Positions 1-64,000 of a DNA stretch of 64,000 nt are shown in pieces. Location: assembly GCF_013391105.1 (NCBI RefSeq), contig NZ_CP058335.1, forward strand, positions 3,348,001 to 3,412,000, in the 5' to 3' direction. Source of the stretch: Natronomonas salina (GTDB taxonomy: Archaea; Halobacteriota; Halobacteria; Halobacteriales; Haloarculaceae). Numbering within the stretch: the first letter of the stretch is position 1; each line of letters starts with the position of its first letter. Under the pieces are notes generated by a model. The model was not told where the DNA came from and made no database searches. It saw only the letters and a program-made list of their open reading frames with translations. The position numbers and the translations under genes were made by a program.

Positions 1-1005
1 GCCGAGGACACCTTCGGCGCCTCCGACCGCTCGCCGGCGGTCCTCCGGCCCGCCGAGTCGCCGGCCTCGGGGGCCGCCGTCCGCGTCCACACCGGGAGCG
101 AACTCCCGGAGGGCGCCGACGCCGTGGTGATGGTCGAGCAGACAGATCAGGTCGGACGGGAACTCGAGGTCTTCGACGCCGTCGCCGAAGGGGAGAACGT
201 CGCGCCGGTCGGCGAGGACGTCGAGGCCGGCCAGCGGCTCTACGAACCGGGCCACCGGCTCCGACCGTCGGACCTCGGACTGCTGAAGGGGACGGGCCTC
301 GACACCGTCGAACTCGTCGCCGAGCCGGAGGTCGCCGTGATCCCGACGGGCGAGGAACTGGTGCAGTCGGACCCCGAGCCCGGCGAGGTGGTGGAGACGA
401 ACCGGTTCACCGTCTCCCGGCTGGCCGAGCGCTGGGGCGCCGACGTGAAGCGTCGCCCCATCGTCACCGACGACCGCGAGGCGCTCCGGGCGGCCGTCCA
501 GCGGGACCTCACCCGCGACGTCGTCGTCACGACCGGGGGCTCCTCGGTCGGCGAGCGCGACCTGATACCCGAGGTGGTCGACGACCTCGGCGAGGTGTTC
601 GTCCACGGCGTCGCGCTGAAGCCCGGCCACCCGGTCGCGTTAGGTCGCGTCGAGGGCGTGACGGTCGTGATGCTGCCGGGCTACCCCGTCGCCGCCATCG
701 TCAACGCCGTCCAGTTCCTCCGGCCGCTGATCAAGCACCTCGGCCGGATGCCGGCCGAGCCGCTGCCGACCCGGGAGGCCACGCTGACCCGGAAGATCAG
801 GAGCGAGCCGGGCGTCAAGACGTTCGTCCGCGTTCAACTGGACGAGACGGCGGACGGTCTCGAGGCGACGCCCACGCGAGCGAGCGGGTCGGGCGTCCTC
901 TCCAGCGTCGCGCTCGCGGACGGGTGGGTAGTCGTCGAGGAACAGCGCGAGGGCGTCCCCGAGGGCGAGACCGTGACCGTCGAGAACTGGGAGTACAACC
1001 AGTAG
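1..1005 (+). CDS. moeA: Molybdopterin molybdenumtransferase MoeA, 5' end outside window
   Basis: The frame is open from the first base, so the N-terminus lies upstream of the window. The visible 334 residues contain the typical MoeA stretch with GADAVVMVE, the GDLxL-like linker, a central molybdopterin-binding fold with IPTGEELV and TTGGSSVGERD, and LPGYPVAAI near the C-terminal beta domain. MoeA inserts molybdate into adenylylated molybdopterin in the last step of molybdenum cofactor synthesis. Unlike the second moeA at 5077, this copy ends after the MoeA C domain and has no extra binding-protein domain. The two copies are separated by the pst operon. Confidence 0.93.
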   Translation, partial: AEDTFGASDRSPAVLRPAESPASGAAVRVHTGSELPEGADAVVMVEQTDQVGRELEVFDAVAEGENVAPVGEDVEAGQRLYEPGHRLRPSDLGLLKGTGLDTVELVAEPEVAVIPTGEELVQSDPEPGEVVETNRFTVSRLAERWGADVKRRPIVTDDREALRAAVQRDLTRDVVVTTGGSSVGERDLIPEVVDDLGEVFVHGVALKPGHPVALGRVEGVTVVMLPGYPVAAIVNAVQFLRPLIKHLGRMPAEPLPTREATLTRKIRSEPGVKTFVRVQLDETADGLEATPTRASGSGVLSSVALADGWVVVEEQREGVPEGETVTVENWEYNQ

Positions 1006-1326
1006 ACCGTGCGACTGGGTGGCAGACGCGCTCCGGCCGTCCGTCAGGAGTAGCGGCAACATTTCGGCTGTCCTCCGATTCTCCGCGACACCAGTCGGTG
1101 ATGAAACCGCCGCCTGACCCAAAGCCGATGCCGTGGATGGACGCGTAGCGACAGTGGGGGCGGTAGCGAAGTCTCCTGCCTGAAGAGGGGGCGGTCGCGT
1201 GCTGGGTTCCGAATGGGAGAGACCCCCTGTCGCACCAAGCGGAGAATATTGCTCTTTCCGAGATGAGTGAGGAATAATTGCGGGTTGACGAGCCCATACA
1301 AGAGGGTAGTGAATAGAGAAGGTCCA
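1006..1326. other. Intergenic region upstream of pstS
   Basis: This 321-base stretch holds the moeA 3' side and the pstS leader. I see no convincing gene. A 15-codon proline-rich frame (1101-1148) is present but too short to support. AT-rich patches lie at 1244-1250 and near 1291-1298, the latter about 30 nt before the pstS start and the better TATA candidate. I cannot point to a defined phosphate-response operator. Confidence 0.5.
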
Positions 1327-2304
1327 ATGACACGACGGTATTCACGACGGTCTGTGGTTCAGTTCGCTGGTGCGGGGACGGTCGCTGCACTGGCTGGCTG
1401 TACCGGCGGCGGCGACAGCGGTGATGCGGTCAGGATCTCCGGCGGCGTCGGGCCGCTGCCGATGGTAGAGGTGTGGGCGGACCTCTACGAGGAGGAGCAC
1501 GACACGACGTTCGACATCTCCGGCGGCGGCACCGGCGTCGGGGTCTCGGACGTCCTGAACGGGCAGGTCGACATCGCGATGATGGGTCGGGAACCCCAGC
1601 AGGAGGAGAACGACCAGGGGCTGTTCGCCGTCCCGATGCTGATCGACACCGTGGTCGCCACGGTCAACGAGAACAACCCGGTCCTCGACGAGATCCAGTC
1701 GCAGGGGCTCACCCGCGAGGACCTCGAGGCCATCTTCACGCGGGAGGTCACTACCTGGGGCGAGGTCGTCGGCACCGACGCCGACGAGGAGATCGTCGTC
1801 TACGGTCGATCGGACGCCTCCGCGGCCTACAAGAAGTGGGGCGACTTCCTGGGCGGCGAGGACGGCGCGTACACCGAGAGCGAACTCGAGGACCTCGCCG
1901 ACGCGAACCACAACGGCGACCAGCCGGTCGCCGAGGCCGTCGGCAGCAACGAGAACGCCATCTCGATGAACAACATCAACTACGTCTACGACCTCTCCAG
2001 CGGGGAACTCGAGGGCAACATCCGGCCGGTCCCCCTGGACCGGGACGGCGACGGACTCTCCGAGGAGGAGGACTTCTACGAGACGCGGGACGAGTTCCTC
2101 TCGGCCGTCGAGGCGGGCGACTACCCCTCGCCGCCGGCCCGGGAGATGTTCCTCGCCTCGGACGAGGGCTTCGAGGGCGAGGCCGCGGACTTCGTCGAGT
2201 GGGTGCTCTCCGACGGCCAGGAGTACGTCCGGGAGAACGGCTACGTCCCCCTGGACGACCAGCGCCTCGAAGAAGCCCAGACCAAGCTCGAAGAGGGACC
2301 GTAA
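1327..2304 (+). CDS. pstS: Phosphate ABC transporter substrate-binding lipoprotein PstS
   Basis: This 325-residue protein opens with a Tat signal (RRYSRRSVVQF) and a lipobox ending AALAGC, so it should be anchored outside the membrane. The mature part has PstS-type elements: ISGGVGPLPMVE near the start, GGGTGVG in the phosphate loop region, and VVYGRSDASAAYKKW. It captures phosphate for the PstCAB pore. I chose ATG 1327, not an in-frame GTG at 1267, because it places the RR motif at the N-terminus. pstC follows after 6 bases, giving a tight pstSCAB operon. Confidence 0.95.
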   Translation: MTRRYSRRSVVQFAGAGTVAALAGCTGGGDSGDAVRISGGVGPLPMVEVWADLYEEEHDTTFDISGGGTGVGVSDVLNGQVDIAMMGREPQQEENDQGLFAVPMLIDTVVATVNENNPVLDEIQSQGLTREDLEAIFTREVTTWGEVVGTDADEEIVVYGRSDASAAYKKWGDFLGGEDGAYTESELEDLADANHNGDQPVAEAVGSNENAISMNNINYVYDLSSGELEGNIRPVPLDRDGDGLSEEEDFYETRDEFLSAVEAGDYPSPPAREMFLASDEGFEGEAADFVEWVLSDGQEYVRENGYVPLDDQRLEEAQTKLEEGP

Positions 2305-2310
2305 TCGAAC

Positions 2311-3246
2311 ATGGCTGACTCGACCGGTGGAGCGCAGTCCGGCGGCGGCCGGCTCCGACGGCGGTTGCTCGCCGAGCGGGCGAGCAGCTACTGGCTCCGC
2401 GGCGCGGGCTACTTCGCCGTCGCGCTGTTCGTCCTGATCGTCCTGACGCTGCTGTACAAGTCGCTCCCGCTGCTGTCGGAGTACTCGCTGGTCCGGGCGA
2501 TCACCTCCGCGAACTGGGACCCCGCCCAGAACGAGTTCGGGTTCATGCCGGCCATCGTCGGCACGATATACGTCACCGGATTGTCGATGCTCATGGGGAC
2601 GCCCATCGCGATCCTCGCGGCCATCTACATCGCCGAGTACGCGGAGGGCCGGACGCAGGCCCTCGTCTCGTCGTTCATCGACGTGCTGGCGGCGATCCCG
2701 AGCGTCATCTTCGGGCTGGTCGCGCTCGTCGTGGTCGTCCCGTTCGTCGGTGACTACCTCGCGCCGGCCGTCGGGGCCAACGCCACCGGCCTGGGGATAC
2801 TGACCGTCAGCCTCGTGATGGCCATCGTCGTCACGCCGTTCATGATCTCGCTGTCCGTCGAGTCCCTGGAGGCGCTCCCCGACGAGTTGCGGGAGTCCTC
2901 GCTGGGCGTCGGCGCGACGAAGTGGGAGACCATCCGGTCGGTCCTCCTGCGGGCCGCCGGCCCGGGCATCTTCTCGGCCATCCTGCTGGGCTTCGGTCGC
3001 GTCTTCGGGGCGACCATCGTCCCGGCGATGCTGATCGGCGGCCAGACCCACGTCCCCGACTCGGTGTTCGCGACGGGCCAGACGCTGCCGACCCTCATCG
3101 TCAACGACTTCGGCGAGCTGATGTCGCTGCCGCTGACCCAGTCGGCGCTGATCTTCGTCGGGCTGATGCTGGTCGTGGTCGTCTGGCTGTTCAACTTCGG
3201 GGCGATGCTCGTCCGCCGCCGGCTCCAGCGGAGGTGGCAGTTCTGA
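2311..3246 (+). CDS. pstC: Phosphate ABC transporter permease PstC
   Basis: This 311-residue inner permease has about six hydrophobic segments and a BPD_transp_1 loop with EALPDELRESSLGVGATKWE, the EAA-type ATPase docking site. The first transmembrane segment follows a short arginine-rich cytoplasmic tail. It pairs with PstA to form the phosphate channel. Its TGA stop overlaps the pstA ATG by one base (TGATG), which indicates translational coupling. Confidence 0.95.
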   Translation: MADSTGGAQSGGGRLRRRLLAERASSYWLRGAGYFAVALFVLIVLTLLYKSLPLLSEYSLVRAITSANWDPAQNEFGFMPAIVGTIYVTGLSMLMGTPIAILAAIYIAEYAEGRTQALVSSFIDVLAAIPSVIFGLVALVVVVPFVGDYLAPAVGANATGLGILTVSLVMAIVVTPFMISLSVESLEALPDELRESSLGVGATKWETIRSVLLRAAGPGIFSAILLGFGRVFGATIVPAMLIGGQTHVPDSVFATGQTLPTLIVNDFGELMSLPLTQSALIFVGLMLVVVVWLFNFGAMLVRRRLQRRWQF

Positions 3247-4106
3247 TGGACCGCTACGCGAAGCAGCGACTCGTCGGGGCGCTCGTCCGCGGGGCCGCCG
3301 CGCTCGTCGTCGCCGTGATGGTGCTGGTCGTCGCCGTGACCGTCTACCGGGGCGGTCGCGTCTTCCTGACGAACCCGTCGGTCGTGGTCACCCCGCCGGG
3401 GTCGCGGTACATGCTCGAGGCGGAGGGCGGGTTCCTCCACGCGGTCCTGGGGAGCATCTTCATCGTCGGGCCGGCGACGGTCGTCTCGGCGGTGCTCGCG
3501 GTGTCGACGGCGACGTACCTCCAGAGCGACTACTCCAGCGAGCGGTTCTCCGAGGTCGTCAACATGTTCCTGAACGTGCTCTGGGGGACGCCGCCCATCG
3601 TCTACGGCGTGTTCGTCCTGACGGTCATCATCGCCATCGGCGCCCGGACGAGCCTGTTCTTCGGCATCGTCGCCATCGCCGTCTTCCAGTACCCGATCAT
3701 GACGCGGTACACCGACGAGGCGCTCCGCTCGGCGCCCGGGACGGTCCGCGAGGCGACCTACGGGCTCGGTGCGACGCGGTTCGAGAGCGCCATCATGACC
3801 GCCCGCGCGGCGCTGCCGGGGATCGTCGCGGGGGTCATCATGGGCTTCGCCCGCGGGATCGGCGACGCGGCGACGGTGCTGTTCACCGCGGGCCGCAGCA
3901 CCCGGATGCCGGGCGGCCCGTTCGAACCCGCGACGACGCTGCCGGTCCTCATCTTCGACCAGGCGATGTCGTTCAACGCGGAGGTGCGCTCGCACGCCTA
4001 CGCCGCGTCGTTCGTCCTCATCGTCGTCGTGCTGGGACTGATACTGCTCTCGAAGCTGCTGGCGGGCCGCTACGCGCGGTTCGCACCCGGAGGTCGACAC
4101 TCATGA
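3246..4106 (+). CDS. pstA: Phosphate ABC transporter permease PstA
   Basis: This is the second permease, 286 residues, with multiple membrane segments and an ATPase docking loop around SAPGTVREATYGLGATRFE. The frame extends far upstream inside pstC, but the supported start is the ATG overlapping the pstC stop. The 3' end overlaps pstB by four bases (ATGA). The content and order of domains are those of PstA, the partner of PstC in high-affinity phosphate import. Confidence 0.94.
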   Translation: MDRYAKQRLVGALVRGAAALVVAVMVLVVAVTVYRGGRVFLTNPSVVVTPPGSRYMLEAEGGFLHAVLGSIFIVGPATVVSAVLAVSTATYLQSDYSSERFSEVVNMFLNVLWGTPPIVYGVFVLTVIIAIGARTSLFFGIVAIAVFQYPIMTRYTDEALRSAPGTVREATYGLGATRFESAIMTARAALPGIVAGVIMGFARGIGDAATVLFTAGRSTRMPGGPFEPATTLPVLIFDQAMSFNAEVRSHAYAASFVLIVVVLGLILLSKLLAGRYARFAPGGRHS

Positions 4107-4954
4107 CAGACACTGCACTCGCCACCGACAACCTTGCCGTAACGTACACCGGGAACCGCGTCGTCGACGCCGTGAAGGGCGTCACCCTCGAGTTCCCGGA
4201 GAACCGCCTGACAGCCATCATCGGACCGTCGGGCTGCGGGAAGTCGACGCTCCTGAAGGCCCTGAACCGGCTCCACGACATCCAACCGAACGTCGAGATC
4301 ACGGGCGACGTCCTCTTAGGCGGGCAGTCGGTCTACCAGACAGACGACCCGGCCCCGGAGATCCGCCGGCGCATCGGTTACGTCCCCCAGGAGCCGACGC
4401 CGCTACCCGTCTCGATCTACGAGAACGTCGCCTACGGCCTGCGGATCCACGGCGGTTACGAGGACGAGGACGAACTCGACGACCTCGTCGAGGAGTACCT
4501 GCGGAAGGTGAACCTCTGGGAGGAGGTCGAGGGCCGCCTCGACGCCCCAGGTGCCGAGCTCTCGACGGGGCAGATCCAGCGGCTCTGCCTGGCCCGGTCG
4601 CTGGCCGTCGAGCCGGAGGTCCTGCTCTGCGACGAGGTGACCTCCGCGCTGGACCCCGTCTCCGCCGAGAACGTCGAGGAGACGCTCGCGGACCTCAAGG
4701 AGGAGTACACGATCGTGATGGTCACCCACAGCATGGACCAGGCCCGGCGGCTGGCCGACGAGGTGGTCTTCCTCTACCTCGGGGAGGTCGTCGAGACCGG
4801 CGACGTGAAGTCCTTCTTCGAGAACCCCCAGAAGGAACGCACCAGGCAGTTCATCCGGGGGCACACGCCCGTCGAACCCGACGAGTCCGATGGCGGGACG
4901 TCTCCCGAGCCCGAACCGGACCCGGCGTCGGACGAGGCCGTCGCGGGCCGCTGA
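4103..4954 (+). CDS. pstB: Phosphate ABC transporter ATP-binding protein PstB
   Basis: This 283-residue ABC ATPase has Walker A GPSGCGKST at residues 41-49, the Q-loop in YVPQEP, the signature motif as LSTGQ (153-157, a variant of LSGGQ), Walker B LLCDE (174-178) and the switch His in VTHS. The PhoT/PstB subfamily is supported by its place directly after pstA and by the insert holding ENVAYGLRIHG. An acidic proline-rich tail of about 35 residues extends past the ABC fold. A phoU gene often follows pstB but none is next here. Confidence 0.94.
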   Translation: MTDTALATDNLAVTYTGNRVVDAVKGVTLEFPENRLTAIIGPSGCGKSTLLKALNRLHDIQPNVEITGDVLLGGQSVYQTDDPAPEIRRRIGYVPQEPTPLPVSIYENVAYGLRIHGGYEDEDELDDLVEEYLRKVNLWEEVEGRLDAPGAELSTGQIQRLCLARSLAVEPEVLLCDEVTSALDPVSAENVEETLADLKEEYTIVMVTHSMDQARRLADEVVFLYLGEVVETGDVKSFFENPQKERTRQFIRGHTPVEPDESDGGTSPEPEPDPASDEAVAGR

Positions 4955-5076
4955 GCGTCCGGGCCGGTCGCCGGAAAACGTAATGCCGACCGGGGGACAA
5001 TCGGGAGGCATGTACAGATGGCTCGCTCCGAACCGACGCCCGTCCAGACGGGTGGGGATCTCCTGCTGGAAGGCCG

Positions 5077-6957
5077 ATGCGTAGGAAGGAGTTCCGCGAC
5101 CTGGCCGACCCAGAGGACGCCCACGAGGCGATCGCCTCGCTCGACCTCCGCCCCGACGACGAGACCGTCCCGCTGCGCGAGTCCCGGGGTCGCGTCCTCG
5201 CCGAGCGCGTCGACGCCGACCTCGACGTGCCGGGGTTCGACCGCGCCAGCGTCGACGGCTACGCCGTGACGGCGCGGGACACCTTCGGCGCCGACGAGGC
5301 CGACCCCGTGCGGCTCGAACTGGTCGGCGAGGTCCACGCCGGCGCCGAACCGGACGTCGAGGTCGGCGAGGGGGAGTGCGCCGAGATATCCACGGGCGCC
5401 GTCCTGCCGCCGGGCGCCGACGCCGTCGTCATGGTCGAGCGAACCGACCGGGAGGACGACGAGGTCCTCGTCCGCACCTCGCTCGCACCGGGCGACCGCG
5501 TGATGTTCGCGGGCGCGGACGTGGCCGCGGGCGAACGCGCGCTCGGCCCCGGCACCGTGCTCACGCCCCGCGAGATCGGCCTGCTGTCCGCGCTCGGCGT
5601 CGACGAGGTGCCCGTCCGCGGGCGACCCACGGTCGGCATCATCTCGACGGGCGACGAACTCGTCCGACCGGGCGAGGCCCTCGACAGCGACGCCGGCGAG
5701 ATCTACGACGTCAACAGCTACACGACCGCGACCGCCGTCGAGGAGGCCGGCGGCGAGGCGCGGCTGTACCCCCACGCCGGCGACGACTACGAGGCGATGG
5801 AGTCGGTGCTCCGGGAGGCGGCCGCGGAGTGCGACCTCGTGCTCTCCTCGGGGTCGACCTCGGCCTCTGCGGTGGACGTCATCTACCGGGTCGTCGAGGA
5901 GGCCGGCGAACTGCTGCTGCACGGCGTCGCCGTCAAGCCGGGCAAACCAATGCTCGTCGGCCGCCTGCAGGACAGCGCCTACGTCGGGCTCCCCGGCTAC
6001 CCCGTCTCGGCGCTCACCATCTTCCGGACGTTCGTCGCGCCCGCCATCCGCGAGGCTGCGGGGCTACCGGAACCGGAGACCGCGACCGTCGAGGGGGAGA
6101 TGGCCGTCAGGGAGCGGTACGCAGAGGGTCGGCTGCGGTACATGCCGGTCGGGCTCGTTTCGGACGGCGACGGGAACACGCTCGTCTACCCGGTCGACAA
6201 GGGCAGCGGGGCGACGACGAGCCTCGTGGAGGCCGACGGCGTCGTCGCGGTGCCGCCGGACGTCGAGTACCTCGAGGCCGGCGAGCGCGTCGAGGTACAG
6301 CTGTTCTCGCCCGAGGTCCGCCCGCCGTCCGTGTTCGGCGCCGGCGAGGACGACCCGGCGCTCTCGCGGGTGCTCGACCGCGTCTCCCGGCCCCGGTACC
6401 TCGGCGTCGGCACCCGCCAGGGGCGTCGGCGGCTCCGCGACGGCGTCACCGACGTCGCGGTGGTCACGGGCGACGGGACACCCGGGGACGCCACCGAACT
6501 CGGCGGCTGGACCCGCGAGTGGGGCCTGGTCGTCCCGGACGGGAACCCGACGGGCGTCGAGAACCTGGTAGACCTCGTCGACGACGACCTCCGGTTCGTC
6601 AACCGGACGACCGACGCAGGCCTGCGGACGACCCTCGACGACGCCGTCGCCGCACTGGCCGACGACCGGGGCGTCGACCGCCACGAGCTGGTCGAGGCCG
6701 TCGACGGCTACGAGTTCGCCGTGCGGGCCCACGAGTCGCCCGCCAGGAAGGTCCTGTCCGGGTCGGCCGACGCCGGGCTAGGGCTCCGGGTGACCGCCGA
6801 CCGGCTGGGGATGGACTTCGTCCCCTGCGGCGACGAGCCGGTCCGCGTCCTCGCCAGCGACGACCGCCTCGAGAAGCGGGGCGTCCAGCGCCTCCGGGAC
6901 GCCGTCGTGGACGCCGCCGACGTCCTCGACGACCTGCCCGGATACGGGCCGCTGTAG
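5077..6957 (+). CDS. moeA: MoeA fused to a C-terminal substrate-binding-like (PBP) domain
   Basis: This 626-residue protein has two parts. Residues 1 to about 405 form a complete MoeA (DRASVDGYAVTARD, GADAVVMVERTD, IISTGDELVRPG, LPGYPVSALTIF). Residues from about 420 to the end resemble the periplasmic-binding-protein-like domain found fused to MoeA in many archaea (GTRQGRRRLRDGVTDVAVV, then AGLGLRVTADRLGMDFVP). The fused half may sense molybdate or a cofactor intermediate, but that is inference. Starts are limited to ATG 5077 by the upstream frame. It lies 122 bases after pstB and is probably transcribed separately. Confidence 0.93.
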   Translation: MRRKEFRDLADPEDAHEAIASLDLRPDDETVPLRESRGRVLAERVDADLDVPGFDRASVDGYAVTARDTFGADEADPVRLELVGEVHAGAEPDVEVGEGECAEISTGAVLPPGADAVVMVERTDREDDEVLVRTSLAPGDRVMFAGADVAAGERALGPGTVLTPREIGLLSALGVDEVPVRGRPTVGIISTGDELVRPGEALDSDAGEIYDVNSYTTATAVEEAGGEARLYPHAGDDYEAMESVLREAAAECDLVLSSGSTSASAVDVIYRVVEEAGELLLHGVAVKPGKPMLVGRLQDSAYVGLPGYPVSALTIFRTFVAPAIREAAGLPEPETATVEGEMAVRERYAEGRLRYMPVGLVSDGDGNTLVYPVDKGSGATTSLVEADGVVAVPPDVEYLEAGERVEVQLFSPEVRPPSVFGAGEDDPALSRVLDRVSRPRYLGVGTRQGRRRLRDGVTDVAVVTGDGTPGDATELGGWTREWGLVVPDGNPTGVENLVDLVDDDLRFVNRTTDAGLRTTLDDAVAALADDRGVDRHELVEAVDGYEFAVRAHESPARKVLSGSADAGLGLRVTADRLGMDFVPCGDEPVRVLASDDRLEKRGVQRLRDAVVDAADVLDDLPGYGPL

Positions 6958-7028
6958 CGGAAGAGCAGGCTCTTCAGCCGCCCCGTCGCTCGCCGACGTG
7001 AACTGGTTCGAGAAGCGTCTCTCCGAAA

Positions 7029-7658
7029 CTACTGCAGGAGTTCGTCGACCCGCTCGAGGCGGTGGTCGCCGACGACGCACATGCCGCGGCGCTCGTGGCC
7101 GTGGCGCTCGACGTGGGCGCCGTCGAGGCCGGCGTTCCACGCCGCCCCGACGTCCTGGGGGCCGTCGCCGACGAGCACGCCTGGGCCGCCGTTGGCGCCC
7201 GCTTCCTGCAGTGCCATGTGGACCGGCTCGGGGTCGGGTTTCCAGCCGGTCTCCTCCGTACAGCAGACGACGGCGTCGAACCAGTCGCGGATGTCCAGGC
7301 CCTCGAGGATCGGGTCCGTGAGGTACTGCTGGCAGTGGGTGACGAGGACGGTCGGCGCCTCGATGTCGGCGACGGCCGCCGCGTCGTCGTAGAGAAACGT
7401 GGCGTCGGCGCGGGCCTCGGGGCTCTCCTCCTCGTGGAAGACCTCCCAGAAGGCCTCGACGTCGATGCCCCACTCGGCGAGCTGGTCGTTACGGAAGCCG
7501 CCGAGGCCGTGCCAGACCGCCTCGGCCTGCCGGTCGGTGAAGTCGTAGCCGAGCCGGTCGCCCACCCGGTCGAAGACGTCGTGGACGTAGTCGGGTTCGA
7601 CGTCGATGAGCGTCCCGTCCAGGTCGAACACCCACTTGTCGTACGACGATGCCGTCAT
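7029..7658 (-). CDS. HAD-superfamily hydrolase, phosphoglycolate phosphatase-like
   Basis: This 209-residue HAD subfamily IA phosphatase has all four motifs: FDLDGT near residues 11-16 with the nucleophile and acid Asp pair, a motif II Thr in VLVTH, the lysine in GWKPDPEP and motif IV VGDGPQDVGAAWNAG. An alpha-helical cap lies between motifs I and II. Cytosolic dephosphorylation of a small phosphometabolite is expected, but the substrate cannot be read from the sequence. It is convergent with the moeA fusion upstream in the window. Confidence 0.88.
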   Translation of the reverse strand: MTASSYDKWVFDLDGTLIDVEPDYVHDVFDRVGDRLGYDFTDRQAEAVWHGLGGFRNDQLAEWGIDVEAFWEVFHEEESPEARADATFLYDDAAAVADIEAPTVLVTHCQQYLTDPILEGLDIRDWFDAVVCCTEETGWKPDPEPVHMALQEAGANGGPGVLVGDGPQDVGAAWNAGLDGAHVERHGHERRGMCVVGDHRLERVDELLQ

Positions 7659-7843
7659 GGGCCCCGGAGTAGGCCGTTCGGGGATAAGTGCTTTCCGGCG
7701 GGGTCGCCGTTCGAGTCCGTTCGTACGGCCTCGCGGTAATTTCGCTCCTCTCGACGCCGACCCGGCGGTGCGAACGGTCGTGAACGGAGATGGAGCGTTC
7801 GAACGGCCACCATGCTTTTGACTAGTTAGTTGTCTACTATCTG

Positions 7844-8911
7844 ATGATGACAGACGATCGGCTGTACGACGAGGAGCGAATCGCGGGCATCGACCGGCGG
7901 AAGTTCATCGTGGTCGGGGGCGGCGTCGGCGCGGCGCTGCTGGCCGGCTGCACCAGCGACGACCCCTCCGGCAACGACTCGCCGGACGGGTCCGACGGGA
8001 CCGACACACCGGCGGGCGACGCCGCGAGCTTCCGGCTGCTCGTCAGCGACGCGCCGGCCGACATCGGCGACTTCGACCGGTTGGACGTCACGCTGGACAG
8101 CGCCCGCGTCTTCGAGGGGGGCGACGAGGGCGAGAGCACCGAGACCGAGGAGGGTACTGACACGGAGGACGGAACCGAGACGGACGCCGAGAACGGCACC
8201 GCAACCGAGACCTCCGGGGAGATGACCGAGTCCGTCGAGGAGGACGAACAGCAGACGGGCGAGGACGAGACGGCGACGGAGAACGGGACCGCGACCGACG
8301 GCGCCGACGGGGGCGAAGGCGGCGAAGAGGAGGGTGCAGACGACGAGGACGATGGGGAGGACCGCGGCTTCTACGTCCTCGACCTCGACGACCCGACGGT
8401 CGACCTCACCAAGGTCGTCGGCGACAAGGCGGTCGCCGTCTTCGACGGCGAACTCTCCGAGGGCAGCTACCAGAAGCTCGAACTCAACGTCGCCGACGTC
8501 GAGGGCATCGTCGACGGCGAGGCGGTCGAGGTCAAGGTCCCCAGCGAGAAGCTGCAGCTGACCAAGTCCTTCGAGGTCCGCGCCGGCGAGGAACTCGACT
8601 TCGTCTTCGACATCAACGTCGTCAAGCGGGGCAACCAGGCGAGCTACAACCTCAAGCCGGTCATCTCCCAGAGCGGGGTCCGCGGCAAGGACGTCGAGGT
8701 CGAGGAGGTCGGCGACGAGTCCGGCGAGGGCGAGTCAGAGAGCGAAGACGGATCGGACGACGGGACCGAGGAGGCCGACGACTCCGAAGGTGAGAACTCC
8801 ACCGACGATACCGACGACGCGGGGACGGAAACCGAGGCCGATTCGGACGACGGTGGCGCGGACGCCGGCAACGAGACCGACGGGACGGCCGGCAACGAGT
8901 CGAGCGCGTAG
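7844..8911 (+). CDS. DUF4382-type lipoprotein with acidic low-complexity inserts
   Basis: This 355-residue protein starts with a Tat-like signal (DRRKFIVVGGG) and a lipobox LLAGC, so it is likely a surface lipoprotein. The fold matches DUF4382: FRLLVSDAPADIGDFDRLDVTLDSARVF at the front and, after an insert, YVLDLDDPTVDLTKVVGDKA and SYQKLELNV. The domain is split by about 90 residues of Glu/Asp/Thr/Gly repeats, and a similar acidic tail of about 80 residues ends the protein. Its function is unknown. ATG 7844 is chosen because AT-rich sequence lies about 27 nt upstream. Confidence 0.8.
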   Translation: MMTDDRLYDEERIAGIDRRKFIVVGGGVGAALLAGCTSDDPSGNDSPDGSDGTDTPAGDAASFRLLVSDAPADIGDFDRLDVTLDSARVFEGGDEGESTETEEGTDTEDGTETDAENGTATETSGEMTESVEEDEQQTGEDETATENGTATDGADGGEGGEEEGADDEDDGEDRGFYVLDLDDPTVDLTKVVGDKAVAVFDGELSEGSYQKLELNVADVEGIVDGEAVEVKVPSEKLQLTKSFEVRAGEELDFVFDINVVKRGNQASYNLKPVISQSGVRGKDVEVEEVGDESGEGESESEDGSDDGTEEADDSEGENSTDDTDDAGTETEADSDDGGADAGNETDGTAGNESSA

Positions 8912-8944
8912 GACCTCCGGCCGCTATTCTGCCGCACTCGTCTC

Positions 8945-10807
8945 TCAGACGCCGTAGAGCCAGACGATGCCGAGCGTCGTCACCACGGTGAGGATGAGCT
9001 GCAGCGGCGCGCCGATGCGGGTGAAGTCGGTGAACCTGTAGCCGCCGGGGCCGTACACCATGAGGTTCGTCTGGTAGCCGATAGGGGTGAGCATGGCCGT
9101 CGAGGCGGCGAACGTCACCGCGAGGACGAAGGCGAACGGGTCGGCGCCGAGCTGCTGGCCGGCGTCGTAGGCGACCGGGATCATCAGCACGACGCTGGCG
9201 TTGTTGCTGACGACGTTCGTGATCAGCGACGTGAACAGGTAGAAGATGCCGACCATCGCGACGACGCCGACGCCGGCGCTGTTCGCGACGACGACGTCGG
9301 CCAGCCAGGCGGCCGCGCCGGTGTTCTCCATCGCGACGCCGAGCGGGATGAGCCCCGCCAGCAGGAAGATGACGTTCCAGTCGATGGCGTCGTAGACCTC
9401 GTTCGGGCGGACGCAGCCGGTCGCGACCATCGCGATGATGCCCGCCAGCGCCGAGACCATGATGGGGAGGACGCCGAGCGCGGCGACGGCGACGACGGCC
9501 GCGACGATGCCGACGGCGACGGGGATGCGTTCCGAGCGGAAGTCCGGGCGGGTCAGCTCCTGGGCGACGACGAAGTTCCGGTTCGTCTGGAACCGCCGGA
9601 CGGTCTCCTCGTTGGCCTGGATGAGCAGCGTGTCGCCGGCCCGGAGGCGGCGCTCGTCCATCCGCTGGTGGATGATGTCGCCGCCGCGGCGGATCGCCAG
9701 GACGGAGGCGTCGTAGCGCTGCCGGAAGTTCAGCGTCTCCAGGGTCTCCCCCAGCAGGTTCGTATCGGGGGTGAGGACGATCTCGACGAGCCGCTGGTCG
9801 TCGTCGGTCTCCTCCAGCTCCTCGACGGCCTCCTCGTCGGCCTCCAGCAGTTCGTCGGTCACCTCGGCGTCGGGGGCGAACGTCAGCCCCTCCGCGTCCA
9901 TCAGCCCGACGAGGCTCTCGCGGTCGACCCGGAGGACGAGGATGTCGTCGGCGCGGACCTCCTTGCGCGCCAGCGGCTCGTTGAACGCCTGCCCGTTCCG
10001 GATGAGCTGGACGATGTCCGCGTCGACGTCGATGTCCGAGAGGGCGCCCTCGACGGAGCGGCCGATCATCGGCGAGTCCGCCGAGACGACGACCTCGGTC
10101 AGGTACTGCGTCATCTCGAACTCGTCGGTGAGCTCCATCCGCGCCTTCACGCGCTCGGGGAGCAGCCGCGGCGCCGCGACGAGCAGGTACGCCGTCCCGA
10201 CGACGAGCAGGAGCGCGCCGAGGGCCGTGAACTCGAACATCGCGAACGGCTCCGTGGCCTCGCCGCCGACCCGGTCGTAGACGTCGGAGGCGAGGATGTT
10301 CGAGGAGGTGCCGATGAGCGTCAGCATCCCGCCCAGCATCGAGACGTACGACACCGGGATGAGCAGCCGCGACGGCGAGATGCCGGTCCGCTTGGAGAGC
10401 TCCGTCACCATCGGAATCATCACCGCCACGACCGGCGTGTTGTTGATGAAGCCGGCCGTCCCGCCGGAGAGCCCGAGCACGGCGACCAGCTGTCCGGTCG
10501 GGCTGTCGCCGAACCGGTCGGCGATCCGCCTGCCGATGATGTTGACCACGCCCGTCCGGCGGATTCCCTCCGAGAGGACGAACATCGCGAGGACGGTGAT
10601 GGTGGCCGGGTTCGCGAACCCGGAGACCCCGGCCTCGGGCGAGACGCCCGTCATCGGTTCGAGGACGATGAGCGCGACCATCACGCCGATGGCCGTGATG
10701 TCGATCGGCACCGGCTCCGTCACGAAGAACAGCAGGGCCACGAGGATGATGGCGAAGACGACGAGCATGTCCGCCGACACCCCCGTCCCGGCCAGCTGCG
10801 CGAGCAC
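8945..10807 (-). CDS. SLC13/DASS-family permease with two RCK-C (TrkA-C) domains
   Basis: This 620-residue membrane protein has hydrophobic blocks at both ends and a soluble middle. The membrane halves carry SLC13 signatures (GGTAGFINNTPVVAVMIP and TNVVSNNASVVLMIP), typical of sodium-coupled anion transporters. Residues of about 220-430 hold two tandem TrkA-C type domains (GRSVEGALSD..., LLGETLETLNF...). Such permeases often take up sulfate or dicarboxylates; the substrate here is uncertain. The start is GTG 10807, supported by a TATA-like CTTTAGG about 27 nt upstream; ATG 10768 is the alternative. Confidence 0.9.
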   Translation of the reverse strand: MLAQLAGTGVSADMLVVFAIILVALLFFVTEPVPIDITAIGVMVALIVLEPMTGVSPEAGVSGFANPATITVLAMFVLSEGIRRTGVVNIIGRRIADRFGDSPTGQLVAVLGLSGGTAGFINNTPVVAVMIPMVTELSKRTGISPSRLLIPVSYVSMLGGMLTLIGTSSNILASDVYDRVGGEATEPFAMFEFTALGALLLVVGTAYLLVAAPRLLPERVKARMELTDEFEMTQYLTEVVVSADSPMIGRSVEGALSDIDVDADIVQLIRNGQAFNEPLARKEVRADDILVLRVDRESLVGLMDAEGLTFAPDAEVTDELLEADEEAVEELEETDDDQRLVEIVLTPDTNLLGETLETLNFRQRYDASVLAIRRGGDIIHQRMDERRLRAGDTLLIQANEETVRRFQTNRNFVVAQELTRPDFRSERIPVAVGIVAAVVAVAALGVLPIMVSALAGIIAMVATGCVRPNEVYDAIDWNVIFLLAGLIPLGVAMENTGAAAWLADVVVANSAGVGVVAMVGIFYLFTSLITNVVSNNASVVLMIPVAYDAGQQLGADPFAFVLAVTFAASTAMLTPIGYQTNLMVYGPGGYRFTDFTRIGAPLQLILTVVTTLGIVWLYGV

Positions 10808-10850
10808 ACCCGTCGTACTCCCATTCGTCGCCTAAAGCTTACGAACGACC

Positions 10851-10906
10851 TTTTTGCACGCGAACGAGGGTCGCGCCTCCGGCGCGACACCGGTTCGCGG
10901 CAAAAA
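10851..10906. repeat. Nested-palindrome intergenic element, copy A
   Basis: TTTTTGC at 10851 pairs with GCAAAAA ending at 10906. The outer arm continues as CGCGAAC/GTTCGCG, and an inner perfect 8-bp stem GTCGCGCC/GGCGCGAC sits in the middle. It is followed by CGTCGATGAAAAA. The same plan occurs at 26420 and, in weaker form, at 31965. This copy lies between two divergent genes, so it is not simply a terminator. Confidence 0.7.
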
Positions 10907-11072
10907 CGTCGATGAAAAATAGCGCGTGCTCCCTCCGCTTCGCTCCGGTTCGCGCGCGCTACCGGCGGCTCCCTACGGTCGCCGCCGGCGAACCTCGCTC
11001 GCTCCGCTCGCTCGGATGCTCGTTTCGCCCCGTTTCCAAAGGGTTTTCTCGCGGCGGAACGGCCACTCTCGT
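10907..11072. repeat. GC-rich palindromic stretch upstream of 11073
   Basis: This stretch contains a perfect 8-bp inverted repeat CCGGCGGC/GCCGCCGG (10962-10969 with 10981-10988) and several Ser/Arg-rich shadow frames made of repeated CGCTCGCTCCG-like motifs. No gene is supported. TTCC AAAGGG at 11036-11043 is the nearest TATA-like patch to the start at 11073. Confidence 0.45.
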
Positions 11073-11489
11073 ATGGATGGCGGCGGCTCTACGGACATGA
11101 CCCTCGCGTTCGAGCTGGAGGCGCTGAAGCGACTGGCCAGGCCGGAGGAGGTGTTCTCCGACGCCCGCACCTGGAGCGAGTACGTCGGGGTGGTCTCCGA
11201 CAAGCCGACCTACGTCGTGACGAACCTCACCCGGAAGAACCGCATCAGACAGGACTTCTTCTCCGGCCCGCGCGGCCGCGAGGAGAGCCTCGAGAACGTC
11301 AAGAAGCAGTTCGACACCGAGCGGCACGTCTTCGTCGGCGTCGACGACGAGGACGCCGCCCTCGCCGAGTCGGTCGACTGGGAGTACCTCCCCGTCGAGC
11401 AGGCCGCCGAGGCCGCTGACTGGAAGCTCGGCGACCCCGAGGAGGGCCGCGCCGCCGACACCGAAGAGGAGCGCGACGACTGGCCGTAG
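11073..11489 (+). CDS. Conserved haloarchaeal protein, possibly DUF7124-like
   Basis: This 138-residue soluble acidic protein carries MTLAFELEAL, WSEYVGVVSDKPTYVVTN and RIRQDFFSGPRG, a pattern I associate with a haloarchaea-restricted family (possibly the one numbered DUF7124). No catalytic motif is evident. The Rossmann-like alternation of strands and helices around VVTN and HVFVGVDD is only suggestive. ATG 11073 is taken as the start; ATG 11097 is equally possible. The small membrane gene 4 bases downstream is probably co-transcribed. Confidence 0.7.
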   Translation: MDGGGSTDMTLAFELEALKRLARPEEVFSDARTWSEYVGVVSDKPTYVVTNLTRKNRIRQDFFSGPRGREESLENVKKQFDTERHVFVGVDDEDAALAESVDWEYLPVEQAAEAADWKLGDPEEGRAADTEEERDDWP

Positions 11490-11493
11490 CCGG

Positions 11494-11697
11494 ATGTCCG
11501 ACGCGGCGACCCACCCGCTGGTTCTCGCGGCGATCCGCGTCCTCGCAGTCGTCTTCGCTGCTCTCGTCGTCGCGGTCGGGTTCTTCGACAGGTCGCTCGC
11601 CTACGCGCTCGCGGTCGGGCTGATACTCGGCGTCGGGTACGCCGTCGTGGAGTACGTTCGCGGGCGGCTCGGCGACGGACGGACCGGCCACGCTTAA
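11494..11697 (+). CDS. Small two-helix membrane protein
   Basis: This 67-residue protein has two predicted hydrophobic helices (residues about 10-30 and 34-53) and a short arginine-rich tail. It begins 4 bases after the preceding gene and looks coupled to it. No family is recognised. The downstream gene's TATA-like box GCTTAAGG overlaps this stop codon. Confidence 0.6.
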   Translation: MSDAATHPLVLAAIRVLAVVFAALVVAVGFFDRSLAYALAVGLILGVGYAVVEYVRGRLGDGRTGHA

Positions 11698-11721
11698 GGG
11701 GCCGGCGGTCGGCCTCCCGGT

Positions 11722-12585
11722 ATGAGTCTGGACATCGGCGAGGCGTTCCAGGAGGGTATCTCCCGGACGTTCGCCAGGAACGGACTGTTGCTCGCCGCCG
11801 CGTTCGCGGCCGTCGCCCTGGTGACAGCGGTCCTCACGCAGACGATGATGGTGGGGTTCCTGGAGGCGATGCTCGAGACGTTCCAGGGGTTCTCCCCGGA
11901 GGAACTCGGCACGAGCCAGGCGGAGTACGAACAGATGATCGCTGACCTCGAGACCCAACTGGAGACGATCCGCGACACCACACCGTTCGCGCTGGGGCTG
12001 CCCCCGGGCGTCGCCGCCGCCGGGTTGCTGGCCACCGCGTTGATCGCCGAGGCGGTCTCCATCGTCGCGGTCCGCGTGTTCGCGGCCGCCGACGCCGACG
12101 CCGTCTCCCGCGGCGACGTCACGAACAACCTGGTGCTGGCGACGCTGAACGGCTTCGTCGGCGGCATCGTCGTCTGGGGACTCATCTTCGTCGGCCTGGT
12201 GCTGCTCATACTCCCAGGTCTCTTCGCTGCGATCGTCCTCTTCTTCTTCCGGCAGGAGGTCGCGCTGAAGGACAAGAACTTCGTGCAGGCGATGGCCGAC
12301 TCCTGGCGGTTCACCAAGGGCCACCGCATCGAGGTGTTCGCCCTCGGCGCCGTCGTCGTCATCGTCTCCCAGATTAACCTCGCGGCCGGGAGCGCCGTCG
12401 GCTTCCTCTCGACGGCGGGCGGTGAGATCGTGACCGCGCTCCTCGGGGGACTGCTCGCGGCCTTCGGCGCCGCCGTCGCCACGCGCGCGTACGTCCAACT
12501 CGACCGGGACCCCGACCCGGTCGACGAAGGCGGCGCGGACGACCCCTACAACGCCGCGCTCGGCCCCGACGACATCCCCGAGTAG
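11722..12585 (+). CDS. Polytopic membrane protein, DUF7847-like
   Basis: This 287-residue protein has about six hydrophobic segments. It begins with an amphipathic stretch (DIGEAFQEGISRTFARNG) and contains FFRQEVALKDKNFVQAMADSWRFTKGHRIE, a loop also seen in the protein at 54587 (DSLSRSWQLVSGNRWSLFA). The two are clear paralogues in layout and length. The family is common in haloarchaea and its function is unknown. A TATA-like GCTTAAGG lies 24-31 nt before the ATG, consistent with a leaderless transcript. Confidence 0.75.
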   Translation: MSLDIGEAFQEGISRTFARNGLLLAAAFAAVALVTAVLTQTMMVGFLEAMLETFQGFSPEELGTSQAEYEQMIADLETQLETIRDTTPFALGLPPGVAAAGLLATALIAEAVSIVAVRVFAAADADAVSRGDVTNNLVLATLNGFVGGIVVWGLIFVGLVLLILPGLFAAIVLFFFRQEVALKDKNFVQAMADSWRFTKGHRIEVFALGAVVVIVSQINLAAGSAVGFLSTAGGEIVTALLGGLLAAFGAAVATRAYVQLDRDPDPVDEGGADDPYNAALGPDDIPE

Positions 12586-12633
12586 CCGGCCGCGGCATAG
12601 CGTTTTCCCGCTGGAGTCCCTATCCTCGACGTG

Positions 12634-12942
12634 ATGTCCGACACCGAGATCGACGTCGAGGTCGAAGTAGAGGTCGAGGTCGACGAGAACGAACTCGAGA
12701 TCGAGGTCGGCGAGACCGAGGAGGCCGAGGCGGAACTCGAGACCGACGGCCTCGAGATCGAGGTGGAGGTCGAGATCGAACGAGAGGGCGAGGACGAGGA
12801 GGAGGACGAGCACGAGAGCGGTAATGACGAAGCCGAGGGCGACGAGGGGTCCGACGAACCCGAGGACGACACCGCCGAGAGCGCCGACGACGATGAGGAC
12901 CCGTTCGACACGCCCGACGAGGGTGAGTCCCTGCCGGAGTAG
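12634..12942 (+). CDS. Highly acidic repetitive small protein
   Basis: This 102-residue protein is composed almost wholly of Glu, Asp and Val/Ile alternations (EVEVEVEV, DENELEIEVGE) and then an Asp/Glu/Ser tail. The first half could form amphipathic beta strands; the tail should be disordered. No family is recognised. Its reality is supported by an own start (ATG 12634 after GTG) and a TTTT patch about 30 nt upstream, but low-complexity GC-rich sequence easily stays open, so confidence is moderate. Confidence 0.5.
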   Translation: MSDTEIDVEVEVEVEVDENELEIEVGETEEAEAELETDGLEIEVEVEIEREGEDEEEDEHESGNDEAEGDEGSDEPEDDTAESADDDEDPFDTPDEGESLPE

Positions 12943-13023
12943 CGAAGTGGCGTCGGGGGGCGGCTCCCCGCCCCGTCGTCGCGGAACGCTGTTTTTAACC
13001 CGTCGCGTCGCCGAGAGGTGGTG

Positions 13024-13554
13024 ATGGCAGACCCTCGCGTCCCCGGCGGCGACCGCGGGCAGCTCGAACTCCCCTGCGGCGAGACGGTCCACGCCCACCA
13101 GCTGGACATGGGGATGCGCGAGTTCGGCTGCGACTGCGGGGACGTCCACGCGGTCGTCGTCGACGTCCACCCGGTCTCGCGGTTCGTCCCCGAGTCGATC
13201 GGCGACGTGCTCCGGGAGACCATCGAGACCGACGACGAGTTCCCCGAGTTCGGCATCGCCCACGTCATGGGCGTCGTCATGGAGGAGTTCCCCGACGAGG
13301 TCGCCGTCGCCGACGTCTCCGAGGACGGCTCGGTCGGCTACGCGCTCGTGTGGGTGACGGACTTCGACTCCCGGCGGCTCCACGAGATCGTCGTCGAGCT
13401 GCTCGTCGAGCTGATGGAGCACGCGGTCAGCCACGCCGACGAGGAGACGGCCTCGGAGTTCGAGACCCAGATGCTGGATTTCGACGTCGAGGCGTTCGTC
13501 GACGAGTACCGCGACCAGGGGGACTTCGACTCCGAGATCGACACGCCGGTGTGA
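13024..13554 (+). CDS. DUF5815-like haloarchaeal protein
   Basis: This 176-residue protein has an N-terminal CGE...CDCGDVHAVVVDVHP segment that suggests a small metal site, followed by SRFVPESIGDVLRETIET and FGIAHVMGVVMEEFP. The pattern fits the haloarchaeal family DUF5815. The role is unknown. ATG 13024 is chosen over in-frame GTG codons at 13018 and 13021, with TTTTTAA at 12992-12998 placed 26-32 nt upstream as a promoter. Confidence 0.78.
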   Translation: MADPRVPGGDRGQLELPCGETVHAHQLDMGMREFGCDCGDVHAVVVDVHPVSRFVPESIGDVLRETIETDDEFPEFGIAHVMGVVMEEFPDEVAVADVSEDGSVGYALVWVTDFDSRRLHEIVVELLVELMEHAVSHADEETASEFETQMLDFDVEAFVDEYRDQGDFDSEIDTPV

Positions 13555-13693
13555 GACGCCGTCACACGACTCGGCGCTTGTTGTCGGACACTTGTATTTG
13601 GTAAGAACCGCACGCAGTCGGGCGATTCTCGAGAGAGCCCGTCGGACAGCCGTCTGACGGGGTGTTATGGGAACGGAACACATACCGTGTGAC

Positions 13694-13921
13694 ATGGCGA
13701 TTCGCGGGGGCGAGTTCGAACGAATCCGGTCGGTGCTCTCCGAGGCCGACCCGGAGGAACCGCTGACGGCCCGCGAGATCCTCGACCTGCTGGAGGAGCA
13801 TGGCGAGGAGTTCGAGAGCGCCCACCAGGTCGCGACCGTCCTGGGACGGCGCGCGCGGTCGGGGGAGATCGAGGTCATCGAGGACCAGCCCTACCGCTAC
13901 CGCGTCGGCGGCGAGCGCTGA
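13694..13921 (+). CDS. Small winged-helix-like protein
   Basis: This 75-residue protein contains EPLTAREILDLLEEHGEEFESAHQVATVLGRRARSGEIEVIED, a helix-turn-helix plus wing layout typical of small haloarchaeal DNA-binding proteins. The target is unknown. ATG 13694 (MAIRGGEFERI) is preferred; ATG 13667 would add nine residues with no clear conservation pattern. Confidence 0.65.
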   Translation: MAIRGGEFERIRSVLSEADPEEPLTAREILDLLEEHGEEFESAHQVATVLGRRARSGEIEVIEDQPYRYRVGGER

Positions 13922-14207
13922 CCTGGAGTCGTCCCAGAGGCGGTCTTCGTTCTGCAGCCACTACCGTATCGAGAGCCCGGAGCCCCGGGCGCGCTCGATG
14001 TCGACGGATTCAGGTTCCCCCGTCGCCTCGCTACGAACAACGTAGCCGTAGTGCGGTTCTCACGGGTGTCCGAACGGCTTCTCTCCGGAGATCCGGCCGC
14101 TCGCCGACCCTGACGGCGATCGAGCGCCGGTACGAATTTCGAACTGTCGCTACGAAATCCGTACTCTATCGCCGGGCTTATTACGATGTACGAACTTCGG
14201 TCGAGTA
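13922..14207 (+). promoter_or_regulatory. carB upstream region with TACGAA repeats
   Basis: No gene is seen in these 286 bases. Three copies of a TACGAANTTCG-like motif occur at 14131, 14151 and 14189, spaced 20 and 38 bases, so two helical turns separate the first pair. A related TACGAACAACG lies at 14032 inside CTACGAACAACGTAG. The probable TATA box CTTATTA (14178-14184) is 24-30 nt before the carB ATG and lies between the second and third copies, a position suited to an operator array. Confidence 0.5.
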
Positions 14208-17450
<3,243 letters not shown>

Positions 17451-17560
17451 GGTCGACTCGGTAGCACTGCGTTCGGTCTATTTCTTCGACGGTCGATCCC
17501 CCGTGGAGCCGTGCGGTCGGTAGAAAGGTCGATCGGGAATCGGGGAGCGGCGCGGGTCCG

Positions 17561-17905
17561 TCAGTCCAGCAGCGGCGCGACGCGGTCGTCGCCCTCGAGG
17601 TGCGCGCTGACCTCGCCGGCGTCGACCGTCAGCGAGTACTCCGGTCGGCCCTTGCCGACGGGCGAGCGGTCGTCCGGCCGGCTCTCGTCGACGATCTCCG
17701 TCTCCGTGAGGCCGTTGAGAGCCCGCATCACGTCGGCCTCAGAGAGGTGGCCCATCTCCTCGGCGGCCTCCCGGTCGAGGCGCTCCGAGGCCGCCTCCCT
17801 GATCTCGGCGGTGTTCAGCGGGGCGGTGCCGGACTCCTCGGCGTCGGCCAGACAACAGAGGACGATGCGCTGGGCCAGCGACGTCTCGTCGAGGTTGGCG
17901 CTCAT
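17561..17905 (-). CDS. Winged-helix DNA-binding protein
   Basis: This 114-residue protein has a helical N-terminus (LAQRIVLCCLADAEE), a probable recognition region (LSEADVMRALNGLTETEIVDE) and a C-terminal wing (GRPEYSLTVD). It looks like a small haloarchaeal transcription factor of the winged-helix type. The start ATG 17905 is preferred to upstream in-frame codons because an ACTAAAC box lies about 28 nt before it. It is divergent from the membrane gene at 18087. Confidence 0.65.
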   Translation of the reverse strand: MSANLDETSLAQRIVLCCLADAEESGTAPLNTAEIREAASERLDREAAEEMGHLSEADVMRALNGLTETEIVDESRPDDRSPVGKGRPEYSLTVDAGEVSAHLEGDDRVAPLLD

Positions 17906-18086
17906 AGAGTAGTATTCGGCCACCGAGAAGTTTAGTGTTCCCCTGTCTCGTATGTGTATTATCCGCACGGCCGGACGCCGCACCCAACGTCGGGGGCCCG
18001 TGTCCGGGACCGCGTAGAACGGGTTTTTCGACCCGGATAATCGAGCGAACGATTAACTTGGCTGCGCTCGACCCCGCGACCGAACC

Positions 18087-18524
18087 ATGTCGGAGGACCC
18101 ATTCGCGGAGAGCGCCGTCACGCCGGAGCGGATCGGGCTGGCCGCGTTCGCGACGACGGTCCCGGCGTTCGCGTATCTCGGCCACACCCTCTTCGATGAC
18201 GTGCTGTTCGGTGGCCTCGTGGGTATCGCCCTCGGGTCCGGGACGCTGCTGTACCTCCCGTACATCCTGCGTCGGTCGGTCGTCGAGCAGGGGGACGCGT
18301 GGGCCGAGGCGATGGGCGATGGATACGTCCCGAGGGCCGCCGCCGGGATGGCGCTGACCGTCGGGGGCTTCGTCGCCCTCACCGGTCGGTTCGTCGTCGA
18401 GGCGGAGCTCCTCCGACCGCTGCTCGTGGGCGCCGTCGTCGCCGTCCTGGTCTACCTCCCGATCAGCTACGCGCTGCCGCCGCTGTCGGCCTTCGACGAG
18501 GTCGACCCCCGGTTCGGGGACTGA
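18087..18524 (+). CDS. Small polytopic membrane protein
   Basis: This 145-residue protein has four hydrophobic helices in two pairs, separated by a charged loop (RRSVVEQGDAWAEAMGDGY). No recognised family. GATTAACTT lies upstream as a possible TATA box. It may be co-regulated with the divergent winged-helix gene, which is inference. Confidence 0.6.
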   Translation: MSEDPFAESAVTPERIGLAAFATTVPAFAYLGHTLFDDVLFGGLVGIALGSGTLLYLPYILRRSVVEQGDAWAEAMGDGYVPRAAAGMALTVGGFVALTGRFVVEAELLRPLLVGAVVAVLVYLPISYALPPLSAFDEVDPRFGD

Positions 18525-18596
18525 GACGGGGCAGAGCATTCCGCGCACCCGTCGCGTTTCCACAGGGTTTAGCCCTCCGGCCGCAAGGCCCAGGAT

Positions 18597-19154
18597 ATGG
18601 ACATCGAGGAGGTCTTCCCGGAGATCGAGACCATCGCGGACGACTCGCTGCGGACCGGCGTCTCGACGGCGTGGACGACCGCTGCTGGCATCAACGGCCT
18701 GGAGGTCGAGGAGCTCCCCGAGGTGCCGTGGCTGCCGGCGACCCAGCGCGAACTCGACATCGAGGCCGAGGAGGCGCTGCTCGTCGACCACGTCCGCGAC
18801 GTGGCCTCGTGTGCGGTCGGGCTCGCGGAGTCGCTGCTCTCGCGGGACGACGACCTCGAGGTCGACCTCGACACCGTCATCGCGGGCGCGCTGGTCCACG
18901 ATGTCTCGAAGCTCTACGAGTTCGACGGCATGGAGCGCACCGAGGTCGGCGAACTGCTCGGCCACCCCTACTACGGCGTCGCCGTCGTCTCCCGGGCGAA
19001 CCTCCCCGTCGAGATCGCCCACGTCGTCCTCTCTCACTCCTCGCGGACGACCGTCGAGCCGGCGACGCTGGAGGCCGAGATCGTCCGCCGGGCCGACGAG
19101 GTCGCGGCGGCGAAGCTCCGGGCCGGCGCCGTGGACGACCTGCGCGAGGCCTGA
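18597..19154 (+). CDS. HD-domain phosphohydrolase-like protein
   Basis: This 185-residue protein contains HD-superfamily metal ligands: the first His in LVDHVRDVASCA, the paired HD in LVHDVSKLYEF, and later His residues in GHPYYG and VLSHSS, with a final Asp in RRADEVAAAK. A metal-dependent phosphohydrolase is likely. The substrate is not evident. A GGTTTAGCC box lies about 28 nt upstream of the ATG. Confidence 0.82.
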   Translation: MDIEEVFPEIETIADDSLRTGVSTAWTTAAGINGLEVEELPEVPWLPATQRELDIEAEEALLVDHVRDVASCAVGLAESLLSRDDDLEVDLDTVIAGALVHDVSKLYEFDGMERTEVGELLGHPYYGVAVVSRANLPVEIAHVVLSHSSRTTVEPATLEAEIVRRADEVAAAKLRAGAVDDLREA

Positions 19155-19200
19155 ACCCGCCGAGCGCAAGGGCTAACCGTCCTGCCGACGAGCGTCGGCC

Positions 19201-19569
19201 ATGAGCGAGGAGGCGGAACTCACCGAGGAGGAGCGCCAGCGGAAACACCTCCGGCTGGTCGGCTACGGCATCGCTGTCTCCGGCCTGCTGACGCTGTTGG
19301 TCGCTTCCGTCAGCACCCGACCGTACGGTATCCTCGTGTGGGGCCTCGGCGGGCTCGCCGTCGCAGCGCTCGTCCTCGAGGCGACGCAGGGCGGGGCCCG
19401 CGGGCTCTCTCTGGGCCTGCTGACCGGCTCCTTCGGCGTCTGGATCTGGCCGCACCTCGACGGCGGCAGCTACTACATGCTCGGCGTCCTGCTGGTCGCC
19501 GTCGGGGCGCTCAACGCGGCGCTGACGCCGCACTTCCGGCGGTTCGGCGAGCGGCTGGCCGAGAGATAG
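19201..19569 (+). CDS. Small membrane protein, four helices
   Basis: This 122-residue protein has an acidic cytoplasmic N-terminus with EEERQRKHLRL and then four hydrophobic helices. It ends in a basic tail (RRFGERLAER). No family is recognised. GGGCTAACC about 27 nt upstream is a suitable promoter element, suggesting its own leaderless transcript after the HD gene. Confidence 0.62.
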   Translation: MSEEAELTEEERQRKHLRLVGYGIAVSGLLTLLVASVSTRPYGILVWGLGGLAVAALVLEATQGGARGLSLGLLTGSFGVWIWPHLDGGSYYMLGVLLVAVGALNAALTPHFRRFGERLAER

Positions 19570-19609
19570 GGCGGCGATTTCTGCGTGGGAAAGATATCGG
19601 ATACGGGGA

Positions 19610-19617
19610 AAATATTT
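19610..19617 (+). promoter_or_regulatory. TATA-type promoter and small palindrome for vapBC
   Basis: AAATATTT, a perfect 8-bp palindrome, lies 26-33 nt before the vapB ATG, in the position of the archaeal TATA box. VapB antitoxins often repress their own promoter, so this may be both TATA and operator (inference). Confidence 0.5.
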
Positions 19618-19642
19618 CTACATTCCCACCGTAGGAACGCTC

Positions 19643-19873
19643 ATGACCGACGCGAAGCTGGACGACCGGGGTCGTCTCACCCTGCCGAAGGAGCTCCGGG
19701 AACGGCACGGCGACCGCTATCACATCGTCGAGCTGCACGACGGGATCAAGCTCGTCCCGGTGGCCGAGGACCCGCTGGAGGCCCTCCGGGAGACGTTCGC
19801 GGACGTCCAGAAGACCCCCGAGGAACTCCGGGATGGCGCACGCGAGGCCGCGCTCGACGAGGCGGGTCGGTGA
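19643..19873 (+). CDS. vapB: AbrB-type antitoxin, VapB
   Basis: This 76-residue protein has a swapped-hairpin AbrB N-terminus (KLDDRGRLTLPKELRERHGDRYHI) followed by a C-terminal tail rich in Glu and Arg that should wrap the toxin. It would neutralise the PIN toxin encoded next and repress the operon. The stop TGA is immediately followed by the toxin ATG, with no gap. Confidence 0.85.
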   Translation: MTDAKLDDRGRLTLPKELRERHGDRYHIVELHDGIKLVPVAEDPLEALRETFADVQKTPEELRDGAREAALDEAGR

Positions 19874-20248
19874 ATGTACGCGGAGACGGACTTCCTCCTC
19901 GCGCTCGTCAAGGACGACGACTGGCTCGGTGACGCCGCCGAGGCGGTCTACCGCGAGCACGCCGACGACCTCTGGACGTCCCGATTCACGCTCGTCGAAC
20001 TGCTGATGGTCGCATACCGGGAGGACCTCGACGCCGAACGGATGGTCGTGAACGCGGCGAGCCTGCTGGACGTGCGCGGTGACGCGGACTCGGTCGTCGC
20101 CGCGGCGACGTACGTCGCCGACCACGGGTTCACGCCCTTCGACGCGCTCCACCTGGTCGAGTCCGACGGCGACACCATCGTCTCGAGCGACGGGACCTAC
20201 GAATCGTTCGCCCCCCGGCTGGACCTGCGCGATGTCGACGCCGAGTGA
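19874..20248 (+). CDS. vapC: PIN-domain ribonuclease toxin VapC
   Basis: This 124-residue PIN protein has acidic residues in the expected order: Asp in YAETDFLLALVK, Glu in RFTLVELLMVAY, Asp in GFTPFDALHLVE and Asp in IVSSDGTYE. These form the metal site of VapC RNases. It lies directly after vapB without a gap. Unlike the second vapC in this window (48-50 kb), this copy is intact. Confidence 0.87.
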   Translation: MYAETDFLLALVKDDDWLGDAAEAVYREHADDLWTSRFTLVELLMVAYREDLDAERMVVNAASLLDVRGDADSVVAAATYVADHGFTPFDALHLVESDGDTIVSSDGTYESFAPRLDLRDVDAE

Positions 20249-20290
20249 GCGTCCGCAACCTCTAAACGCGCCTCGGACCTTCCCCCGGTA

Positions 20291-21766
20291 ATGGCCGACT
20301 GGACGGAGAAATATCGCCCGTCGACCCTCTCTGAGGTCCGCGGGAACAACAAGGCCCGCGACGCCCTGAAGGAGTGGGCCGACACGTGGGAGGAACACGG
20401 CGAGGCCGTCATCGTCTACGGCTCGCCGGGGGTCGGGAAGACGTCGGCGGCCCACGCGCTGGCCAACGACATGGGGTGGCCGATCCTGGAGCTGAACGCC
20501 TCCGACGCGCGCACGAAAGACGAGATCGAGCGATTCGCCGGCCGGGCGGCCGCGAACACGACGCTCGGCGGCGACCGCCAGCTCATCATCCTCGACGAGG
20601 CCGACAACCTCCACCAGCACAAAGACCGCGGCGGCGCCGCTGCGATGACGCGGCTCGTCGAGAACGCGACCCAGCCGATCGTCCTCATCGCCAACGACTA
20701 CTACGAGATGTCCTCCGGACTGCGGAGCGCCTGCCGGGACATCGAGTTCAACGACATCCAGCAGCGCTCCATCGTCCCGGTCCTGCGGGACGTCTGCCGC
20801 CAGGAGGGCGTCGAGTTCGACGAGGACGTCCTCCAGCGCATCGCCGAGCAGAACCGCGGGGACCTCCGCGGCGCCATCAAGGACCTGCAGTCCCGCGAGC
20901 GCGACGGCGAGATCCGCGCGGAGGGCAGCGAGGGCTCCCGGGACAAGACCGAGGGCATCTTCTCGTTCCTCGACGCCGTCCTGAAGGAGGAGTCAGCCGA
21001 GGAGGCGCTGCAGACCGCCTACGCCGTCGACGAGACGCCCGACGACCTGCTGCAGTGGATCGAGGACAAAGTCCCGAAGGTCTACGAGGGCGACGAGCTG
21101 GCCGACGCCTACGAGTACCTCGCGAACGCCGACGTTTGGCTGGGCCGGGTGCGAGCGACCCAGAACTACAGCTACTGGCGCTACGCGACCGACAACGTCG
21201 CCGCTGGCGTCGCGGCCGTCCGCCAGCGGGACCGCGGCGGCTGGACGCGCTACGGCGGCGCGCCCTACCGCTCCTCGCGGAACGCGACGCGGGACTACAT
21301 CGCCACGCAGATCGCCGAGAAGGCGGGCGTCTCGACGGCGACGGCCCGGCGGGAGATCATGCCCTACCTCGCGGCGATGACCCACCACTGCCGGAACCGC
21401 GAGCTGACGATCCGGATGGTCGCCCGCTACGAGCTCGAGGCCGAGCACGTCTCCTTCATCACGGGGTCGGGGAAGACGACGAACAAGGTCCAAGGCATCG
21501 TCGAGGAGGCCGAGGAGCGGAGGGAACAGGCCGCCGTCGACCACTCGGGGGGCGCGTTCGCGGCGGTGGAGGCTGAAGCGGCCGATGGAGAGGGTGACGG
21601 CGACGACTCCGAGGACGGCGCCGGCACGCTCTCGGACTTCGGCGCGTCGGGCGGCGAGAGCGGCGAGAGAACGGCGGACGACGACTCCGACGATCGGTCG
21701 ACCGAGGAACGCGCCGAGGAGGCCGACTCCGACGACGGCCAGGCCGGCCTCTCCGACTTCACGTAA
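20291..21766 (+). CDS. rfcL: Replication factor C large subunit RfcL
   Basis: This 491-residue clamp loader AAA+ subunit has Walker A GSPGVGKT (44-51), Walker B LIILDEAD (98-105) and a sensor 1 IANDY. The clamp-loader C-terminal domain spans to about residue 400. The last 90 residues are acidic and end in QAGLSDFT, a good PIP-box match for binding PCNA. RfcL acts with RfcS to load the sliding clamp. A CTCTAAACG box about 27 nt before the ATG supports the start. Confidence 0.95.
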   Translation: MADWTEKYRPSTLSEVRGNNKARDALKEWADTWEEHGEAVIVYGSPGVGKTSAAHALANDMGWPILELNASDARTKDEIERFAGRAAANTTLGGDRQLIILDEADNLHQHKDRGGAAAMTRLVENATQPIVLIANDYYEMSSGLRSACRDIEFNDIQQRSIVPVLRDVCRQEGVEFDEDVLQRIAEQNRGDLRGAIKDLQSRERDGEIRAEGSEGSRDKTEGIFSFLDAVLKEESAEEALQTAYAVDETPDDLLQWIEDKVPKVYEGDELADAYEYLANADVWLGRVRATQNYSYWRYATDNVAAGVAAVRQRDRGGWTRYGGAPYRSSRNATRDYIATQIAEKAGVSTATARREIMPYLAAMTHHCRNRELTIRMVARYELEAEHVSFITGSGKTTNKVQGIVEEAEERREQAAVDHSGGAFAAVEAEAADGEGDGDDSEDGAGTLSDFGASGGESGERTADDDSDDRSTEERAEEADSDDGQAGLSDFT

Positions 21767-21793
21767 TCGGGTACCGCGGACGCCCCCGGTGTC

Positions 21794-22816
21794 TCAGTCC
21801 CGGCCCGAGCTGCTCCCGACGCCCGGGATCGCGAGGGACGATTCGAGTTTCCCCATCGCCAGCGCCGTCGTCAGCACGAGCGCGAGGTAGAACACCGCCA
21901 CGACGACGTAGATGTCCGTGTACCGGAACGTGTCGGAGCCGACGTCGCGGGCGCGCCGGAACAGCTCGGGGACCGTGATGAACGCCGCCAGCGAGGAGTA
22001 CTTGATGAGGTAGATGAACTCGTTAGTCCAGCCGGGGATGGCGAAGCGGAGCCCCTGCGGCAGCACGACGTGGCGGATGCCCTGCAGCTTCGTGAGCCCG
22101 ACCGAGCGGGCCGCCGTCAGCTGGCCGGGGTCGACCGACTGCAGCGCAGCGCGGATGTACTCCGCCTGGTACGCCGAGGAGTTGATGGTGAAGCCCACGA
22201 CGGCGACGAAGATTGCGGCCTGCGGGACCGCGCCTTCGCCGACGAACCCGAAGTCGTTGAAGATGCTGCCGAGCGGCAGCCCGAAGTACAGGAAGAACAG
22301 CTGGGCGAGCAGGGGGGTCCCGCGGATGAGCTCGGTGTACGCCAGCGAGACGCCGCGGACCAGTGGCCCGCCGTAGACCCGCGCGACCGACAGCGGGACG
22401 GCGATGACGAGGCCGAACAGCATCGACAGCAGCGTCAGGTAGACGGTGATGAACGCGCCCGCGGCGAGTTGCGGGCCGGTCGTCGTCGCGAACCCGGCGA
22501 GGTCGAACAGCCAGGCGAGCCACTCGACCGGGAGGCCGACCGGTCCGAGGGCGTCGGCGACGCCGCCGAGCGTCGCAGCGACGGACTCGAACGGACCCGC
22601 CGGGATCCACGGTTCGCGGAACCGGACGCCCCGCTCGGACTGAACGAGGTCCGGGAAGCCGACGGCGGTGAAGAGCCGGTCGACCAGCGTGTTGTGGTAG
22701 GCCCACCGGAGGAGCAGCCACGTCCAGAAGACGACGCCGACGGCGCCGACGACGAGCCGTCGCCTGCCGGGCAGGTCGCCGACGGCGCTGCCGCGCGTCT
22801 CCTCGGCGGTCGTCAT
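21794..22816 (-). CDS. Polar amino-acid ABC transporter permease, downstream copy
   Basis: This 340-residue permease of the HisM/GlnP type has several membrane segments, a long periplasmic loop after the first and the docking loop SVDPGQLTAARSVGLTKLQGIRHV. The start ATG 22816 overlaps the end of the ATPase gene by four bases. It is the last gene of a five-gene operon on the minus strand. Family assignment is firm; the amino acid carried is unknown. Confidence 0.92.
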   Translation of the reverse strand: MTTAEETRGSAVGDLPGRRRLVVGAVGVVFWTWLLLRWAYHNTLVDRLFTAVGFPDLVQSERGVRFREPWIPAGPFESVAATLGGVADALGPVGLPVEWLAWLFDLAGFATTTGPQLAAGAFITVYLTLLSMLFGLVIAVPLSVARVYGGPLVRGVSLAYTELIRGTPLLAQLFFLYFGLPLGSIFNDFGFVGEGAVPQAAIFVAVVGFTINSSAYQAEYIRAALQSVDPGQLTAARSVGLTKLQGIRHVVLPQGLRFAIPGWTNEFIYLIKYSSLAAFITVPELFRRARDVGSDTFRYTDIYVVVAVFYLALVLTTALAMGKLESSLAIPGVGSSSGRD

Positions 22817-23547
22817 CGGTTCAGGTCGGTGAGTTCACCGAGGAACGCCCGTGTGCGGTCGTGCTCGGGGTTCTCGAAGAGCTGTTCGGGCGGGCCGCGT
22901 TCGACGACGCGACCGGCGTCGAGGAACGTGATCGTCGAGGCCGCCGACCGCGCGAAGCCCATCTCGTGGGTGACACAGAGCATCGTCATCCCCTCCGCGG
23001 CCAGGTCGCGCATCACCTCGAGGACCTCGCCGATGAGCTCTGGGTCGAGCGCGCTGGTCGGCTCGTCGAAGAGGATGAGCTCTGGGTCCATCGCGAGCGC
23101 GCGGGCGATGCCGACGCGCTGCTTCTGGCCGCCGGAGAGCTCGGCGGGGTAGGAGTCCGCCTGGTCGGCGAGCCCGACGCGAGCGAGGTAGTCGTCGGCC
23201 TTCGCCCGGGCTTCCTCCGTCGAGAGGCCGAGGACCTCGGTCAGTCCGAGCGTGACGTTCCCGCGGGCGGTGCGGTGGGCGAAGAGGTTGAAGTCCTGGA
23301 ACACCATCCCGACGCGGCGCCGGAGGTCGTTCTCGTCGATGCCGTGGATCTCCTCGCCGTCGAGGTATATCGCGCCGTCGTCGATCTCCGTGAGGCGGTT
23401 GACGCAGCGCAGCAGCGTCGACTTGCCCGACCCCGACGGGCCGACGACCACTTCGACGTCCTGTCGCTGCATCTCGAAGCTGACGTCGCGCAGTACCTCC
23501 TCGTCGCCGTAGGACTTGTCGACGTTCTCGACGTTGAGTAGCGTCAT
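22813..23547 (-). CDS. glnQ: Polar amino-acid ABC transporter ATP-binding protein
   Basis: This 244-residue ABC ATPase has Walker A GPSGSGKST, signature LSGGQKQR, Walker B LILFDEPTSALDPE and the switch His in VTHEMGFA. It is closest in pattern to GlnQ/HisP. The frame runs much further upstream, but the true start MTLLNVENVDKSYG overlaps the upstream permease gene by four bases. It energises import together with the permeases on both sides. Confidence 0.94.
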   Translation of the reverse strand: MTLLNVENVDKSYGDEEVLRDVSFEMQRQDVEVVVGPSGSGKSTLLRCVNRLTEIDDGAIYLDGEEIHGIDENDLRRRVGMVFQDFNLFAHRTARGNVTLGLTEVLGLSTEEARAKADDYLARVGLADQADSYPAELSGGQKQRVGIARALAMDPELILFDEPTSALDPELIGEVLEVMRDLAAEGMTMLCVTHEMGFARSAASTITFLDAGRVVERGPPEQLFENPEHDRTRAFLGELTDLNR

Positions 23548-24269
23548 TCGGTTCCTCCTGGGACGGCATAGACGTCCTCGAGGTGGTCGAGCGCGCGGTT
23601 CGTCGCGAAGGTGAGCACGAAGTAGATCGCGCTGATCGCGAGGATGACCTCCACGGCCGCAGTGTCGCGGCCGGGCTGGAGGTAGAGGTTCTCGGCGCGG
23701 GTGAGCAGCTCCGCCAGTCCGATGGCGAAGGCGACGCTCGTGTCCTTGAGGACGATGGTGAACTCGTTCTGGAAGCCCGGCACGGAGCGCCGGATCGCCT
23801 GCGGGAAGACGATGTGGCGGATGGCCTGCAGCTTGCTCAGCCCGACCGAGCGGGCGGCCTCCATCTGGCCCTCGCCGATGGACTGGATGGCGCCGCGGAA
23901 CACCTGCGCCTGGTAGGCGCCGCTGCGCAACCCGAGCGCCAGCGTCGCCGAGACGAACACCCCCAGCTGGAAGAGCTCCTGGTCGAGCACCTCGACCGTC
24001 CACAGCCGCGGGATCGGGAGCCCGAAGTGGAACAGGAAGATCAGGACCACGATCGGCGTTCCGCGCAGGAGCACGCCGACGGTGCTGACGAGGTCGCGCA
24101 GCCAGCCCGAGCCGTACACCTCGATCGCGCCGGCCGGGAAGCCGGCGAGGAAGCCGAGGGTGAGGCTCGAGAGCGTCAGCAGGATGGTGACGACCGTCCC
24201 GAACAGCAGGTACTCGGCGTTGTCGAAGATGAACTGCCAGTCGGCCGACTGCAGCGGGACGGGATCCAT
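23544..24269 (-). CDS. Polar amino-acid ABC transporter permease, upstream copy
   Basis: This 241-residue permease of the HisM family has five to six hydrophobic segments and the docking loop SIGEGQMEAARSVGLSKLQAIRHI, nearly the same as in the permease at 21794. The pair probably forms a heterodimer around the single ATPase. The gene is 9 bases from the upstream binding-protein gene. Confidence 0.93.
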   Translation of the reverse strand: MDPVPLQSADWQFIFDNAEYLLFGTVVTILLTLSSLTLGFLAGFPAGAIEVYGSGWLRDLVSTVGVLLRGTPIVVLIFLFHFGLPIPRLWTVEVLDQELFQLGVFVSATLALGLRSGAYQAQVFRGAIQSIGEGQMEAARSVGLSKLQAIRHIVFPQAIRRSVPGFQNEFTIVLKDTSVAFAIGLAELLTRAENLYLQPGRDTAAVEVILAISAIYFVLTFATNRALDHLEDVYAVPGGTE

Positions 24270-24278
24270 CGGCTCGCG

Positions 24279-25121
24279 TTACTCGTCGGACTGGTCGAAG
24301 TACTTCGAGACGAGCTCCTCGTAGGTGCCGTCCTCCTGGACCTCGGCGAGCGCGTCGTTGACGTCCTGGATTCGGTCGTCGTCCTGCCGCATGCCCAGGC
24401 CGTACTCCTCGCCGGTCTCGATGGTGAAGGCGACCTCGACGTCCCGGCTGTCAGAGAAGTTGTTGGCGACCGGGATGTCGATGACGATGGCGTCGACGTT
24501 CCCGTTCTCGAGGTCCTGGACCGCGAGCGTGTAGTTGTCGTACTGGCGGTAGTCGCCCTCGTCGACGACGCCCTCCTCGATGAGGCGATCGACCTCGTCC
24601 TCGCCGGTGGTGCTCGACTGGGCGCCGACGACACGGCCCTCGAGGTCGGACTCCGCCTCGGGCTGGAAGTCGCCGCCCGACGGGACCAGCACGGCCTGGT
24701 TGGCCTCGTAGTAGGGGTCGGTGAAGGCGATCTGCTGGGCGCGCTCCTCGTTGATCGTCATCGCGGCTGCGACGAGGTCGAGCTCCTCGTTGAGCAGCGA
24801 CGGTGTGAGGGACTCGAACTCGATGTCGACCCAGTCGCCGACCTCGTAGCCGGCGCGAGTGATGACCTCCTCGGCGAGCTCGATGTCGAATCCGACCAGT
24901 TCGCCGTTCTCGGTGTACTCGAACGGGGGGAAGCCGGACGCGGTCCCCGGGACGATGACCTCGGTGCCGTCGCCGTCCCCGTTGCCGCTCTCGTTCCCGT
25001 TCCCGTTCCCGGTACCGTCCCCGTCGCCGTTGCCGCCGAGACAGCCGGCGACACCCGTAACCCCTGCGGCGCCGACCGTCGCGAGGTAGGCGCGACGGTT
25101 CATGTCGGATTCACTCGTCAT
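24279..25121 (-). CDS. Amino-acid-binding lipoprotein 1
   Basis: This 280-residue binding protein has a Tat signal NRRAYLATVGAAG and lipobox VAGC, then a Gly/Asn/Asp-rich linker. The mature part is a family 3 solute-binding protein: FPPFEYTENGELVGFDIELAEE, LNEELDLVAAAMTIN, DPYYEANQAVLVP. It should deliver an amino acid to the permeases encoded downstream. ATG 25121 is preferred to 25103 by the TTTAA box at 25147-25151. Confidence 0.93.
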   Translation of the reverse strand: MTSESDMNRRAYLATVGAAGVTGVAGCLGGNGDGDGTGNGNGNESGNGDGDGTEVIVPGTASGFPPFEYTENGELVGFDIELAEEVITRAGYEVGDWVDIEFESLTPSLLNEELDLVAAAMTINEERAQQIAFTDPYYEANQAVLVPSGGDFQPEAESDLEGRVVGAQSSTTGEDEVDRLIEEGVVDEGDYRQYDNYTLAVQDLENGNVDAIVIDIPVANNFSDSRDVEVAFTIETGEEYGLGMRQDDDRIQDVNDALAEVQEDGTYEELVSKYFDQSDE

Positions 25122-25144
25122 AGGGATGTGGTTGTCAGAGACCT

Positions 25145-25158
25145 GTTTTAACGTTTCG
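25145..25158 (-). promoter_or_regulatory. Shared promoter motif, copy 1
   Basis: GTTTTAACGTTTCG (plus strand) lies about 26-35 nt upstream of the binding-protein gene on the minus strand. The 12-base core TTTAACGTTTCG recurs at 26257-26268 before the other binding-protein gene. It probably contains TATA plus an upstream BRE-like part. Confidence 0.55.
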
Positions 25159-25292
25159 AACGTCGGCCGAGGGAACCACTCGAAATCCGGCCGTTCGGTG
25201 GACGGACGGCCACGGGACTCGCGAGCAGGAGCACGGATGGGAGCCGAGGGTCGCGGAGGGCCCGGGATTCCCCCGGAACCGGCCGGTCCGAC

Positions 25293-26231
25293 CTACTCGT
25301 TGATCTCGGTGGATTGGTTGTTCCCGTTAGTTTCGTTGTTCTCGGTGGTTTGGTTGCTCCCGTTAGTTTCGTTGTTCTGGCCTGTTTCGCCGTTCTCGCC
25401 GAGGTACTCGGCGACGAGCTCCTCGAAGGTGCCGTCGTCCATCATCTCCGAGAGGGCCGCGTCGACGTCCTCGAGGCGGTCGTCGTCGGTACGCATCGCC
25501 AGCGCGTATTCCTCGCCGGTCTCGATGATGAACGCGACCTCGAGGTCGACCCCGTCGGTCACGGCCTCGCCGACGGTGAGGTCGGCGACGACGGCGTCGA
25601 GGGTCTCGTCGGAGAGGGCCTCGACGGCGTTCGTGAAGTCGACGAACGGCCGGTAGTCGTCCTCGGTGAGGACCTCCTCCTCGATGAGGCGCTCGACCTC
25701 GGCCTCGCTCGTCGTGGCGGCCTGTGCGCCGACGAACAGCCCCTCGAGGTCGGACTCGTCTGCGGGTTGCTCCCCGCTCGAACGGACCAGGACCGCCTGG
25801 TCGGTCTCGTAGTACGGCGCCGAGAAGGCGACCTCCTCCTCGCGGCCGAGGCTGGTCGACATCGCGGCGGCGACCAGGTCGAACTGGTCGGCGTTCAGCT
25901 CCTGGACGAGCGCCTCGAAGCGGATGTCTGCCCAAGTGCCGATCTCGTAGCCGGCGCGCTCGACGACCGTCTCCGCGAGGTCGACGTCGACGCCGACGAG
26001 CGCGCCCTCCTCGAGCGTCGCGAACGGGGGGAAATCCCCGGCGGTCGCGAGGCGGATGACGTCCTCGCCGCTCGGCCCGCCGTCGTCGGGGGTCCCGGTC
26101 CCGTCGTCGGTCCCCGTGTCGTCGTCGTTCCCGTTCCCCCCGTCGCCCGGGCAGCCGGCGAGTCCCGCGACCCCCGCCGCGCCGACCGTCGCGAGATAGG
26201 TGCGACGGTCGACGTCGAAGTCTCTGGCCAT
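25293..26231 (-). CDS. Amino-acid-binding lipoprotein 2 with sequon-rich tail
   Basis: This 312-residue protein is a paralogue of the one at 24279, with the Tat signal DRRTYLATVGAAG, lipobox and family 3 core (FPPFATLEEGALVGVDVDLAE, LNADQFDLVAAAMS). Its last 40 residues are unusual: a 36-base DNA repeat (25304-25339 and 25340-25375) encodes Asn/Thr-rich units with several N-X-S/T sequons. ATG 26231 is chosen; an upstream TTG is in frame. Two binding proteins sharing one transporter suggests two ligand ranges. Confidence 0.9.
   Translation of the reverse strand: MARDFDVDRRTYLATVGAAGVAGLAGCPGDGGNGNDDDTGTDDGTGTPDDGGPSGEDVIRLATAGDFPPFATLEEGALVGVDVDLAETVVERAGYEIGTWADIRFEALVQELNADQFDLVAAAMSTSLGREEEVAFSAPYYETDQAVLVRSSGEQPADESDLEGLFVGAQAATTSEAEVERLIEEEVLTEDDYRPFVDFTNAVEALSDETLDAVVADLTVGEAVTDGVDLEVAFIIETGEEYALAMRTDDDRLEDVDAALSEMMDDGTFEELVAEYLGENGETGQNNETNGSNQTTENNETNGNNQSTEINE
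25304..25375 (-). repeat. 36-bp tandem repeat, two copies, within binding-protein gene
   Basis: TCTCGGTGG...TTCGTTGT is present twice in direct contact, differing at two or three bases. It encodes the Asn/Thr-rich tail of binding protein 2. Such units can expand or shrink by slippage. Confidence 0.85.
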
Positions 26232-26254
26232 GGACAATCAGTTGGGTGACATCC

Positions 26255-26268
26255 GATTTAACGTTTCG
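26255..26268 (-). promoter_or_regulatory. Shared promoter motif, copy 2
   Basis: GATTTAACGTTTCG (plus strand) sits 24-37 nt before ATG 26231. It matches the element before the other binding-protein gene in 12 of 12 core bases, so both binding proteins may respond to the same factor. Confidence 0.55.
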
Positions 26269-26349
26269 GCGAGAATGGGGGCGACGCGGCGAAATCGGCG
26301 GGGACGTCGCGGCCGCCCCGGAACCGCCCGTCTGGACGCCGATGACGGC

Positions 26350-26415
26350 TCAGTAGCCGTTCGACTGGGCGTCGACGACAGCGACGCCCGCGAGATTGAC
26401 GATGTCCTCGACTTC
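26350..26415 (-). pseudogene. Duplicated 3' tail of the malic enzyme gene
   Basis: These 66 bases match the last 66 bases of the malic enzyme gene (26527-26592) at 62 positions. On the minus strand they still encode VEDIVNLAGVAVVDAQSNGY and a stop. No matching sequence precedes them, so this is a cut-off duplicate. The palindromic element at 26420-26497 lies between the two copies. Confidence 0.82.
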
Positions 26416-26419
26416 CACC

Positions 26420-26497
26420 TTTTTGCGCCTCGAGGTCACTGCCTCGTGGCGCTCCTTCCAGTCGCGCCACGCTCCCGCTCCCCGCTCGGCGCAAAAA
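26420..26497. repeat. Nested-palindrome intergenic element, copy B
   Basis: TTTTTGCGCC (26420-26429) pairs with GGCGCAAAAA (26488-26497), and an inner perfect stem GTGGCGC/GCGCCAC lies at 26446-26452 and 26464-26470. It is followed by CGTGGGCGAAAAA, like copy A at 10851. The same outer and inner plan in unrelated inner sequences suggests a structured, dispersed element, not chance. Confidence 0.7.
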
Positions 26498-26526
26498 CGT
26501 GGGCGAAAAAGGTCGTTGGACGAGTG

Positions 26527-28785
<2,259 letters not shown>

Positions 28786-28932
28786 AGAGGTATCCCGTCC
28801 ACGTTCCCCAAAAAGCTACCCAACGTGGCGGCGCTGGCAGAGCTTGCCCGAACCTCGCGTCGGGCGAGCGGCGACGAGTCTCGGCCGCCCGCTTTCGCGG
28901 GCTATATACTCACGCGGTCCCGACTGGCGCGC

Positions 28933-29769
28933 ATGAACTTCCGCCGGCTCCTGCTCGTGACCACCGTCTCGACGGCGCTGACGGCGCTGCTGGGCGTGTT
29001 CACCGCCTCCACCGGCGCGGGGCTGACCTGCGAGGCACGGTGGCCGCTCTGCGACGGCGCCGTCTTCGGGCTGTTCCCCGCGAACTTCATGTCGTTCATT
29101 GAGTGGTCCCACCGCCTGGTGGCGATGATCACGGGCGTCCTCATCGTCGGCTCCGCCGTCGCTGCCTGGCGCGGCGGCCACCAGCGCCGCGTCCGGTTCG
29201 CGACGGTCGGCGCCCTCCTGCTCACGCCGCTGCAGATCGTCTTCGGGGCGTTCACGGTCCTCGTCCACGAGTTCGTCTTCGGCTACTCCATCGTCGTCCT
29301 GACGCTGCACTTCGCGCTCGCGGCGCTCATCCTCGCGCTGCTGGTCGCGGCGACGGTGTGGGCCTACGCCGCCGCGGGGGCCGTCTCGCTGGACCGCGTC
29401 GAGCGCGCGGGCGGCGCCGCCCTCCTCGGCTTCCCGCTGCTGGTGGCGCTCACGCCGCGACTGTTCCTCGACTTCGGGGAGGTCGCCCAGCTCCTCTACT
29501 ACGGGTTCGGGTTCGCGGTGTTCTCGGCGCTGTGCGTCGTCGCGCTGTGGGGCCGGGAGCTCGGCGCCCGCGGCGTCTCCGCAGCCGGCAGCCTCGGGGC
29601 GGTGCTCATCGTCGCCCAGCTCGTCGTCACGCGGCGCGCCTTCGGCAGCGAGGGCCAACTGGTCATCCTCGGGCTGTCCTTCGCCGCGTTCGCGTTGACG
29701 TTCGTCGCCGTCTGGCGGACGCGGTCGCTGAGCCGTCGGCCCTCCGGCGCGTCCCCGACCGGTGACTGA
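28933..29769 (+). CDS. ctaA: COX15/CtaA-family heme A synthase
   Basis: This 278-residue polytopic protein has eight hydrophobic segments in two four-helix halves. Heme ligands are plausible in FIEWSHRLVAM and in a later LTLHFALA segment. Two Cys (LTCEARWPLC) in the first outer loop match the loop pair of CtaA. It would oxidise heme O to heme A for terminal oxidases. The start ATG 28933 follows GCTATATACTC, a good TATA element, 28 nt upstream. Confidence 0.88.
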   Translation: MNFRRLLLVTTVSTALTALLGVFTASTGAGLTCEARWPLCDGAVFGLFPANFMSFIEWSHRLVAMITGVLIVGSAVAAWRGGHQRRVRFATVGALLLTPLQIVFGAFTVLVHEFVFGYSIVVLTLHFALAALILALLVAATVWAYAAAGAVSLDRVERAGGAALLGFPLLVALTPRLFLDFGEVAQLLYYGFGFAVFSALCVVALWGRELGARGVSAAGSLGAVLIVAQLVVTRRAFGSEGQLVILGLSFAAFALTFVAVWRTRSLSRRPSGASPTGD

Positions 29770-29810
29770 AAAACTGGTGTGGGTGGGACCTCCACTCGCC
29801 CCGCTCTCGA

Positions 29811-30614
29811 TCAACAGCCGCCGTCGTCTGAATCGTCTCCGTTCTCGGCATCGCCTCCATCCTCCCCGTTCTCGTCGTCCTGAACGATGAAGTCGGACGC
29901 GATGTCCAGGACCTCGGCTCGCGACAGGGGGTCGTCGTAGGCCTCGGGGAAGCCGCTCTCGCCGTTGAGCACGTTCACGAACGAGGCGTGCCTGGCCTCG
30001 ACGCTGTGGATGCTGAGCGCCGGCGGCACGACGTCAGCGTTCTCGATCGACGGTGCGGCCCCGGCGTACGCCGCGACGCCCGTGTTCTCGAGGGCCATCG
30101 CCGTCTCGAGGAACGCGTCGGCGTCCTGGGTCGCCCCGCCGAAGTCGAACGTCGGCGCCTCGACGGGGTCGCCGCCGAGGTCCCCCACGACCGCCGTCAG
30201 GGTGTCGACGTGGGCCACCTCGTGGTCGCGGATCGTCTCCAGTTCGTCGACGACGCGGTCGACGACCGGTCCGTCGAAGTCCCCGAGTGCCTCGGAATTG
30301 TGGATGGCGTCGTCATCGAGGTTGTCGAGCGCCTCGTTGTAGAACTCCGCCTCGAGGTGCTCCAGCGTCAGCGCGTAGTTCAGGATCTCGAGGTCGTCCT
30401 CGAACTCGCCCTCGGTGGCGTTACCTTGCGGCGGCGCCTCGGGGGCCTCGCCTCCGTCCTCGTCGTCCTGGGCGAACGCCCCGGTGGCGAAGGTGCTCCC
30501 GAGAGCGACCCCGCCGAGTGCTCCGGCCGACCCCGCCATGAACCGCCGTCGCGTGTTGCTTGTCTCCGCCCCATCCTGCTCCGTGCCGTCTCCGCTGTTG
30601 GTATCGAACCTCAC
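29811..30614 (-). CDS. Tat-exported ferritin-like domain protein
   Basis: This 267-residue protein has a Tat signal (NTRRRFMAGSAGALGG) ending in an A-x-A type cleavage region (ATGAFAQDD). The mature domain has diiron-type helices: LNYALTLEHLEAEFYNEAL and IRDHEVAHVDTL, with Glu and His placed as in Ferritin_2 proteins (PF13668). The substrate or function is unknown. Its start is GTG 30614, overlapping the stop of a short upstream frame. The acidic C-terminus ends in Gly-Gly-Cys. Confidence 0.85.
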   Translation of the reverse strand: MRFDTNSGDGTEQDGAETSNTRRRFMAGSAGALGGVALGSTFATGAFAQDDEDGGEAPEAPPQGNATEGEFEDDLEILNYALTLEHLEAEFYNEALDNLDDDAIHNSEALGDFDGPVVDRVVDELETIRDHEVAHVDTLTAVVGDLGGDPVEAPTFDFGGATQDADAFLETAMALENTGVAAYAGAAPSIENADVVPPALSIHSVEARHASFVNVLNGESGFPEAYDDPLSRAEVLDIASDFIVQDDENGEDGGDAENGDDSDDGGC

Positions 30615-30787
30615 AGTCGGGCGTCGAACTCCTCGTCATTCGTTATTCGATACCGTCGAACGTCAGGGAGAACGTACAGGACGTTGTCACTCGTGTCTGC
30701 ACAGGAAATACAAATCTCGGGAGGGTAGCCGCCTCCTGAGGGCTTACCCGCCCGTAACTGTAACTCGAATGGAAGGTCGTGCGACAC
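30611..30787 (-). CDS. Possible small protein upstream of the ferritin-like gene
   Basis: A 58-codon frame starting at GTG 30787 ends at a TGA overlapping the ferritin-like gene's GTG (TGTGA), as in translationally coupled genes. It reads SHDLPFELQLRAG and later VLPDVRRYRITNDEEFD, with CISC in between. The frame is not low-complexity. No family is recognised; it could also be untranslated leader. Confidence 0.3.
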   Translation of the reverse strand: MSHDLPFELQLRAGKPSGGGYPPEICISCADTSDNVLYVLPDVRRYRITNDEEFDARL

Positions 30788-31051
30788 GCACGATCGTCTC
30801 GAACGCCGATCGGGCCCTCGGTCCAGAGGTGATGGTGGCTCGGCCCCCGATATCGGCATATCGTACCGGAGAGGCCGAATAACGGGATATCCCGCGTCGG
30901 CGTAAACGGGGCCTCGATCCGAGCGAAATAGTGGCGCGCGCTAACAAAGAACACGAATCCGTCGACCACCTACCGCCGAAAGCCACGATTTCCGTCACCT
31001 CGGCGCCGGGGTCCGGCGTAGATTTATCCGCCTGCCGGCCCACTTTCGACC
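30788..31051. promoter_or_regulatory. Intergenic region with paired GATATC palindromes
   Basis: Two perfect palindromes, CCGATATCGG (30847-30856) and CGGGATATCCCG (30883-30894), are centred 37 bases apart. GATTTATCC about 28 nt before the gene at 31052 is its TATA box. The palindromes lie roughly midway between the divergent genes and could bind a dimeric regulator (inference). Confidence 0.4.
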
Positions 31052-31330
31052 ATGAGCGACCTGCTCTCCGACGACGAGATCGAGGCACAGCTACCGGACG
31101 GCTGGGAGCGCGACGGCGACGAGATCGTCCGCACCTTCGAGTTCGACTCGTACCTGGAGGGCGTCGGCTTCGCCGCGGGCGCGGGCGGCCTCGCCGAGGA
31201 GGCGTTCCACCACCCCGAGATGACCGTCGACTGGCAGGAGGTCGAGGTGCGGCTGACGAGCCACGAGGAGGGCGGCATCACGGAGGCCGACACGGACCTG
31301 GCCGCGCGGTTCAACGAACTCGCCGACTGA
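31052..31330 (+). CDS. Pterin-4a-carbinolamine dehydratase
   Basis: This 92-residue protein matches the PCD/DCoH family: GWERDGDEIVRTFEFDSYLEGVGF, the His pair EEAFHHPEMTVDWQEVEVRLTSHEEGGIT. The conserved H-H-P-x(n)-H motif is complete. The enzyme dehydrates 4a-hydroxytetrahydropterin; in archaea lacking biopterin-dependent hydroxylases the substrate may differ. The stop overlaps the next gene's ATG by one base. Confidence 0.93.
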   Translation: MSDLLSDDEIEAQLPDGWERDGDEIVRTFEFDSYLEGVGFAAGAGGLAEEAFHHPEMTVDWQEVEVRLTSHEEGGITEADTDLAARFNELAD

Positions 31331-31737
31331 TGGCCGACGCCGACCCCGAGGCCGACGAGGCGGGCTCCGCCGAGTACGTCTTCGCCGTCGAACTGCAGCT
31401 GTCGCCGTCGGACCCCGACGTATGGCTGGAGCCGGCGAGCGTCGAGACCACGCTCCACAAGCGCGCGCCGACGCCCGGCGAGGAGGGCTGGCTGTTCTTC
31501 CGGGACAACCTCTGGCGCGGCGAGGTGAACGACCACGACCACCTGCGCGAGTTGGCCGAGGAGACGCTGGGCGTCGAGGTCCGGTCCATCGAGTTCCGGG
31601 AACTCCGGACGGACGACGACTACTACGAGGCGCTCCGCCTGGAGATCGACGAGAACCTCGAGCTGTTCAAGGCCGACGACACCCCCGAGGTCGTCACGAA
31701 GTACCTCGGTTCTCGGGTCCACGTCAGGGAGCCGTAA
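31330..31737 (+). CDS. LWR-salt family protein
   Basis: This 135-residue acidic protein contains LFFRDNLWRGEVNDHDHLR, the Leu-Trp-Arg motif that gives the haloarchaeal LWR-salt family its name, and a C-terminal YLGSRVHVRE. No enzyme motif is visible. Coupling with the dehydratase gene (one-base overlap) suggests joint expression. Confidence 0.8.
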   Translation: MADADPEADEAGSAEYVFAVELQLSPSDPDVWLEPASVETTLHKRAPTPGEEGWLFFRDNLWRGEVNDHDHLRELAEETLGVEVRSIEFRELRTDDDYYEALRLEIDENLELFKADDTPEVVTKYLGSRVHVREP

Positions 31738-31740
31738 GCA

Positions 31741-31964
31741 GAGGCGAGACGTAGGATGCGGAGCATCCGCGAGCGAACGAAGTGAGCGAGCGGTTCGCCG
31801 AGCGCGACCGACGGGAGCGCTCGGTAGCGTTCGGAAATCGCCTCAGGCGATTTCCGCAGCCCATCAGAAGTGCTTCGCACTTCTGAGGACACCCGACGAC
31901 TACCGCGCGGCTGAGCGGAGCGAAGCCGCGCGACAGGAGGAGGGCGCGCCTATTTACACCCATG
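31741..31964. repeat. Array of five intergenic stem-loops
   Basis: This stretch contains a run of perfect inverted repeats: GGATGC/GCATCC (31754-31768), CGAGCGC/GCGCTCG (31799-31823), a 10-bp stem GGAAATCGCC/GGCGATTTCC (31833-31855), a 9-bp stem CAGAAGTGC/GCACTTCTG (31865-31885) and CGCGCGGCT/AGCCGCGCG (31904-31932). No gene is supported here. It lies between convergent genes and could hold terminators for both, but one would not need five. Confidence 0.8.
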
Positions 31965-32017
31965 TTTTTTCCGCGGAGGCGTGTCCGCCCCTGGCGGACC
32001 GCCGGAGCGTGCAAAAA
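31965..32017. repeat. Nested-palindrome element, weaker copy C
   Basis: A T6 run at 31965-31970 and GCAAAAA at 32011-32017 enclose a perfect 7-bp stem GTCCGCC/GGCGGAC (31983-31989 with 31993-31999). The element ends next to the stop of the flavoprotein gene at 32025. Its outer arms match copies A and B only in the T and A runs. Confidence 0.5.
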
Positions 32018-32024
32018 GTGGTTG

Positions 32025-33269
32025 TTACTCCGCGGCCGCGGTCTCCTCGAAGGCGTCGACGTCGATCTGCTCCTCTAGCAGGAGGTCCTCGTTGCCGCGG
32101 ACGTCGACCTGCTTGCGGGCGAGCTTCTTGAGGCCGGACTGCGCAGCGAGGTCGCCGATGAGGACGCCGCCGACGACGCGGCCCTCCTTGAGCGCGACGC
32201 GGCGCCAGGTGCCCTCGTCGTACTTCTTCTCGACGGAGTCGTCGCCGAGCGTCGGGTGGCCGAACGAGAGGAAGGGGAAGTCGAAGTGGGTGATGGAGTA
32301 CGAGGAGACCCAGCGGAACTCCTCTTCGGGGGCGTCGGCGACCATGTTGGTGCCGGCGACGGAGCCCTGCTCCTTCGCGGAGCCCCAGGCGCCGTTCTGG
32401 GCGCGATCGCCGAGGATGACGTCGTGGAACTGCGTGATGTCGCCGGCGGCGTAGACGTCGTCGACGTTGGTGCGCATGTACTCGTCGACGACGATGCCGT
32501 CGTCGAGTTCGAGCCCGGAGCCGCGGAGGAACTCGGTGTTAAAGTTCAGGCCGATGGCGGCGCCGGCGAAGTCGGCCTCGAAGCGCTCGCCGTTGGGGTC
32601 GACGGCGGCCGTGATGCGGCCGCCGTCGTCGGTCTCGAAGTGGTCGACGCCGGAGTCGAAGACGGGCGTGACGTCCATCTCGCGGAGCGCGTCGTGGATG
32701 ATCTCGGCACCCTCCTCGCTGAGCGCGTAGCGCCACCAGGCGTTGCCGCGCATGAGGTAGTGGGCCTCGACGTCCTGGGCGCCGCAGATGGCCGCGAGGT
32801 CGATGCCGAGCAGGCCGGCGCCGATGACGACGCCCTTCTCGGCGGCCTCGGCGTCGGCCTTGATGGCGCGGGCGTCCTCGAAGGTCCAGAAGTGGTGGAT
32901 GCCCTCGGCGTCGCTGTTGTCGACGGGGAGCTGCGTCGGCGTCCCGCCGGTGGCGACGAGGAGCTTGTCGTACTCGAAGACGTCGCCCTCGTAGGTGTGG
33001 ACCTCGCGGGCGTCGGTGTCGACCTCGGTGACGACGGTGTCGAGCCGGAGGTCGATGTCCCGTTCGGCGTACCAGTCGGGGTCGTGGATGGAGACGGGGG
33101 CCTCCGGGAGTTTGCCCTTCGCGAACTCCTTGATGAGGATGCGGTTGTAGAGAGCTTCCCCCTCCTCGGTGATGACGGTGACGTCGGCCTCGGGGTCGGC
33201 CTCGCGGATCGTCTCGGCCGCCGAGGACCCCGCGATGCCGTCACCGATTATGACGTGCGACGCACACAT
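32025..33269 (-). CDS. FAD/NAD(P)-dependent oxidoreductase, NirB/ferredoxin reductase-like
   Basis: This 414-residue flavoprotein has an FAD-binding start (VIIGDGIAGSSAAETIRE), a second dinucleotide site (GVVIGAGLLGIDLAAI) and a closing FAD motif (VDDVYAAGDITQFHD). The layout matches pyridine nucleotide-disulfide reductase class I-like enzymes such as rubredoxin or nitrite reductase FAD subunits. No redox Cys pair is seen. The start ATG 33269 gives the motif at the very N-terminus; upstream in-frame codons are not used. Confidence 0.87.
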   Translation of the reverse strand: MCASHVIIGDGIAGSSAAETIREADPEADVTVITEEGEALYNRILIKEFAKGKLPEAPVSIHDPDWYAERDIDLRLDTVVTEVDTDAREVHTYEGDVFEYDKLLVATGGTPTQLPVDNSDAEGIHHFWTFEDARAIKADAEAAEKGVVIGAGLLGIDLAAICGAQDVEAHYLMRGNAWWRYALSEEGAEIIHDALREMDVTPVFDSGVDHFETDDGGRITAAVDPNGERFEADFAGAAIGLNFNTEFLRGSGLELDDGIVVDEYMRTNVDDVYAAGDITQFHDVILGDRAQNGAWGSAKEQGSVAGTNMVADAPEEEFRWVSSYSITHFDFPFLSFGHPTLGDDSVEKKYDEGTWRRVALKEGRVVGGVLIGDLAAQSGLKKLARKQVDVRGNEDLLLEEQIDVDAFEETAAAE

Positions 33270-33468
33270 GCGCACGGCTACGACAGCCGCCTTAAAGTGA
33301 ATTGCTATGTGACGATTCCGAACTGCGCCGCCGGGCTTTTCTGACGGCCGTCCGATTCGAGCGGTCGCTTGCGGGCAGGGTTCCACGACCGAACAGGACG
33401 GAGATACGGGCCCCGGACGACTCGCCACTGTCGGGACGTTCAAGGAGTCAGAGCCCCGAGTGGCGGGT

Positions 33469-34047
33469 ATGAAACTCCGCCAGAACGTCCGCCACTGGGC
33501 CGCCAAGAAGGCGCTGACCACGCCGGTCGTCGGCGACATGGCGCGGGAGAAGCTGGTCGACCTGCACACCCGCATCTTCCTGGAAAAGGCCGACGAGGCC
33601 CACCGCGAGGCGCGCCGCGACCACCTCGACGACTTCTTCGCGGCGACGATGGACAGCTACGTCGCCGCCCTGGAGGCCGGCTACACCGAGGCCGAGGCCC
33701 GCGAGATCACCCACGTCCAGGGGAACTTTGACTTCTTCAACCACGGCTGGACGGAGATGATGGAGATCCCGGGCGACGAACTGGAGGCCCACTTCCGCCG
33801 CTACGAGGCGTTCTTCACCGAGCACGGTATCACCATCGACGACCCGCTCGGCGAGTTCCGGCCCCCGGCTGGCATCGCCGACGCGCCGGCGACCCCCGGG
33901 AAGCTCGAGAAGCCGGAGTACGAGAACGCGATCGCCGGGTTCGCCGACGACGTCTACGTCGAGACCGAGGAGGGGGAGACGGTCGTCGGCGGGACCGACG
34001 AACCGGAGGACGTCGACCCGACGCAGGCGCCGGGCGCGGACGACTAA
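33469..34047 (+). CDS. Conserved haloarchaeal protein, DUF6149-like
   Basis: This 192-residue, mostly helical protein contains ITHVQGNFDFFNHGWTEMMEIP and LEAHFRRYEAFFTEHGITIDDPLGEF, a pattern of a haloarchaeal family I believe is DUF6149. No catalytic motif is evident. ATG 33469 is favoured over GTG 33460. The stop overlaps the convergent gene's stop by three bases. Confidence 0.72.
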   Translation: MKLRQNVRHWAAKKALTTPVVGDMAREKLVDLHTRIFLEKADEAHREARRDHLDDFFAATMDSYVAALEAGYTEAEAREITHVQGNFDFFNHGWTEMMEIPGDELEAHFRRYEAFFTEHGITIDDPLGEFRPPAGIADAPATPGKLEKPEYENAIAGFADDVYVETEEGETVVGGTDEPEDVDPTQAPGADD

Positions 34048-35435
34048 TCGAGGATCGATTCTGCGGCCGCGTAGCCCGCCTCGATGGCGCCGTTCAGGCT
34101 GCGTTCGGGGTACTGTGCGCGCGAGGCCATCCCCGCGTAGTGGACGCCCGGCGCGACCGCGTCGCCGAGGTCGTACGGGATCACCATCTCGAGGTAGCCG
34201 CGCTCGTAGACCGGCGCGGTCTTGGGGTTGCGAGCGATCTGCACCCAGTTGACGCTCTCGCGGTCGAACTGCGGGAAGAGGTCGGCGACGCCGTCGAGCC
34301 ACAGCTCCGCGACGCCGTCGTCGTCGAGTTGCCACAGCTCCTCCGTGGGGTCCTGGACGTAGCTGGCGACGTACAGGAGGTGCTCGCCGCCGTAGCGTTC
34401 GGGCGAGACGAAGTTCGTGTGCTCGATGAGCGCGCCGAACGGCGCGTCGTCGGCGATGTTGAGCCAGTAGGTGTCCATCAGTGGCTCGTCCATCGAGACG
34501 ACAGCGCAGACCGATCCCTGGAAGTCGATGTCGCACTCGTAGCCGGTGAGCGCCTCCAGGACATCGGGCATCGTCGCGACGACGAGGTCGTCGACGTCGT
34601 AGGTCCGGGTCGTCCGGTCGCCGGCGTCGGCCTCGCTGGCGACGGTCAGCGACTCGACCGGCCCCCGGGGTGTCGACCAGTCGCTCGCGAGGTCGCCGGA
34701 GGCCGGGCGGATTGCCGGCGTCGGGCCATCACCGTCGGCGAAGCCGACCTCGGTCACGCGGGTGCCGGTCTCGATGTATTCGCGGCCGACGCTGTCGACG
34801 AGCGCGTCGAGGAGGACGCCGAAGCCGCCTTCGAGGTAGCCGAGGACCTCCCCGCGGAGCAGGTCGCGCTCGCCGCGGAACTTCACGCGGCCGAGCAGCC
34901 ACGCCGCGGAGACGTCCTCCTTCCGGGAGCCGAACTTCGCGTCCAGCAGCGGCTCGAAAAAGTACTCGTAGACGCCGCGGGTGGTGTGTTCGAGTAGGAA
35001 CTCCTTGATGGGGACGTCTTCGAAGTCCTCGAGGTCGTCGTACGTGTCGGTGCGGGGGATGCCGCCGCGGACGTCGACGCCGAGGGTGAGCATCCCGAGG
35101 CGGAACTTGTCGTACAGCGAGAGGTAGGGGTAGGCGGCGATCTCCCAGGGGGCGTCCAGGGGGTGGGCGATGCCGTCGACATAGTAGGCGTTCTCGCCGA
35201 CGCGCCACTCGATCCGGTCGCCGACGCCGAGTTCCTCGGCGAGGTCGACGATGGTCTCTTCGGACTTCGAGAGGTGGTGGTAGAACTTCTCGACGCGGTC
35301 CCCGTCGGTCTCGTAGGTCGCCGCCAGCCCCCCGAGGCGGTCGGCGGCCTCGAAGACGCGGACCTCCCGGCCCGCCCGCTGGAGGCGGTGGGCCGCGGCC
35401 AGCCCCGCGAGCCCGCCGCCGACGATGCCGATCAT
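34044..35435 (-). CDS. FAD-dependent amine oxidase/protoporphyrinogen oxidase-like
   Basis: This 463-residue protein starts with a classic FAD-binding motif (IGIVGGGLAGLAAAHRLQRAG) and GGLAATYETDG, continues with HHLSKSEETIVDLAEELG and ends with HYAGMASRAQYPERSLNGAIEAG, which resembles the C-terminal FAD segment of the amine-oxidase family. Similar proteins act on sugars, carotenoids or porphyrins; the substrate cannot be set. ATG 35435 is chosen, not an in-frame TTG at 35441. Confidence 0.86.
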   Translation of the reverse strand: MIGIVGGGLAGLAAAHRLQRAGREVRVFEAADRLGGLAATYETDGDRVEKFYHHLSKSEETIVDLAEELGVGDRIEWRVGENAYYVDGIAHPLDAPWEIAAYPYLSLYDKFRLGMLTLGVDVRGGIPRTDTYDDLEDFEDVPIKEFLLEHTTRGVYEYFFEPLLDAKFGSRKEDVSAAWLLGRVKFRGERDLLRGEVLGYLEGGFGVLLDALVDSVGREYIETGTRVTEVGFADGDGPTPAIRPASGDLASDWSTPRGPVESLTVASEADAGDRTTRTYDVDDLVVATMPDVLEALTGYECDIDFQGSVCAVVSMDEPLMDTYWLNIADDAPFGALIEHTNFVSPERYGGEHLLYVASYVQDPTEELWQLDDDGVAELWLDGVADLFPQFDRESVNWVQIARNPKTAPVYERGYLEMVIPYDLGDAVAPGVHYAGMASRAQYPERSLNGAIEAGYAAAESILD

Positions 35436-35496
35436 ACCCAACGGTGGTCAGTCCGGCCCTTTGCCTGTTCCGGTCGTCGGCGTGTCGCTGCCGGGG

Positions 35497-35634
35497 CTAC
35501 TTCGTGGTCAGCGCGCGCCGCCTGCGCTGGCGCTCCCGCTTCTGCCCGCCGTGTTGGGTGCGCTCGTGGTGGCGCAGCGAGACGGCGTCCTCGCAGACCT
35601 CCCCGCAGCAGACGCATTCGTATTCGGATCGCAT
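35497..35634 (-). CDS. Tiny C2H2 zinc-finger protein
   Basis: This 45-residue protein has a textbook C2H2 finger: Cys7-X2-Cys10-X12-His23-X4-His28, followed by a very basic tail (KRERQRRRRALTTK). It could bind DNA or RNA. Extra Cys at 9 and 14 leave the exact ligands open. It lies 61 bases upstream of the flavoprotein gene on the same strand and could be its first co-transcribed gene. Confidence 0.83.
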   Translation of the reverse strand: MRSEYECVCCGEVCEDAVSLRHHERTQHGGQKRERQRRRRALTTK

Positions 35635-35755
35635 GGTATCCTCCCCGAACGCCGCGTTCGGGCGCGTGCTAGTTGTTCTCTGCCACGTTAAGTCCGTCGG
35701 TCGCGACCGGCCTCGTTCGGGTACATTTATCCGGAGGCGACGGGATACTCCGGGC

Positions 35756-36631
35756 ATGGTGACGGTGCGGGCCCCGGCGACGAGCGCGAACCTCGGGAGT
35801 GGCTTCGACGTCTTCGGAGCGGCCCTTGAGCGGCCCGCCGACGTGGTCCGCGTGGAGAAGGCCGACCGGACGACCATCGAGGTGACCGGCGTCGGCAGCC
35901 AGTACATCCCGGAGGACCCCGAGAAGAACACGGTCGGTGCGGTCGCCGAGGAACTCGACGCGCCGGCCCACATCGAGATCGACAAGGGGGTCCGCCCGGC
36001 TTCGGGGCTGGGGTCCTCTGCGGCCTCCGCCGCCGCGGCCGCCGTCGGGCTCAACGAGCTCTACGACCGGGGACTCACCCGCGAGGAGCTCGTCCCGATC
36101 GCCGCGGAGGGCGAGGCAGTCGTCTCGGGGGCCGCCCACTCCGACAACGTCGCCCCCTCGATCATGGGCGGGTTCACGATCGCCCGGAACGACGGCGTCA
36201 CGCAGGTCGACGCCTCGGTCCCGCTGGTGACCTGCCTGCCGGAGATCGTCGTCTCGACGCGGGACGCCCGCCAGGTCGTCCCGGAGGGCGCGCGGATGGA
36301 GGAGGTCGTCGAGACGGTCGCGAACGCCTCGACGTTAGCCATCGGGATGGCTCGCGACGACCCGGACCTCGTGGGTCGCGGGATGTTCGACGCCATCGTC
36401 ACGCCCGCCCGCGCGGAACTCATCACGGGGTACGACGACGTCCGGGAGGCCGCCTTCGACGCCGGTGCGACGGGCGTGACGATCTCAGGTGCCGGCCCCG
36501 CGGTCATCGCGGCCTGCCACGAACCCGACCGGCGCGACGTCGCGATGGCGATGATCGACGCCTTCGAGGCCGCCGACGTGGAGGCGCGAGCCTACCAGAC
36601 GCGGATCGGCCAGGGCGCGACTATCTACTGA
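35756..36631 (+). CDS. thrB: Homoserine kinase ThrB
   Basis: This 291-residue GHMP kinase starts RAPATSANLGSGFDVFG, has the ATP-binding PASGLGSSAASAAAAAVGLN loop and the C-terminal ISGAGPAVIAACHE motif. It phosphorylates homoserine on the path to threonine. A TATA box ACATTTATC lies 27-33 nt before ATG 35756, which supports this start rather than upstream in-frame codons. Confidence 0.93.
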   Translation: MVTVRAPATSANLGSGFDVFGAALERPADVVRVEKADRTTIEVTGVGSQYIPEDPEKNTVGAVAEELDAPAHIEIDKGVRPASGLGSSAASAAAAAVGLNELYDRGLTREELVPIAAEGEAVVSGAAHSDNVAPSIMGGFTIARNDGVTQVDASVPLVTCLPEIVVSTRDARQVVPEGARMEEVVETVANASTLAIGMARDDPDLVGRGMFDAIVTPARAELITGYDDVREAAFDAGATGVTISGAGPAVIAACHEPDRRDVAMAMIDAFEAADVEARAYQTRIGQGATIY

Positions 36632-36736
36632 AGGCCGTTTCGACTACTGGGAATCACGCCGAGCAATGATTCGTCTGGTGACTGTCTACTCCTCCATAAA
36701 CACCGTTCCACGTTGAATTGTTGGTTGAAATAGCCT

Positions 36737-37126
36737 CTACGAACGATTTGGGACCTTTTCTGATGCTTCTTCTATTGCCCGCAAGACACGATGGCGCCAG
36801 TTGAAATCCTCACTGAATATCCTGATCTCTGCTAATCGATCTTCACTCTCATATCCATCAGACCGTTGTTTACGAACCCTAGGCTGGCCCGCTGGATTTG
36901 CGTCTATTAGATATTCACCTCCTCTTGGACCAATGAGTAACATCATCGCACGAGCACTTCCGCCGAACCGGATTTCTTTGACTGCATAGGCGGAGTCAAA
37001 TTGCCATTTCTCACTACTCTCCCATTCGACACGGTATTTTTCTGGTTCATCCCAATCCATCCGCTTGATTGCTTGTTCAACCCCGTTCGTAGTTGGATTG
37101 GCAGAACTGTAGAACTCGTTCGACAT
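36737..37126 (-). CDS. Unknown protein in an AT-rich patch
   Basis: This 129-residue protein has no recognised family. It carries VEQAIKRMDWDEPEKYRVEW, ARAMMLLIGPRGGEYLID and a basic/aromatic stretch FNWRHRVLRAIEE. Codons are clearly more AT-rich than neighbours, and the region between homoserine kinase and the repeat membrane protein shows the same shift, so this is probably a recent arrival. The open frame in AT-rich DNA makes a real gene likely. Confidence 0.6.
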   Translation of the reverse strand: MSNEFYSSANPTTNGVEQAIKRMDWDEPEKYRVEWESSEKWQFDSAYAVKEIRFGGSARAMMLLIGPRGGEYLIDANPAGQPRVRKQRSDGYESEDRLAEIRIFSEDFNWRHRVLRAIEEASEKVPNRS

Positions 37127-37200
37127 ACACCCAACTTACAAATTGCTTGTGATATATTTTGCTGTGGAATCACATTGCGGAATCTGGCAGACCAACTACT

Positions 37201-39576
37201 CTAGAACTCCTTGACCACGCCGTAGCCGAGCCCCATGACGAGGCCGTACATCACGAACGCGAACAGGAAGTATCCCTGAAGCGTGGGGACGGCGAGGCCG
37301 TAGGGCGTGATGGTGTTGATCGCGATGGGGAAGAGGATGGCGCCGACGGCGACGGCGACGACGATCCCGTAGGCGAGGCCGGCGACGGTGGCCGCCGTGG
37401 TGAAGGGCCCGGTCTCGAAGAGGTCGCCGAAGACCTCGTCGATGTCCTCGTCGCGCTCGGTGAGCTCGTTCATCGAGTCCGCGTAGGTGGCGATGCGGGG
37501 GCCGACGGCGACGGCGAAGAGCCCGCCGAGGAGCACGCAGATGAGCAGCCAGATGCCCCAGCCGATGGCGTAGCTCCCGTAGCCGACCAGCGAGCTGAAG
37601 TACAGCATGCCGACCGGCGCGAACATGTGGTAGATGACGAGGCCGCCGACCGACCCGCCGAACAGCGAGCCGAAGAGGATGGCGCGCTGGCCGCGCGAGC
37701 CGATGGCGGTCGTGGTGGGGGCCGCCTCGTCCTTGAGCGTCTCCTTGCGCAGGATGCCGTAGACGCCGCCGAACAGCAGCCCGAAGACGAAGTAGGCGAT
37801 CACGGGCGTGTTGGTGTGCGGCGTGTCGATGCCGGTCGCCGAGGGGACGACGTAGGCGCCGACGATGGCGGTCATCACGACGCCGAAGACGGCGCCGACG
37901 CCGAGTCCGCGGACGAGTCCGGGCCTGGACTCGACGGAGCGTGCGGCGAACGGGATGAACAGCACGCCGGCGACGAGCATGACGCCGAGCCAGACGGCGA
38001 GGCCGGCCCAGACGGACGTGGAGCCGAGGGCGCCGCCGAGGACGCGGAGGTAGACGCCCGGGGCGACGGAGGTGATGTAGGCGACGAAGGCGCTGACGGA
38101 GCCAGCTGCGACGACGCCGACGAGGACCGGCATGCCGCGGCCCCGCAGGAAGAGGGGCGTCGCGCGGCCCTGGCCCTTGATGGCCCCGTAGCTCACGCCG
38201 TGCAGGAGGCCGAAGAGGACCCACGCGCCGAGGACCGACCCCTGGGTGAGCGGCGCCACGGAGAAGCCGTAGATGACCGAGTCGACGGCGCGCGGGACGA
38301 GCAGGCCGCCGACCGGGAGCGCGACGAGGAAGCCGTAGAGGAGTCCGAGCTTGATGCCGGACTGGGCGGGGGAGGCGTCGCGTTCGACGCGGCGCGCCGG
38401 GAACGCGGCGAAGCCGCACCCGAGCAGGACCGCGATGCCGACCCAGGTGACGAAGCCGACCGTGATGCCGCCGGGGCCGGGGAGGTAGCCGAGCAGGACG
38501 AGGGCGACCGGGGCGGCCGCGTAGACGATGGCTCCCGAGGCGACGCCGGCGATCAGCGCGGCGATGACGGTCGCGCGGGTGCGGCCGACGAGGAACGTGG
38601 GTCGCAGCGGCTGGCGGTTGATCGTCTTCCCGTAGACGGAGCCGAGGGTGAGCCCGTAGACGACGAAGGCGGCGAGCGTCGCGCCGCCGACGTTGTCGAA
38701 GCCGAGGTTCCACTCGGTCGTCGACGAGACGACCGCGGGGATGGCGAGGAGGCCGACGAAGACGGCGAGGACGACGCCGTAGACGAAGCCGTAGCCCGTC
38801 GTCGCGTTGCCGCGGACGGCTTGCCCGTAGGCCATCGCCGCGAACGCCAGCCCGAGGACGAGTGCGGCGACCATCCAGATGCCGAAGCCGGCGCGCGGCG
38901 AGCCGTAGCCGCCGAGCGTCGAGAGGTAGCGGAGGTAGAGCGGTTCGCCGGCGTAGACGATGGCCCCCGAGATTGCGCCGGCGAGGAGCGGCGCGAAGAT
39001 GGCCCCGCGGACGCCGGGACTGAACATGGCGACGGAGGGGACGGGGATCGTCCCGGCGCGGGTGTGTTCGTAGCCGAAGCCGAGGAAGAGCCCGAAGACG
39101 GCGTAGCCGACGACGATGGGGCCGGCCTCCAGGGGCGGGACGTTGCCGCCGACGACCGACGGGACGGCGACGAGTCCGACGATGTCGCCCATCACGAGGC
39201 CGAAGAAGAGGCCGACGGCGGTCGTGTTACCGGCTGGCACCGTATCTCGTAGTATGCGGAACAGTGCGGATCGTTCGGTCAGCCACGTCGAGAGGGAGGC
39301 GAAGTAGTCGACCGCGGGGTCGGCGATGGAGCCGAACAGCAGGCCCATCACGAGGGCGGCACCCATCCAAGCGCCGAAGACGCCAGTGCTGCCCGTGAGG
39401 CCGACGATGGAGGCCATGAACGGCAGGTGGAACGTCGTCAACGCGTACAGGGCGAGGCCGCCCATCAGTCCGCCCAGTATCGCGCCGACCATCGATGCGA
39501 CCACCACGCCGTTCTCCGAGGCCGTCGTTCGCTCTCCGGTCAACTGAGGTTGACCGTGCGCTTCTCGTGTAGTCAC
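37201..39576 (-). CDS. Large membrane protein with five internal repeats
   Basis: This 791-residue protein appears to be about 20 transmembrane helices arranged as five repeats of roughly 130-150 residues. Each ends in a motif like AFVVYGLTLGSVYG (other copies: YAVFGLFLGFGYE, WVLFGLLHGVSYG, YFVFGLLFGGVYG, FVMYGLVMGLGYG). Each also has a GA(I/V)VY helix and a Gly-rich helix ending in a conserved Pro. No channel or transporter family is recognised. It is convergent with AT-rich genes on one side and has a T-rich promoter region on the other. Confidence 0.8.
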   Translation of the reverse strand: MTTREAHGQPQLTGERTTASENGVVVASMVGAILGGLMGGLALYALTTFHLPFMASIVGLTGSTGVFGAWMGAALVMGLLFGSIADPAVDYFASLSTWLTERSALFRILRDTVPAGNTTAVGLFFGLVMGDIVGLVAVPSVVGGNVPPLEAGPIVVGYAVFGLFLGFGYEHTRAGTIPVPSVAMFSPGVRGAIFAPLLAGAISGAIVYAGEPLYLRYLSTLGGYGSPRAGFGIWMVAALVLGLAFAAMAYGQAVRGNATTGYGFVYGVVLAVFVGLLAIPAVVSSTTEWNLGFDNVGGATLAAFVVYGLTLGSVYGKTINRQPLRPTFLVGRTRATVIAALIAGVASGAIVYAAAPVALVLLGYLPGPGGITVGFVTWVGIAVLLGCGFAAFPARRVERDASPAQSGIKLGLLYGFLVALPVGGLLVPRAVDSVIYGFSVAPLTQGSVLGAWVLFGLLHGVSYGAIKGQGRATPLFLRGRGMPVLVGVVAAGSVSAFVAYITSVAPGVYLRVLGGALGSTSVWAGLAVWLGVMLVAGVLFIPFAARSVESRPGLVRGLGVGAVFGVVMTAIVGAYVVPSATGIDTPHTNTPVIAYFVFGLLFGGVYGILRKETLKDEAAPTTTAIGSRGQRAILFGSLFGGSVGGLVIYHMFAPVGMLYFSSLVGYGSYAIGWGIWLLICVLLGGLFAVAVGPRIATYADSMNELTERDEDIDEVFGDLFETGPFTTAATVAGLAYGIVVAVAVGAILFPIAINTITPYGLAVPTLQGYFLFAFVMYGLVMGLGYGVVKEF

Positions 39577-39736
39577 GGTTCTCTACCCCATCCTGTTATG
39601 CTACCTAATAAAACGTTGCGGGGGGCGTACACGGTCATTTAAACGGGGTATGGAGGGTGAAACGGGTCGCCCTCGGACCCCGAACGGGTCCAGGATCGGT
39701 GGTGGGACTTAAGGCCGCCCCGCAAGCGGGGGACCA

Positions 39737-39745
39737 GTTATTTGG
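39737..39745 (+). promoter_or_regulatory. TATA box for the SCP2 gene
   Basis: GTTATTTGG lies 25-33 nt before ATG 39770, which favours that start over an in-frame ATG at 39749 that would be too close. Confidence 0.55.
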
Positions 39746-39769
39746 TACATGTGCACGCATGGCAGGTGC

Positions 39770-40192
39770 ATGGCAATACCGTTCCCCTCGGAGGCGTGGA
39801 TCACGGAGTGGCGGCACCGACTGAACGACAACGAGGAGTACGCCGAGGCGGGCCAGGGCTGGGGCGTCGGATTCGACGGCGACTTCGTCTTCCACGTCCG
39901 CGCGGACGACCGGCTCCCGGAGGACGCGTACTTCTACATCGGCCTCGAGGACGGCCGGTGCACCGAGGCCACCCGCATCGAGCATCCCGACGCGGTCGAC
40001 GCCGGGTTCATCTACCGCGGCGACTACTCGGACTGGGTCGCGCTCAACCAGGGCGAAATCGGCCCGATCGACGGGATGATGTCGGGCGTCTTCGACATCG
40101 AGGGCGACATGCAGAAGGTCCTGCAGTACAGCGACGCCGCCGTCGCGATGAGCGAGACCGGCCAGGTGATCGACACCGACTACAAGTATTGA
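39770..40192 (+). CDS. SCP2 sterol-binding-domain protein
   Basis: This 140-residue protein has an SCP2-like core: WGVGFDGDFVFHVRADDRLPEDAYFYIGLEDGRC and a C-terminal GEIGPIDGMMSGVFDIEGDMQKVLQYSDAA, where the GxxDpxxaxmxGkixxxGd pattern of SCP2 domains is visible. It may bind a lipid or other hydrophobic molecule. ATG 39770 is preferred from promoter spacing. A strong hairpin terminator follows at once. Confidence 0.82.
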   Translation: MAIPFPSEAWITEWRHRLNDNEEYAEAGQGWGVGFDGDFVFHVRADDRLPEDAYFYIGLEDGRCTEATRIEHPDAVDAGFIYRGDYSDWVALNQGEIGPIDGMMSGVFDIEGDMQKVLQYSDAAVAMSETGQVIDTDYKY

Positions 40193-40229
40193 CAGCGTCG
40201 GCAGCCGACGCTGCTGTCCCGTTTTCTGT
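40193..40229 (+). terminator. Hairpin terminator after the SCP2 gene
   Basis: CAGCGTCGG and CCGACGCTG (9-bp perfect stem, 3-base loop) at 40193-40213 directly follow the stop, then CCCGTTTTCTG supplies the T-rich part. Confidence 0.75.
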
Positions 40230-40435
40230 GTTGCACGTAGGTCCCATGTGCACGTACGAGAAGAATTGATACTGGGGCGCTAGAGGGGGTTTCGCGGGGA
40301 TGGCTTCGAAGGGCGGACACCTCCATCGAGCGTTCAGAAACGACACCGAACGGGCGTGGATGGAGCCTCGCAATAAACTCCCGTCATTGAGAGGCAGTAC
40401 ACCCAACCCCTAAGCTGCACACTCTATGGTGTACC

Positions 40436-40690
40436 ATGGCAGACCGAGAAGAAGTCCGTCAACAGTTCGTGGACGCGTTCGAAGGTGCAGACTACCCCGT
40501 CAACAGCCCGATGGACCTCGTGCCGGCCCTGCCGAACGGCCCCGGCACGCAGTTCGAGGTGGGCGACGAGACCATCACCGCGATGGAGCTCAACCAGGAG
40601 GCCTCCGGCCGTCAGGACTTCCCCTACGAGAGCGTCGACGAACTCGTCGACGACATGATGGACGGCCTCGAGGAAGAGGGCTACGTCTAG
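40436..40690 (+). CDS. MTH865-like small protein
   Basis: This 84-residue protein matches the MTH865 family pattern: FVDAFEGADYPVNSPMDLVPALPNGPGTQFEVGDETITAMEL, then DFPYESVDELVDDMMDGLEEEG. These are compact helical proteins of unknown function, widespread in archaea. CCTAAGC about 27 nt upstream may be its TATA box. Confidence 0.85.
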   Translation: MADREEVRQQFVDAFEGADYPVNSPMDLVPALPNGPGTQFEVGDETITAMELNQEASGRQDFPYESVDELVDDMMDGLEEEGYV

Positions 40691-40723
40691 AACCGCACAC
40701 TGCTGGCGGAACGTCGACCATCT

Positions 40724-40760
40724 GAACTCGCGGTCTCCCGCGAGTTCGTTCTCGTTGCGT
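40724..40760 (+). terminator. Hairpin terminator after the MTH865-like gene
   Basis: A perfect 10-bp stem GAACTCGCGG/CCGCGAGTTC with loop TCTC spans 40724-40747, followed by GTTCTCGTTG. It would end the upstream gene or serve both convergent genes. Confidence 0.65.
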
Positions 40761-40818
40761 GCTACATCGAACAGCGACGCATCTCGCTTTTCAGGAGCAA
40801 TCTACGGAAGCCGGATAG

Positions 40819-41112
40819 CTACTGCACGCGCAGCGAGTATGCGATGATGGAGAGGCCCAGGAGGACGAACAGGCTCTCCAGCAGGATGCCGACGCCGAGG
40901 CTGACGCCCAGTAGCTCGAAGGTGAAGCCGGCGAGCAGGACGCCGACGCCGACGAAGGCGAACCCGAACGACAGGAGGCGCAGCGACGGGTCGCCGGTGC
41001 GACGGTAAGCGCTGTAGGCGAGGTACGTCACGATGCCCCCGACGACGAGGATGAGCGTCTTCACGGCCGTGATGGCGAGCTGTACCTGCGAACTGACGGT
41101 GTCGTGTACCAT
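40819..41112 (-). CDS. DUF7521-like three-helix membrane protein
   Basis: This 97-residue membrane protein has three hydrophobic helices with a short basic loop (AYRRTGDPSLRLL) after the first. In haloarchaea such a protein often sits beside an HTH gene, as here (start 2 bases after the HTH stop), and is listed as DUF7521. It may report a membrane signal to the HTH partner, which is inference. Confidence 0.75.
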   Translation of the reverse strand: MVHDTVSSQVQLAITAVKTLILVVGGIVTYLAYSAYRRTGDPSLRLLSFGFAFVGVGVLLAGFTFELLGVSLGVGILLESLFVLLGLSIIAYSLRVQ

Positions 41113-41114
41113 GG

Positions 41115-41492
41115 TTAGAGCTCCTTTCGCACCTCGGACCACAGTTCGGCGAGCCGCTCGTCGGCGCGCCGGGCCGGGCGTTCGATCTCGACGTCGAGGA
41201 CGCGGTCGCCGTCGCGGGTGACGACCACCTCCTTGAAGTCGACCTCGTAGCGGCCGGCGTGGCTGCCGTCCTGTCTGATCTCGGTGCCCTCATACAGCAG
41301 CGTCGATTCGGTCAGGCGGTCGAGCTTCCGGTAAAGCGTCGACCGGGGGATGTCGCAGCGCTCGACGAGTTCGCTGGCCGTCCGGGGCTCGTCCAGCGCC
41401 GCGACGATGGCGCGACAGTCCTCGTCGTACAGCGCCCCCAGCACCGTATCGAGGTCCGGGTCCTCCTCTGCGCCCAGCGGGTCGCGGACCAT
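41115..41492 (-). CDS. ArsR-type winged-helix regulator
   Basis: This 125-residue HTH protein has LDTVLGALYDEDCRAIVAALDEPRTASELVERCDIPRSTLYRKLDRL, the helix-turn-helix, and a wing (LLYEGTEIRQDGSHAGRYEVDF). It precedes the small membrane protein in a two-gene operon. The start ATG 41492 is used because the upstream frame extends into unrelated sequence. Confidence 0.85.
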   Translation of the reverse strand: MVRDPLGAEEDPDLDTVLGALYDEDCRAIVAALDEPRTASELVERCDIPRSTLYRKLDRLTESTLLYEGTEIRQDGSHAGRYEVDFKEVVVTRDGDRVLDVEIERPARRADERLAELWSEVRKEL

Positions 41493-41591
41493 ATCGTGGC
41501 GTTCCGGCCCGGGATTGTAAACGGTTCCGAAGGCGCACACGCCGTTCGTGTCGACAGACGAAGCTTTCCCGCTCGGGGTTCTTCGGGTCGC

Positions 41592-42281
41592 ATGGACGCA
41601 ACGCGACGGGTGGTTCTGGGTGCGGTCGGCGCGGCGGGCGCGACGCTGCTGGCCGGCTGTCTCGGCGGCGACGGCGACGATGGCGAGGATGGCAGTCGGC
41701 AGTCTTTTGCGACGCCCACGCCTGGACCCGATATGAGCGACAACCCGACGGTCACGCTCGGCACGAACCACGGCGACATCACGGTCGAGCTGTTCGCGGA
41801 GCGCGCCCCGCGGACGGTCGAGAACTTCGTCAACCTCGCGACGCACGACCCGGCGGCCGACGCGGAGCCCGCCCCCGACACGACCACCTGGGAGGACCCC
41901 GAGACCGGCGAGATCCGCGGTGACTCCCTCTACGAGGGCACCGTCTTCCACCGCATCATCGAGGGCTTCATGATCCAGGGCGGCGACCCGACCGGGACCG
42001 GCCGCGGCGGCCCCGGCTACGAGTTCGACGACGAGTTCCACGAGGAGCTCCGCCACGACGACGCGGGCATCCTCTCGATGGCCAACTCCGGGCCGAACAC
42101 GAACGGCTCGCAGTTCTTCATCACGCTGGGCGCCCAGCCGCACCTCGACGACAAGCACGCCGTCTTCGGGCAGGTGACCGACGGCATGGACGTCGTCGAG
42201 GAGATCAGCAACGTCCCCACGGGCCGGAACGACCAGCCGAAGGACGACGTCGTCATCGAGTCGGTCGACATTCAGGAATAG
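41592..42281 (+). CDS. Cyclophilin-type peptidyl-prolyl isomerase, lipoprotein
   Basis: This 229-residue protein has a Tat-like lipoprotein signal (ATRRVVLGAVGAAG, LLAGC) and a cyclophilin domain with FHRIIEGFMIQGGDPTGTGRGGPGYEF, SMANSGPNTNGSQFFITL and HAVFGQVTDGMDVV. The catalytic Arg and the QGGD loop are present. It is expected to catalyse prolyl isomerisation of exported proteins at the cell surface. It diverges from the HTH operon. Confidence 0.92.
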   Translation: MDATRRVVLGAVGAAGATLLAGCLGGDGDDGEDGSRQSFATPTPGPDMSDNPTVTLGTNHGDITVELFAERAPRTVENFVNLATHDPAADAEPAPDTTTWEDPETGEIRGDSLYEGTVFHRIIEGFMIQGGDPTGTGRGGPGYEFDDEFHEELRHDDAGILSMANSGPNTNGSQFFITLGAQPHLDDKHAVFGQVTDGMDVVEEISNVPTGRNDQPKDDVVIESVDIQE

Positions 42282-42308
42282 TCGCGGACGGCTCGCGTCG
42301 ACGTCGTC

Positions 42309-44246
42309 TCAGGCGGCCTCGACGCGCCGTGAGAGGAAGTCGACGAGCAATCTGAACATCCGTTTCTTCTGGTCGATGTCCGAGGAGGCGTGCCCTTCCT
42401 CGCCGAGTTCCTCGTACTCGAAGTCGCCGTCTTCACCGGCCACGTAGCCCAGTTCCTCGAGGCGGTCGCGGAAGAGCCGCGCCTGCGAGACCGGGACGCG
42501 GCGATCATTCACCCCATGGACGAGGAACAGCGGCGCCGCGAGGTTCTCCGCGTGGGTGATCGGCGAGCGCTCGGTGTACAGTTCGGGATGTTCGTCGGGG
42601 GTGCCGAGGTACTTCTCCATGAGCTCGGTCCGGAAGTGCGGCATCGTCGTCTCGTACATCTCCTCGAGGTCGGTGAGGCCGATCCAGGCGACGCCGGCAT
42701 CGTACAGCGAGGGGTACTGGACGAGCTGCCAGTACGCCGAGTAGCCGCCGTAGGAGCCACCGAAGACGGCGATACGGTCGTCGTCGAGCCACTCGTACTC
42801 CTCAAGGACGTGCTCGACCCCGACAGCGACGTCGCCCTGCTCGGCGCCGCCCCAGTCGTCGTACAGCGCCTCGACGAACTCGCGGCCGCGACCGGTGGAG
42901 CCGCGGTAGTTCACCTGGAGGACGGAGAAACCCTGCTGGACGAGCACCTGGGTGTAGAGGTCGAAGGCCTTGCTATCGCGGCCACGGGGGCCGCCGTGGG
43001 GATTGACGATGAGCGGCGAGGGGCGCTCGCCCGAGTCGTAGAGGAGCGCGCCGATCTCGAGGGTCTCGTAGGGATCGTGGTTGACCGCCTCGGCGGGCGC
43101 CGCGGGAACGCCGTCAGAGTCGAAGGTGAGGTACTCGGCGTCCGCGAAGTCCGCGGGCGAGAACGGACCGTGATCGGCGGCGACGAGCGTCTCGGTCGTG
43201 TCGTCGGTCAGGTCGTAGGCCAGCAGGTCGGGGCGGCGCGTGGGCGTGGTGTGCGTCAGGAGCAGGCGGTCCTCGTCGATGACGGTCTCGCCGGCCATCC
43301 CGAAGCTGGCGACGCCCTCCGGGAGGTCGAGTTCGCGGCCGTCGCCGGTGTCGAGGTCGTAGACGACCGGCGTCGTGGTAGCGTCGCGAGTCCGCGTCAC
43401 GACGACGCGGTCGCCGGTCGCGTCGAAGCACTCCGGCTGTTCCTCGTGGGAAAGGTCGCCGAGCCACCGTACCGAGTCTGCCTCGAGGTCGTAGACGCCA
43501 CAGCGGGTGAGATCTTCGGTGTTATCGGAGACGAGCAGGCGGTCGCCATCGGGGTGCCAGTCGGCGATCCCCGCCTCGGCACCCACCTCGCCGATCTCGA
43601 GGTTCCTGGCGTCCGATCGGTCGTCCTCGCTGCCGGCCGGCCCGTCCATGGCGAGGCTGTCGACGCTGGCGACGTAGACGTCGAGGTTGTCGTAGTCGTC
43701 GGTCTCGTTGGTCGTGTATGCGATGCGCTGGCCGTCCGGCGACATTGTCGCCCCCCAGACGGCCCGGTCGTAGTCCGTCAGTTGCGTAACGCTGCCGTCC
43801 CCGGGGTCGTGGCGATAGCAGTTCATCTGGCCGTCGCGGGTCGACCCGGCGACGACGAACTCGCCGTTGGGGTCGACCGCCTGGAGGACGTTCTGGCCGT
43901 CAGTCTCGACGATGGAGTCGACCTGGCCTGCTTCGTCGATGGCGTAGACGTCGTTCTGCTCGTCGCCGGCCGCGTCGTCGTGGAAGTAGACGCGTTCACC
44001 GTCGGCGTCCCAGCGAACGAACCAGCGGGCGTTCCGCGGTACCTCGCCAGCGCTCCAGCGCTCGGACTCGCCGGTCTCGACGTCGAGGACGTGAAGCTCG
44101 TTGCGGCCCGTGACGTCGTGGTAGTAGGCGACGCGGTCGCCGTCCGGCGAGACGGTCGGATGGGCGAGCGTCGGTAGTGAAGCGAGTTCTTCGAGGACGT
44201 CGCGGTCGGCCTCAGAGTCGGGGTCGGTTTCAGGGTCGGCGACCAT
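42309..44246 (-). CDS. S9-family serine peptidase (acylaminoacyl/dipeptidyl peptidase type)
   Basis: This 645-residue protein has an N-terminal beta-propeller-like half (repeated DGDR or DGQRIAY units) and a C-terminal alpha/beta hydrolase half. The nucleophile Ser lies in FGGSYGGYSAYW, the Asp in VHGVNDRRVPVSQ and the His in EEGHASS. It cleaves short peptides. ATG 44246 is chosen; the frame continues upstream without support. It is divergent from the SDR gene. Confidence 0.92.
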   Translation of the reverse strand: MVADPETDPDSEADRDVLEELASLPTLAHPTVSPDGDRVAYYHDVTGRNELHVLDVETGESERWSAGEVPRNARWFVRWDADGERVYFHDDAAGDEQNDVYAIDEAGQVDSIVETDGQNVLQAVDPNGEFVVAGSTRDGQMNCYRHDPGDGSVTQLTDYDRAVWGATMSPDGQRIAYTTNETDDYDNLDVYVASVDSLAMDGPAGSEDDRSDARNLEIGEVGAEAGIADWHPDGDRLLVSDNTEDLTRCGVYDLEADSVRWLGDLSHEEQPECFDATGDRVVVTRTRDATTTPVVYDLDTGDGRELDLPEGVASFGMAGETVIDEDRLLLTHTTPTRRPDLLAYDLTDDTTETLVAADHGPFSPADFADAEYLTFDSDGVPAAPAEAVNHDPYETLEIGALLYDSGERPSPLIVNPHGGPRGRDSKAFDLYTQVLVQQGFSVLQVNYRGSTGRGREFVEALYDDWGGAEQGDVAVGVEHVLEEYEWLDDDRIAVFGGSYGGYSAYWQLVQYPSLYDAGVAWIGLTDLEEMYETTMPHFRTELMEKYLGTPDEHPELYTERSPITHAENLAAPLFLVHGVNDRRVPVSQARLFRDRLEELGYVAGEDGDFEYEELGEEGHASSDIDQKKRMFRLLVDFLSRRVEAA

Positions 44247-44381
44247 GGCACATGCCTGGGCGGGGGCCGGCTTAGGGGTTCGGCCCGGAGACGCGTCACA
44301 GGTTCTGCCATTCGCTCTGTATAAACCCCCGGCCCCGTGCCGGCAGAACCTATACGGAACCCCCGGGTGTGGTCGTCTCTC

Positions 44382-45464
44382 ATGCCAACCGTATTCCTGA
44401 CCGGCTTCCCCGGGTTCCTGGGGTCGGCGCTCGTCGAACGACTGCTCGACCGCCACGACGACGAAACGACGGTGACCTGCCTCATCCAGTCGAAGTACCG
44501 CGCGAAGGCCGAAGCCAGCGCCGACGAGATCGAGGCCGAGCAGGACGCCGATGGCCGCATCGAACTCGTCGAGGGCGACATCACCGACGCGGAACTCGGG
44601 CTCGGCGACGACTACGACGACCTGCAGGACGAGAGCGTCGAGGTCTATCACCTCGCGGCCATCTACGATTTGACGATGGATCGCGAGCCCGGCAAGCACG
44701 TCAACATCGAGGGGACGCGGCACGTCCTCGACTTCGCCGAGGGCGCCGACGTCGACCGGCTGCACTACGTCAGCACCGTCGTCGTCTCGGGGCTCTACGA
44801 GGGGACCTTCACCGAGGACATGCTCCAGGAGGGCCAGCTGTTCGGCAATTACTACGAGACGACCAAGCACATGGCTGAGGTGCTCGTCCAGCAGCGGATG
44901 GACGAGATCCCGACGACGATCTACCGGCCCGCGGTCGCGGTCGGAGACAGCGAGACCGGCGAGACCCAGAAGTACGACGGCCCCTACGCCTTCGTTGAGA
45001 TGCTGCTCGACCAGGGCGACAACGCCGTTATCCCGGCGCCGCGCGGCGCGAGCAACTCCGAGTTCAACCTGGTGCCGCGGGACTACGTCGTCGACGCTAT
45101 CGGCTACCTCAGCGGCATCGACGAGTCCGAGGGCACTGTCTACCACCTCGCCGACCCCAATCCGCCTACCACGACGGAGCTCATCAAGACCTTCGGCGAG
45201 GCGCTGGGCAAGAAACGGACGTTGGTGGTGCCGTATCCGAAGGGCATCGTCGGCGGGCTGCTGGAGTCGCTGTCGCCGGAGAACGATCTGATCAAGGGTG
45301 GCGCACTCGAGTACCAGACCTGGTCGGCGAGCTTCGACTGCAGTAACACGCTGGAGGACCTCGAAGGCTCGGGCGTGGAGTGTCCCGACTTCGAGGACTA
45401 TGCCGGGAACCTCGTGGAGTTCGTCCGGGAGAATCCGGATATCGACGAGGGCGCGATGAACTGA
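44382..45464 (+). CDS. NAD(P)-dependent extended SDR, thioester-reductase-like
   Basis: This 360-residue protein starts TVFLTGFPGFLGSALVERLL (nucleotide-binding GxxGxxG) and has the catalytic YxxxK as NYYETTKHMAEVLV, with the Ser/Thr region VSTVVVSGL. The fold matches NAD-binding domain 4 reductases that act on acyl thioesters or related lipids. The substrate is unknown. ATG 44382 is the first that keeps the motif at the N-terminus. Confidence 0.85.
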   Translation: MPTVFLTGFPGFLGSALVERLLDRHDDETTVTCLIQSKYRAKAEASADEIEAEQDADGRIELVEGDITDAELGLGDDYDDLQDESVEVYHLAAIYDLTMDREPGKHVNIEGTRHVLDFAEGADVDRLHYVSTVVVSGLYEGTFTEDMLQEGQLFGNYYETTKHMAEVLVQQRMDEIPTTIYRPAVAVGDSETGETQKYDGPYAFVEMLLDQGDNAVIPAPRGASNSEFNLVPRDYVVDAIGYLSGIDESEGTVYHLADPNPPTTTELIKTFGEALGKKRTLVVPYPKGIVGGLLESLSPENDLIKGGALEYQTWSASFDCSNTLEDLEGSGVECPDFEDYAGNLVEFVRENPDIDEGAMN

Positions 45465-45886
45465 AGACTGTCGTCGCTTTTTGGGTTTGATTGCCGCCCT
45501 GCTATACATGGGACGATTTTCACTCCGAACAATGCTGGAGCGAAATCCCGAAACTCGACTTCCAGATCAATTAGCCCAGTACCGATAGCGTTCGCTATCA
45601 ACGCTGGAAATTAGCGTCCATTCTTTCGCCACTACACCAATAGCGTCAGCACCCTCGCTTGACCGGGGATATCCATTCCGTAATTCTCTGGTAAAAGTGG
45701 CCCTCAACGCCTCCTTCGCCAGATATACGTCATGCGATGAGATTTTTCACTTGTATTACGGTAAATATGGGACACATATATTCTATCGAGATATCATTTA
45801 ATGGCTCCGTTTAACCGGTACAATCATCTCGTTTTATGTGCTGTGTGGTATATCATGACACGCCCCTCGGCCGGGGGAGGGAAACC
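45465..45886. other. AT-rich intergenic region
   Basis: This 422-base stretch is markedly richer in A and T than the core and has no supported gene. It contains a GATAGCG-TT-CGCTATC stem at about 45586-45601, and several TATA-like runs between 45745 and 45845 (GTAAATATGG, ACATATATTC, CATTTAATGG). It probably carries the promoter of the cupredoxin gene. Confidence 0.6.
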
Positions 45887-46570
45887 ATGGGACGCAGAAA
45901 TCGGCAGTTCCGGCGGCGAACAGTGCTGCAAACAGTAGGGGCTGGTGTTCTCGGTGGTGTGGCGTTAACCGGGGGTGCGAGTGCCGAGGAGGATCATTAC
46001 GGGTACGGCAACGGTCTTGACGTGTTCCTGAACGAGGATGCGATGTTCAAAGATGATCCCCTCTGGGATGGGGAGATTACGAATCGGATGGGCCAAGAGG
46101 TCGTAGACGTTGCTGTGGGAGCCATGACTCCGGTGAATCTCCCTGACTTCTTCCCGGATATAGATGCGTTACCAGTGGCCTATGCACCACAGGTGGTCAA
46201 GGTTTCACCGGGGGCTACCGTCCGTTGGACATGGGTCAGTAATCCGGGAGGAATATCGGTTCCACATGACGTGGTTTCCTTGGTGGATGACGATGGCGAA
46301 CCCGTATTGGAAGACGACGGTCACCCACGGTTTCACAGCCCGCATTATTCTTACAAAGAATCCCAAGATGCCGACGAACCGGCTGAGGAGGACCTACCAA
46401 CCTTTGAGGAGACGTTCACCGACAGGGGGAATCATCTCTACTATTGCACACCTCACGGTGCACCATTCGTAGTAAGGGAGGTAGAACATCCGGAAACAGG
46501 CGAAACAGTCGAGGTGTACAACGAGTTTGGTATGCGAGGGGCGGTAAAGGTGGCGGGCCGACCCGTCTAG
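45887..46570 (+). CDS. Tat-exported cupredoxin (halocyanin/plastocyanin-like)
   Basis: This 227-residue protein has a Tat signal (QFRRRTVLQTVGAG, AxA-type end GASAEED) and a cupredoxin core with a type I copper set: His in SVPHDVVS, Cys and His in YYCTPHGAPF and Met in FGMRGAVKV. It likely carries electrons outside the membrane. GGGGGAGGG 6-14 nt before ATG 45887 is a Shine-Dalgarno match, unusual in this leaderless-rich window. Codon use is more AT-rich than in core genes. Confidence 0.85.
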   Translation: MGRRNRQFRRRTVLQTVGAGVLGGVALTGGASAEEDHYGYGNGLDVFLNEDAMFKDDPLWDGEITNRMGQEVVDVAVGAMTPVNLPDFFPDIDALPVAYAPQVVKVSPGATVRWTWVSNPGGISVPHDVVSLVDDDGEPVLEDDGHPRFHSPHYSYKESQDADEPAEEDLPTFEETFTDRGNHLYYCTPHGAPFVVREVEHPETGETVEVYNEFGMRGAVKVAGRPV

Positions 46571-46741
46571 GGTTGAACATTTCCTGTGAAGCAGAGGACC
46601 TCTCTAATATTTCTAATTCGATGATCGCGCTGCCAGGTGCTCATCTCACGTGCTTTCGATTATCATTGATTCCAAAATGGATGGACCACCCACAAAGGAG
46701 ATAGATATGAACGATACCACACCACCCCTGTATCCGGTTGA

Positions 46742-46785
46742 ATCAGGCACCAACTCCTGAAGGGGTGGGCTTGTCAGTGGACTCC
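46742..46785 (-). mobile_element. Solo right end of an IS1341-type element
   Basis: Bases 46743-46785 match the right end of the complete element (48383-48425) at 40 of 43 positions, including TCAGGCACC and GGGGTGGGCTTGTCAGTGGACTCC. On the minus strand it still encodes SPLTSPPL, the last residues of TnpB. No transposase body follows; a decayed regulator lies at 46793 instead. Confidence 0.85.
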
Positions 46786-46792
46786 TTGGGTG

Positions 46793-47026
46793 CTCGACCT
46801 CATCGAGGCGATTCGGACCCAGGAGCCGTCCAGTATCAACGGGACCGCCCGGATCATCGATCGGGCTGAAGAACGTCCACGATGAACTCGACCGGCTTGC
46901 TCGACTGGGCATCATCTTCTTCGAGGAAGAGGGGCGCGCAAGCGCCCGGTCGTCAGGTTCGACGAACTCGTGATCGAGCTCCCGTTCGATCGCGATGGTG
47001 AGGATTCGGCGGCTGCTGCATCGTGA
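46793..47026 (+). pseudogene. Frameshifted fragment of an HTH regulator (HVO_A0114-like)
   Basis: The sequence reads LDLIEAIRTQEPSSINGTARIIDR, then after a frameshift near 46865 VKNVHDELDRLARLGIIFFEEEGRA-like, then after another near 46940 RPVVRFDELVIELPFDRDG and a stop at 47024. Together this matches the C-terminal part of haloarchaeal HVO_A0114-type DNA-binding proteins. The 5' half is absent and is replaced by the solo transposon end. Confidence 0.75.
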
Positions 47027-47065
47027 AACGCACCGAACAGGCTCCTAAACAGGAGACGCTATCTC

Positions 47066-47635
47066 TCAGTCTTCCTGCTGTGCATACTGCAGGATCGCGA
47101 GTGCCGACCGACCGTCTCTGAGGTCGCCAGTGACGGCTTGTTCTCGGAGGTCGGGGAACGTGGTCGTGTCGACGCGGATGGACTCGTTGTGGTCGAGATC
47201 TTGTTCGGCCGTGGGCGTACAGCCGCGCGCGACGACGTAGTGGAACACGGAGTCGAACAGGCCGTTGGATGGTTCGTAGGTGGCGAGCTGTTCGATGCCC
47301 TCTGCCTCGTAGCCGGTCTCCTCGGCGAGTTCTCTGTGGGCGGCTGCCAGGAGATCATTGTCGTCGGCTTCGAGGCCGCCCGCCGGTAGGCCGTAGTTGA
47401 CGCGGTCGACGGCCTGGCGCCACTCCTCGATGACGACGACGTCACCGTCCGTAGTGAACGGGAGGATCACCACCGACGGCGGCTCGGAGACGTAATGGAA
47501 GTCGGTCTCAGTGCCGTTCGGCAATCGGACATCGTCGCGCACGACGTCGAAACCCGGACACGAGTAGTCGATCTCGGAGTCGAGCGTCTCCCAGGCCAGG
47601 GCGTCAGTTGTATCGTCGTCCTCGGAGTCGTCCAT
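47066..47635 (-). CDS. NUDIX hydrolase, ADP-ribose pyrophosphatase-like
   Basis: This 189-residue protein has a NUDIX box starting at Gly87 and ending RELAEETGY (101-109). The usual first Glu of the box (G-x5-E) is Asn93 here, an uncommon change, while the metal-binding Glu102, Glu105 and Glu106 are kept. The surrounding pattern (VVVIEEWRQAVDRVNYGLPAGGLEA) resembles ADP-ribose pyrophosphatases. Activity may be altered. Confidence 0.87.
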   Translation of the reverse strand: MDDSEDDDTTDALAWETLDSEIDYSCPGFDVVRDDVRLPNGTETDFHYVSEPPSVVILPFTTDGDVVVIEEWRQAVDRVNYGLPAGGLEADDNDLLAAAHRELAEETGYEAEGIEQLATYEPSNGLFDSVFHYVVARGCTPTAEQDLDHNESIRVDTTTFPDLREQAVTGDLRDGRSALAILQYAQQED

Positions 47636-47663
47636 GGCCCTGCTGGGACCGGGGCGGGGAAAA

Positions 47664-48014
47664 CTACTGCTGGTCGGGCGTGTCTTCGACCGGCTCGAAG
47701 TACAGGTGGTAGTGGTCGGCGCAGGCGGGGTTGAAGCGCGTCAGGCACTCCGGGCAGGCGTCGACGCCGACGTACTCCTGGACCGCGAGTTCGGTACCGC
47801 AGGCGCCGCAGAGGACCGCGTGTTCGTCCCGGCGCTCCAGGGGCCACTGCTCGGTCTCGTGGTCGACGACCTCCTCGTGGCAGCGATAGCAGGGGTAGTA
47901 GGTCTCACAGCAGGCGAACTTGATGGCGACGACGTCCCGCTCGGTGCCGTAGTGGGCACACCGGGTCTCCTCGTCGACGTCGACGCCCCGGACCTCGTGG
48001 CCGTGAATCAACAT
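47664..48014 (-). CDS. CHY zinc-finger protein
   Basis: This 116-residue protein has the CHY-type pattern: RCAHYGTERDVVAIKFACCETYYPCYRCHEE, then VLCGACGTELAVQEY and ACPECLTRF. Many Cys and His residues would bind two or three zinc ions. Function is unknown; eukaryotic CHY fingers act in ubiquitin ligases, but no such partner is visible. It is 28 bases from the NUDIX gene on the same strand. Confidence 0.87.
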   Translation of the reverse strand: MLIHGHEVRGVDVDEETRCAHYGTERDVVAIKFACCETYYPCYRCHEEVVDHETEQWPLERRDEHAVLCGACGTELAVQEYVGVDACPECLTRFNPACADHYHLYFEPVEDTPDQQ

Positions 48015-48077
48015 GGGTGGCAGTTTCGTCTGAACCTACGACTAGTGATCGGCAAACGGAATCTTCTGATACGCTGG

Positions 48078-48381
48078 TCATCCATTCCGATACTCCTCCA
48101 CTTCGACGACCTGTTTAATCTCCTCATGTGTGATGTCGCTATCGGCGGAGACGACGGGTGCGTCCAATTCCCGACCCACGGCAAGAATTAGACCGTCCAT
48201 CCCTGTAAGGAACGGACCTTCTGGTCCAATCTCGTCGGCGATCTTCCCCGCCAGCGCTGCTGTTTTCTCTCCCGTCTCGTAGACTTCTCCCCAGGAGAGA
48301 TCAGCCTGCACCTCCGCAATATCTCCATCAGGTGCATTCCCTTCTCCAACAAGTGCTTCGGCGTAGGCCGGTGCAGGGAGG
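48078..48381 (-). pseudogene. vapC: 3' part of a vapC toxin gene split by a TnpB element
   Basis: The minus strand encodes LPAPAYAEALVGEG...DLSWGEVYETGEKTAALAGKIADEIG, GMDGLILAVGRELDAPVVSADSD and a normal stop. Joined to the 5' part at 49794-49888 it gives 399 bases, 132 codons plus stop. PIN acidic residues then fall at Asp5, Glu40, Asp94 and Asp112. The frame is otherwise undamaged, so the insertion is recent. Confidence 0.92.
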
Positions 48382-48600
48382 GTCAGGCACCCACCCCTAA
48401 AGGGGTGGGCTTGTCAGTGGACTCCCGCTCTGACCACCAGTATCAGTGGCAGGCGTAAACTCGCCGTTCGCGTGCAGCGTCCCTGACTTCAGGGCCACCT
48501 GACAGTCGGCCCCTCCAGGGCCAGACGTGTGCCAGTCCTGGAGGAATCGCCACGCGATGTTCCGCGCGGCATTGTAATCGGCATGTAGTTCCTTCCCGCA
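48382..48600 (-). ncRNA. Expected TnpB guide RNA (omega RNA) region
   Basis: In characterised TnpB elements the guide RNA overlaps the 3' end of tnpB and runs through the right end into flanking DNA. Here that would be about 48600 to 48382, ending in the 48390-48409 hairpin and GGTGCCTGAC. The guide would then begin CCTCCCTGCACCGGCC, which is vapC sequence. The 5' limit is not visible; the call rests on family knowledge and the right-end structure. Confidence 0.5.
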
Positions 48601-49653
48601 GTCCATGCACTCGAACTCGTCGCCGTCACGGTTGTTCTCGTGGGTGAATCCGCACGTCGAGTGACTGCACCGCTGACTCGTATAGGCGGGGTCGACCGTC
48701 TCCACCAGGACCCCGTACTCTTCGGCCTTGTACTCAGTGTACTGCTGAATCAACCGGAACGCCCATTGCTGGAACTTCGAAGCGTTCGAAATCCGATCAC
48801 GGATGGCAGATAAGTCTTCGAAGGCGATTCCAGCACAGTCGTGGCGACGAGCTTCCTGCACGATGGCTTTCGAGACGCAATGGAGATAGTCGTCGCTCCA
48901 TCTGGCAAACCGGTCACCGATGCTCTGTATAGTTAGATGAGATGACCGAGTGCCAGTCTGCTGGAGACGACCACGCCGCCGTTCGTACTCGCGACGCTTG
49001 TGGTTCAGATAATCGGCCTTGCCGAGGAACTGGCCCGTACTGGTAACGGCCAGAAAGCCGTCAACGTTGAGGTCGACGCCGAGAACCACTCCGTTCTCGA
49101 CTGTCGACACGTCCGTCTCCGGCTCCTTCTCTATGGCAATATGAAGGTAGTACTCACCGTTCCGCTTGTGCAGCGTCGCTTCCTTACGCTCCCACTCCTC
49201 GCGATTCCAGTAATCCTCAAACGGTGTACCGGTCTTGTCTTCGGGCATGACGTAGTCGGCGCGAACACGCCCTTCGACAGTAGCAAGCGTGCAGTGATCT
49301 TCGCTGTACGTGATGGTGCGGTCGCCGTAGACGATGACCGACCCGCGGAACGTGGGTTTGCTCGCCGTGCCACCCTCGAACAGTCGGTCTTGACAGTTCA
49401 ATAGAGCTTCGGCAGCGAGCCGCCGCGCCGATTGAACGTGATTCGAGTGGAGATCGGTCTGAGCGCGTACCTCGTCGTAGGTGGCAGCGTTGAGGTCACG
49501 TTGGTTAGTGATGATATCGCGTGGGTCGTCGGCCCATCCGTGATCCGCAACGTACTGGGCAGCTTCGCGGAACTGCTCGAACGTTGCATCAAGCACGCTG
49601 TGAGCGTCCGCTGGCACGTCGAGTTTCACCTGGATGTTCCGGACGACCGTCAC
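48397..49653 (-). CDS. tnpB: TnpB RNA-guided nuclease
   Basis: This 418-residue TnpB has a complete RuvC site: Asp194 (GVVLGVDLNVDG), Glu279 (AGIAFEDLS) and Asp359 (LHADYNAARN). The zinc ribbon has Cys329, Cys334, Cys349 and Cys352. Family members use an RNA made from their right end to cut DNA next to a short motif. The start is GTG 49653. The last ten residues (SPLTSPPL) are encoded in the right-end hairpin, where the guide RNA scaffold is expected. Confidence 0.95.
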   Translation of the reverse strand: MTVVRNIQVKLDVPADAHSVLDATFEQFREAAQYVADHGWADDPRDIITNQRDLNAATYDEVRAQTDLHSNHVQSARRLAAEALLNCQDRLFEGGTASKPTFRGSVIVYGDRTITYSEDHCTLATVEGRVRADYVMPEDKTGTPFEDYWNREEWERKEATLHKRNGEYYLHIAIEKEPETDVSTVENGVVLGVDLNVDGFLAVTSTGQFLGKADYLNHKRREYERRRGRLQQTGTRSSHLTIQSIGDRFARWSDDYLHCVSKAIVQEARRHDCAGIAFEDLSAIRDRISNASKFQQWAFRLIQQYTEYKAEEYGVLVETVDPAYTSQRCSHSTCGFTHENNRDGDEFECMDCGKELHADYNAARNIAWRFLQDWHTSGPGGADCQVALKSGTLHANGEFTPATDTGGQSGSPLTSPPL

Positions 49654-49793
49654 ACCGCCCGTTGGCTGCGTTATCGTACATAAAGGTTGGACCGGGACCG
49701 AGGAGTCGGCCTTGCGAGCACCAAGAGACGTTGTACTGGAGCGGACGTGCTTCCTCCCACGGCTGAAGCCGTGGGTTTCCGCGCTGCGGTTTT

Positions 49794-49888
49794 ATGAATC
49801 GTTTGTCCTCATTGTTTAAGAGGTACTCAGCGGCTTCGTCGACACCATCTAGATAATCGATGAGGAAAGATGCGTCCAGGACTTTCAT
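49794..49888 (-). pseudogene. vapC: 5' part of the split vapC toxin gene
   Basis: The minus strand encodes the first 31 codons (KVLDASFLIDYLDGVDEAAE, then NNEDKRF) and two bases of the next codon, ending ATTCAT at the transposon junction. Its ATG overlaps the vapB stop by four bases. Residue Asp5 is the first PIN metal ligand. Confidence 0.92.
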
Positions 49889-50124
49889 CCGTCGGATTCG
49901 AGTCGTTCCGTTCGTTCCTTCGATTGGCGTTTGTGTTCACGTCGAGCTTCTCGAACCCGATCCGCATGGTCGTCGGACCACCGTCCGAAGCCAGCTAGGA
50001 AATCCCGATTATCGTCTAGGACACGCTCGAGTACATCATTGAACGACTCCCCTTCTCGGCGTCGTCGTTCCAATTCGCGCTTGACCGCGCTGCTCACGCG
50101 GATCTGCTCGTCTGCTGTAGCCAT
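49885..50124 (-). CDS. vapB: VapB-type antitoxin, now without a working toxin
   Basis: This 79-residue protein has an N-terminal segment (EQIRVSSAVKRELERRRREGESFNDVLERVL) typical of the ribbon-helix-helix type antitoxins paired with PIN toxins, then a basic tail. It ends in a four-base ATGA overlap with vapC. Because the toxin is interrupted, it is now probably an orphan, which removes the usual pressure to keep it. Confidence 0.8.
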   Translation of the reverse strand: MATADEQIRVSSAVKRELERRRREGESFNDVLERVLDDNRDFLAGFGRWSDDHADRVREARREHKRQSKERTERLESDG

Positions 50125-50190
50125 CGCTTTCGTTGACGTTGGCGTTGACAGGATTTAGGAATTGTGCCCTTGCCGGCCGAAAAATGGTGA

Positions 50191-50340
50191 TTAGTCGTCG
50201 TCCGCTTCCAGCAGGTCGACGTCGACCTCCCGCTCGTCCTGTGCGAACGACGGGTCCTCGTCCGACTCGAGGTTCTCTTCGTCGGTGGTTTCTGGTTCGC
50301 TCCACCGTTCTCGGGCCGCATCACGGGTGTGGTGGCACAT
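50191..50340 (-). CDS. Small MCHH-start acidic protein
   Basis: This 49-residue protein starts CHHTRDAARERWSE and continues as an acidic tail (EDPSFAQDEREVDVDLLEADDD). The Cys-His-His start suggests a metal site. Small haloarchaeal proteins with this start exist to my knowledge. ATG 50355 would add five residues. Confidence 0.5.
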   Translation of the reverse strand: MCHHTRDAARERWSEPETTDEENLESDEDPSFAQDEREVDVDLLEADDD

Positions 50341-50403
50341 GCGGTAACACCTCATAGGAAATTGTGTCTGGAAAGGCAAAACCTTCCCGACCAGTTCCCT
50401 GTC

Positions 50404-51126
50404 TCAGAGGTCGATCTGCTGGAGGTCGAGTTCGAGTTCCGCGACGTGGTCGTTGTAGGCCTCGACGAAGCCGCCGAACTTGGGGGCGTACTCGCGGACG
50501 TCGGCCGCCGAGGGTGGGCCGTACTGGGAGACGAGGTAGACGCCATTGGAGCCGCCCGCCCGGAGGTAGGAGACACCGTCGGTGTCCCACTTCAGCTCCC
50601 AGCGCGTGGAGTCGACCCGGGAGGCGAAGGTGCCGTAGTCGGTGCCCTCGTAGCGACGGAGCTCGCCGGCCATCGTCGCGCAGGCCGAGTCGACCCGCTC
50701 GAGGATGCGGTCGCGTTCGGCGACGACACCGTCGGTGGCCTCGACCGCGGGGAACTCGCCGCCGACGTCGTCGAGCATGCCGTCCAGCGAGCGGACGTGG
50801 TCGTTGTACGCTTTGACGAACGCCTCGTAGTCGGACAGTGCCTCTGCTAATGGTTCGGGGTCGGCAGCCTGCTTCGAGGAGACGACGTAGGTCTCGCCGC
50901 CGCCGCGCGGCGCGAACCGGAGGTAATCGAGGTCGCCGGCCTCGTACTTGAGCGTCCACTCGCCGGCGTCGGTCTTGAACGCCCGCTGGCCGTAGTCGCC
51001 GCCCTCGACGCGCGCGAGGTCGTAGGCGATCTGGCCGGCGTGGTCCCGGACGGCCGCCAGGAGGTCGTCGCGTCGATCCGCGACGACCGAGACGTCTTCG
51101 AGGTCGAGTTCCCGCAGTGCTTCCAT
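50404..51126 (-). CDS. Two-repeat protein of unknown function, possibly profilin-fold
   Basis: This 240-residue protein has an internal duplication: DYGQRAFKTDAGEWTLKYEAGDLDYLRF...YVVSSKQAADPEPLAEALSDYEAFVKAYNDHV and DYGTFASRVDSTRWELKWDTDGVSYLR...YLVSQYGPPSAADVREYAPKFGGFVEAYNDHV. A short helical stretch precedes each. I have a weak memory of a haloarchaeal family annotated as profilin-fold that fits, but cannot confirm. ATG 51126 is the only good start. Confidence 0.65.
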   Translation of the reverse strand: MEALRELDLEDVSVVADRRDDLLAAVRDHAGQIAYDLARVEGGDYGQRAFKTDAGEWTLKYEAGDLDYLRFAPRGGGETYVVSSKQAADPEPLAEALSDYEAFVKAYNDHVRSLDGMLDDVGGEFPAVEATDGVVAERDRILERVDSACATMAGELRRYEGTDYGTFASRVDSTRWELKWDTDGVSYLRAGGSNGVYLVSQYGPPSAADVREYAPKFGGFVEAYNDHVAELELDLQQIDL

Positions 51127-51268
51127 TACTGAATGGAGGACGCCAAGGTAGATAACCCACACGTCTGAGAGATTACTGTGACACCTGGTAGAGCTTACTG
51201 GTAAACAAGTGAACGTAATTTGAACAACAACATACAAGTCGGAGTGTGCCGCACGTCTGACAACTCCC

Positions 51269-51424
51269 ATGGCATCGATCGCAACAATCTTCCGACGGTT
51301 CGGCCGGAGGCGCCCCGAGACGGTCTGTGAGTGCAGGCGGTGCGGGACGACAGTCGAGACCACCGAGGAGGAATGCCCGGTGTGTGATTCCGCGGAGATT
51401 GCCACCTACCAGATCACCCACTGA
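51269..51424 (+). CDS. 51-residue zinc-ribbon protein
   Basis: This very short gene encodes a basic start (TIFRRFGRRRPE), then Cys22-X2-Cys25 and Cys36-X2-Cys39 (CRRCG ... CPVCD) and a short tail. Such two-knuckle ribbons in haloarchaea often act in regulation. Its ATG is preceded by ACATACAAG about 35 nt upstream. Confidence 0.72.
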   Translation: MASIATIFRRFGRRRPETVCECRRCGTTVETTEEECPVCDSAEIATYQITH

Positions 51425-51520
51425 CGGTAGTGTCAATTCGACTGAAAACGGTCGTGTTGGGCGCCCTACACGAGCTCTAAGATATTAGGCCGCGGAAATA
51501 ACCCGGTCTGGGTTGCACGG

Positions 51521-51688
51521 ATGGATATGCGATGCAACCACTGTGGCGCCCCCGATGGGACAGACCAGCGGGTGAACTTCGAGAGCAAACGACTCTGTAA
51601 ACTCACGCTCTGTGAGGAGTGCGTCCGCGACTTCCAGCAAGACAACTCCGTCGTCGCCGTCACGCCCGCGATCGCCCGCGGGGTCTAG
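51521..51688 (+). CDS. 55-residue zinc-finger protein
   Basis: This short gene has Cys5-X2-Cys8 (RCNHCGAPDG) and Cys31-X2-Cys34 (LCEECVRDFQ), plus Cys26. It follows the zinc-ribbon gene by 96 bases on the same strand. The frame is open from ATG to TAG with no low complexity. Function is unknown. Confidence 0.7.
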   Translation: MDMRCNHCGAPDGTDQRVNFESKRLCKLTLCEECVRDFQQDNSVVAVTPAIARGV

Positions 51689-52640
51689 ACTCGGCGTTAG
51701 GGACGGCTATGGTCCGTTGCGGTAGAAGATGGGCTGTTGGTAAGATTGTAGAGATGGGTGTGTCGGTTATGCTGATTGAGCGGGCGTTAGGTGGTGTTGT
51801 TCTTTCGAGGGTCGGTTAGGTGCTGGATAGCCTCAATGCAGGCGATGTAAATCGTCAAAAAGCCCCTCGGATTGCGTCTTTGTTGTTGACGGGCGCTCGC
51901 TCAGGTCAACCAGTGATTTGCGGGAGTGGTTGATTCGATGTTCTTTTATCTGGATGCGCTCGTCGGCCGTGTCTTCGCGTACAATGGCGCGGAGTTGGAC
52001 ATAGGTTGCGCGAACCGGTGACGAAATCTCGTTGTGCGAACGGAGGGTACCGCGGGAACTGCATCTCGTTTTCGGACTGACTGTTCCTAACGTCAGTCCA
52101 GGTATGGAGGACACAGCTGAGCATGCTGGTGTCTTGTCGTGGAATCCATTCACCAGAGCATTCGTCTTCGTTTCGTGTCCGCCTGAGCGGGATGACCGCT
52201 GCTTGTCCGATTGCTCGGAGCTGTTAGATTCCAGCTTCTTCTGCGACGAAGGCAGCGACCCAGTTGTCGTTGATTGACTCCAAGGCGAGGATTTAGGTGG
52301 CGAGTCGATTGAGTGCACGGGCTGTATCCTATTGCCAGTCGTCGATAATCCAGTCGTTGTCGATGGCTGTCTGGAGGCCGTAGTACGCGTCAGATTTGCC
52401 ATCGATGTCTACCACCCCCGGACGTGTACACGGGAGAGGTCTAGTGCGGTATGACGGCCTGGAATTTCTGTCGTGGGTGGTAAGCGCAGTAGTATTGGAC
52501 GCGCCGGTAGTCTTGCAAGCACTCCCAGGATTGGCGTAGCCGTGTGTTGTAAGTGCGTGCTACCTCGCCGACGACGATAGAGGGTTCTGTTGGGTCAATG
52601 AGCTTCACCGAAAGAAAGCGTCGGGGCCGCGTTAAGTGCG
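51689..52640 (-). pseudogene. Decayed gene region, minus strand
   Basis: There is no intact gene over about 950 bases. On the minus strand 52441-52608 reads KLIDPTEPSIVVGEVARTYN...RRVQYYCAYHPRQKFQ then a stop, and 52415 downward reads VVDIDGKSDAYYGLQTAIDNDWIIDDWQ, a stop, DTARALNRLAT, a stop, ILALESINDNWVAAFVAEEAGI and a stop. Near 51833-52060 SSPVRATYVQLRAIVREDTADERI appears in another frame. The pieces look like one or two broken genes; the family is not recognised. Base composition is AT-shifted. Confidence 0.6.
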
Positions 52641-52644
52641 GTGG

Positions 52645-53133
52645 TTAGTTGCGGCTCCAGGTGCGGAGCGTCGAGGACTGATCGCTGTCTGCGTCCTGCC
52701 AGACAACGCGAACTTCGGCGTCCTCAGGAGCGATGCCATTGTCACCATCGCTAGCGTCCCAATGATATTGGTCTCCCTCGGCACTACTTCGAACCGTAAC
52801 GTCAGTGCCTGCTCGAACGGAACTGCTGGCGTCGTAACCGTCGACTGTTTCAGCGAACGTCCCAGGGTTGGAGACGTCGCCCATGACCGCGACTTCGCCG
52901 GCATTGATGCCTTGACCACCTTCGTGCGTGATGGTGAGGATGTCTTCGGTTGACCCGTCATTGAAGTCGAAGCTGAACTGTGCGTTGGGTGCGGTCGTCT
53001 GGACCTGATCGCCGAGACCGAGGACGAACGTCCCGATGACGGCCGCCAGGATTACGGTTATCGCGACCATGAGGATGACGCCGATAACGGGCGAAACAGC
53101 ATCCTCGTCGTTGAGTAATTCTCTGAGATTCAT
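52645..53133 (-). CDS. Type IV pilin, downstream copy
   Basis: This 162-residue archaeal pilin has a short charged leader (NLRELLNDEDA) and the cleavage-plus-helix motif VSPVIGVILMVAITVILAAV, with the prepilin peptidase site expected between residues 12 and 13. The head domain is mostly beta with Asp and Gly. The last residues VRVVWQDADSDQSSTLRTW are almost the same as in the pilin 29 bases upstream. It would form surface pili for adhesion. Confidence 0.9.
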   Translation of the reverse strand: MNLRELLNDEDAVSPVIGVILMVAITVILAAVIGTFVLGLGDQVQTTAPNAQFSFDFNDGSTEDILTITHEGGQGINAGEVAVMGDVSNPGTFAETVDGYDASSSVRAGTDVTVRSSAEGDQYHWDASDGDNGIAPEDAEVRVVWQDADSDQSSTLRTWSRN

Positions 53134-53162
53134 TGAAAATTTTGGTGCTGCAATCCTAGTAG

Positions 53163-53642
53163 TTACTGCTTCGTCCAGGTGCGGAGCGTGGAGGACTGCT
53201 CACTGTCGCTGTCCTGCCAGACGACACGGACTTCGGTACCCTGATCGACATCGCCGTCACTGGGATTCGCACTAGAAGCCCAATCAAGGCCTGTTCCGTC
53301 ATTATCGACCGTTACGCTATCGCCTGCGCGGATGGTCGAGTCAGAGGATCCCCATTCATGTGGGGATTCGACGTCGCCACGGATGATGAGTTCGTTCCCA
53401 GCAATTCCGTCACCGCCGGCGTGCGTGATGTCGAGCTGGGGGTTATCACCACTAGCACTGTTGTCTGCACTGTAGTCGAAGCTGAACTGTGCGTTAGGTG
53501 CCGTGGTCTGTACCTGGTCGCCGAGACCGAGGACGAACGTCCCGATGACGGCAGCCAGAATGACGGTAATCGCGACCATCAGGATGACGCCGATGACGGG
53601 CGAAACTGCGTCGTTGTCGTTGAGTAGTTGTTTCAGTTGCAT
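53163..53642 (-). CDS. Type IV pilin, upstream copy
   Basis: This 159-residue pilin is a paralogue of the one at 52645. The first 50 mature residues (VSPVIGVILMVAITVILAAV, then GDQVQTTAPNAQFSFD) and the C-terminal VRVVWQDSDSEQSSTLRTW match nearly perfectly, while the middle of the head differs. The ATG is 53642 and a long leader of over 100 bases precedes it, with GGATTATTAAGTAG near 53775 as a TATA candidate. Confidence 0.9.
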   Translation of the reverse strand: MQLKQLLNDNDAVSPVIGVILMVAITVILAAVIGTFVLGLGDQVQTTAPNAQFSFDYSADNSASGDNPQLDITHAGGDGIAGNELIIRGDVESPHEWGSSDSTIRAGDSVTVDNDGTGLDWASSANPSDGDVDQGTEVRVVWQDSDSEQSSTLRTWTKQ

Positions 53643-54068
53643 TGTTGTGTCCTGTATCGAGCGCCCAGCTGAGGCGCGACAGAAGTGGCGAGGTGTCGAG
53701 CGAGTGCCCGAGGGGAACGCCGGGGTATCTGTCGCGGTGTCGCGAGCGCTTACTCTGGTCGTGGCTAGGTAACTACTTAATAATCCTATGCGATTCAGAT
53801 GCTGAGTCTGACCACTAGGGAGTATAAAAACGAGTGGACGACCCAGGGCGGATCGTCCTGCTCGCGACACACCGCGACGCTCACGTCGTTGCGTTGAGTC
53901 GACGGTTCCCCGAGCGCACGCGGACAAGACTCTATAGTGAAGACAGGGGTATAAATCGAATGGCCGGTATTCGCGTACAGCTATCGCAGCTGGAAGAAGC
54001 CTACACATATCCGTCTGTGCTATGCGAACACATCGAATACTGGTACAGTAGTAGAATTTGGCTCCGTA
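53643..54068 (-). promoter_or_regulatory. Pilin leader and intergenic region
   Basis: These 426 bases contain no supported gene. On the minus strand TTATTAAG (53775-53782 region) could start the pilin transcript, leaving a leader of about 110 bases. On the plus strand GGTATAAATCG (53949-53959) is a TATA box match with no clear gene after it. An 82-codon plus-strand frame here is arginine-rich and not supported. Confidence 0.4.
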
Positions 54069-54290
54069 TCAGACAACGGTGATGTCTGTACCGCAGTCCG
54101 TACATTCCGTACTGGTGGTCTCGTCGGGTGTCCAGGGAAACCACTGTTCGGTGCCACAGGTCGGACAGCTGGCGTAACGAGTGCCGACCCTGATAGCGTG
54201 CTCGACTATTTCCTCGGGGACAGCTTCCGGTGTCGGGGTCGGCCGTTCCTCGCGTGGAATCCAGTCGGGGAACCCTGGGCTCTGAGTCAT
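54069..54290 (-). CDS. Zinc-ribbon protein
   Basis: This 73-residue protein has a proline-rich start (PGFPDWIPREERPTPTPE), a central helix and a C-terminal ribbon CPTCG-x(n)-CTDCG. It is likely a small metal-binding protein of unknown role. It lies between the pilins and the tRNA. Confidence 0.75.
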   Translation of the reverse strand: MTQSPGFPDWIPREERPTPTPEAVPEEIVEHAIRVGTRYASCPTCGTEQWFPWTPDETTSTECTDCGTDITVV

Positions 54291-54462
54291 GACTACCCGC
54301 AGCGTAGGAAATGAGGGGTGAATATCTTCTGGTCGATTCAGCCTATCCAGCCAGCGTCCGTATCCAGGCTGACAAGCTGGAAGCAGAGGGTTGGAGAGTA
54401 ACTGAAACTCTGCGATTAGAAGCTACGCACTGCTGGTCGTCGAGTACGAAGATGGGGTGAAG
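54291..54462. other. Region 3' of the tRNA, possible decayed frame
   Basis: Plus-strand bases about 54350-54455 read VRIQADKLEAEGWRVTETLRLEA and then, after a shift, YALLVVEYEDGVKW, as if a small protein had decayed. No family is recognised. It lies on the 3' side of the tRNA, the usual side for integration. Confidence 0.3.
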
Positions 54463-54535
54463 TGGGCCGGCACGAATTTGAATCGTGGTTACGGCCACCC
54501 GAAGGCCGAAGGATACCAAGCTACCCCACCGGCCC
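54463..54535 (-). tRNA. tRNA-Pro (anticodon CGG)
   Basis: The minus strand folds into a full cloverleaf of 73 bases: acceptor GGGCCGG/CCGGCCC, a D arm with AGCTTGGTA loop, anticodon stem CGGCC/GGCCG around TTCGGGT with anticodon CGG, a 4-base variable loop, and T stem CACGA/TCGTG around TTCAAAT. The discriminator is A, as usual for proline. It reads CCG codons. CCA is not encoded. Confidence 0.95.
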
Positions 54536-54557
54536 GCAGGCGTATCCACGCCGTGGC

Positions 54558-54570
54558 TAACTTTAAGGGT
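54558..54570 (-). promoter_or_regulatory. tRNA-Pro promoter
   Basis: CTTAAAGTTAG on the minus strand lies about 25-33 bases before the tRNA 5' end, the right place for a TATA box. Confidence 0.55.
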
Positions 54571-54586
54571 TGTGATACGACCCGAT

Positions 54587-55378
54587 TCAGATTGCAGTAC
54601 CCGTCGTGTCGGGCGTTTCTGTACCGCCCGAGCCGCCGATCTCCTCGTCGTCGCGAAGCTGGACGTACGCGTCCGCGAGGATGCCATACGAGACGATGGA
54701 GACGATCGAGATGACCGCGAGATTGACGATCTGGCCGATCACGGGGTCGACGATGGTGAATATCGACGACACACCACCGACGATGCCGACGGTGACGACG
54801 ACGATGAGCCCGAGTGCGAACAGGCTCCACCGATTGCCGCTGACCAGTTGCCAGCTACGGCTCAGCGAGTCGATGGCGCGGCGGTCCTCGACGCCGATCG
54901 CGAAGACGACGAAGATCAAGCTCACCGCAAGGAATATCCCCGGAATGAACAGGAGGATGAACCCGATCGTGATGGCGATCTGCGTGATGATGTTCGCGCC
55001 GATCGCTGAGATCGTCGCCCGGCCGATACGACGGGTGAACAGTTCGGAGGGCAGCGACGAGAGTTTGGCTTGATCGCGCGTCAACGCCCGCACGGCGACG
55101 ATGTAGAAGACGATGCCGAAGAGCATCCCGAGGAGAGTGATGGCACCGGCGACCGCTGGCGGTACAGGCAGTGCCAGGCCGAACTGCTCGGAGCCCTGCG
55201 CTTCCTTTGGCAGGAACTCGAGCATGACTGTGTTCATCGCGCCCATGAACACGAGCATGTACGCGAACATCAGGGCCATCAGGACGCCACCACTCTTCGT
55301 GAGCGACCGCCGAATGCCGTCGCCGATCGCGTCGCCTATCTGGAGGGTCATATCACTTACTCCGACCGTGGCTGACAT
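54587..55378 (-). CDS. Polytopic membrane protein, paralogue of 11722
   Basis: This 263-residue protein has six hydrophobic segments and begins MTLQIGDAIGDGIRRSLTKSGG after a short lead, matching the start of the protein at 11722 (SLDIGEAFQEGISRTFARNG). Both have the loop ...SLSRSWQLVSGNRWSLFA. The family (possibly DUF7847) has no known function. Start ATG 55378 or 55351. Confidence 0.75.
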   Translation of the reverse strand: MSATVGVSDMTLQIGDAIGDGIRRSLTKSGGVLMALMFAYMLVFMGAMNTVMLEFLPKEAQGSEQFGLALPVPPAVAGAITLLGMLFGIVFYIVAVRALTRDQAKLSSLPSELFTRRIGRATISAIGANIITQIAITIGFILLFIPGIFLAVSLIFVVFAIGVEDRRAIDSLSRSWQLVSGNRWSLFALGLIVVVTVGIVGGVSSIFTIVDPVIGQIVNLAVISIVSIVSYGILADAYVQLRDDEEIGGSGGTETPDTTGTAI

Positions 55379-55430
55379 AAAATGAGGTGTTGAACTGTGC
55401 CAATCAAGTGTCTAATATGGGGGTGGAGGT

Positions 55431-56027
55431 TCAGTACTGGGCGAATCCGACCGTATCGAGGTAGTTGTGGGCGACCGTTATCGCATGGTCTCCATGGAGC
55501 GCCTTTGGCCCGAGAGAGACGCGTTCGTCGGCGTACGCTGCCAGGAGGTCCGCCTCATCGGCCGTGAAGTCGTGGTGGTCCGAGAGGACGAACGCAGGGT
55601 TCTCAGGCGGATCGACGTCGACAACCGGATCGCCCTCCTCGTGAAGTTCGACGAGGGTGGCGTCTTCAGCGACGGTCTCGATCGTCGATTCGAAGTCCCC
55701 CTTGCCGAGGTAGACGCCCGGCGAGGGGTTGGCCTCCATCGCGCCGATAGCCTCCTCGCGGACCTCGAGAGCGCCGCGAATCAACGCTGCCGTCGATCGC
55801 TCGTCGGGATTGAGTCGTCTGAGCTCCGAGCCCTCGAAACGGACGACGTACTCGTCGTCGAGGACGAGGTGAACGCGGACGCTCTCGCGGAGGTCATGTG
55901 AGAGGAAGAAGGCGCTGTTGACACACCGGCAGAGGACGTCGAGGCGACCGGCGCCCGGCAGGTCCTCGAGCGATATCTCGTCGGGGGTCGTCGGCGCGTC
56001 GTGGCCGACGACGACGAACTGGCGCAT
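55431..56027 (-). CDS. trmY: tRNA (pseudouridine(54)-N(1))-methyltransferase TrmY
   Basis: This 198-residue SPOUT-type protein has the TrmY pattern: RQFVVVGHDAPTTPDEISLEDLPGAGRLDVLCRCVNSAFFLSHDLRE and a C-terminal knot region with FVLSDHHDF and SLGPKALHGDHAITVAHNYLD. It methylates pseudouridine 54 in the T loop of tRNA to m1-pseudouridine. Length and motifs agree with the family. It diverges from the kinase gene. Confidence 0.93.
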   Translation of the reverse strand: MRQFVVVGHDAPTTPDEISLEDLPGAGRLDVLCRCVNSAFFLSHDLRESVRVHLVLDDEYVVRFEGSELRRLNPDERSTAALIRGALEVREEAIGAMEANPSPGVYLGKGDFESTIETVAEDATLVELHEEGDPVVDVDPPENPAFVLSDHHDFTADEADLLAAYADERVSLGPKALHGDHAITVAHNYLDTVGFAQY

Positions 56028-56200
56028 ACCGCGAGTTCGATGGACACCGCATTACCGCTGTCGGAACTATGCGACTGGCTGGTAGAATGCATACTAGATA
56101 GGGCAGTCGAGTCCCGATGTTGTGTGGTCTGCTAACCGACTCAAATAACGCCTCTGATGCGATGCTGAACGCACACGTGTTGCACACCCATGTATGGGGT

Positions 56201-57529
56201 ATGGATTACGGTCCCCGCGACCTCGTCGACGACGCTCGCCGAAGCCTCGATATCGCCGCAACGTCCCTCCCCGTCGTAGCTGGCATCGCCCGCGATCAGC
56301 GCCGCTCGACGTCGAGCGCCCAGCGCACCAAGCGTGCACGCCAACTCCGAGCCGCCCTCGTCGATCTCGGACCGGCGTTCGTGAAGCTTGGCCAGACCAT
56401 GTCGACGCGACCCGACCTCCTCCCAGCTGAGTACGTCCGGGTCCTCGAGACCTTGCAGGACGACATCGAGCCCGCGCCGTGGGAGGACGCCAAGGAGGTC
56501 GTCGAGGCGGAACTCGGCCCCGTTGAGGACCGCTTCGACGACTTCGAGACAGAGCCGTTGAGTGGGGCTAGTCTCGGGCAGGTGTATCGGGCGACCGTCG
56601 ATGGCGACGATGTCGCCGTCAAGGTTCGTCGCCCCGACCTCGAGGAGCGAGTGCTCCGTGACCTTCGGATCATCGAGACCGTCGTGCCGCTGGCGACACA
56701 CCTTCTCGATGAAGGACGGGCCTTCTCCCTGGAGACGCTCGTCGAACAGTACGGCGAGACGCTCCGCGAGGAGATGGACTACGAGCGCGAAGCTGAGCTG
56801 ATGACCGAGATCGGAGAGCGATTCGCCGCCGACGAACGCGTCCGCATCCCCGAGGTCGTCGGCTCCCACTCCACACGCCGCGTGCTGACAATGGAGTACG
56901 TCGACGGGACGAAGATCACCGACGTCGAGGCGCTCAACGACCAGGGCATCGACCGACCTGAACTCGCGCGGACGCTCCGGTCGGTGTATCTCGAGATGAC
57001 GCTGTTGGACGGCGTCTTCCACGCCGACCCCCACCCTGGCAACCTCGCGGTCAAGGACGACGGTACGCTGGTCTTCTACGACTTCGGGATGAGCGACCGC
57101 CTCGACGAGGACCTCCGGCAGCACATCGTCGATCTCTTCGTCGCGGTCGGCCGGACCAACGTCGATGGCGTCCTGGATGCGCTGGTCGATCTCGGGACGC
57201 TCCATCCGGGCGCTGCCGACGACGGCCGCGAGGAGTTGCGGGAGGTGATCGACCTCTTCGTCGAGCGGTCGCGTGGTGGCGACGTCGACGTCGACCGACT
57301 CGACGCACTGCTCGAGGATTTGGAGGCGACCGTCTATGAGATGCCGTTCCGGCTGCCCGCGGACCTGGCGTTGATTCTGCGCGTAACGGCGCTCGCCGAT
57401 GGCGTCGCGAACACGCTCGATGACGACCACGACTTCTTCAGTATCGTCGCGGACTTCCTCGCTGACAACGACTTCGTCGACGAAGCCGAGGCCCAACGTG
57501 CCGTCGAGCAAGGCGCACAGTTCAACTGA
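56201..57529 (+). CDS. ABC1/AarF/UbiB-family kinase-like protein
   Basis: This 442-residue protein has the UbiB hallmarks: FVKLGQTMSTRPDLLPAEYV (KxGQ), the alanine-rich loop as SGASLGQVYRA, Lys in VAVKVRRPD, HADPHPGN and YDFGMSD. These atypical kinases support quinone or isoprenoid lipid metabolism. It lacks the C-terminal membrane helices present in longer forms. I prefer ATG 56201; ATG 56162 and 56117 are in frame upstream and cannot be excluded. Confidence 0.9.
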   Translation: MDYGPRDLVDDARRSLDIAATSLPVVAGIARDQRRSTSSAQRTKRARQLRAALVDLGPAFVKLGQTMSTRPDLLPAEYVRVLETLQDDIEPAPWEDAKEVVEAELGPVEDRFDDFETEPLSGASLGQVYRATVDGDDVAVKVRRPDLEERVLRDLRIIETVVPLATHLLDEGRAFSLETLVEQYGETLREEMDYEREAELMTEIGERFAADERVRIPEVVGSHSTRRVLTMEYVDGTKITDVEALNDQGIDRPELARTLRSVYLEMTLLDGVFHADPHPGNLAVKDDGTLVFYDFGMSDRLDEDLRQHIVDLFVAVGRTNVDGVLDALVDLGTLHPGAADDGREELREVIDLFVERSRGGDVDVDRLDALLEDLEATVYEMPFRLPADLALILRVTALADGVANTLDDDHDFFSIVADFLADNDFVDEAEAQRAVEQGAQFN

Positions 57530-57613
57530 GGCAGGAACCCCCTAGGTCGAATCCACGGCATTGGATCGGGGGACGGCTCGCCGTATCGGCGCGACAGTCC
57601 GATTCGAGGACGG

Positions 57614-57622
57614 TGTTTTTAT
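57614..57622 (+). promoter_or_regulatory. TATA box of the STT3-like gene
   Basis: GTTTTTATC lies 26-34 nt before ATG 57648 and fixes that start over the in-frame codons upstream. Confidence 0.6.
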
Positions 57623-57647
57623 CGCCCGCGCCTCGGCAAGGGGTGGT

Positions 57648-59945
57648 ATGGATGCCCGCGACGTGCGCGAGTTGCTCGACGAACGCCCGGACCTCGAACG
57701 TGCCCTCGAGGAGGTCCGGGCGGTCGATGCGAACCAGGAGACGTGGACTTTCAATGACGTCGATGTTGATTCGGGCGCGTTCGGCGAACTCGTCGGCGAG
57801 GGTGTCGTCGAGTCCGTCGGCGACGAGTACCGAGTCGCGGACCCCTCGGCCGTCGACCGGGCACTCGAGGGGGACGTCACCGACCAGTCGACCGAACGGG
57901 ATGGCATCGATCTCTCCCTACCTACGGTCGACCGGAATGCAGCTCTGGCCCTCGTCGCGCTGCTTGTACTAACCATCGTGTTCCGTGCGAGCACGTACGG
58001 GTCGGTCTTCCGTGACCGCGTCGTCTACTCCGGGAACGACCCGTATTTCTACGTGTATCTCGTCGAGCAGTCCCTCGCGAACGGCTGGTCGCTCGGTGAG
58101 CTTCCGAGACAGATGTTGACCGGCGAACCGCTCACGTTCGTCGTGATGCTACTCGCCAGCGAGTTTGCAGGCGGCCTCGGAAGCCATCGAGCCATCCTGG
58201 CGTGGCTACCTGTCATCGCCGCCGTGGCGACCGCACTCGCACTCTACGGGCTCGCCCGGGCGGTGAGCCACGACCGACGTATCGCGCTCGCCAGCGTCCT
58301 CGTACTCGCGACACTGCCGATTCACGTCCTGCGCACGTCGCTGGGCTTCGTCGACCACCACGCCTTCGATTACTTCTGGATTGTTCTGGCTGCGTGGGGA
58401 CTCGTGGGAACGATGGGTCTCGACTCGCTGGGCGTCGACCATCGGACCATCCGATCGATTGGATTGCTCGCTGCCGGGGTAGCTGGTGGGGTCCTCGCGT
58501 GGTGGGCCGGGTCGCTACTGCTGTTCCCGATCGCTATCGCCGTCGTCGTTGCCGGCACGCTCGCAGTCCGCGACGATACGGCGTTCGTGGCTCCGGGTAT
58601 CGCTACGGGATTGGGGGTCGGACTCGGCGCTGCCATCGTCGTTCTGGCACACGTCGCCTTTGGGTGGCACGAGCCAGTTATCGTCGGCGTCCCTGTCGCC
58701 GTGGCCATCGGTGTTGTCGGCGTGGTCGCCGCGACATATGCGTGGCGCCGTGCCGAACTCCCAGCCTGGGCGTTCCCGACGACAGGCGTTGGCGGGATCG
58801 CTATCGTTGCTGCTGGCGTGTACTTCCTCGCGCCCGACGCGTGGGCGCGCGTCTCGTCACAGGTCTCGCGACTGTTCTCGGACGAGGAGATCGTCGAGAT
58901 GCACTCGCTGTTCGGCGCGACGACGATGGGCTGGCTCGTCTTGTTTGGGCTGCTGTTGCTCGTGGTCATCCCTGCGATGCTGTGGGGCGCCTACAGGGCG
59001 TATCGTGGTGATCGCCGGTGGCTGGTCGCGAGCAGTTACGCGTGGTTCATGCTGTTCCTCGCTGCCGTGCAATCCCGGTATGCTGGTGAGTTCGCGCCCT
59101 TCGCCGCCCTGTTCGGTGGCTTCGCGATCCTCGTGTTCGCCGAGCGCGTCGATGCCGCAGGCCTTCCAGTGCCGCTCGGGGGCGTCCACGAGTCCATCTC
59201 GCTGCCGGACCGCGACGTTGCTATGCGACTCGGGTTCGTCGTCCTCCTCGTCTGTGGCCTCTCGGCGATTCTGGCGCCGATCAGCGCCAACAACGTTGCA
59301 ATCCCTGAAGAGCAGTACGAGACTGCTGCGTTCATCGAAGGACACGCTACAGAAACGGGGACCGAGTACCCGCAATCGTACGTGTTCAGTCCGTGGTCGT
59401 GGAACCGGATGTACAACTACCACGTCAATGGTGAGGCCCAATCGTACGCCTATGCCCAGCAGTTCTATCGCCCGTTCACGCAGCTGCAATCCCCCGAGCA
59501 GGCCTATCAGATGATACAGCGGGGTCGTTCGGATGGCGCCTATCTCGTCACCGAGCCAGTCCCGGGTGATCCGGACATCCCCGAGGCGTCGATGCAGTCG
59601 CGGCTCCACGATCGCTACGGCAGTCGTGGGAGCGGTGTCGAGGGGCTTGGCCACTACCGGGCGCTGTATGCCAGCCCCAGCGGCGACTACAAAGCGTTCC
59701 GCGTGGTCGATGGGGCGACCATCCAGGGCAATGCGACTGCCGGCGAACCTGTATTGTTACGTACGGACGTGGATATCTCAGGTGATTCGTTCACCTACGA
59801 GCGACAGACCACGGCTGGTGAGAACGGCCGATTCAACGTGACCGTCCCTTACCCCGGCGAGTACGAACTCGAAGGAGCTGGTGCAGAGACGGTGACGATA
59901 GACGAGAGTGCGGTCCAGAATGGGGGGAATATTAGCCTGTCGTAG
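57648..59945 (+). CDS. STT3/AglB-like membrane protein with an added N-terminal domain
   Basis: This 765-residue protein has a soluble N-terminus (about 1-95: DARDVRELLDERPDLERALEEV...VVESVGDEYRV), possibly a winged-helix fold. About 13 hydrophobic segments follow, with STT3-type acidic motifs: GNDPYFYVY (131), VDHHAFDYFW (237) and EEIVEMHS. The catalytic-domain motif WWDYG is absent; SPWSWNRMYNY stands at the matching place. It may be an oligosaccharyltransferase or a related lipid-linked sugar transferase. It is not the main AglB by sequence pattern. Confidence 0.78.
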   Translation: MDARDVRELLDERPDLERALEEVRAVDANQETWTFNDVDVDSGAFGELVGEGVVESVGDEYRVADPSAVDRALEGDVTDQSTERDGIDLSLPTVDRNAALALVALLVLTIVFRASTYGSVFRDRVVYSGNDPYFYVYLVEQSLANGWSLGELPRQMLTGEPLTFVVMLLASEFAGGLGSHRAILAWLPVIAAVATALALYGLARAVSHDRRIALASVLVLATLPIHVLRTSLGFVDHHAFDYFWIVLAAWGLVGTMGLDSLGVDHRTIRSIGLLAAGVAGGVLAWWAGSLLLFPIAIAVVVAGTLAVRDDTAFVAPGIATGLGVGLGAAIVVLAHVAFGWHEPVIVGVPVAVAIGVVGVVAATYAWRRAELPAWAFPTTGVGGIAIVAAGVYFLAPDAWARVSSQVSRLFSDEEIVEMHSLFGATTMGWLVLFGLLLLVVIPAMLWGAYRAYRGDRRWLVASSYAWFMLFLAAVQSRYAGEFAPFAALFGGFAILVFAERVDAAGLPVPLGGVHESISLPDRDVAMRLGFVVLLVCGLSAILAPISANNVAIPEEQYETAAFIEGHATETGTEYPQSYVFSPWSWNRMYNYHVNGEAQSYAYAQQFYRPFTQLQSPEQAYQMIQRGRSDGAYLVTEPVPGDPDIPEASMQSRLHDRYGSRGSGVEGLGHYRALYASPSGDYKAFRVVDGATIQGNATAGEPVLLRTDVDISGDSFTYERQTTAGENGRFNVTVPYPGEYELEGAGAETVTIDESAVQNGGNISLS

Positions 59946-60119
59946 CAATTCAGGAACTCCGGATTCAGGGAACCTATGCGATACCAGTATAGTCACCTGT
60001 GGTACCGGTAGTCGTTCCCTCAGCGCTCCGGATGATCGTCCCGATGCTGGTTTGAAAGTCACTATTGCCGTAGGTGGGCAGCCATCAATCTTATTGCAAG
60101 CTATTACATTATATTACCT

Positions 60120-60437
60120 ATGCCTATTAGCATCGACAACTTCGAAGACGTCCCAGGGGACATACTCGACATCAAGGAGGGGACACAGCCCTATCGCATC
60201 CTCCAGTTTCTCTCCCAACACGATGCTCAGGCGTTCACCCAAACGGAAATCCACGAGGCGACCGATATCAAGCGCGGCAGTGTCGGCGCCGCGCTGTCAC
60301 GCCTAGAAGATCGCGGGCTTGTCCGCCACCGGGGACGATACTGGGCTATCGCTGAGGACGACCGACTGGCCTCTTATGCGGCCCAGACACAGGCGAGCTC
60401 GATTTCGACCACTGATGATTACTATGGAGAAGAATAG
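60120..60437 (+). CDS. HTH antitoxin of a MazF-like module
   Basis: This 105-residue protein has a MarR-like winged helix: YRILQFLSQHDAQAFTQTEIHEATDIKRGSVGAALSRLEDRGLVRHRGRYWAIAED. It lies 3 bases before a PemK/MazF-like toxin gene, so it probably acts as antitoxin and self-repressor. An AT-rich TTATATTACC directly precedes the ATG. Confidence 0.8.
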   Translation: MPISIDNFEDVPGDILDIKEGTQPYRILQFLSQHDAQAFTQTEIHEATDIKRGSVGAALSRLEDRGLVRHRGRYWAIAEDDRLASYAAQTQASSISTTDDYYGEE

Positions 60438-60440
60438 CGG

Positions 60441-60770
60441 ATGCAATACGACCGTGGCACGGTGGTGAAAGGGCCTGACCTGTTTGCCGATCACGATTAC
60501 CGCCCGTATGTACAGCTCAGCGACGAATCTCATCCATTCAGCGATGAGGAGGCCCTCTACACCGCTGTTACCTCAACCCCGCGTGACGCTGCTATTCCGC
60601 TTACCGACAACCACTTCACGTCCGGTAATCTCCCGCGAGAGAGCTACGTGAATCCTTGGACACTCGTTTCGATTCGTCTCGCCGATATCGAACGAGAAGA
60701 GGGCCGTCTCCAAGAGGATATCACGAGAACAATTGCAATCGAGGCTGCCAGCTACCTCGGTGTTAATTAG
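60441..60770 (+). CDS. PemK/MazF-like toxin
   Basis: This 109-residue protein starts with YDRGTVVKGPDLFADHDYRPYVQLSD, the SH3-like barrel entry of MazF toxins, and continues with an AIPLTDNHF strand region. MazF proteins cut single-stranded RNA at short sites. The C-terminal helix (DITRTIAIEAASYLG) should dimerise or meet the antitoxin. The pairing with an HTH antitoxin is seen in other haloarchaea. Confidence 0.78.
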   Translation: MQYDRGTVVKGPDLFADHDYRPYVQLSDESHPFSDEEALYTAVTSTPRDAAIPLTDNHFTSGNLPRESYVNPWTLVSIRLADIEREEGRLQEDITRTIAIEAASYLGVN

Positions 60771-60794
60771 GCGTGTAGCAGAAATCTTCCTACC

Positions 60795-62090
60795 TCACCA
60801 GGTCAACCCTTCGTAGGTGAGGCCCTCACGCCGAGACACGATTCGCCGCCCGTCGACGACGACAGGGTCGGCCATCGCGTCGAATTCGTCGTCGAGGTCG
60901 GCGAACTCTGGCCAGTCGGTGACGAACGCGGCCGCGTGCGCGTCGTCGAGAGCCTCGGCTGCCGACTCCACGTATTCGACGTCAGGATATTCCTCGGCCA
61001 TCACGTCCGCCGCGAGTGGGTCGTAGGCAACGACATCTGCCCCGCGGTCCTGTAGCCCTTCGATGACCGGTTTCGCGCGTGACCCGCGGATGTCGTCCGT
61101 CCCCGGCTTGAACGCCAGGCCCATCACCGCAACTCGCTTGCCGTCGACATCGGCGTGGTCGTCGAGGAGGGCAAGGAGACGCTGGGGCTGGACCTCGTTG
61201 ATCTCGATTGCTGCCTCGACCATCGCAGGAGAGTAATCTTCCTCGTTTGCAGCTGAGACGAGTGCTGCGGTGTCTTTTGGGAAGCACGAACCCCCCCACC
61301 CTACCCCGGACTGGAGGAACTTCGCACCGATGCGGTCGTCGAGGCCGATGGCGTCGGCGACCTCGTAGGTGTCGACGCCGAACTCCTTGCAGACGTTCCC
61401 GAGGTCGTTTATGAGGCTGATCTTCGCCGCCAGGAACGTGTTGTTGGCGTACTTGATCATCGCCGCCTCCTTGCGACCCGTCTCGACCGTGGGGACGTCC
61501 CAGTCGGTGATGAGCGGTTCGTAGAGTTCGGCGAGGCGGTCGAGCGCTTGGCCGTCGTCCTCGGTCCCGACGACGATTTTGTCGGGGTTCATGAAGTCGT
61601 CGACAGCGCTGCCTTCACGCTGGAACTCGGGGTTGACCGCGATGCCGATATCTTCACCGGCGACCTTACCCGAGGCGTCCTCGATGGTGGGAACGAGTTC
61701 TTCCTCGATGACGTTCGGCAGGACGGTTGACTTCACAACGACGAGGTGGTAGCCGTCTTTGTCGGCGATGGCTTCACCGACGTCCTCCGCGGCGGCGAGC
61801 AGTGCAGTCGGGTCGATAGACCCATCTTCACGGGCTGGTGTCTCGACGGCGAGGAACGTGAGATCCGTATCGACGGCCGCTGCGTGGTCCGTCGTCGCCT
61901 GTAGACTAGTGCCCGCGTACGCAGAGACCAGGGGGTCAAGGCCGGGTTCGTGGATGGTGGTCTCGCCCTCGTTGAGACGGTCGACCGTCTCCTCGTCGAT
62001 GTCGATGGCCGTGACATCGTGACCGAGGTCTGCAAGACAGGCCGCGAGCGTGGTGCCGACGTACCCGCTCCCGACGACGCTGACGTTCAT
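60795..62090 (-). CDS. aglM: UDP-glucose 6-dehydrogenase, AglM-like
   Basis: This 431-residue enzyme has the NAD site [21 protein letters not shown], the central helix region [22 protein letters not shown], the catalytic Cys in [13 protein letters not shown] and a C-terminal UDP-binding domain ([16 protein letters not shown]). It oxidises UDP-glucose to UDP-glucuronate, a sugar donor for N-glycans in Haloferax (AglM). GDP-mannose dehydrogenase activity cannot be excluded. It is convergent with the toxin gene. Confidence 0.92.
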
Positions 62091-62198
62091 AGCGACTCAT
62101 TTCGGCCGGGAGGATTTGAGACTTCGGCTCTGCTGCAGTCGTAGTAGAAGTGTAGAAATCCGGTGTTGAGACACCAGAACGAAGAGACCCGAGAAGTC

Positions 62199-62327
62199 TT
62201 ATTCGGACGCTCGCTGGTCGGAGAGGTGTTCCCAGACTTCGGCGCACCCACAGCCGTCCTCCACGTCCTTCAGGTGCTCGTCGTCTCGGTCGTCCGCGTC
62301 GTCAGAGGATCGATAGTTGCTGGCCAT
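62199..62327 (-). CDS. 42-residue CGC protein
   Basis: This short acidic protein reads SNYRSSDDADDRDDEHLKDV, then EDGCGCAEVWEHLSDQRASE. The Cys-Gly-Cys followed by an aromatic amphipathic helix hints at a metal-binding or partner-binding tail. ATG 62327 is used; the AT-rich upstream frame is not. It is divergent from the sulfoquinovose gene and shares an 11-base repeat with it. Confidence 0.55.
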   Translation of the reverse strand: MASNYRSSDDADDRDDEHLKDVEDGCGCAEVWEHLSDQRASE

Positions 62328-62339
62328 TCTCTCAATCTG

Positions 62340-62350
62340 TGAGTAACTGT
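62340..62350. promoter_or_regulatory. Repeat TGAGTAACTGT, copy 1
   Basis: This 11-base sequence lies 13-23 bases upstream of ATG 62327 and is contained in GTAACTGTTAC, an 11-base palindrome. An identical copy lies at 62481-62491 at the other divergent gene's start. Confidence 0.5.
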
Positions 62351-62468
62351 TACTACATACTGATACAAAACTCTTCGGTTGCCACAGACTGCGATTTGTC
62401 ACTCCCCCAGAAACCTTGCATTGAACCCGTAGGTGGAGGTTGAGTCATGGGAAGGTTTTTACTTCCGC

Positions 62469-62491
62469 TTACTCATTACCTGAGTAACTGT
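62469..62491. promoter_or_regulatory. Repeat TGAGTAACTGT, copy 2, in an inverted repeat
   Basis: TTACTCA (62469-62475) and TGAGTAA (62481-62487) form a perfect 7-bp inverted repeat with a 5-base spacer, ending two bases before the GTG start at 62490. GTTTTTAC at 62455-62462 is the TATA box. A dimeric repressor bound here would cover the transcription start. Confidence 0.55.
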
Positions 62492-63665
62492 GTCAATCGT
62501 AGTTACCGGTGCCGACGGGTACCTCGGATGGCCGACCGCACTTCGCATCGCCGACGGGACCGACGAGCGCGTCGTCCTCGTCGACAACTTCGCGCGCCGA
62601 GAGTGGGTCGAATCAGTCGGCTCGACGAGCGCCGTCCCGATCGGCAGCATCGACGAGCGAATCGAAGCCGCCGAGGAGGTCCACGACCTCTCGAACCTCT
62701 CGTTCGTCGAAGCCGACCTCACCGAGCGTGCGGCCGTCGACGAGCTCCTGTCCGTCCACGAACCTTCGGTCGTCGTCCACACGGCGGCCCAGCCCTCGGC
62801 GCCGTACTCCCAGATCAACGGCGAGCGCGCGAACTATACCCAGCACAACAACCTCCAGGCGACGCGGAACCTGCTGTGGGGGCTCCACGAACACGACCTC
62901 TCGGACACCCACTTCATCGAGACGACCACCACGGGTGTCTACGGCGCTCCCGAGTTCCCCATCCCGGAAGGCGGTGCGACCATGGAGAACCAGGGCGAGC
63001 GCGACGAGGTCCCGTTCCCGGCGATGGCTGGCAGCTGGTATCACCTCACCAAAAGCCACGACGCGGCGAACATGCGGCTCGCACACAAGCAGTTCGACCT
63101 CCCGATCTCCGACGTCCGGACCGCCATCATCTACGGGACCGAGACCGAGGAGACTTCTGCCGACGATCGACTGGCGACGCGCTTCGACTTCGACTACTAC
63201 TTCGGCGTCGTCGCCCACCGCTTCTGCGCGCAGGCCATCGCCGGCTACCCGATGACGGTCTACGGGAAGGGCGAGCAGCGCAAGCCGTTCATCGCGCTCG
63301 AGGACGCCGTCGAGGGCCTCGCACAGCTCGCGCTCTCGGAGACCGACTCCCGTCCCGACGACCACGTCGTCTACAACCAGGTCACGCGCGCGATTAGCAT
63401 CGTCGAGGTCGCCGAGACCATCGCGGACGTCTCCGACGAGTACGACCTCGACGTCGAGGTCGAACACTTCGAGAACCCCCGCGAAGAGGACGAGACCCAC
63501 AAGATGGAGATGGAGCACGACCGCTACGATGATCTCATCGGCGGGCAGTCCACGACGTTCGAGGAGGGTGTCCGGAGCATCCTCGGGACCCTCGTCGACC
63601 ACGAGGACCGAATCACCGCCCGCGAGGATCGCTTCCTCCCGGGCGTCCTGACCGATGATGAGTGA
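62490..63665 (+). CDS. UDP-sulfoquinovose synthase-like SDR
   Basis: This 391-residue extended SDR starts VVTGADGYLGWPTALRIAD and has QPSAPYSQINGERANYTQHNN, the Thr run ETTTTGVYG and a catalytic Tyr/Lys in GSWYHLTKSHDAANM. These fit the SQD1 family, which turns UDP-glucose plus sulfite into UDP-sulfoquinovose. In haloarchaea sulfated sugars occur on lipids and N-glycans. The start is GTG 62490, fixed by a TATA box 28-35 nt upstream. It overlaps the next gene by 8 bases. Confidence 0.87.
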   Translation: MSIVVTGADGYLGWPTALRIADGTDERVVLVDNFARREWVESVGSTSAVPIGSIDERIEAAEEVHDLSNLSFVEADLTERAAVDELLSVHEPSVVVHTAAQPSAPYSQINGERANYTQHNNLQATRNLLWGLHEHDLSDTHFIETTTTGVYGAPEFPIPEGGATMENQGERDEVPFPAMAGSWYHLTKSHDAANMRLAHKQFDLPISDVRTAIIYGTETEETSADDRLATRFDFDYYFGVVAHRFCAQAIAGYPMTVYGKGEQRKPFIALEDAVEGLAQLALSETDSRPDDHVVYNQVTRAISIVEVAETIADVSDEYDLDVEVEHFENPREEDETHKMEMEHDRYDDLIGGQSTTFEEGVRSILGTLVDHEDRITAREDRFLPGVLTDDE

Positions 63666-64000
63666 CGACGGGCTTCGCGTTCTGGTCACAGGTGGCTGCG
63701 GGTACATCGGCAGTGCGCTGATTCCCCAGCTTCTCGACGACGACCAGGTCGGCGAGGTCGTCGTCGTCGACTCGTTGATTGATGGTTCCCCCCGGAACCT
63801 CGCGGGCTGTCTCGGCGACGACCTCCGGTTCCGTCGCGGCGACGTCCGGGTGTACGGTGACGTCGAGAGTGCGACGCGGAACATCGACCGCATCGTCCAC
63901 CTCGCGGCGATCACCGGCGCCGATTCAACACACGACCGACGAGGAGAGACGTTCGCCGTCAACCAGGACGGCACGGAGAACGTTCTCACGGCCGCCCGGA
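63658..64000 (+). CDS. NAD-dependent epimerase/dehydratase, cut by window end
   Basis: The visible 114 codons begin SDDGLRVLVTGGCGYIGSALIPQLL with the GGxGYIG nucleotide motif and continue through VVVVDSLIDGS and VHLAAITGADSTHD. The frame is open to the last base. It overlaps the upstream SDR gene by 8 bases (11 if ATG 63655 is used), so both are one operon. Sugar-nucleotide epimerase or dehydratase activity is likely. Confidence 0.85.
   Translation, partial: MSDDGLRVLVTGGCGYIGSALIPQLLDDDQVGEVVVVDSLIDGSPRNLAGCLGDDLRFRRGDVRVYGDVESATRNIDRIVHLAAITGADSTHDRRGETFAVNQDGTENVLTAAR

What the first reader, a model, noticed from the sequence alone, without database searches (positions are those of the whole stretch)
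48370..48440. Predicted TnpB guide and target motif: the nuclease would cut the empty vapC allele
In the IS200/IS605 group the TnpB guide RNA ends at the right end and its guide is the flanking DNA, while the motif next to the left end is the TAM. Here that gives TAM TTCAT and a guide starting CCTCCCTGCACCGG from vapC. If TnpB is active it would cut chromosomes that lack the insertion, and so keep the insertion in place. All RuvC and zinc residues are intact.
Basis: partly seen in the sequence, partly recalled or inferred. Interest (0 to 1): 0.7.

Follow-up and report, generated by a model that had tools for sequence, protein, structure and literature searches.

The report
TnpB element carrying a vapC guide
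A small jumping gene has landed inside a toxin-antitoxin gene of a salt-loving archaeon, and its ends predict an RNA-guided enzyme that would recognise copies of that gene still lacking the insertion; it is a well-preserved but ordinary member of a known family (TnpB), with its target motif now worked out from relatives.

Summary
A tnpB-only IS200/IS605-group (IS1341-type) element fills 48382-49793 on the minus strand of a haloarchaeal chromosome, inside vapC of a vapBC pair. TTCAT (49794-49798) abuts its left end; CCTCCCTGCACCGGCC (48381-48366) follows its right end. Intact vapC homologues run through the site without duplication; four carry TTCAT exactly there.

TCAT abuts the left end in 33 of 36 relatives. 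The base before it is T throughout the outer clade but free in the nearest clade, so TTCAT is one base over-specified.

The guide RNA is strongly supported by evolution: the last 183 nt of the element form an RNA fold with 19 compensated base pairs, mostly inside the tnpB reading frame, and tnpB's synonymous rate collapses there. RuvC D-E-D and four zinc cysteines are intact; dN/dS is 0.11-0.21.

Not shown: transcription, cleavage, or any full natural target outside the species (nearest sampled allele: 3 guide mismatches of 16). No transposase with matching ends was found in this genome or among the genus loci examined. Most likely it keeps itself in place as proposed for ISDra2 TnpB: a new member of a known kind.

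The parts
48382..49793 (-). tnpB-only IS200/IS605-group (IS1341-type) element, 1412 bp, inserted in vapC without target duplication
   Evidence: Ends shared with copies in the same genome (88% and 77% identical) and with relatives; site uninterrupted in intact homologues
49794..49798 (-). TTCAT next to the left end; the conserved motif is TCAT (49794-49797), predicted TAM and insertion target
   Evidence: TCAT in 33 of 36 relatives at the same offset; host sequence in intact vapC homologues
49756..49775 (-). Left-end hairpin CCCACGGCTTCAGCCGTGGG
   Evidence: Perfect 8-bp stem; DNA fold z = -3.3; same position in relatives
48397..49653 (-). tnpB, 418 aa, RNA-guided nuclease; stop codon lies in the loop of the right-end hairpin
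   Evidence: NCBIfam guided_TnpB 188 bits (cut-off 100), Pfam Cas12f1-like_TNB 81 bits; dN/dS 0.11-0.21
49072..49074 (-). RuvC-I aspartate D194
   Evidence: Invariant in 29-sequence alignment; aligns with the RuvC-I motif of solved Cas12f structures
48817..48819 (-). RuvC-II glutamate E279
   Evidence: Invariant
48577..48579 (-). RuvC-III aspartate D359
   Evidence: Invariant
48382..48564 (-). Predicted omegaRNA scaffold, 183 nt, overlapping the last 55 codons of tnpB
   Evidence: 41 consensus pairs, 19 with compensatory changes; synonymous constraint; covariance model R1 finds it at the 3' end of 6 tnpB genes of this genome
48390..48409 (-). Right-end terminal hairpin CCCACCCCTTTAGGGGTGGG
   Evidence: Stem sequence replaced wholesale but still paired in relatives
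48382..48385 (-). TGAC, last bases of the element and scaffold; stands where the TAM would be and so shields the inserted copy from its own guide
   Evidence: Invariant in 35 scaffolds
48366..48381 (-). Predicted guide (first 16 nt): CCTCCCTGCACCGGCC, from vapC
   Evidence: Directly follows the right end; only exact match in the genome
49794..49888 (-). 5' part of interrupted vapC (PIN-domain ribonuclease toxin)
   Evidence: Colinear with intact homologues, PF01850 and VapC family in L038
48078..48381 (-). 3' part of interrupted vapC
   Evidence: tblastn matches to annotated VapC/PIN proteins of haloarchaeal plasmids, up to 79% identity
49885..50124 (-). vapB antitoxin gene, intact
   Evidence: PF02697 VAPB_antitox, 55 bits

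Best explanation
This is a non-autonomous tnpB-only element of the IS200/IS605 group that inserted next to TCAT inside vapC. Its transcript runs through the right end into vapC. TnpB (or another nuclease) trims it to a scaffold of about 183 nt ending in TGAC, followed by a guide of about 16-20 nt read from vapC. The complex would recognise TCAT followed by that guide, which exists only where the element is absent. There it would make a double-strand break that is repaired from a copy carrying the element, so the insertion is kept or copied back. The inserted copy is safe because TGAC, not TCAT, precedes the guide. Shown here: element ends, insertion site, conserved left motif, conserved RNA fold, intact catalytic residues, purifying selection. 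Inferred from ISDra2 and relatives: transcription, processing, cleavage, repair.
For: Ends and empty sites. TCAT in 33 of 36 relatives at one offset. RNA structure: 97.1% of cells paired against 30-45% when partners are slid, 154 double-change cells against 40.8 in shuffles. Synonymous constraint: codons 364-418 dS 0.13-0.50 against 0.49-1.51 in the rest of the gene and highest codon identity there. Intact D194/E279/D359 and zinc cysteines. Fold resembles Cas12f and TnpB ternary complexes. Guide unique in the genome and preceded by CTGAC at the element, not TCAT. Mechanism shown or proposed for ISDra2 (PMC8612924), omegaRNA made from tnpB mRNA (PMC10278001), haloarchaeal sense-overlapping RNAs at tnpB 3' ends (PMC8303175; PMC12558985), IS spread by TnpB on plasmids (PMC11870625).
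Against: No transcript or cleavage data. No tnpA in the element; the genome's single Y1 transposase sits in an element with different ends, so excision may be rare or absent. No sampled genome holds a fully matching empty allele. The structure model is of moderate confidence (mean pLDDT 70.5, zinc-binding region below 50).
Confidence: 0.8

Rival explanations
1. The protein and RNA are functional as a class, but this copy is a stranded passenger: with no compatible transposase it is not excised, so its nuclease has nothing to cut and the insertion stays by inertia.
For: tnpB-only; the one TnpA in the genome has different ends; no sampled allele of another species matches the guide fully; nearest copy in the genome is 88% identical, so no recent burst.
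Against: Purifying selection (dN/dS 0.11-0.21) and intact RNA fold indicate function over the long term; different insertion sites in each relative show the lineage does move.
Confidence: 0.4
2. The right-end hairpin is only a DNA hairpin for a transposase or a transcription stop; there is no guide RNA.
For: IS200/IS605 transposases do bind such hairpins (established knowledge); no terminator-like site was found beyond it.
Against: Compensatory pairs extend 183 nt, with five of six helices lying wholly upstream of the terminal hairpin, largely in the coding region, with matching synonymous constraint. A DNA hairpin at the end would not need these.
Confidence: 0.04
3. A nuclease-dead, RNA-guided regulator derived from TnpB (TldR-like), controlling the vapBC promoter or transcript.
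For: Element sits inside a toxin-antitoxin operon.
Against: RuvC D-E-D residues intact and invariant; ends, TAM and varied insertion sites of relatives indicate a mobile element, not a fixed regulator.
Confidence: 0.03

Closest known systems
ISDra2 TnpB of Deinococcus radiodurans (PMC8612924)
   Same: TnpB with RuvC D-E-D and zinc finger, guide from DNA beyond the right end, TAM identical to the insertion-target motif at the left end
   Different: TAM here TCAT, not TTGAT; no tnpA in the element; protein about 14-18% identical in the structural alignment and with a CX4C first zinc pair; not biochemically tested
Haloarchaeal sotRNAs / omegaRNAs of IS1341-type tnpB genes, Rfam RF02656 sot0042 and RF02657 sot2652 (PMC8303175, PMC12558985)
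   Same: Sense RNA overlapping the 3' end of tnpB in a halophilic archaeon, structured, of similar size
   Different: The window does not match either Rfam model at the gathering score or at E up to 1; the two models hit other loci of this genome, below cut-off. The RNA here is a separate family captured by model R1
AsCas12f (PDB 8j12, 7wju, 8dzj)
   Same: Best sequence (E about 1e-27) and fold match in the PDB; same RuvC and zinc motifs
   Different: Cas12f takes guides from a CRISPR array; here the guide comes from the insertion site

Membership tests
TnpB (OMEGA nuclease) | RuvC D-E-D catalytic residues | tested here: met
   D194, E279, D359 invariant
TnpB (OMEGA nuclease) | Four-cysteine zinc ribbon in RuvC insertion | tested here: met
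   C329, C334, C349, C352 invariant; first pair CX4C; PF07282 81 bits
TnpB (OMEGA nuclease) | Structured RNA over the 3' end of tnpB ending at the right end of the element | tested here: met
   19 compensated pairs, synonymous constraint; that it is transcribed was not tested
TnpB (OMEGA nuclease) | Left-flank motif conserved across insertions (TAM) | tested here: met
   TCAT in 33 of 36
TnpB (OMEGA nuclease) | RNA-guided, TAM-dependent DNA cleavage | not testable with these tools
   Needs biochemistry or plasmid interference
IS200/IS605 group | Insertion 3' of a short fixed motif, no target-site duplication, subterminal hairpins | tested here: met
   Empty-site homologues, hairpins
IS200/IS605 group, autonomous member | Y1 transposase tnpA in the element | tested here: not met
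   Left end lies about 140 bp before tnpB and the right end follows it, in this element and in relatives; hence tnpB-only, IS1341-type
Rfam sot0042 / sot2652 | Match above gathering score | tested here: not met
TldR (nuclease-dead TnpB regulator) | Loss of RuvC catalytic residues | tested here: not met
   Residues intact

The most novel reading that the evidence does not exclude
In this haloarchaeal lineage tnpB-only elements may persist without a dedicated transposase, by TnpB cutting uninserted alleles and gene conversion fixing the insertion among the many chromosome copies of a polyploid cell; while sister lineages have changed TAM together with insertion target (TCAT, TTCAT, CAYCT).
Probability: 0.15. 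Interest if true: 0.55.

Novelty: new member of a known kind. Interest (0 to 1): 0.33.

Why it matters
It turns a prediction from one copy into a clade-wide, testable one: a defined 183-nt omegaRNA, a TCAT motif and a unique guide. The haloarchaeal TnpBs at about 50-90% identity with TCAT, TTCAT and CAYCT left flanks are a natural series for finding which residues read the TAM. The biological principle itself is already known from ISDra2.

Tried and rejected
Rfam search of the window at gathering and permissive thresholds gave nothing credible; the HEARO match (E 0.05, opposite strand, far below cut-off) was rejected. Off-target search: apart from the junction itself only one 16-mer has a single mismatch in the genome, and TCAT there is one base out of register. 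Viral contigs: four exact 16-mer matches, none preceded by TCAT. Searched for an autonomous partner: Y1 transposase loci of the genus whose ends resemble this element have other left flanks (for example TTAC in L182), none TCAT; not every locus was fetched. The solo right-end fragment at 46743-46785 was considered as a second guide source and rejected: broken stem, no scaffold, not found by model R1. Literature searches for a published TCAT or TTCAT TAM in haloarchaeal TnpB found none in the open-access set; absence there is not proof of absence.

Full report
Setting. The window is part of a 3.75-Mb single-contig haloarchaeal genome (G000:C1:3348001-3412000). On the minus strand, tnpB (48397-49653, 418 aa) matches NCBIfam guided_TnpB at 188 bits (cut-off 100) and Pfam Cas12f1-like_TNB at 81 bits.

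Element and site. The element is 1412 bp, 48382-49793. Copies at 88% and 77% identity elsewhere in the genome, and relatives across Halobacteria, share both ends and differ beyond them. It has a left-end hairpin (49756-49775) and a right-end hairpin (48390-48409) whose loop holds the tnpB stop codon. It interrupts vapC, downstream of an intact vapB (PF02697). Instead I fetched intact homologues from the family: they run through the site with no extra or missing bases, and four of them (L194, L195, L196, L198) have TTCAT precisely where the window has it. So TTCAT is host sequence, and there is no target duplication, as expected for the IS200/IS605 group.

Target motif. Among 36 non-redundant left flanks of related elements, TCAT starts 12 or 13 nt before a fixed landmark in 32; a 33rd (L076) was mis-anchored by the script but shows TTTCAT. 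The three exceptions (L059 TTATC, L084 TTCAG, L090 TTCGT) differ by small changes. The base before TCAT is T in all 21 outer-clade members but A4 C3 T2 G2 in the clade that includes the window. A sister clade at 51-60% protein identity has CAYCT instead, 12 of 13 by eye and 11 of 13 within the preset offset.

Guide RNA. The 3' portion of tnpB shows exceptional synonymous conservation from codon 364 on: codon-identity excess 0.54-0.68 against roughly 0.03-0.45 elsewhere in near relatives. dS between the window copy and seven relatives is 0.49-1.51 over codons 2-363 and 0.13-0.50 over codons 364-418. An alignment of 35 such regions (A1), all ending in TGAC, gives a 41-pair consensus fold with 19 pairs showing changes on both sides. 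Paired cells are 97.1% against 30-45% with partners slid by one to three columns, and double-change cells 154 against 40.8 in shuffles. The shuffle control does not remove relatedness, so the slid control and the number of separate helices carry the weight. Most helices lie in the coding region, so this is RNA structure and not only a DNA hairpin. A covariance model (R1) finds six copies in this genome, each at the 3' end of a tnpB (one search compared). The predicted guide therefore starts at 48381: CCTCCCTGCACCGGCC.

Nuclease. D194, E279, D359 and C329, C334, C349, C352 are invariant in 29 relatives. No nearly invariant column outside conservative positions is lost in the window copy. dN/dS over codons 2-363 is 0.11-0.21. 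The predicted structure (mean pLDDT 70.5, zinc region poor) matches AsCas12f best (E 4e-18) and TnpB complexes (8iaz, 8h1j, 8exa).

What it would cut. The exact 16-nt guide occurs in the genome only at the element's own junction, where it is preceded by CTGAC and so is not a target. One site with a single mismatch has TCAT one base out of register. Intact vapC alleles of other species have 3 to 10 mismatches in 16. A full target exists only where the same species' allele lacks the insertion: after excision, on another chromosome copy, or in DNA received from a relative. Haloarchaeal polyploidy and DNA exchange (general knowledge, not tested) make the last two realistic. ISDra2 TnpB cuts such a rejoined site and was proposed to restore the element by homology-directed repair (PMC8612924); TnpB-driven spread has been shown for plasmid copies (PMC11870625).

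Limits. Transcription and cleavage were not tested. The element has no tnpA; the only Y1 transposase of the genome (G000:C1:1761836) lies in an element with dissimilar ends. How this lineage moves is therefore open, although its many distinct insertion sites show that it has moved.

Verdict. The finding is real and its reading largely right, with the motif trimmed to TCAT. It is a new member of a known kind; the TAM variation among sister haloarchaeal clades is the most useful by-product.

Noticed in passing
window 46743-46785 (-): A 43-nt fragment 93% identical to the right end of this element, with a broken stem and no scaffold, about 1.6 kb away; apparently a decayed solo right end.
   Followed up: partly
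L011, L012, L013, L023, L024, L035, L067, L068, L072, L073, L077, L083, L088 (left flanks): Sister TnpB clade (51-60% identical) has CAYCT rather than TCAT beside the left end in 12 of 13, suggesting that TAM and insertion target changed together.
   Followed up: partly
L058, L072, L077, L088 (left ends, about 1800-1900): Left-end hairpins of several relatives carry long palindromic inserts within the hairpin, as if another small element had inserted into the loop; L017, L031, L032 show comparable extensions in the right-end hairpin.
   Followed up: no
L039 around 720-870 (G009:C15:49894-50037): A relic matching the omegaRNA model (E 5e-15) without a recognised tnpB lies about 0.6 kb from an intact vapBC homologue in another species.
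   Followed up: partly
G000, 17 TNB-domain loci over the family cut-off: The genome holds 17 PF07282 TnpB matches over the cut-off but only one Y1 transposase; only six of the TnpB loci carry an RNA matched by model R1, so several omegaRNA families coexist.
   Followed up: partly
window 54462-54535 (-): tRNA-Pro (CGG), the only tRNA gene in the window.
   Followed up: no
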